From positions 1 through 25,105 of IMG/VR virus record IMGVR_UViG_3300017748_000126: a stretch of DNA of 25,105 bases; one strand, written 5' to 3'. The translations under genes and the position numbers were made by a program. The notes below the pieces were generated by a model that made no database searches, was not told the DNA's origin, and saw nothing but the letters and a program-made list of their open reading frames with translations. This document shows, piece by piece, positions 1-25,105 of the stretch (its first letter is position 1; each line of letters begins with the position of its first letter). Source of the DNA: a virus.

Positions 1-855
1 ATTTTGATTATTACTTAGAATAACTAATTGAAAAAATTCAAACTGTGTATCTAGATTAGATAAATTAATTTCTAGACCAGACAATAAATCTTCATGTTCA
101 AATAAAGGTTGTATATTTGATATACCATAATAATCCCCTATAATTTGATCATTTATTGCATAAGCAATAAAAGCTTGATATGAACCATTTCTTAATTGTC
201 CACCATCAGGAGATTTTCTTAATTCTATACACGGTATTTTTACTAATGGTGCTAATCTAAGTTTTTCACAATCAATACATTCTGTATCATGAAAAGTTAT
301 ACAATCATCTTGATCAATTGGTGGACCTGTTACTTGTTCTTGTATATACGGTATATTATCTAAATTAAGCGTTCTAGAAGGATTAAAACCATCATCCCAA
401 TATACTTGCCATGAGCAATCAAAATTTTCCTTAGAAGCTCCTGTAATAAGATGTTGTGTTTTAAAATTTAAACATGGGGTAGGTGCATTCTCAGATTCAT
501 CACATGGATTAAAACAAACATAATCATTTAGTACTCTTTCATATTTACACTGACTATCATCCCATGTTCCTATTTCACTTTGTGAATTATTTGTAGAAAA
601 TAAAACCCACTTGTCTTTATATAAATGAATGGCTCCTATTATAGTAAATGGAGCATTACCACATTTTTTATTTGCTTGTTCATTACCTAAAGTACCTACA
701 TCTCCATCATCAGAATTATTTATAGCATTTATTGCATGTGTCCAGTTTTCTTTACTCACTAAACTACTATTCGGATCTTTAATCATTCCTTTAATAGGAA
801 TAGTAGTATCCGTCTGAGATGTATTTTGTAACTGTGGAGGTTGTTGTTTAGCCAT
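1..855 (-). CDS. Tail muzzle/stabilisation-like protein, N-terminal part (cut by window edge)
   Basis: An open minus-strand frame starts with ATG at base 855 and runs without a stop to base 1, giving 285 visible codons; the C-terminus lies outside the window. The protein begins MAKQQPPQLQNTSQ and soon reads IKGMIKDPNSSLV, then NWTHAINAINNSDDG, GNEQANKKC and FTIIGAIHLYKDKWVLFST followed by SEIGTWDDSQCKYERVLND. From memory, this pattern (a GMIxD start, an N-A-I segment, a GNE segment, then an I-G-x-I strand before F-S-T and SEIG) matches the large conserved crAss-like protein that forms the tail muzzle, sometimes annotated as a P22 gp10-like stabilisation protein. Those proteins usually exceed 1000 residues, so most of this one should be missing. 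It starts 12 bases after the stop of the hub/ring gene at 868-1776, so it is co-transcribed with it. The frame is certain; the functional name is an inference from remembered similarity and position. Confidence 0.82.
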   Translation of the reverse strand, partial: MAKQQPPQLQNTSQTDTTIPIKGMIKDPNSSLVSKENWTHAINAINNSDDGDVGTLGNEQANKKCGNAPFTIIGAIHLYKDKWVLFSTNNSQSEIGTWDDSQCKYERVLNDYVCFNPCDESENAPTPCLNFKTQHLITGASKENFDCSWQVYWDDGFNPSRTLNLDNIPYIQEQVTGPPIDQDDCITFHDTECIDCEKLRLAPLVKIPCIELRKSPDGGQLRNGSYQAFIAYAINDQIIGDYYGISNIQPLFEHEDLLSGLEINLSNLDTQFEFFQLVILSNNQN

Positions 856-867
856 AATAAATTTTTT

Positions 868-1776
868 TTAACCTCCTAGTGTAGGATGACTTTTAAACAT
901 ATTATAATAATTATGATATTGAGCTTTTCTATTAACTTCCCATATCTTTCTCATTTCTTCAAAGTCAGGTGTATTTATAAATCCTAACGCATTATTTCTT
1001 GATGCTCTTAATTTACCTTGTATATAAGCTAACTGTTGTGTTACATTTTCACCAGCAAACACCATATTCTCAAGTATTCTTTCTTTTAATGCATACTCAT
1101 AATATTCATTACAATAAGGATGATCTAATACTAATAAGTTACCTTCATTATCTTCCATTGCACCTTGGTAACTAATATATACATTTCCTTTTTCAAAATT
1201 TGTAAGTAAAAAATTATCTCTTATTTCAGCAATATGCATTGATTGAATATTAACATTTGGACAATCACATAATACTTTATTGGAATTAGTTATTCTTAAA
1301 GGAGCATAATCTGAGTAAGTTCTGTATTGTTCTGCTCCTACAAATTGTACAACAATATGTTCATTATATGTTGTTGTACCATTTGTAGTTGTAGGACATG
1401 TTTGTACAACACATACATCTTTACAATCTGTAGGTGTTACACATTGTTTAGGATCACCTGGATCTGGAACATACTTAGTATAAGTTGTATCTACTGTAGT
1501 ACCAGCAGGCATTGTATTACTTATTGTATAAGAATTACAACAGAATGCATAATTTAAATATGCAAAGTCTGATGGTAATTTAGCTTTACTATGTTCAACA
1601 TCTAATACTGTTTCTTTGACTCTATGTATTCTTAAACCAAGATCATAGTTTACTCTAGTAGCAACTTTTATAAGTTGTTGTGGTTCTACCATACCTTCTA
1701 AAGCATACGTTGAAAAATCAACTGTTACATCTTCTAGTAATTGGTCAAATGTTCTATATTTATGTGATATTGCCAT
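868..1776 (-). CDS. Crassvirales tail ring/hub protein (302 aa)
   Basis: A 302-residue virion protein. Its N-terminal helical segment (residues about 8-60) reads FDQLLEDVTVDFSTYALEGM, then EPQQLIKVATRVNYDLGLRI, then a KLPSDF turn. This is the pattern I recognise from a conserved crAss-like connector protein. A Cys-rich middle (about residues 75-175) and a C-terminal helical part rich in Tyr and Asn follow. The gene lies directly before the muzzle-like gene. In phiCrAss001, as I recall it, ring protein 1 holds that place, so this may be its counterpart; the exact ring number is not secure. Its ATG overlaps the stop of the preceding gene as TAATG, which points to translational coupling and stoichiometric production. 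It probably forms part of the ring stack or hub between portal and muzzle. Coding and family membership are firm; the precise role is inferred. Confidence 0.85.
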   Translation of the reverse strand: MAISHKYRTFDQLLEDVTVDFSTYALEGMVEPQQLIKVATRVNYDLGLRIHRVKETVLDVEHSKAKLPSDFAYLNYAFCCNSYTISNTMPAGTTVDTTYTKYVPDPGDPKQCVTPTDCKDVCVVQTCPTTTNGTTTYNEHIVVQFVGAEQYRTYSDYAPLRITNSNKVLCDCPNVNIQSMHIAEIRDNFLLTNFEKGNVYISYQGAMEDNEGNLLVLDHPYCNEYYEYALKERILENMVFAGENVTQQLAYIQGKLRASRNNALGFINTPDFEEMRKIWEVNRKAQYHNYYNMFKSHPTLGG

Positions 1777-2447
1777 TATCTATTAATATTTATTTTATTA
1801 TCTGAATCTTCAGAAGGAACTTTCATAGTATTCATTAATTGATTTAAAACTTGTGTTTCTATTTCTGCAAATAAAAATTCTGGTATATAAATATTTTGTA
1901 AATATCTTGGAGTACAATCATTATCTACATCACAATCCCATTTAGAAATATCTCCTTCAAATACACCTTCTAATTTTATTGCATCCCATTCTATATTAGG
2001 TAAGTATAAATAGTCATTTAAAAACCAATAGTATTTTGTTTTATTATATTTATGAGATGTTGTTTTTGTCATTGAAGTATATGTACCTGGATTTGTAGGT
2101 TGAACTTCCACAGAACTATCTATTGAACTTACAGTTCTAATAAGAGGTCCCCAGTATCCTTCCATAAATGTTGGAAGCTTTTCTTTTGTTCTTTTTATCG
2201 TACATCCACTTTGTATACCACTACACTTTGCTTCTACTTTATCTACCTCAATTAATTCAACAAAAGGTAATGCTTGCCATACACTATTAAACTTCATAAG
2301 CTTATTAGCATTATCTTGACGTCTCATAAAAAGTTGTGCGTTTTTTAATATTAGGCTATATAAATACCTATCTGTTATAAAAGCATCTTGAACTTCAGCT
2401 TTTATTGCTTGTCTGACTCTTGAGACTACTTCACCTATTGTTGTCAT
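1776..2447 (-). CDS. Crassvirales tail hub/ring protein (223 aa)
   Basis: A 223-residue protein with the typical N-terminus of another conserved crAss-like tail protein: IGEVVSRVRQAIKAEVQDAF, then ITDRYLYSLILKNA, a helical segment (residues about 5-55). Next come FVELIEVDKVEAKC, a short Cys pair (about residues 75-83), RTKEKLP and the segment GPLIRTVSSIDSS. Later Tyr/Trp-rich stretches (YKYWFLNDYLYLPNIEWDAI region, about residues 135-160) are also characteristic. It likely assembles with the 302-residue protein downstream into the tail hub or ring stack. It starts 3 bases after the 173-residue gene ends, and its stop overlaps the next ATG. Lengths and order agree with a hub gene just upstream of ring and muzzle genes in crAss-like phages. 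Which hub component it is cannot be settled from sequence reading alone. Confidence 0.84.
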   Translation of the reverse strand: MTTIGEVVSRVRQAIKAEVQDAFITDRYLYSLILKNAQLFMRRQDNANKLMKFNSVWQALPFVELIEVDKVEAKCSGIQSGCTIKRTKEKLPTFMEGYWGPLIRTVSSIDSSVEVQPTNPGTYTSMTKTTSHKYNKTKYYWFLNDYLYLPNIEWDAIKLEGVFEGDISKWDCDVDNDCTPRYLQNIYIPEFLFAEIETQVLNQLMNTMKVPSEDSDNKININR

Positions 2448-2450
2448 AAT

Positions 2451-2972
2451 TTAAACTTTTTTTCTATACATATCAGCTACTCTTTTTTTAGTTTCCATTT
2501 TAATATACTTATTCCATTTTTCTGGATAAGTTTTAGCTACAGATCTTTTAAACTGCCTTACAGCAGTAAATTGCCATAGCTCTCTATTTTTAAAACGGTA
2601 CTTAGTTGAGTAGTTAGTATAAAATATTTTAGCTACTTTACCATCAGTTTGCCAGTTTTTATTCTGTAAAACTTTACCATATTTTTTTGATAATGCGTAA
2701 TCAGTGTTCACACTTTTTGCAGCAGGACAACTCCCAATAAAAATATAACCTAAAGAGTCTGGAAGTTCTACTCCATCTCTATTTTCTATCACTTCTTTCC
2801 AAATCCTTTCATTAAATAACTTAATAATATTTTTTAATTTATTATTATCTATATTTGAATATATAGGATTTTTTTCTTTAAATTCATTTATTAAATCTGC
2901 ATTTAATAAACCCAAGACCTTATCTCTATATCTTGGAGCGTTTAAATTAGGTTTTTTAAAGTTACTTAACAT
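2451..2972 (-). CDS. Conserved basic crAss-like phage protein of unknown function (173 aa)
   Basis: A 173-residue, Lys/Arg-rich protein without signal peptide or membrane segment. Landmarks are APRYRDKVLGLLNADLINEF near the N-terminus, a central RDGVELPDSLGYIFIG strand-turn motif (about residues 65-80), then NWQTDGKVAKIFYTNYSTKY (about residues 105-124), and a helical basic tail ending RVADMYRKKV. I remember this pattern from a protein found beside hub and metallophosphatase genes in crAss-like and related Bacteroidota phages, but no function comes with it. Its basic charge would suit binding DNA or the acidic surface of a tail component. It begins its own short leader with a copy of the promoter-like motif at 2988-3001 and is followed after 3 bases by the hub gene, so it probably heads a unit with the hub, ring and muzzle genes. 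By position it may equal one of the phiCrAss001 hub proteins. Confidence 0.8.
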   Translation of the reverse strand: MLSNFKKPNLNAPRYRDKVLGLLNADLINEFKEKNPIYSNIDNNKLKNIIKLFNERIWKEVIENRDGVELPDSLGYIFIGSCPAAKSVNTDYALSKKYGKVLQNKNWQTDGKVAKIFYTNYSTKYRFKNRELWQFTAVRQFKRSVAKTYPEKWNKYIKMETKKRVADMYRKKV

Positions 2973-2987
2973 ATCATTACCATACAG

Positions 2988-3001
2988 TATAATTTACAAA
3001 A
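2988..3001 (-). promoter_or_regulatory. Promoter-like A/T motif before the 173-aa gene
   Basis: On the minus strand this reads TTTTGTAAATTATA, one mismatch from the TTTTGTATATTATA core of the two exact copies at 13750-13769 and 19813-19832. It lies in the 49-base gap between the metallophosphatase and the 173-residue gene, with its nearest edge about 15 bases from the ATG. That distance leaves almost no leader if the element is a promoter. The match may be partly due to base composition. Confidence 0.4.
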
Positions 3002-3021
3002 AAAAGGTGATTTATTCAAGT

Positions 3022-4230
3022 TTATTCAGGTGAATATGTAAGTTCACATATATTACCTTTATTATAATCATGCAACTCTATTACCCCAGATCTTTTAGAT
3101 CCAACAAATTTATTATGATAATGCCAGTAATCTGTCCTTGAAAGACTAGGTAATATTTTAAGCATAAATCCAGTTCTTTCATTTGTTGTAATGTATTCTA
3201 CTTTCTTTTTATGATGAAGATGTCCAGTAAATAAAGTTCTATTTTTAGTTACACCCCATTGTTGTGAAAACTCTGTAGCATAAAGTAAAAGAGAATTTTT
3301 AGTATTTACATCTCCATGTTCAAAAGCAAAAAAATTATCACCCCATGTATACACTTTTCTTTCTAAATATGTTGTATCCCAAAGTATATTAGAATCATCT
3401 ATTGCTCTAGATAATGCATGTGCTAAATGAAATGAAGATAATCTATCATGATTACCCGGTATATACACTACTTGTAATTCATCACAGTATTGTTTTATAA
3501 AATGAATACTCCAATACATTGCATCAAAAGCTTGTGTATATGCTTCAGTAGCAGTAGAGCAATTATCTAACGGTGTACCAGAAGTAGTGGTACCACCCCA
3601 ACTATCCATATTCATTAAATCACCACCTACTACATAAAATATTTTTTTAAGATTATGACCTGCACTAGATCTTTCTACAAGATCCATAATAGTTTCTTCA
3701 AAATCTTTATCTATAGTTTCATTACCTTGTTTACCAAAATGAATATCTTGTAATGACAACACAGCACATACATCTTTTTTACCCTTACTTTCAATTCTTT
3801 TAACTGGAGCAAATTTTTTTGGTTTCCAGTTTTCAAGTAATTGTTCTATATGAGCTGTGTCATTATTTTTAAGTTTTGTAATTAAAGCTGATATACGCCA
3901 GTGATCTGACATTTGTTTATTCCAATATTGAGATAACTTCCATTGTGTAGTATCAATATTTAATATTTGTATAATTTCTTCAGGAGATTTAGGTTCTGTA
4001 TGTGAGACTCCAGTAATTTTTCCTTGACCGTTTTCAATGTCATATGATGATGTACAATCATCTGTAGCATATCCCATGTCTTTCTCTTCTTTTCTTTTTT
4101 CTTTTTCTTCTGCATATATTTCTTTTTTTACTTTATCAAATTCTTCTTCTGTTATACCTAATTTTTCAGAACAATATTCTGAATTTTTTTTCCATTTAAG
4201 TGCATTTTTTACTTTTTGTTTTAAATTCAT
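3022..4230 (-). CDS. Calcineurin-like metallophosphatase (402 aa)
   Basis: A metallophosphoesterase with all the metal-binding blocks of the calcineurin-like family in order: D162-x-H164 (QDIHFGK), GGD at 202-204 (D204), GNHD at 259-262, HGD at 305-307 and GHLHH at 336-340. Such enzymes bind two metals and hydrolyse phosphomono- or diesters; the substrate here cannot be read. The first 55 residues are highly charged, with WKKNSEYCSEKLGITEEEF resembling a small helical DNA-binding segment. Residues 80-150 form a linker region with WKLSQYWNKQMSDHW. A metallophosphatase inside the structural block is a usual trait of crAss-like phages, so it may act in virion assembly or be packaged and work on host nucleic acids or nucleotides at entry; both are inference. 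It follows a terminator and a promoter-like motif, so it seems to begin a new transcription unit. Confidence 0.93.
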   Translation of the reverse strand: MNLKQKVKNALKWKKNSEYCSEKLGITEEEFDKVKKEIYAEEKEKRKEEKDMGYATDDCTSSYDIENGQGKITGVSHTEPKSPEEIIQILNIDTTQWKLSQYWNKQMSDHWRISALITKLKNNDTAHIEQLLENWKPKKFAPVKRIESKGKKDVCAVLSLQDIHFGKQGNETIDKDFEETIMDLVERSSAGHNLKKIFYVVGGDLMNMDSWGGTTTSGTPLDNCSTATEAYTQAFDAMYWSIHFIKQYCDELQVVYIPGNHDRLSSFHLAHALSRAIDDSNILWDTTYLERKVYTWGDNFFAFEHGDVNTKNSLLLYATEFSQQWGVTKNRTLFTGHLHHKKKVEYITTNERTGFMLKILPSLSRTDYWHYHNKFVGSKRSGVIELHDYNKGNICELTYSPE

Positions 4231-4258
4231 AAGGGTAATTCTTGGTTAAATTGATGCC

Positions 4259-4269
4259 AATATACAAAA
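4259..4269 (-). promoter_or_regulatory. Promoter-like motif before the metallophosphatase
   Basis: On the minus strand the sequence is TTTTGTATATT, identical to the first 11 bases of the repeated motif; beyond this it diverges (GGCATC). It lies about 29 bases upstream of the ATG at 4230 and overlaps the T-rich tail of the preceding terminator, so termination and re-initiation appear to share one junction. Confidence 0.5.
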
Positions 4270-4311
4270 AAAAATTTATAAAAAGAAGAAGCCCTAGATT
4301 TCTCTAGGGCT
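4261..4311 (-). terminator. Rho-independent terminator after the 208-aa gene
   Basis: Read on the minus strand, a 9-base-pair stem AGCCCTAGA / TCTAGGGCT closes a GAAA tetraloop (4290-4311). A T-rich tract of nearly 30 bases, with runs of five and nine T, follows. The hairpin starts 49 bases past the stop codon of the 208-residue gene. The stem is perfect and far more GC-rich than its surroundings, so this is a strong terminator for the appendage unit. Confidence 0.92.
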
Positions 4312-4359
4312 CCTAAACAATTGCAGAGTTAAAACCAACAAACTATCTCTACTTTTGTT

Positions 4360-4986
4360 TTATGATGCAAGGGTTGCTACATACACTGTTGCAGAATTTG
4401 CAGATCCTGATTGTGGAGTAGCTCCAACAGATGGTGTATATAAACCTGTGCTTATTAATTTATACTTATAATTTGTATTAGGTGTTAAGTTAGTGACATC
4501 GTATGAAAGTGTACTAGCTAAATTTGTTGTTAATGTTGTGACTAATGAATATGTAGTTGAACCAAATGGTGCCTGATAAATTGAAACAGAAGTAACAGTA
4601 CTAGAAGGTACTCCCCAATTAAGTTTTAAACTTGTACTAGTTACATTATCAATAGTTACAGGTGTTATAGCTAATTGTGCAGAAACTATTGGACCAGCTG
4701 GATCTGTTACACGTAATGCTAGTTTTTGAAGCATTTTTAATAAATTGTCTCCTTGATGTACTGAAAATTCACTAGCAGGATCAGAACTTGTTCCTGCAAC
4801 AATTTCTGCACCCCAAACATTAGTTTGTCTTCCAGAGTTTTTAAAACAATCTACTACACATTCATAACAATATATTTCTTCACATGTACTTGTTGTACAA
4901 TCAGTAAAAGTACAAGGTGTTGTTAAACCATGATCATTACAAGCACATGGTGATGATTTAGTATGTCCGCATCTATTACAAGCCAT
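4360..4986 (-). CDS. Appendage protein: Cys-rich N-terminus plus fibronectin-III-like domain (208 aa)
   Basis: A two-part protein. Residues 1-47 hold ten cysteines (3, 6, 14, 16, 25, 30, 35, 40, 43, 47) and His8 and His19, starting MACNRCGHTKSSPCAC, which suggests a zinc-binding or disulfide knot module. Residues about 98-205 form one fibronectin-type-III-like beta-sandwich: SLKLNWGVP early, then the LTPNTNYKYKLIS strand late. Between them, G79-D80 and K88-L89-A90 match the spacing of a similar element near the N-terminus of the 1180-residue neighbour. The likely role is a small virion appendage or adapter attaching to the tail or to other fibres. It begins 18 bases after the 1180-residue gene and is the last gene before a strong terminator. 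There is no signal peptide, as expected for a virion part assembled in the cytoplasm. The domain calls come from sequence pattern only. Confidence 0.82.
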   Translation of the reverse strand: MACNRCGHTKSSPCACNDHGLTTPCTFTDCTTSTCEEIYCYECVVDCFKNSGRQTNVWGAEIVAGTSSDPASEFSVHQGDNLLKMLQKLALRVTDPAGPIVSAQLAITPVTIDNVTSTSLKLNWGVPSSTVTSVSIYQAPFGSTTYSLVTTLTTNLASTLSYDVTNLTPNTNYKYKLISTGLYTPSVGATPQSGSANSATVYVATLAS

Positions 4987-5004
4987 TTTTTTCTTTTTTA
5001 ATTA

Positions 5005-8000
5005 TTAACATGCTGTTTCATTTGTCCAATGTGGATGAGATGTGCTATATAGAGCTCTTCTTTTTGCTCCACTGCCTCCTCCGGCATACCAATATCCATT
5101 TGTTAATTCATATTCTGATTGTGCATTTACAGCTCCACTTAATGATTTATAAGCTTTATGATCTACATTAAATTGATTAGTAGCACTTCCATCTGCATTA
5201 TAAATATTAATTAAATTACCTGGAGTTCCTGATTTAGCACATGCATCTGCAGCTGAACTAGTTGATTCTGCATATGATACTGATCCAGTTCCTTGCATTA
5301 AATATGCACCTGGAGATGTAGGTTCACCAGCACTTCCTGTTGGATCTAAATTAAACATACCTCTAAAATATGTTAGTATGTCAGAATTTGTAGATAAATC
5401 AAAATCTATTCCATTTTCAATATATGCATGTAAAGCTCCAAAGTATCCACTTACATCTTTAAGTCCTTTCATTGTATTACTTGCAGTTGTTAATCCACTA
5501 TATGGAGTATTTACAGGTGCTACACCTGATAATAAATATGTATTTAAATTTATACCAGTTAATCCATCCCAACGTAATCTATCTAAACCTAATTTTAAAC
5601 CTTGTGTTTCTTGAACTGTAAGTAATGTTTCTCCTTGTAATGCAGCTGATGTTTGTAATGCTGCTGCAGCAGATTGTCCTGCTGTATCATTTAATACTGT
5701 TACAACTACTTGTGACATTGTAAATGGAATTGATCCAGATAACCAAGGAAAGTTTGCTTGAGCTTGACAATGAGTTCCCCATGCACTTGTAGGTGCAACA
5801 TCTGATGTAATATCAATTATTGCATCATAATCTTCTTTATATTGATATGGTAGTCCACCACCACTTGCTGTAGGTTGTCCACCCCATGATGCAGGTGTAG
5901 GAACTGTTAAAGCTCCATATGTACTACTTTTACCAACAAAAGAAATTACATGAACAGATGTTGGAAGTTCAGCATCAGCTGTTGTCCAATAAGAAGGTCT
6001 TGTTGATCCTGCTTGCATTACATCATCCCACCATGTTCCTGCTCCTGGTATACTTATAGCAGCACCTGAAGCACCAGCACTATTAAATGATCCTACATTT
6101 TCAACACATGCTTTAATGTGTTTTAAATAATCTGAAGATTGTGCTCCATCAACAGCTATATATGAAAAATTAGGTTTTGTTCCAACTAAATTATTTCTTA
6201 TAGAATTAAAAGATGATTTAATATCAAGAGCTTGAGCTGGTGTCATACTTAAACTATCAAAGAATACTATAACTTCAGTGTTTGTATACGGTATTCTTTT
6301 AGCAGGTAATATAGAAATAAATTTAGTTCCTACACTAACTCCACATTCATTTGTTAATGTTACAACAAAAGAATCAGCTACCATTGCTGTTCCGTCTTGT
6401 CTATATGTATATTCTACAAAACTTGCTGTAGGACTTCCTGCAGCAAATGTTAATGAACCGTGACTAGATTGTGTTGCAATATTCCAAGTATAATTACCTG
6501 CTCCTGCTGTATATCCACATACACTTACTTTAATTTTTTTAGCTTCATTAATTCCACAATAAAATGCAGGTTGATCTGTTTTTAAATATAAACCACTACA
6601 ATTACATGAAAATATTACTTGTGGAACTGTGTGTGTTGTAGTATTAACACTAGCATAAATATAATATAATTGATTTGTAGGACTTTTAATAGTTCCAATA
6701 TATTTCCATCCACTTTCTAAATCTGTTCTTCCTATTCCAGATGGACCAACTGGTGATCCTACTAAACCATCAATATGTAAAGATTCTGTAGGTAGTTCAT
6801 TGTTTATAAATGAACCTTGATGATTCCATCCTGTAACACCTGTTGTAGTTGCTTGAACTATTATTGGTGCATTAGTAGTAGCAAATCCTACTTGCCATTT
6901 AGTTTGTGATACACCATCATTATATGTTGCAATTTCTAAAGTATTTGCACCTGTTTGTAATAAAGATTCATCTGTTTTCCATTCTGTAGATGTAGGTGTA
7001 TAAACTGTAGATACACATGATGGTGCAGTTGTAGAAACTAATTGTACTGGACAATCAGCTTTTTCTGTAATTCCAGATTTAGTAACTTTAGTATTTACTT
7101 TATATTGAGTAGAAGATTTTAAATTAGAAAAAGTTCCCACTAAATTAGCACGAAATGTTGTAAAAGATCTTGAATCTAATAAAGATCCAGAATTTGTTTT
7201 TAATTCTACTGTTACAACATATCCATTATTTTCAGCATATTTTAAATCACTTACTGTAAATGGAATTGTATCTGCTGTAATTGTTCCAATTGATAATGTT
7301 GGACATGCAGTTTCATTATGTATTGTAAAGTTTTGTATTTCTGAACATTGATTATCTCCATTAGAAAAACAAAATTCTACTTTTACAGAATAGTTACTTG
7401 AGATATCAAGATTACCCATACTAGCTACAGCTATTCTATATGGAGTATTACTATTTTGATAATGTCCTGCAACATTTACATAATAAACTTTTGAATTTAA
7501 AGAAGAATCTGAAATAGTAATTTTTGTTCCTCTTGAATTACAATCATTATAAGTTTTAGGAATTATTGAATCAGAAAAATCTAAACTAATAGCTGATGTA
7601 TTACCATTAGCTTTTTCAACAGTTCCTTTTACATCAAAAGTAAGATCACTACATAATGGATTAGCCACTGTTTCTTTCATACTTTCTACTGCATTTCTTA
7701 TGTCATTTGTTGTTAACCATAAGTTTTGAAATGATTGTGCAAGGTTTCTTGGTAAACTAATCCAACTTTTAATTGCTGACATTGTACCATTACCACTTAA
7801 TCTATCTCTACCAGCTAAATTAGGTGCAGCTGCAATTGCTGAATTTACATTTCCTGTAGATCCAAATACTGAAGCATATTCACTTAATACTACATTTGTT
7901 GCAACAATTGCTGTTTCTATACTTTGTTGTCTTCCTGTTCCACCTATTGATAATGTAACTTTTGGTAAAGTAACTGTAGAGTTTCTTTTAGATGCAGCTT

Positions 8001-8547
8001 CTAATGATACAATTCTACCATTTATTGATTTATATAATCTATTAACATCATTAATAGCAATACCTTGACTTACAATTTGTTCAGCTAAAAAATGTGCATA
8101 ACCTTTATTTATTGTAGAATCATATAATACCATTGTTTCTACATTGTCAGTAGTATTTAGATATTTTTTTGCTGATTCTCTTAAAGATTGAGGAAGGTTT
8201 ATTACACAGGAACAAACATCTACTTCAGATTGACCACTAGCTGCACAGACTTTAGTTATTATATTATTAAGAAGTGTTTGAATATTATTAGCTTTACCGT
8301 AATCAGTTTCTAAGCAAAGTTGATTAACAGTTCTAATATCTACATTTACACCTGATCTAGCACCTGCATTACCATTTGCAGTTAAACCACAACATTCACA
8401 TAATTGTTCTGCTAATTTAGCAACTACATCACTAATGGTATCTCCATTACATATGTTAACACATGTAAGATCTGGCCCTTGCCAAATCACACAATTTGAT
8501 GATGTATTGTTACACCCATTAGTGGTGTTTGATTTATTAGGTATCAT
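5005..8547 (-). CDS. Large modular tail appendage/spike protein (1180 aa)
   Basis: The largest gene of the window. The N-terminus has a Cys-rich anchor, CVIWQGPDLTCVNICNGDTI followed by VVAKLAEQLCECCG (residues 19-54), a pattern recurring at the start of tail proteins in Bacteroidota phages. A helical region follows (about 55-300), which contains AIKSWISLPRNLAQSFQNLW. Then come fibronectin-III-like repeats (roughly 300-410 and 412-510), a beta-rich segment (515-650), and an Ig/cadherin-like domain (about 650-750). Next is an alpha/beta region starting with VIVFFDSLSM (759-768), which resembles a von Willebrand A fold, and a Cys-containing C-terminal module (about 1110-1180). This looks like a receptor-binding or appendage protein with a conserved virion-binding end and exchangeable binding domains. 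It has its own promoter-like motif upstream and is co-transcribed with the 208-residue gene. The receptor is unknown. Confidence 0.85.
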   Translation of the reverse strand: MIPNKSNTTNGCNNTSSNCVIWQGPDLTCVNICNGDTISDVVAKLAEQLCECCGLTANGNAGARSGVNVDIRTVNQLCLETDYGKANNIQTLLNNIITKVCAASGQSEVDVCSCVINLPQSLRESAKKYLNTTDNVETMVLYDSTINKGYAHFLAEQIVSQGIAINDVNRLYKSINGRIVSLEAASKRNSTVTLPKVTLSIGGTGRQQSIETAIVATNVVLSEYASVFGSTGNVNSAIAAAPNLAGRDRLSGNGTMSAIKSWISLPRNLAQSFQNLWLTTNDIRNAVESMKETVANPLCSDLTFDVKGTVEKANGNTSAISLDFSDSIIPKTYNDCNSRGTKITISDSSLNSKVYYVNVAGHYQNSNTPYRIAVASMGNLDISSNYSVKVEFCFSNGDNQCSEIQNFTIHNETACPTLSIGTITADTIPFTVSDLKYAENNGYVVTVELKTNSGSLLDSRSFTTFRANLVGTFSNLKSSTQYKVNTKVTKSGITEKADCPVQLVSTTAPSCVSTVYTPTSTEWKTDESLLQTGANTLEIATYNDGVSQTKWQVGFATTNAPIIVQATTTGVTGWNHQGSFINNELPTESLHIDGLVGSPVGPSGIGRTDLESGWKYIGTIKSPTNQLYYIYASVNTTTHTVPQVIFSCNCSGLYLKTDQPAFYCGINEAKKIKVSVCGYTAGAGNYTWNIATQSSHGSLTFAAGSPTASFVEYTYRQDGTAMVADSFVVTLTNECGVSVGTKFISILPAKRIPYTNTEVIVFFDSLSMTPAQALDIKSSFNSIRNNLVGTKPNFSYIAVDGAQSSDYLKHIKACVENVGSFNSAGASGAAISIPGAGTWWDDVMQAGSTRPSYWTTADAELPTSVHVISFVGKSSTYGALTVPTPASWGGQPTASGGGLPYQYKEDYDAIIDITSDVAPTSAWGTHCQAQANFPWLSGSIPFTMSQVVVTVLNDTAGQSAAAALQTSAALQGETLLTVQETQGLKLGLDRLRWDGLTGINLNTYLLSGVAPVNTPYSGLTTASNTMKGLKDVSGYFGALHAYIENGIDFDLSTNSDILTYFRGMFNLDPTGSAGEPTSPGAYLMQGTGSVSYAESTSSAADACAKSGTPGNLINIYNADGSATNQFNVDHKAYKSLSGAVNAQSEYELTNGYWYAGGGSGAKRRALYSTSHPHWTNETAC

Positions 8548-8566
8548 AAACGTTTATTCTTTACAG

Positions 8567-8589
8567 TTGTATCAAGTACATGTATACAA
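8567..8589 (-). promoter_or_regulatory. Possible 5' leader hairpin of the 1180-aa gene
   Basis: On the minus strand TTGTAT and ATACAA form a 6-base-pair stem around an 11-base loop. It starts at the downstream edge of the promoter-like motif, so it could be the 5' end of the transcript. A/T-rich stems of this size also arise by chance. Confidence 0.3.
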
Positions 8590-8599
8590 TATAATATAC
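8585..8599 (-). promoter_or_regulatory. Diverged promoter-like motif before the 1180-aa gene
   Basis: On the minus strand GTATATTATATTGTA equals the inner part of the repeated motif (GTATATTATATATGTA) with one base deleted. The preceding TTTT is missing. It lies 38-52 bases upstream of the ATG at 8547, in the 93-base gap between two appendage genes. Confidence 0.4.
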
Positions 8600-8640
8600 T
8601 GATTTTTACTCATACAAACAAGTTATTTATTTTGTTTAAA

Positions 8641-11475
8641 CTATATTATTCCATATTTAGTCTTTAAATATGACACTACGTCATTTAATTCTGCATCAGT
8701 TAAAGCTTTTTTAAATATTAAAGATTCATAAAAATGCCCTTTCCAAGGAAAAGCTAATATACCTCCACCACGAATTGCTATTCCACCTAATGTAAATTGC
8801 GGATCATAAACTCCCACTGATCCTCCACTAAAATCAAAATTTACTGCAGTAGGTGGATCAAAAGGTATAACTTGATTATATGTTGTTACATTATTTAAAT
8901 CCCACTCATTTCTACCAAGTAAATTATTAGCTTCAACATCTGTTGATCTAAGTATTAATAATTCTAAACCTGGATTTACAAATGGTATAACTATACCTGG
9001 ATTTTCATTATTAGAAGCACCATTTATTAATGCTCTTGTAGATTTAGAACCTGGTGGTAAACCTTGACCACTTAAATACATATAAGCTCCAGCTAATTGA
9101 CCATCAGTGCTTCTTGCACCATAAAAAGTAGATGTGTACATATTATTTGAAGAAGTAAGAACTGTTTCAGGAGTATGATTTACTATATTAATAATAGTAA
9201 AGTTTTGAACACTTAAATTATTTAAAGTAGAAAAACTAACACCATCATTAACACCACCAAATCCAGCAGCATATGAACCAGTAAATGGCATTCCTACAGC
9301 CCCAGTTCCATCTACTGTCATATCAACAAAAGTTTGATTAATTGTAGAATTGATAGCATATCTTGGAAATGATGGTTGAACATTAGTCCAGCCAAGAGTT
9401 TCAACACTTCTTAAGAAATTACCAAGTTTGTTTGTAGATGTAGATTTATTATTTACACGTCTAACAGGATCACCTTCACTTGTTGGATTAGTTGTACCTG
9501 CAAGATCAGTAAATATAGAACTTGAATCTGTAAAGTCCCACCAACCTACTAAATCTTCTCCAAATGTATCAGGAATAGTAATACTGTATATACCACTATA
9601 ACCAGATTCAGTTTCAGTACATTTAGTTTTTATTCTATATTCATAAGTGCTACCTGCACTAAGTGATAGATTAACAGTAAAAGTAGTTACACTTGCAGGT
9701 TTTGTTATTGTAATTACTTCCCATCCACCGTCTCCAGCTGCTGTGTAAACTCTATATTCAAATATATATGATTCAATTGTATTTGATGAATTATTTAAAT
9801 TAAAATCTTGAAATGTTAATGTAATACTTGCAGGATTAGTAAGCACTGGACCAGTTGTTGTATTTATTAAAGCAGGTGCTTTACATGGGCATAATTCATC
9901 TACTGGTGTACAAACAATAGCATTTGAATCTGTTACAGTTATTTTTATGTTTTGTATTGCACATCCACCACCTGTTGTTATACAATGACATAAATTTAAA
10001 TTATGATCTGTATCTACAGATGCATTTTGAACTACTATTTCAAGATAACCTAATTCATTAGTAATATATGTTCCACCATCAAAAGTAATTTCATAATTAG
10101 GCATTACTTCTCCATTTTGATTTACTACTTCAAATACTAATGTTTCTGTATCACATATTGGAAATAAACCTTCACATTTTTGTGTTGAATTATTATATGT
10201 ATATCCTTCAGGACATTGTTGTACTAATGTAGAAGTTTCTTGTCTACACCCTGGACAATCAGCACTAAACGGACTTGTTGTTGTAAGTACACCTACATTA
10301 CATGTCCATGGTTCTGAATTATTTATATTTTGATATAATGATGGTTGTAAATCACTAGCAAAAACTTCTGTAAGCGCACTTCTAGATTCTGCTGCTAAAA
10401 TTTCTGCTTTAGAGTTTTGCCATACTACAGCAGCAAGCATTCCTTCAAAATCTTTATTAAAACCTTTAATATTAATTCTATGACAACCAGCATCAAGAGT
10501 TATTGGATAAATAAACCATCTTGCTGCACTTACCCTATTATTATTACCAACACCTGTAAAAGGATCAATAGTTTGATTATAATAATAAACACTAGATGAA
10601 TGACATTCGTTTGCACCATGACCTTCTTGTTCTATAAGACCACCCCAAGTATAAGCTCCAGAACCATCAGGATCCCAATTTGAATCAGCTTGACCTATTG
10701 ATTGAGTTATATTACTAGTACTAAACGTATTTAACCCAATAAGATCTGTTGTTACACCACCTGTTGTTGTAGAAAGTCCAAATTTGTGATCTGCACATAT
10801 AGCCACATGATAAGTTGTTGTTGCAGTAGGTGTTACATTTACAGCCCATTCATATGTTACACTTGATGGCCAACCACCTGATGGTCTTTTTGCTAATGCA
10901 TTACAAAAATTCACTACTGTAACATTAGGATTTAAAGAATTAAAAAATTCACCGTCAGGATCTGTTGCATCATAATATTTCCACCAAGAATTATCAGGAA
11001 CATTATCATCATCTAATGCAATCATAAAAGGGTTTGTACCAGTTCCATCTACATTTATACTTTCAAAAATAATAGGACAATCTCTTCCATATCTAAAATT
11101 ATTAGCTGGTACTAAAGAAGTTGGTGTACCATTAGGAATTGAATCTGCTGTTGTATATTCTGTAACACCCACTAATTCTAATTCTGCTTCTGCATCACAA
11201 AGACCTGTTACTGCATTAAAAGTTCCTGGGGGTGCACAATAATTTGCTATTGGATTTCTTGTGTAATTTTTATCAAATTTTTCTGGCATGACTTCATATC
11301 CAATATCTTGCCAGTTACACATATAATTTTTTATATTGATTTTTTCAAGATCATTAGGACAGCAAAATGTAAGACCATATCTATCAGCCCTCATTTTTTT
11401 GTAGACTTTGTCAGCAAATTCTTCTTTTATATTAATTTGCTTTTCTATTTCTTCTTGTTTTTTCTTAGATGCCAT
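8641..11475 (-). CDS. Modular appendage protein with PA14-like, fibronectin-III-like and lectin-like domains (944 aa)
   Basis: I start this gene at the ATG at 11475, not at a TTG at 11493, because the ATG clears the stop of the 182-residue gene by 11 bases. The N-terminus (1-62) is charged and helical, then Cys-bearing. Residues about 95-390 form a beta-rich region with TYHVAICADHKFGLS and, later, ARWFIYPITLDAGCHRINIK, resembling a PA14/GLEYA-type jelly roll. A Cys-bounded motif occurs twice, at 80-93 and 421-434. A fibronectin-III-like domain spans about 527-635. The C-terminus, about 640-944, starts LVGWWDFTDSSSIF and ends with FYESLIFKKALTDAELNDVV, typical of concanavalin A/laminin-G-like lectin folds on phage fibres. 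It probably binds host surface glycans. It is the only gene here that ends in TAG. It shares a transcription unit with the 182-residue gene. Confidence 0.84.
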   Translation of the reverse strand: MASKKKQEEIEKQINIKEEFADKVYKKMRADRYGLTFCCPNDLEKINIKNYMCNWQDIGYEVMPEKFDKNYTRNPIANYCAPPGTFNAVTGLCDAEAELELVGVTEYTTADSIPNGTPTSLVPANNFRYGRDCPIIFESINVDGTGTNPFMIALDDDNVPDNSWWKYYDATDPDGEFFNSLNPNVTVVNFCNALAKRPSGGWPSSVTYEWAVNVTPTATTTYHVAICADHKFGLSTTTGGVTTDLIGLNTFSTSNITQSIGQADSNWDPDGSGAYTWGGLIEQEGHGANECHSSSVYYYNQTIDPFTGVGNNNRVSAARWFIYPITLDAGCHRINIKGFNKDFEGMLAAVVWQNSKAEILAAESRSALTEVFASDLQPSLYQNINNSEPWTCNVGVLTTTSPFSADCPGCRQETSTLVQQCPEGYTYNNSTQKCEGLFPICDTETLVFEVVNQNGEVMPNYEITFDGGTYITNELGYLEIVVQNASVDTDHNLNLCHCITTGGGCAIQNIKITVTDSNAIVCTPVDELCPCKAPALINTTTGPVLTNPASITLTFQDFNLNNSSNTIESYIFEYRVYTAAGDGGWEVITITKPASVTTFTVNLSLSAGSTYEYRIKTKCTETESGYSGIYSITIPDTFGEDLVGWWDFTDSSSIFTDLAGTTNPTSEGDPVRRVNNKSTSTNKLGNFLRSVETLGWTNVQPSFPRYAINSTINQTFVDMTVDGTGAVGMPFTGSYAAGFGGVNDGVSFSTLNNLSVQNFTIINIVNHTPETVLTSSNNMYTSTFYGARSTDGQLAGAYMYLSGQGLPPGSKSTRALINGASNNENPGIVIPFVNPGLELLILRSTDVEANNLLGRNEWDLNNVTTYNQVIPFDPPTAVNFDFSGGSVGVYDPQFTLGGIAIRGGGILAFPWKGHFYESLIFKKALTDAELNDVVSYLKTKYGII

Positions 11476-11486
11476 TCTAATTAATT

Positions 11487-12035
11487 TTAACAACAGATAT
11501 CACATGTAATTTTCTTAAGCTTAGTTTTTGCAAAGTTATAAAGTTCCATACCTTCATTTGGACTTTGACAAAATTCAACTTTAGCTTTTGCAGCATCTAT
11601 TAATGTTCTAATATAATACATTTCAGATAAAAGATCTTTTTTTGTTGAGGAAGGTTCACATGCTTGTACATCTATATCACATAATTTTTTATAGTATGCA
11701 CTTAATAATTCTGTAGTTCTTAAGTAATTATATTCAACATAAACTTTATCTGTAGGAGATACTTGGTATTTAATGATATATATACCATCTGCCAATGCTC
11801 CAACAGTTGAATTACAACTTGTTGTTTGCACACCTAATGCACATGGAGTAAATTTTAAATTAAAATCTTTTTGAACTTTAGTTAATACAGGTGCTGTAAA
11901 ACCTGGAGGTGTTATCAATAATTCACCACAATTAAAAGGAATATCATCTGTATAAACACTTGTGTCTACCACATTTAATACAGAACAATTTGATGTTTCA
12001 ATAACATCTAGACTCAAAATATGTTTAGCTGCCAT
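11487..12035 (-). CDS. Cys-containing virion protein, likely appendage adapter (182 aa)
   Basis: A 182-residue protein of two halves. Residues 1-105 are beta-rich and contain NCSVLNVVDTSVYTDDIPF, then CGELLITPPGF, then a TDKVYVEYNYLRT strand. Residues 105-182 are helical (LLSAYYKKLCDIDV, LLSEMYYIRTLIDAAKAKVEF) and end with the Cys-rich tail KITCDICC. I recall similar proteins beside tail genes in Bacteroidota phages but cannot attach a firm function. Its place between the 502-residue structural protein and the 944-residue appendage protein, 11 bases before the latter, suggests an adapter or chaperone for the appendage. It begins a transcription unit: a terminator and a promoter-like motif lie directly upstream. 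The coding call is firm and the role is a guess from context. Confidence 0.78.
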   Translation of the reverse strand: MAAKHILSLDVIETSNCSVLNVVDTSVYTDDIPFNCGELLITPPGFTAPVLTKVQKDFNLKFTPCALGVQTTSCNSTVGALADGIYIIKYQVSPTDKVYVEYNYLRTTELLSAYYKKLCDIDVQACEPSSTKKDLLSEMYYIRTLIDAAKAKVEFCQSPNEGMELYNFAKTKLKKITCDICC

Positions 12036-12062
12036 ATGTTTTTAGATTAAAAAAGTATATCA

Positions 12063-12082
12063 TTCATTAATAATATACAAAA
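12063..12082 (-). promoter_or_regulatory. Promoter-like motif before the 182-aa gene
   Basis: On the minus strand TTTTGTATATTATTAATGAA matches the exact 20-base form at 17 of 20 positions; the first 12 bases are identical. It lies 28-47 bases upstream of the ATG and about 20 bases after a terminator tract. Twenty bases after its TTTG comes TACTTTTT, close to the Bacteroidota -7 box TAnnTTTG. Confidence 0.6.
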
Positions 12083-12102
12083 AATAACAGATTAAATGAA
12101 AT

Positions 12103-12129
12103 AAAAAAGGAGCAGATTTTATCTGCCCC
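12103..12129 (-). terminator. Rho-independent terminator after the 502-aa gene
   Basis: On the minus strand GGGCAGAT and ATCTGCTCC fold into a stem of about nine pairs with one G-U pair, then six T (12108-12103). Because of the wobble pair, the stem is better in the minus-strand transcript than in the plus. It starts 45 bases past the stop codon of the 502-residue gene and precedes the promoter-like motif at 12063-12082. Confidence 0.87.
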
Positions 12130-12174
12130 CTTTTTAAACAATGTATATATTGTATTAATTACTAATACTTGATG

Positions 12175-13683
12175 TTATGCTGGCACACCACCTTTAGCTT
12201 TAAGGTCAGCTACACTTGTAACAAAACCATCTCCAGCTAAATTTGGAACTTTAGCAGCCGTTGCTATTGCTAGCCATTCTGCATCAATATCTACACCACC
12301 ACTACATTTAGTATAAATTCTGTAGTGATACTGATCATTATCAAATACACCAGACGGGTTATTAAACCTAGGTACATTGTGAATCATGTGATAAACTTTG
12401 AAATGACCATTACAAGCACTTGTAGTAGCATCTCTACCTAATGCATCAACAATACCACCCATACCTTCTTGTTGTCTGAATCTAGCAGAATCTCTGTTAC
12501 CTTGATTGTAAGGAGATTGTCTGTAGTTTTCAGTCATAAGAATGTCATTAATACCTGTCTCAGAAGATGTTCTTCTTTGAGCAAAATCTGCTGTTTGATT
12601 AGCACCAGCACCTGCAGCACCGTCTGTAACAAATCCTTGACAAGCAACACATGGTACACCCGCTTCATCTTGTAAATCAACAGATGTTTTAAGACCTCCT
12701 AATAAATAGAAATCTCTAGTATCAAATGAACAAGAACTAAACTGAGTTTGTAATTCACAACTTGTTTTTAATGTAATAACTACTGCCCATATATTTTTAC
12801 TAAAATGAGAAGCAACACCAGTTGCACCTGCAGCAATTCCTGTAAATGTATCTGCACCAGCTGTAGTTGTACCAACAACACCTCTAGCACCTCCATTATA
12901 AACAGCCATTTCTACAGCTTGTCCAAGAGCAGTTGTAGGATCTACTAAATCTGCAGGTTGAACTGTAGGAGCAGCTAATCTATTTACATAAAGATGTGCA
13001 GTACCTAATTTACTTAAGATAGGATCGTTATTAAATTGATCTCTTAAGTTAATAGCTACAATAGATGGAGCAATACCAGAGTGACCAGCTGTTCCAGTAG
13101 CATCTAAATCTTGAGTTAGACAACACATATCTACACCATTTGCTGGAAAAGCAGCATTAGCTCTTGACGCAGCAGTTGGCATTGGTAATGAGCCAGATAA
13201 AGAAGCATAAGCATTATGATTTAATAATCTTAATGCAGCAGTTCCTTTAATATCTACTCTAAAAATTGGATCTGTTCCACATGGAAAACATGATTTAGAT
13301 ACAGTACCAGCAGCACCAGTACTAGTACTATCAGATAAAATAGGTGCAACTTGTATTGCAAATCTACCTGAAGTTTCATTAGCACAATCTGTTATCCACA
13401 TATCAGAAATATATTTGTACATAATCATTTTTGATTTTGTACTTTCTTTGTAACCCCCATGCCCAGGGTTGTTTCCGATTGTATCATTTGCCATAAAAGC
13501 TCCCTGTGCTAAATAAAAGCCAGCTTCTTGTGCACCAACATTAGCTGAAGCAACTTGTTTGTAAGCACCGTTAAGTACCGCAAAGTCACCAGCAGTTGAT
13601 AAATTAGCTGAAGTTTGAGCAGGGTTATCTTTAAAAGCAGCTAGGTAAAATGCTTTACCAAATGCATGATTAAAATAAGCCAT
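12175..13683 (-). CDS. Abundant-looking virion structural protein of unknown type (502 aa)
   Basis: A 502-residue soluble protein beginning MAYFNHAFGKAFYLAAFKDN. It is rich in Ala, Gly and Thr and carries about a dozen Cys, including CFPCG near residue 137 and CCLTQD near 194. Several segments look like beta-strands of a structural subunit, such as KNIWAVVITLKTSCELQTQF (about residues 295-315) and GHFKVYHMIHNVPRFNN (about 430-445). It has its own exact promoter-like motif, a structured leader and a strong terminator, so it is a one-gene unit, and its base composition is less A/T-biased than its neighbours, like the capsid gene. Together these suggest a protein made in many copies, such as a tail tube-like, sheath-like or head-fibre subunit. 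The N-terminus reminds me of tail tube proteins of other phages, but crAss-like phages known so far have short tails, so I leave it unassigned. Confidence 0.85.
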   Translation of the reverse strand: MAYFNHAFGKAFYLAAFKDNPAQTSANLSTAGDFAVLNGAYKQVASANVGAQEAGFYLAQGAFMANDTIGNNPGHGGYKESTKSKMIMYKYISDMWITDCANETSGRFAIQVAPILSDSTSTGAAGTVSKSCFPCGTDPIFRVDIKGTAALRLLNHNAYASLSGSLPMPTAASRANAAFPANGVDMCCLTQDLDATGTAGHSGIAPSIVAINLRDQFNNDPILSKLGTAHLYVNRLAAPTVQPADLVDPTTALGQAVEMAVYNGGARGVVGTTTAGADTFTGIAAGATGVASHFSKNIWAVVITLKTSCELQTQFSSCSFDTRDFYLLGGLKTSVDLQDEAGVPCVACQGFVTDGAAGAGANQTADFAQRRTSSETGINDILMTENYRQSPYNQGNRDSARFRQQEGMGGIVDALGRDATTSACNGHFKVYHMIHNVPRFNNPSGVFDNDQYHYRIYTKCSGGVDIDAEWLAIATAAKVPNLAGDGFVTSVADLKAKGGVPA

Positions 13684-13705
13684 AGTTAAAAATTTTAATT
13701 GTTAA

Positions 13706-13720
13706 TAAATAAATAAATAA
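13706..13720. repeat. Tetranucleotide repeat (TAAA)n in the 502-aa gene leader
   Basis: TAAATAAATAAATAA, almost four units, flanked on both sides by the heptamer AATTGTT (13697-13703 and 13719-13725). It lies 23-37 bases upstream of the ATG and makes an unstructured A/U-rich leader, which may favour ribosome loading where Shine-Dalgarno sequences are absent. Confidence 0.7.
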
Positions 13721-13739
13721 TTGTTTACAGTTGTCTCTG

Positions 13740-13752
13740 GTAGCAAAGCTAC
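13740..13752 (-). promoter_or_regulatory. Small hairpin next to the promoter-like motif of the 502-aa gene
   Basis: GTAGC-TTT-GCTAC on the minus strand is a perfect 5-base-pair stem that starts inside the last three bases of the motif. It would sit at the very 5' end of the transcript. The segment also contains TAGCTTTG, a perfect match to the Bacteroidota -7 consensus TAnnTTTG, though the TTTG upstream is only 13 bases away instead of about 19-21. Confidence 0.4.
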
Positions 13753-13769
13753 ATATATAATATACAAAA
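13750..13769 (-). promoter_or_regulatory. Promoter-like motif, exact copy, before the 502-aa gene
   Basis: TTTTGTATATTATATATGTA on the minus strand, identical over 20 bases to the copy at 19813-19832. It lies 67-86 bases upstream of the ATG at 13683, within the 109-base gap after the 261-residue gene. Exact conservation of 20 bases in two unrelated gaps, each upstream of a structural gene, argues for a shared late promoter. Confidence 0.65.
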
Positions 13770-13792
13770 TAATGATATAATTACCTCATATA

Positions 13793-14578
13793 TTAGTTAT
13801 TTTTCTCAGCTGATGCAGATCCTCTTATATATTGATTTATATTATCAATATCCCCAGCTATAATAGAAACAGCTTCATCAAGTATTAATTCTACTACATC
13901 ATCTTTAAATTCACATTCAATATCTTCTGGTGATGTTACTAATGTATATGGATCTGTACAACCAGCTAATTCAATATATCTTGGATGTCTATAGTATGTT
14001 AATATAGGATTTACTATTTCAAAGTCTTTTTTATATATTCTAACTCTATCTCCTTGCATAGTGCAGTATGTTTCACCCCATTCAAAGTCTGGTCTTTTTA
14101 ATGGATCTCTCATATATAAATCAACATTAGCTTCTTCTGCTAAATATACAGTCATACTTCTACCTGCTTCTCTTTCTATAGGTATGTATTCTGGTCTTTC
14201 GTCTGGTGGAGCAATATTTTCTTCACCATCTATTATTTTAACCAAAGGACAACATTCTGTAATTGCTTCTGTTGTAATTCTTTTATACTCTAAATAATTT
14301 TCAGGAAACCAATCAGGAACACTTTCTATATAATCTCTAAAATTAATAAATTCTAATCCTAAATCTGTTATAAGAGGTTGAAGATCATCTATTCTTTTTT
14401 TAGACATTTCATCTCCTTCCTTATACATATTATTACCATGCAATTGTCTTCTACACCATTCTAATTGTGCTTTATTAAAAGCCTCAACAATTTGCCAGCA
14501 TTCTATATTATCATAGTCATTGCTGGCAATTTTGTTAAGCCTTTGTCTAAATTTAATTTGTAGTGTAGTATTATTCAT
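13793..14578 (-). CDS. Connector/neck ring-type virion protein (261 aa)
   Basis: I start this gene at the ATG at 14578, 2 bases after the previous stop, not at an in-frame TTG at 14593 that would overlap it. The N-terminus, LQIKFRQRLNKIASNDYDNI then CWQIVEAFNKAQLEWCRRQL (residues about 6-46), is a helical hairpin like those of head-tail adaptor proteins and matches a conserved crAss-like protein from memory. Then come IDDLQPLITD, a long beta-rich middle (about 80-220) with RVRIYKKDFEIVNPILTYYR, and a helical end with VELILDEAVSIIAGDI. It most likely forms one of the rings of the portal-tail connection. It is in one unit with the 371-residue gene, with no terminator visible after it. The ring number in the phiCrAss001 scheme is not determined. 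Confidence 0.82.
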   Translation of the reverse strand: MNNTTLQIKFRQRLNKIASNDYDNIECWQIVEAFNKAQLEWCRRQLHGNNMYKEGDEMSKKRIDDLQPLITDLGLEFINFRDYIESVPDWFPENYLEYKRITTEAITECCPLVKIIDGEENIAPPDERPEYIPIEREAGRSMTVYLAEEANVDLYMRDPLKRPDFEWGETYCTMQGDRVRIYKKDFEIVNPILTYYRHPRYIELAGCTDPYTLVTSPEDIECEFKDDVVELILDEAVSIIAGDIDNINQYIRGSASAEKNN

Positions 14579-14580
14579 AA

Positions 14581-15696
14581 TTACATATTCCAATAATATT
14601 CAACTTGACTAAGTAAAGACATTACATGTTCTTCATTTAAAGGATTTTTACACCACTCTAAACAACCTGCTGGTGTTTTACCCATTTTTAAAGATCCAAA
14701 GTATATCCAACCATCAGCTTTATTTGTGATTAATGAATATCCACTTGCATCTTTAATAATAGCTTTAAGCTTTAGATCTTCCATACTTAATCTTGATGCA
14801 TCTAGAAATGTTTGTGCACTTCTTCTTGCATTACTATCATATCCATCACCATGAATAAATGAATCCATGTTTTCATATATTATGTCATTAGCTGTAGATT
14901 TATTGTACTGTGTACTATTAGCATCTACAATTTTTGCTACATAAAACAATTTTGTATTTTGTGAATCATACATTGTTGTTAATGCTGCTAATGCTCTATT
15001 TCTTAATTTAGAAATTTCTGTTCTTGTACTAACTGTATCTTCAAGTTTATCTAAATAAAATTTATAACTTGTTCTACTTTTAGCTTGTTTTAAATTTTTA
15101 GCTACCATAGAAAATCCTCCTGCTTCAATTGCATATATTTTAATTAAATCATAAGGATCACTTGATGGATCTAAATATAAAGGTTCATTACTTAACCTTA
15201 TACTAATTTTACTCCAAAAATCATAATTATCATGTCTTAATAATTTAACTTTATTCCAAAATTCTGGATCTTCAGAGTCTAATATATTAGCTGCTAAATC
15301 TCTTTCAAGTGTAGCAACTGCTTTTCTTATTTCTCTTATTTTTGCTTCCCTTTTAACTGGTGGAAGTTTTCTAATTTCAGGTGAAAATTCATTTAAACCT
15401 GTTACATATCTTTTAATACCATTTACTTCAAGACACGTTAGCTCTTCTTCATGAACTACTCCTTCAAAAAGTGACATGCTATAATTTTCTAATCCCATAT
15501 TTTCTGTATCACCATCAAAAAATGTACGTATTGCAATTGATTGATTTTTACCTTCTTGATATTTTTCAATCATTGTAACTTCTTTAATTGCTTGTTCTGT
15601 ATACGTTGGTTCTACAATATTAGTTACAGTTTCTTTAACATTATCTGTTAATGCTGTTTCAACTATTTCTTTGGATTTATTTTTTTTCTTTGCCAT
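14581..15696 (-). CDS. Conserved crAss-like virion protein following the capsid gene (371 aa)
   Basis: A 371-residue protein. The first 45 residues are Lys-rich then polar and probably flexible. Segments I associate with a conserved Crassvirales structural family are MSLFEGVVHEEELTCLEVNG (about residues 74-93), FSPEIRKLPPVKREAKIREI (about 103-122), DPYDLIKIYAIEAGGFSMVA (about 181-200) and TSYKFYLDKLEDTV. The C-terminal part, GWIYFGSLKMGKTPAGCLEW, looks beta-rich. It lies between the major capsid protein and a connector protein, as a ring or head-completion component would. There is no promoter-like motif in its leader; transcription probably continues past the hairpin after the capsid gene. 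The coding call is firm and family recognition fairly so; function is inferred from place. Confidence 0.82.
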   Translation of the reverse strand: MAKKKNKSKEIVETALTDNVKETVTNIVEPTYTEQAIKEVTMIEKYQEGKNQSIAIRTFFDGDTENMGLENYSMSLFEGVVHEEELTCLEVNGIKRYVTGLNEFSPEIRKLPPVKREAKIREIRKAVATLERDLAANILDSEDPEFWNKVKLLRHDNYDFWSKISIRLSNEPLYLDPSSDPYDLIKIYAIEAGGFSMVAKNLKQAKSRTSYKFYLDKLEDTVSTRTEISKLRNRALAALTTMYDSQNTKLFYVAKIVDANSTQYNKSTANDIIYENMDSFIHGDGYDSNARRSAQTFLDASRLSMEDLKLKAIIKDASGYSLITNKADGWIYFGSLKMGKTPAGCLEWCKNPLNEEHVMSLLSQVEYYWNM

Positions 15697-15739
15697 TTTA
15701 TTATTGGTTTATTAGTTTATAAAAATTTAAAAATAATAT

Positions 15740-15763
15740 AAGGGAGGATTTTACTCCTCCCCT
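15740..15763 (-). terminator. Hairpin (partial terminator) after the major capsid gene
   Basis: On the minus strand GGGAGGA and TCCTCCC pair perfectly around a GTAAAA loop, and a G-U and an A-T pair can extend the stem. What follows, TATATTATTTTT, is A/T-rich but not a clean T run. The hairpin starts 17 bases past the capsid stop. No promoter-like motif lies before the next gene, so it probably lets part of the transcripts through. Confidence 0.75.
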
Positions 15764-15779
15764 ATAATACATATGAATA

Positions 15780-17417
15780 TTAGAATGAACCTCCAGTAAC
15801 TGGATTTTTCATTACAATCTTCAAGACTTTGGTCGGGTCTTTTACCCATATAGAAGGCATGGTTTGTGTCATCATTACACGGTATCCATTAAAGTTACCT
15901 GATGAAGCAAATCCTTGCGTTCTTCCCATATAGTCCATAGTTCCATTTTGATAGAACCATTTCAATTGATTATCCCAAGAAAGTTTTAACAAGTGAATGT
16001 TATCATTTCCTGACTCAGTGATGTCAAAGATAATAAAGCTATAAGAGCTTAATGGTCTTCCATCAATAAGTGGATTCTCAATATCATTAGTGTGTAAATT
16101 ATCAAAAGCTGGATTAAGTACAAATCTAACATTAGCTAAGAAAGGAATTACGTAAGATGTGAATGCATATCCAAATCCTAAGTCCATACCTTGCCCTGTT
16201 ACCATTCCATTGTTGTCAGCATTAATTACACCACCAATAGTTGTAAGTCCTGCTGCTTCTTTTGCAATAGCATCATTTACTAATTTCATACCACCAATTC
16301 CAGTTTGTACAATTAATGTACGTTTTGGATCTGGTCCTTCTAATTCAACTTTACCTTGATAGAAGTTATAAAGTTCAGTTTTGAACATATCTAAACTGAA
16401 AGAAGACTTATTATAAATTCTTTTGTAAGAATTGTCTAATTGCTTCCAAAGACCTACAGACATTCTGATGTCATCTGGTCCATCTTGTTTTACTCTACCT
16501 CCGTGTCCCCACATTAAGTATGTTTCTATATCACTTGCAATTTTGTTCAAGTGAGCAGCTTCAAGATTAGTTAAGAATGTTCTTGATAAATTTCCGTTAT
16601 CAAAAGCTCTCTTTACATAATCAGCTCCCATAATTTCTACCATACTTTCTAATGAAGATACTGAAGGATCTACGTCTTGATCAAAAGTTCTCCAAATCTC
16701 TGTAACTGGAATAGAACCATCAGCATTCATTCCTCCTTTAAGCATTAAGTCTGCTCTAGAAGAAATTGAATAATGAACGTGTGCTTCAGCTCCTCCTACA
16801 AAGTTGTAGAATTCACGGAAACCTGTTCCTGTTGTAAGATCTGAAAATCTTTCACCGTACTCTCCTCTTGCAGAACCTTTTCTGAAGAATTTAGTACCTG
16901 ATTTTAAGTAGCTATCTTTTAAACCTTGTGTGTTATTACTATTTACAATTTGAACAGTATAAACAAATCCGTCACCTGATGGTAAAATATCATCAGCTGT
17001 AACGTAAAGTTCAATACCATTATACTTGTCATAAGTAATAATATCACCATGTCCAAAAGCTCTCTTACTTAAAAGAATTTTGAATGTTTGACCATCTACC
17101 CCTCTTGTTGTACCAGCAGCGTCTGTGACGCCATCTATTACACCTAAAGAGTAAGGAAGGTCTTGCGCAATGGGAGTTTGCCATTTATACTCACCTCTAG
17201 CATTATCCACCATAATTGTATTATTACCACCAAATGAAGCTAATTGATACAAAGGCATTTCTACCTTTTGTGTCATAGCCCATAAGTCTACAGGACCCAT
17301 ATCCATAGGTTCTGCAGATCCTAACATTTGTGTTAGGTGGTAAGAATCAACATGTGAACTAGCTTTGTAGTTAGTATCTCTGAGGAAAATCCCATTATTT
17401 AAAACTGGAGTTGCCAT
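15780..17417 (-). CDS. Major capsid protein, HK97-type (545 aa)
   Basis: A 545-residue protein recognised as the crAss-like major capsid protein. The N-terminus reads NYKASSHVDSYHLTQMLG, PMDMGPVDLWAMTQKVEMPL (residues about 17-54), then an insertion-like segment. RGEYGERFSDLTTGTGFREF (about 184-203), EAHVHYSISSRADLMLKGGM and a central helical spine with IASDIETYLMWGHGG follow. The C-terminal part has SWDNQLKWFYQNGTMDYMGR. It is expected to build the icosahedral shell around the packaged genome. Its place after portal and scaffold-like genes fits the family. The composition is less A/T-biased than in most neighbours, as in strongly expressed genes. The 47-base leader is A/T-rich with no Shine-Dalgarno, and a hairpin follows the gene. 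No protease gene is visible nearby, so N-terminal processing cannot be judged here. Confidence 0.93.
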   Translation of the reverse strand: MATPVLNNGIFLRDTNYKASSHVDSYHLTQMLGSAEPMDMGPVDLWAMTQKVEMPLYQLASFGGNNTIMVDNARGEYKWQTPIAQDLPYSLGVIDGVTDAAGTTRGVDGQTFKILLSKRAFGHGDIITYDKYNGIELYVTADDILPSGDGFVYTVQIVNSNNTQGLKDSYLKSGTKFFRKGSARGEYGERFSDLTTGTGFREFYNFVGGAEAHVHYSISSRADLMLKGGMNADGSIPVTEIWRTFDQDVDPSVSSLESMVEIMGADYVKRAFDNGNLSRTFLTNLEAAHLNKIASDIETYLMWGHGGRVKQDGPDDIRMSVGLWKQLDNSYKRIYNKSSFSLDMFKTELYNFYQGKVELEGPDPKRTLIVQTGIGGMKLVNDAIAKEAAGLTTIGGVINADNNGMVTGQGMDLGFGYAFTSYVIPFLANVRFVLNPAFDNLHTNDIENPLIDGRPLSSYSFIIFDITESGNDNIHLLKLSWDNQLKWFYQNGTMDYMGRTQGFASSGNFNGYRVMMTQTMPSIWVKDPTKVLKIVMKNPVTGGSF

Positions 17418-17464
17418 AATTGATTATTGTTATTTAGTTAATATTAAGTTAATTGTTATATTTT

Positions 17465-17860
17465 TTATGCTGCTGCAGGTTCAAAATACCCTATAATGAT
17501 TCTACAGTATCCATTTGTTATATCTGCTGTACCTACTGTAACATTCATTGCCGCAGTACTTGTAGTTACTACTGGTCCAAGTAATGTTGAAAAAGGCACT
17601 GTTGTTGACCTTTCTGCAATACTCATTGCTTTTGTTACAGTGACACCGCCAATAAATACTTGAAGAGTGTTTGACCCTCCAGCAAATGTTACTTTAGTAT
17701 CAACCTTAACAGAATCAATCAAAGAACCTATTGGAACTACTGTGCTAGAAACTAATGTATGAGGAGATCCAGCTGTTGTTGCTGTATCTACCATAGCACC
17801 TGTTCTAGTATCATAGATTCCAACAACGTACTTTTTTTGTATATTATTTGTTGTTGCCAT
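17465..17860 (-). CDS. Small beta-rich virion protein, candidate decoration protein, paralogue 3 (131 aa)
   Basis: A 131-residue protein rich in Thr, Val, Ser and Gly, with alternating hydrophobic strands and no helix-rich part. Its middle, VPIGSLIDSVKVDTKVTFAG then GSNTLQVFIGG, closely follows the 139-residue neighbour's LPLGAIIVDLTIENVRTVFS then GGTPTLKIKVGS. Its end, CRIIIGYFEPAAA, matches the neighbour's VAATIGYFLPADY. So these two are paralogues, and the 135-residue protein at 19922-20329 belongs with them. Small single-domain beta proteins beside a capsid gene are often capsid decoration or auxiliary proteins, which is the likely role. It starts 56 bases after the 47-residue gene and ends 47 bases before the capsid gene, and is probably co-transcribed with it. 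Confidence 0.8.
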   Translation of the reverse strand: MATTNNIQKKYVVGIYDTRTGAMVDTATTAGSPHTLVSSTVVPIGSLIDSVKVDTKVTFAGGSNTLQVFIGGVTVTKAMSIAERSTTVPFSTLLGPVVTTSTAAMNVTVGTADITNGYCRIIIGYFEPAAA

Positions 17861-17916
17861 AAGTTAAAATTTTTTTAAAGTTTATAAATTAATTAATTTG
17901 TTGTTGTTTTCTTTTA

Positions 17917-18060
17917 TTAATTTTCTTCCCATCTTTTTTCTATTGTTTCTTTCCATACTTCTTCTATTGCAAGTACTTCAGAATTTGTAGTATTTCTTAT
18001 TACTTCATCAACATATGCTAATGCTTCTTCTTTTGTAACACCGTTTAATTTTTTTGCCAT
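17917..18060 (-). CDS. Small acidic helical protein (47 aa)
   Basis: A 47-codon frame from ATG at 18060 to TAA at 17917, beginning MAKKLNGVTKEEALAYVDEV and ending with WKETIEKRWEEN. It begins only 2 bases after the stop of the 139-residue gene, as TAA-TT-ATG, the same spacing seen between other coupled genes here, which supports it being real. The sequence is strongly helix-forming and rich in Glu and Lys, with no Cys. It lies between two paralogous candidate decoration proteins. I do not recognise a family; possibilities are a minor capsid component or an assembly factor. Its short length keeps the call below that of its neighbours. Confidence 0.68.
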   Translation of the reverse strand: MAKKLNGVTKEEALAYVDEVIRNTTNSEVLAIEEVWKETIEKRWEEN

Positions 18061-18062
18061 AA

Positions 18063-18482
18063 TTATGTAATTTGTCCATTATCTAAATCCATATAATCTG
18101 CTGGTAAAAAATAACCAATAGTTGCAGCAACTGATCCAGCTGTTGTTGTATCTGAAAATAAAAAATTAATTACTCTATTATTATCTGTTATTTTTTTCGG
18201 AGTAGGTGTAGGATTTACTGCATTATTAAGTGTTTTATAGTCATTCCATACTGTAGCAGCAGCAATTTCATTACTTCCTACTTTAATTTTTAATGTAGGT
18301 GTTCCTCCTGAAAATACTGTTCTTACATTTTCAATTGTGAGATCTACAATTATAGCACCTAAAGGTAAAGATGTTGTTGTTTTAGGAGTTACTGCTGTTG
18401 TACCACCATCTACAAAAAAATCCCAAACTGCTGATGCATATTGTTTTTGTCTATCTACTACTGGAGTTATTTTAAATGCCAT
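18063..18482 (-). CDS. Small beta-rich virion protein, candidate decoration protein, paralogue 2 (139 aa)
   Basis: A 139-residue beta-rich protein that links the three paralogues. Its start, AFKITPVVDRQKQYASAVWD, aligns with SFKVTPITERKVKYKTITWN of the 135-residue protein, both followed by an Asp-Gly pair. Its centre aligns with the 131-residue protein (LPLGAII against VPIGSLI, then FSGG against FAGG), and its end, ATIGYFLPADY, with both. A C-terminal tail, MDLDNGQIT, is extra. Decoration or auxiliary capsid protein is the likeliest role, because the gene lies between scaffold-like and capsid genes. It starts 10 bases after the scaffold-like gene and is followed after 2 bases by the 47-residue gene. 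The assignment to a decoration role is inference. Confidence 0.8.
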   Translation of the reverse strand: MAFKITPVVDRQKQYASAVWDFFVDGGTTAVTPKTTTSLPLGAIIVDLTIENVRTVFSGGTPTLKIKVGSNEIAAATVWNDYKTLNNAVNPTPTPKKITDNNRVINFLFSDTTTAGSVAATIGYFLPADYMDLDNGQIT

Positions 18483-18492
18483 AATTTAATTA

Positions 18493-19785
18493 TTAAATTC
18501 GTTTAAATATATTACCACTTTTTCTTGGTAGTTTTCTTGATGGTCTTTTTTTAGGTTGCTCTTCTTGAATAGTTCCAGCAGTTCTTTTACTACTTTGTGC
18601 TGTTTTAAGTTTTCTAACAGTTTCTTCAACTGATTTATTAGCTCCTAATTTCATTATATTATTTTTGTATCCTTTTGGATCTGCAAGTAACCATAATGCT
18701 TCTGTTACTAACGGATAGTTTGGTTCAGTAAACTGATACTTTTCTAATAAATGACCTAACAAGTTTGTATTTTGTCCACTAATTGATGGATAGGCTGGAT
18801 TTACTAATCCATTATATATAAATGATTGTGTTTTTTTATCAACCTTTATATTACCCACTTTACCATCTTTTAATGAATTATATACATTTTGCATATAATT
18901 TTTAGATGCTTGTTCTTTTTGTTTCTTTTTCATGTCTTGTTCTTGCAATTTTCTTGCAACAACTTTTTCTTGCATCTTATCTAATTTAGGTTTAAACTTC
19001 ATAGCTTGTTGTTCAAGCTTTCCAAGATCTTTCCATACTTCAATTTCTTCTTGTATTTCTTCTGCATTACCAAAACCAGTAGCACCTAAGTACTCTCTAA
19101 TAATACGTTCTTGATCTGCATCTTTTTTAACATCTAATGCTCTATGTTCTTCAACATGAGCTAATGCTCCAAACATACCTTTAAGATCTGTTCCTCCATC
19201 TGCAACATATCTTGCTGCTATCTGAAGTTCTTGTGGCAAACTGTCAAAGAACTGTTTTGGAGTTTCCTGTCTAACTGCTCTTGTTCTTTCATCTAAGTTA
19301 GCTTGAATTAATTCTTGCAAATCTTTTGCACTATAATCTTCAAGTTCTTTTCCATCATCAAAAGCAAAAAGTTTTTCATCTTCAATTAGTTTTTTAAAGA
19401 CATCTCCTACCCCATCTATTGATTTTCTTCCTCTTATTTTTTTAGGTTCTTCAATTTCTTCTTTTTCTTCTTCAACATTATCACCTAAAATTTCATCTAT
19501 TTGTTCTTTTGAAACTACTTCTTTTTTAGTTTCCTGTTTTGTTTCTTCAGTAGTTTCTGAGTTATCATCAGTTGACTCTTCAGTTGTAGTTTCTTCTTTA
19601 GATTCTACTGTTGGTTTATCAATAAAAGACATATCTACATCTTTTTTTCTACTAAATACGTTAGGTCTTTTTACTTCTTCTTCTGGCAATGCTACTGAAT
19701 CTGCTCCAGGTGCTCCATTAAAGATTTCACTAAGGTCAACGTCTACCTTTTCTACTTTGGTTTCTATGTTTTTTGTATCAGCCAT
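18493..19785 (-). CDS. Probable scaffolding protein (430 aa)
   Basis: A 430-residue, highly charged protein. Residues about 30-125 are acidic and Ser/Thr-rich with low complexity (KEETTTEESTDDNSETTEET and similar). Residues about 150-300 are mostly helical, with coiled-coil-like heptads around EEIEVWKDLGKLEQQAMKFK and VVARKLQEQDMKKKQKEQAS. The C-terminus is strongly basic: KKRPSRKLPRKSGNIFKRI. An acidic disordered start, a helical core and a basic C-terminal tail describe phage scaffolding proteins, whose basic tail binds capsid subunits inside the procapsid. Its place between portal and major capsid genes agrees. No serine-protease motif was seen. It begins a unit with an exact promoter-like motif 28 bases upstream. 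Scaffolds diverge fast, so the name rests on composition and synteny, not on a sequence family. Confidence 0.72.
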   Translation of the reverse strand: MADTKNIETKVEKVDVDLSEIFNGAPGADSVALPEEEVKRPNVFSRKKDVDMSFIDKPTVESKEETTTEESTDDNSETTEETKQETKKEVVSKEQIDEILGDNVEEEKEEIEEPKKIRGRKSIDGVGDVFKKLIEDEKLFAFDDGKELEDYSAKDLQELIQANLDERTRAVRQETPKQFFDSLPQELQIAARYVADGGTDLKGMFGALAHVEEHRALDVKKDADQERIIREYLGATGFGNAEEIQEEIEVWKDLGKLEQQAMKFKPKLDKMQEKVVARKLQEQDMKKKQKEQASKNYMQNVYNSLKDGKVGNIKVDKKTQSFIYNGLVNPAYPSISGQNTNLLGHLLEKYQFTEPNYPLVTEALWLLADPKGYKNNIMKLGANKSVEETVRKLKTAQSSKRTAGTIQEEQPKKRPSRKLPRKSGNIFKRI

Positions 19786-19812
19786 AATTCAATTGGTTTT
19801 AAAAATTAATGT

Positions 19813-19832
19813 TACATATATAATATACAAAA
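19813..19832 (-). promoter_or_regulatory. Promoter-like motif, exact copy, before the scaffold-like gene
   Basis: TTTTGTATATTATATATGTA on the minus strand, identical to 13750-13769. It lies 28-47 bases upstream of the ATG at 19785, in a 136-base A/T-rich gap that is among the longest of the window. Nineteen bases after its TTTG comes TAATTTTT, one base from the Bacteroidota -7 consensus TAnnTTTG, so it could also be read as a host-type promoter with -33 TTTG. Confidence 0.65.
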
Positions 19833-19921
19833 GATTTTTTATTAAACCTTAGAAATTTTAAAATTGTAAAATATTTTTTGTAGTATATAGCTAAGTATGT
19901 TTAATATGTTTTATAAAACAC

Positions 19922-20329
19922 TTATTGTTGTTTTTCTAAGTAACCAACAGTTAAAGCAAAATGACCAGCATTTAACTCACCTGGAAACAATATTATTTGT
20001 AATTCACTACCAAATCTTCTAATTGTATTTATAAAAGAAAGATTATAAACACCTGCTGAATAAGAAGCAGGAAGAAAATTAACAAGACTACCAAAAGCTG
20101 TATCTCCATAAAGTAGACATAAAGGTGCTGCTCCAACTGATGTAACAGGTTCTATTATTTCAAGCGTTAAAGAAACTGCAACATTATCAGGAGATGTAAT
20201 AGCAGGATGTAATGCATTTTTATATTTAAAAGCACCTGAAGAAACCATATTACCATCTGTTTTTTGATTCCATGTAATTGTTTTGTACTTTACTTTTCTT
20301 TCTGTAATAGGTGTAACTTTAAAACTCAT
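19922..20329 (-). CDS. Small beta-rich virion protein, candidate decoration protein, paralogue 1 (135 aa)
   Basis: A 135-residue protein with alternating hydrophobic strands (VSLTLEIIEPVTS, LQIILFPGEL) and the ending HFALTVGYLEKQQ, which matches the TIGYFLP and IIGYFEP ends of the 139- and 131-residue proteins. Its start, SFKVTPITERKVKYKTITWN, matches that of the 139-residue protein at about half of the positions. It is the most diverged copy in the middle. The ATG overlaps the portal stop as TAATG, so it should be translated in step with the portal, unlike its two relatives next to the capsid gene. It may sit at the portal vertex or serve as a capsid decoration. The 136-base gap that follows holds the promoter-like motif and a palindrome TGTTTTATAAAACA at 19907-19920. 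Confidence 0.8.
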   Translation of the reverse strand: MSFKVTPITERKVKYKTITWNQKTDGNMVSSGAFKYKNALHPAITSPDNVAVSLTLEIIEPVTSVGAAPLCLLYGDTAFGSLVNFLPASYSAGVYNLSFINTIRRFGSELQIILFPGELNAGHFALTVGYLEKQQ

Positions 20330-23088
20330 TATTCTTTATTTTTAGATTTACTTTGAACATCATATTTATTTTTATTTTCTCTTGCTATTTCTAAATTTGT
20401 TGATGCAATTTGACGTTGTGTATTTAATTTTTCACGTTCAATTTCCATTTTAGATTTATTTAAAGCTTCTTTTTGAACTGACTCTTCTCTTTTAAAATCC
20501 ATTTGATCTTGATATTGATCTCTTTGAGTCATATCTTTCATAGCATCACGAAAATCACTTTGTTGATTTTGATCAATGTCACTTTGTGCACCATATCCTG
20601 CAGCTCTAATTTCAGCAACCATAAGATCTTTTTTACGTTCCTCTGCAGATTCTGATTTTGTAAATTCACGTTCAGCTGCTTTTTCTTGAGCTTGAGCTTG
20701 TAATTGTTGCTGTTGCATTTCTTGTTGTTGTTTCATTTGCATTTGTTTTTCAGCTGCTTGTTTTTCTTCAGCACCTTTAAGTATATTACTAACTTCAGCA
20801 ATTGAATCAGCTTTAATAATACTACCAAGATCAAATATACTTGCTCCAGTAGTATTGTTTTGCATAGCCATTTGTTTTAATTGATCTAAAATAGCTCTAT
20901 GATTTGTTTTAGTTGTACAAAAAATGTTAAAATCTCTCATCATTAACTCTGTACCATTAATAGTAAAGTTTACTTTTTCTGCTTCACTAGATATGTAATT
21001 TAATCTTACACTTGGTTTAGTACTATGATAGTACTGAGAAAGATCTGTTCTCATTTGATGTACTCTAGGCATAAGATTATCTGAATGTTGAATAAAATAC
21101 ATTTCAGTTTGAGAATAAGATGATTGTACAGCTTGTTGTACACCTGTTGCAGTTTGTCTAGATACTTCTTGCCCTAATCTTTGAGGATTAACACCAATAG
21201 CTTCAAATGCTTGTTGTTTAAAATGATTAGCTAATTGTATTCTAGACATTATTCTATTTGTTTGTTCTAGATTTAAAGTTTGGTAATGATTAAAATTTGT
21301 AGCATTTTCAGTATTTGTTATAGAAGTATCTAATGGTAACATACCAAAATCCTTCATAGCTACATATGCTTTAGCCATATTATTCTTACCCCAGTCTTCA
21401 CCCATTGAATGACGTGGTAATGCATTTTGGTCAAACATTATTACTGTACCAAGTTCATCTACAAGTATATCAGCTATTTGATTATTAACCATATTATAAC
21501 CAACCTGATATGCTTTCATAAGATCAACTAAAGAAGTGGATTTAGTGTTTCTATCAGAGAATACTCTACCTTCAACTGGAAGTTTACAACCATAAAGATT
21601 GTTATCACCTTTAAATTGAAATTCTATTCTACCAGGTTTTTCTTTATTGATACCTAAATAAACAGGATCAAAATCACTAGTTGTTTCAGTTCTCCATGAG
21701 TTAGGTAAATTTCTACCTATCTTAACTCCACCCCACACTTCATTAATCCATATCCAGTCTACATGTTCTCCTTCTATAAGATTATCTTTTGTTTTGTTTT
21801 TAAATAATGTAGTATTATAAGTTGGTTTATGTGTCTCTTTCCAATTCTCATCTATAACTAATTGCTCTACTTCACCATCTGTCATTACTCTTGTAAGATG
21901 TCCAACTTTTCTTTGTGTTTTCCAATATATTGTTGAAACTCTTAACATTTCAGAATTTCCTAATGTTTTAAAATCTTCACCTTGATTTAATATTTCAGAT
22001 ACAATATCACCACCACCTCCTGGATTAGTTGCCCAATTTGTCATAAATTGTCTGTACGCTAATGATGGTGCATTTGTATTCCATTTATGACTTTTAGTTG
22101 GATCATAAAAAGAGCCATCATTTTGAACAGGATTATTCATATATATTGCTGATTTAGCAGGATGAATTGCTTCTAATGATTCTAATTGTTTTTTAGACAT
22201 TAGATATCCATATTTATCAATAACGTCTGATATAGTTAACATTTCACATTTACCAACATAATTAGAATCAGATATGTATCTAGTATCTGGAGACTTTTGA
22301 TAAAATGTTAATACTGGATTCCAAAGTTCTACTTCATAATCATCTTCCATCATACGGAAATGCCAAAACTCTCTATCACAAACAAGCATATCTTGAAATG
22401 CTCTTTCTTCAAGTTCTTGCATTTTAAATCTTTCTTCATCAACTTTTAATTGATGAGAAGCCCATTCTTCTACTAAACTTCTATAATCTTTTTGAAAAAA
22501 TTGTTCTATTTCAGGCAATGATTTTAATTGTGCTGGAGCTAATTTTTCTTTAGCTTCTTCTGACATAGGATCTAATCCCATTTCAATTAATTTTTGAGTA
22601 ACTTTTTCAGCAGCATCTGCTAATAAATTTTCCTCAATCATAGATCTTTTTTGCTCAATCATTTCATTATATGATAGATCATCTACTGCTCTAAATTGTA
22701 CTCTAGAAAATCTTTTAGAAAATTCTCCTGTTAAAACATTTACAACATTTGGTATAATAGGATAAAATTTTAACTCTAATGCTGAATCATCTTGTTCAGT
22801 TAAAACATCCATTAGTTCTTTATATTGATTATCTTCTTCAACTATATAATCAGTCTTATCAATAATACCTTTAGCTAGTTTATAATTTTTAAGTATTTTT
22901 CTAGAATTTCCTTTTAAGAAATTCATACCTTGTTGTTCTAACCAATCTAAGTTCCAAGCAGCCCAATCTTTTGTTTTTCTTTTAGCAGATAAAAATTGTA
23001 TAGGTTGCGTTAAACTTGATGTAGCAGGATACTTTGCTTCTTTGGCTTTAGCACCATTTTTTAATTGTAAAGCATTAAATATTTTCAT
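20329..23088 (-). CDS. Portal protein (919 aa)
   Basis: A 919-residue protein of crAss-like portal type, long for a portal protein. The N-terminal part has TKDWAAWNLDWLEQQGMNFL (about residues 39-58) and the core has NPVLTFYQKSPDTRYISDSN (about residues 257-276) and VDWIWINEVWGGVKIG (about 430-450). A later segment includes SRQTATGVQQAVQSSYSQTE (about 640-660). From about residue 770 to the end lies a long Gln/Lys/Glu-rich coiled coil (MQMKQQQEMQQQQLQAQAQE), a feature I recall for crAss-like portals, probably the barrel or internal tail. Portals form a dodecameric ring at one capsid vertex through which the terminase pumps DNA. The gene follows the terminase and a 33-residue gene with 4 bases between, and overlaps the next gene as TAATG. 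It should be co-transcribed with the terminase. Confidence 0.92.
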   Translation of the reverse strand: MKIFNALQLKNGAKAKEAKYPATSSLTQPIQFLSAKRKTKDWAAWNLDWLEQQGMNFLKGNSRKILKNYKLAKGIIDKTDYIVEEDNQYKELMDVLTEQDDSALELKFYPIIPNVVNVLTGEFSKRFSRVQFRAVDDLSYNEMIEQKRSMIEENLLADAAEKVTQKLIEMGLDPMSEEAKEKLAPAQLKSLPEIEQFFQKDYRSLVEEWASHQLKVDEERFKMQELEERAFQDMLVCDREFWHFRMMEDDYEVELWNPVLTFYQKSPDTRYISDSNYVGKCEMLTISDVIDKYGYLMSKKQLESLEAIHPAKSAIYMNNPVQNDGSFYDPTKSHKWNTNAPSLAYRQFMTNWATNPGGGGDIVSEILNQGEDFKTLGNSEMLRVSTIYWKTQRKVGHLTRVMTDGEVEQLVIDENWKETHKPTYNTTLFKNKTKDNLIEGEHVDWIWINEVWGGVKIGRNLPNSWRTETTSDFDPVYLGINKEKPGRIEFQFKGDNNLYGCKLPVEGRVFSDRNTKSTSLVDLMKAYQVGYNMVNNQIADILVDELGTVIMFDQNALPRHSMGEDWGKNNMAKAYVAMKDFGMLPLDTSITNTENATNFNHYQTLNLEQTNRIMSRIQLANHFKQQAFEAIGVNPQRLGQEVSRQTATGVQQAVQSSYSQTEMYFIQHSDNLMPRVHQMRTDLSQYYHSTKPSVRLNYISSEAEKVNFTINGTELMMRDFNIFCTTKTNHRAILDQLKQMAMQNNTTGASIFDLGSIIKADSIAEVSNILKGAEEKQAAEKQMQMKQQQEMQQQQLQAQAQEKAAEREFTKSESAEERKKDLMVAEIRAAGYGAQSDIDQNQQSDFRDAMKDMTQRDQYQDQMDFKREESVQKEALNKSKMEIEREKLNTQRQIASTNLEIARENKNKYDVQSKSKNKE

Positions 23089-23092
23089 ATAG

Positions 23093-23194
23093 TTATTTCT
23101 TTAATGTGTAGCTAATTTCAGCTTTTCCAAATGATGTTAAAGTTGTCCATTTTGGAATAAATCCTGTTGAAGAAGTTTGCCAATAGTTTTTCAT
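23093..23194 (-). CDS. 33-residue microprotein between terminase and portal
   Basis: A 33-codon frame whose ATG at 23194 directly follows the terminase TAA (zero-base gap) and whose TAA ends 4 bases before the portal ATG. It begins MKNYWQTSSTGFIPKW and ends AEISYTLKK. It fills the gap between two essential genes exactly, with the same tight spacing as elsewhere in this operon, which is the main evidence that it is translated. It has a net positive charge, several aromatic residues and strand-like alternation, with no signal peptide or membrane segment. I do not recognise a family. Possible roles are a small portal- or terminase-associated factor, or an upstream frame that couples portal translation to terminase. 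Confidence 0.68.
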   Translation of the reverse strand: MKNYWQTSSTGFIPKWTTLTSFGKAEISYTLKK

Positions 23195-25105
23195 TTATTT
23201 TATATTTTTAAATGCAGACTTTTTAAATTTAGTAAATTTAGATTTTTTTCCCCTACCCAAATTTTTAAATGCCCTCATATTTAATTTATACAAATTTTTA
23301 GACTTTTCCAAGTTATCCCCTGACATATCACTCTCTTTACGCTTTAAATACCCTCTATTTGATTGTTGCACCTTTGCAAATGCAACTAATGCAGAAAAGG
23401 CTACCATTCTATCTACATTTAATCCAGGGAAATATTGTGACATTTCAGTAAGCAACATTGGGTCAGGTATTCTATCAATTCCTAATGTTTGAGATATAAC
23501 TTCTCCATTGTCATCTAACTCTTCATCAATAGCTTCACGTACATATTCTAATGCATAAGATATTAAATGACTTTTAAATAATGTTCCTGTATTTTTCCAT
23601 CCATATTCTTGGAATACATTTTGATTAGATCCAAGATCTTTTAAAAATAAAATTTGTTGTTTTGGTACTAGATATTTTTGTTTCTTTCTAGCTATCATAT
23701 GCTGAATAAATAATGATATATTATTCTCAACAATTGTCCATGCTTTATACCATTCTATTATTAGTTCTAGTTGCTCATGTGTTTTATTTATATCATCATA
23801 TCTACCACACCAAGATGCAACTATTTTATCTTTTTCTACAAAAGTTTCAGGGCCATCTGGTGTTTCTCTAGTTATTTCAATAGGGTTTTTATAAACAAAT
23901 ATACTACATAAAGAATCTGATGTAGTTGTTTTACCTTCTGATACAGGGTCAATAGATGCGTAATACATTCCAAATCCTGGATTTTTTACAGGTCTTTCCC
24001 AAACAACTAATGATCCAGTTTTATCTTCCATTTTCTTTTTTACTGGAAAATGAGATATTGGAAGTTTTTTTGTTCTTTTTGCAATTATACCTTTTTGATC
24101 TCTTTCTAGTTTTATAAATTCATATGAGTATTCTTTGTCTTCTATTTTTTTTAATTGTTTTGCAATAATACCTTGTGGAAAAATTGATGCTTGTCTATAT
24201 GCAAAAGCTTCTGCAATATCAATAGGTTTTTGAGATATACGTAATTGATATTGTTCTGGTGATAAATCTTTTTCCCACTGACCTCTTTCATTTCTAATTG
24301 CTTTTAAAGCATCTTTAACTTCTGAATTTCCATATTTATCAATATGTGGAGGCATTGACCATTGTTCTGGAATAAATAATCCAGCAATACCTATAGTTCC
24401 TTTATCATCCATAAGATCTGTTTCTACAGCATATATATCATTTGCTTGTGGATTAAGTATCATTTCTTTTAACGGATTACATTGATCAAGATCACCAACT
24501 GATCCAGCAGCAATAAACATACCTGTTGTCATCATACCTGATGTCATTGCTGGTCTAATATATTCATATGTTTGATCCATCTTAGGAGCAATACCAGCTT
24601 CTTCATGAAAGAAGTAAGTACAAGGCCCACCTACACCAGTTGTTGGATTTTTTTCAAAAGATGCACCTTGTATTTTAGACATAAGTCCTTTGTTAGTTTT
24701 TCTGTTATTTATTCTTACTTCTATTTTTTGTTCCCATAATAAAATCTTTTCAGGTGTACATGGTCTATACCATGCAGTATGTTCATTTAAAAATGTTTTA
24801 TATTCATCTAAAAATTTCCATGAGCCTTTATCATTTATATAATCTTTAAGTGATGCACCTATTTTACATATAGATCCTTCTTCAAACCAAAATTGATTTA
24901 AAAGTTTTGCCATATGAAAATAAGAAGAAGCTATTTGTCTTTTTTTAAGTATAGCAACATGTTTATAATTTAATTCTGCTAGTACTTCATATAGTGCCAT
25001 ATGATATTGAGCATCTCTTACTTTTGCAAAACCATACTTTTTTTCTTCTTTATCAAATATTGGTAAGAAGTTTAACCACATATAATAATCTCTTGTAAGA
25101 TACCA
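23195..25105 (-). CDS. terL: Terminase large subunit, 5' end cut by window edge
   Basis: The DNA-packaging motor ATPase and nuclease. The frame is open through base 25105, with eight more codons (WYLTRDYY) before the first internal Met at 25081, so the true start lies outside the window; 636 residues are visible. Counting from that Met, the ATPase has a Walker A-like element KKRQIASS (46-53), Walker B TYFFHEEAG (155-163, E160/E161) and a coupling segment MFIAAGSVGD (188-197). The nuclease has SIDPVSEGKTTTSDS (D378), VENN (E452) and VDRMVAFSAL (D557), which form the RNase H-like metal triad. The Walker A-like element lacks the usual glycines of the G-x4-G-K-S/T pattern. The C-terminus is very Lys-rich. 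It cuts the concatemer and pumps DNA into the portal, whose gene follows after the 33-residue gene. Confidence 0.96.
   Translation of the reverse strand, partial: WYLTRDYYMWLNFLPIFDKEEKKYGFAKVRDAQYHMALYEVLAELNYKHVAILKKRQIASSYFHMAKLLNQFWFEEGSICKIGASLKDYINDKGSWKFLDEYKTFLNEHTAWYRPCTPEKILLWEQKIEVRINNRKTNKGLMSKIQGASFEKNPTTGVGGPCTYFFHEEAGIAPKMDQTYEYIRPAMTSGMMTTGMFIAAGSVGDLDQCNPLKEMILNPQANDIYAVETDLMDDKGTIGIAGLFIPEQWSMPPHIDKYGNSEVKDALKAIRNERGQWEKDLSPEQYQLRISQKPIDIAEAFAYRQASIFPQGIIAKQLKKIEDKEYSYEFIKLERDQKGIIAKRTKKLPISHFPVKKKMEDKTGSLVVWERPVKNPGFGMYYASIDPVSEGKTTTSDSLCSIFVYKNPIEITRETPDGPETFVEKDKIVASWCGRYDDINKTHEQLELIIEWYKAWTIVENNISLFIQHMIARKKQKYLVPKQQILFLKDLGSNQNVFQEYGWKNTGTLFKSHLISYALEYVREAIDEELDDNGEVISQTLGIDRIPDPMLLTEMSQYFPGLNVDRMVAFSALVAFAKVQQSNRGYLKRKESDMSGDNLEKSKNLYKLNMRAFKNLGRGKKSKFTKFKKSAFKNIK

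Follow-up and report, generated by a model that had tools for sequence, protein, structure and literature searches.

The minus-strand gene at positions 12175-13683 of the 25105-base virus record analysed here (the whole stretch is hereafter called the window) raises the question of which part of the virion its 502-residue product builds. An earlier note, made from the DNA letters, described this product as a structural protein, separately transcribed and probably made in large amounts, for which crAss-like phages offer no clear counterpart, and considered a tail tube, sheath or capsid-fibre subunit, which would give the lineage an unusual particle. Gene order, fold, sequence and conserved transcription signals together give us high confidence that the gene instead encodes the auxiliary capsid protein (AUX) of a marine crAss-like lineage and forms a one-gene transcription unit.

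A crAss-like phage with an unnamed protein family

The window encodes a crAss-like major capsid protein (MCP; Pfam Crass_capsid, E 1.6e-33), a portal protein (phrog_6547, 8e-97), the ring proteins R1 and R2 (Pfam CrAss_Ring_1, 5.9e-10; CrAss_Ring_2, 8.8e-17) and a TerL that matches crAss-like terminases, and thus belongs to a crAss-like phage. The 502-residue ORF is real, with an ATG start conserved among relatives and an N-terminus (MAYFNHAF) common to all rows of a 32-row alignment of relatives. Relatives were found in IMG/VR in 422 of 451 scanned stretches, and in at least 576 of 599 in a wider scan. Sequence searches with the protein or its family profile gave no match in Pfam, PHROGs or the PDB, and tblastn over annotated phages returned a single chance match (E 6); the family is large, unnamed and marine, and lies outside Pfam and PHROGs. 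Campylobacteraceae and Pseudomonadales, named in the MAG titles of two matching genome contigs, were not accepted as hosts because of possible binning errors.

Two of the loci with relatives differ in other respects. One relative (L049) lies on a viral contig of 245,646 bases (IMGVR_UViG_3300030098_004828), about twice as long as the remaining long contigs, which measure 110-120 kb. In another locus (L018), the TerL, portal, 430-aa and 371-aa genes are each broken into several ORFs while the MCP and AUX genes are whole; these splits may be sequencing errors or recoded stops.

Gene order places the protein in the AUX slot

The gene lies in a conserved block of late genes, listed here in the order of transcription:

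15780..17417, minus strand: major capsid protein, presumed partner of AUX (Pfam Crass_capsid)
14581..15696, minus strand: 371-aa protein in the gp33 slot (by gene order)
13793..14593, minus strand: 266-aa tail ring protein R3/R4, upstream of the AUX gene (phrog_29507, E 6.9e-8; weak Pfam CrAss_Ring_3_4 match)
12175..13683, minus strand: very probable AUX gene, 502 aa, counterpart of PhicrAss001 gp36
11487..12035, minus strand: 182-aa protein (g182) in the tail-hub slot, downstream of the AUX gene (by gene order)

The same order (MCP, gp33-like, ring R3/R4, AUX, tail-hub slot) is found in PhicrAss001, whose virion structure identified gp34/35 as rings, gp36 as AUX and gp38/39 as the tail hub (PMC10172136). 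It is also found in phi14:2 (slot protein g088), phi4:1 (gp061), phi17:2 (gp063), the epsilon phage csAssE-Sib and Leptolyngbya phage Lbo-JY46, the last with a g182 homologue at the same place; the phi14:2 and phi4:1 slot proteins were annotated from virion MS/MS. Of 110 loci, namely those of 109 relatives plus that of the window, 102 have the 182-aa gene next to AUX on the downstream side; on the upstream side, 71 have R3/R4 itself and 37 a small ORF that follows R3/R4. The window protein and its relatives thus occupy the AUX slot. The location between connector and appendage genes described in the earlier note agrees with this arrangement, R3/R4 lying on one side and fibre or appendage genes on the other.

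Elsewhere in the window, the region from portal to MCP contains, on either side of or near the 430-aa gene, three small minus-strand genes for proteins of 135, 139 and 131 aa (19922-20329, 18063-18482 and 17465-17860, respectively). The ends of these proteins are similar (GYLE, GYFLP, GYFEP), as are two of their starts (FKVTPITER, FKITPVVDR), and they may thus be diverged paralogues; the position of their genes would be compatible with a role as head fibre or decoration proteins. A 208-aa protein (g208; 4360-4986, minus strand) contains a fibronectin type III domain (Pfam fn3, 1.8e-7).

The predicted fold is that of gp36

The predicted structure of the window protein (pLDDT 74) gave no significant match in Foldseek, and we therefore also modelled a compact relative with fewer insertions (L063, 395 aa, pLDDT 81.9). 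The fold assignment rests on this relative and on comparison with VIA-align, in which the window model itself ranked chain 7qof_a, the "Auxiliary capsid protein gp36" of PhicrAss001, first (Z 14.9 across 306 of 333 residues), compared with Z 8.1 for the best chain from outside the PhicrAss001 virion. The compact relative matched the same chain in both programs (Foldseek E 9.2e-12, prob 1.00; VIA Z 17.5 across 299 residues) and had no other significant Foldseek match beyond that virion. The likeness to gp36 (PDB 7QOF, 7QOH, 7QOI, 8CKB) thus covers nearly the whole chain at a structural identity of ~10-14%, and the predicted models show a PH-like domain interrupted by an FD (FliD-like) domain:

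12574..13380, minus strand: FD-like (FliD D2/D3-like) insertion domain, residues 102-370, approximate (VIA matches to FliD D2/D3, which in the 502-aa protein are limited to this inserted part)

Against the predicted structures of BFVD, the compact relative had 14 matches at E<=0.001, after which E jumped to 0.035. The named ones came mostly from crAss-like phages and included proteins of phi14:2, phi17:2 and cr130_1 whose lengths (338, 650 and 355 aa) equal those of the slot genes. The best was an uncharacterised 500-aa protein of Virus NIOZ-UU157 (A0A7S9STR3; E 8e-28, 28% identity), which is probably a direct member of the window family.

A head fibre or decoration protein resembling gp21 or gp29 would likewise probably be exposed on the capsid surface, and the large Gly-rich insertions of some relatives would suit such a role. 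Yet gp21 and gp29, of 97 and about 120 aa, are small proteins with other folds, encoded between portal and MCP, whereas the fold, size and slot of the 502-aa protein are those of AUX, which makes this alternative very improbable. Still less credible is a tail tube or sheath subunit, and with it an unusual tail: the insertion domain (residues about 103-369) does match Mu tail/baseplate and cyanophage A-1(L) sheath-tube chains (VIA Z 7-8), but these matches span only about 95-115 residues of the FliD-like insert at VIA's stated background level, no tail tube or sheath core fold is among the listed whole-chain VIA matches, and the phage has the R1, R2 and R3/4 ring proteins of a short crAss-like tail. 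The N-terminus, said in the earlier note to recall tail tube proteins, is where the gp36 match begins (residues 4-6 of both proteins). Thus, among the options raised there, and with the fold search that it proposed, tube and sheath become very unlikely and the capsid option comes nearest, and the slot and fold supply the crAss-like counterpart that had been thought missing. The 502-aa protein is most likely a very diverged marine AUX, an identity that draws on gene order, fold and sequence alike.

Sequence links to larger slot proteins

Although gp36 (333 aa) shares the slot and fold, it has no match to the window protein at the sequence level, and hhalign detected no sequence similarity of the family to gp36, to an alignment of Steigviridae AUX proteins or to phi14:2 g088. 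As AUX is defined by its fold and its place in the virion, sequence similarity to gp36 is not a defining feature. A direct link was found to the larger slot protein of Lbo-JY46 (XAI97412.1, 631 aa), which the family profile matched in pairwise hhalign comparisons at E 5.6e-9 (global) and 2.8e-6 (local), with a score of 48; none of the 75 other ORFs compared, from three reference phages, scored above 9. This protein in turn matches the slot proteins of the epsilon phage csAssE-Sib (WOZ57255.1, 662 aa; E 3.5e-30) and Cellulophaga phi17:2 (E 2.5e-22; gp063 and its phi4:1 counterpart gp061, 650 aa). Judged from these alignments, the window family is homologous to the Lbo-JY46 protein and, through it, to the phi17:2 and epsilon proteins. 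The records consulted for these phages call their slot proteins only "structural" or "hypothetical".

Conserved cysteines and variable insertions

Seven cysteines of the FD-like domain (C132, C135, C187, C188, C318, C345 and C348) are nearly invariant: each occurs in 53 to 56 of the 56 relatives compared. In contrast, gp36 has one cysteine in all, and Steigviridae AUX proteins have 0-2; the slot proteins of Lbo-JY46, the epsilon phage and phi17:2 are cysteine-rich (8-21). The seven residues are probably joined in disulfides or bind a metal, which would stiffen the shell. In eight relatives (L014, L024, L031, L034, L040, L043, L054 and L070), the FD region also carries a Gly-rich insertion with the repeated motif GSGY...GD(V/I)(L/I)T (columns about 290-420 of alignment A1), possibly an exchangeable surface domain.

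A probable one-gene transcription unit

The elements that would set the AUX gene apart as a transcription unit, and those of its neighbours, are:

13757..13769, minus strand: promoter-like motif TTTTGTATATTAT of the AUX gene (exact match; conserved in relatives)
13740..13752, minus strand: predicted 5' leader hairpin GUAGC-UUU-GCUAC, 4 nt past the motif (structure; conservation and covariation in relatives)
12102..12136, minus strand: intrinsic terminator of the AUX gene (z -6.5; conserved in relatives)
12070..12082, minus strand: promoter-like motif TTTTGTATATTAT ahead of g182 (match; conserved in relatives)
15737..15766, minus strand: terminator after MCP (conserved in relatives)

The window contains four exact copies of TTTTGTATATTAT, whereas windows simulated with a second-order Markov model contain 0.05 on average. 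Three precede the AUX gene, g182 and the 430-aa gene; the fourth (17835-17847, plus strand) lies inside the 131-aa gene, opposite to all late genes, and is probably chance or antisense. With at most one mismatch, the motif is found upstream of the gene in 38 of 66 non-redundant relatives vs 0.5% in Markov controls, and it is poor (four mismatches) in four of the 66 upstream regions. In a set of about 51 non-redundant relatives, it precedes, at the same threshold, AUX (32/51), g182 (46/51), an IHF-like gene (18/20) and g1180 (20/34), and is absent before the portal, MCP, gp33-slot and R3/4 genes. Terminators follow AUX in 50/51, MCP in 36/50 and g208 in 20/22 relatives, and none was found after the other genes tested in them. 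The earlier claim of separate transcription is thus supported.

A terminator follows the slot gene in PhicrAss001 as it does in the window; T-tailed hairpins, judged by eye on sequences and folds, occur at this place in eight other crAss-like phages (PhicrAss001, phi14:2, Lbo-JY46, csAssE-Sib, phi17:2, DAC15, cr126 and cr124). In six of these eight, the slot gene starts only 25-42 nt after its neighbour (31 nt for gp36, 25-31 nt for Lbo-JY46 and phi17:2), whereas in the window a promoter motif and a leader hairpin precede the gene, so a promoter dedicated to AUX seems to be a feature of the window's lineage. We found no relevant literature on the late promoter of crAss-like phages.

The compositional likeness to the capsid gene reported earlier holds for overall GC (0.370 for AUX vs 0.352 for MCP), which is tied to an Ala/Gly content of 24%, but not for GC3 (0.115 vs 0.223), and the nearest gene by codon usage is portal. 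Codon usage was accordingly rejected as support for high AUX expression. The earlier reading of a probably abundant structural protein is supported, by analogy with gp36.

The leader hairpin

The structured leader proposed in the earlier note emerges only from comparison, as the window's leader alone is no more structured than chance (z 0.09). Among 47 distinct AUX leaders, 35 form a hairpin of at least 5 bp just past the motif (7.3 in shuffles, maximum 14) and 12 lack it; the corresponding numbers are 9/44 for g182 leaders (3.3 shuffled) and 3/28 for other motif sites (2.8). The paired positions covary, with 31 cells changed on both sides vs 8.6 in shuffles and a covariation score of 0.498 vs 0.204, in a set of 32 leaders picked for having the hairpin, a choice that favours pairing; the count over 47 leaders is the unbiased test. 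The covarying 5' hairpin is AUX-specific. Rfam gave no convincing match for leader or terminator.

As the inverted repeat is palindromic and lies at or just past the presumed transcription start, it could instead be a DNA operator for a phage regulator. However, the stem sequence varies with compensation so that pairing is kept, and the loop varies in length and sequence, which fits an RNA structure better than a protein-binding sequence; we consider an operator unlikely. An RNA hairpin would probably stabilise the message or aid expression.

Implications for the particle and for AUX diversity

If the marine protein behaves like gp36, one AUX copy would sit on each MCP subunit, amounting to about 540 copies if the capsid is T=9 (placement and number inferred from PMC10172136). 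At local three-fold sites, the N- and C-terminal parts of the split PH-like domain would pack against the insertion domain of MCP, the FD domain would touch the MCP A-domain around each capsomer, and AUX would form an outer shell with pockets holding the head fibres. The demand for hundreds of copies would explain a one-gene unit with a TTTTGTATATTAT promoter, a short 5' hairpin and a strong terminator. More tentatively, the gene may be a private high-output unit in which a lineage-specific stabilising hairpin sets AUX dosage apart from the other late genes, and the cysteines of the protein may staple the coat into a shell tougher than in gut crassviruses. Apart from a thicker coat rich in cysteine, nothing requires the particle to be unusual.

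One solved virion led to the description of AUX as a unique feature of most crassviruses (PMC10172136). In the genome paper on epsilon phages, many structural proteins could not be assigned (PMC11054128). The details new here are the shared motif, the AUX-specific hairpin, the post-AUX terminator and seven cysteines without Steigviridae equivalents. Together, a single promoter motif, three strong terminators and a coat-gene-specific covarying 5' hairpin outline, in testable form, how late genes are transcribed in an uncultured lineage. With the AUX assignment, a large marine family that Pfam and PHROGs lack would gain a function. The chain of sequence similarity would carry this function on to slot proteins of 630-660 aa in epsilon, Lightbulbvirus and cyanobacterial crAss-like phages, and AUX would then span crAss-like phages far from the gut.
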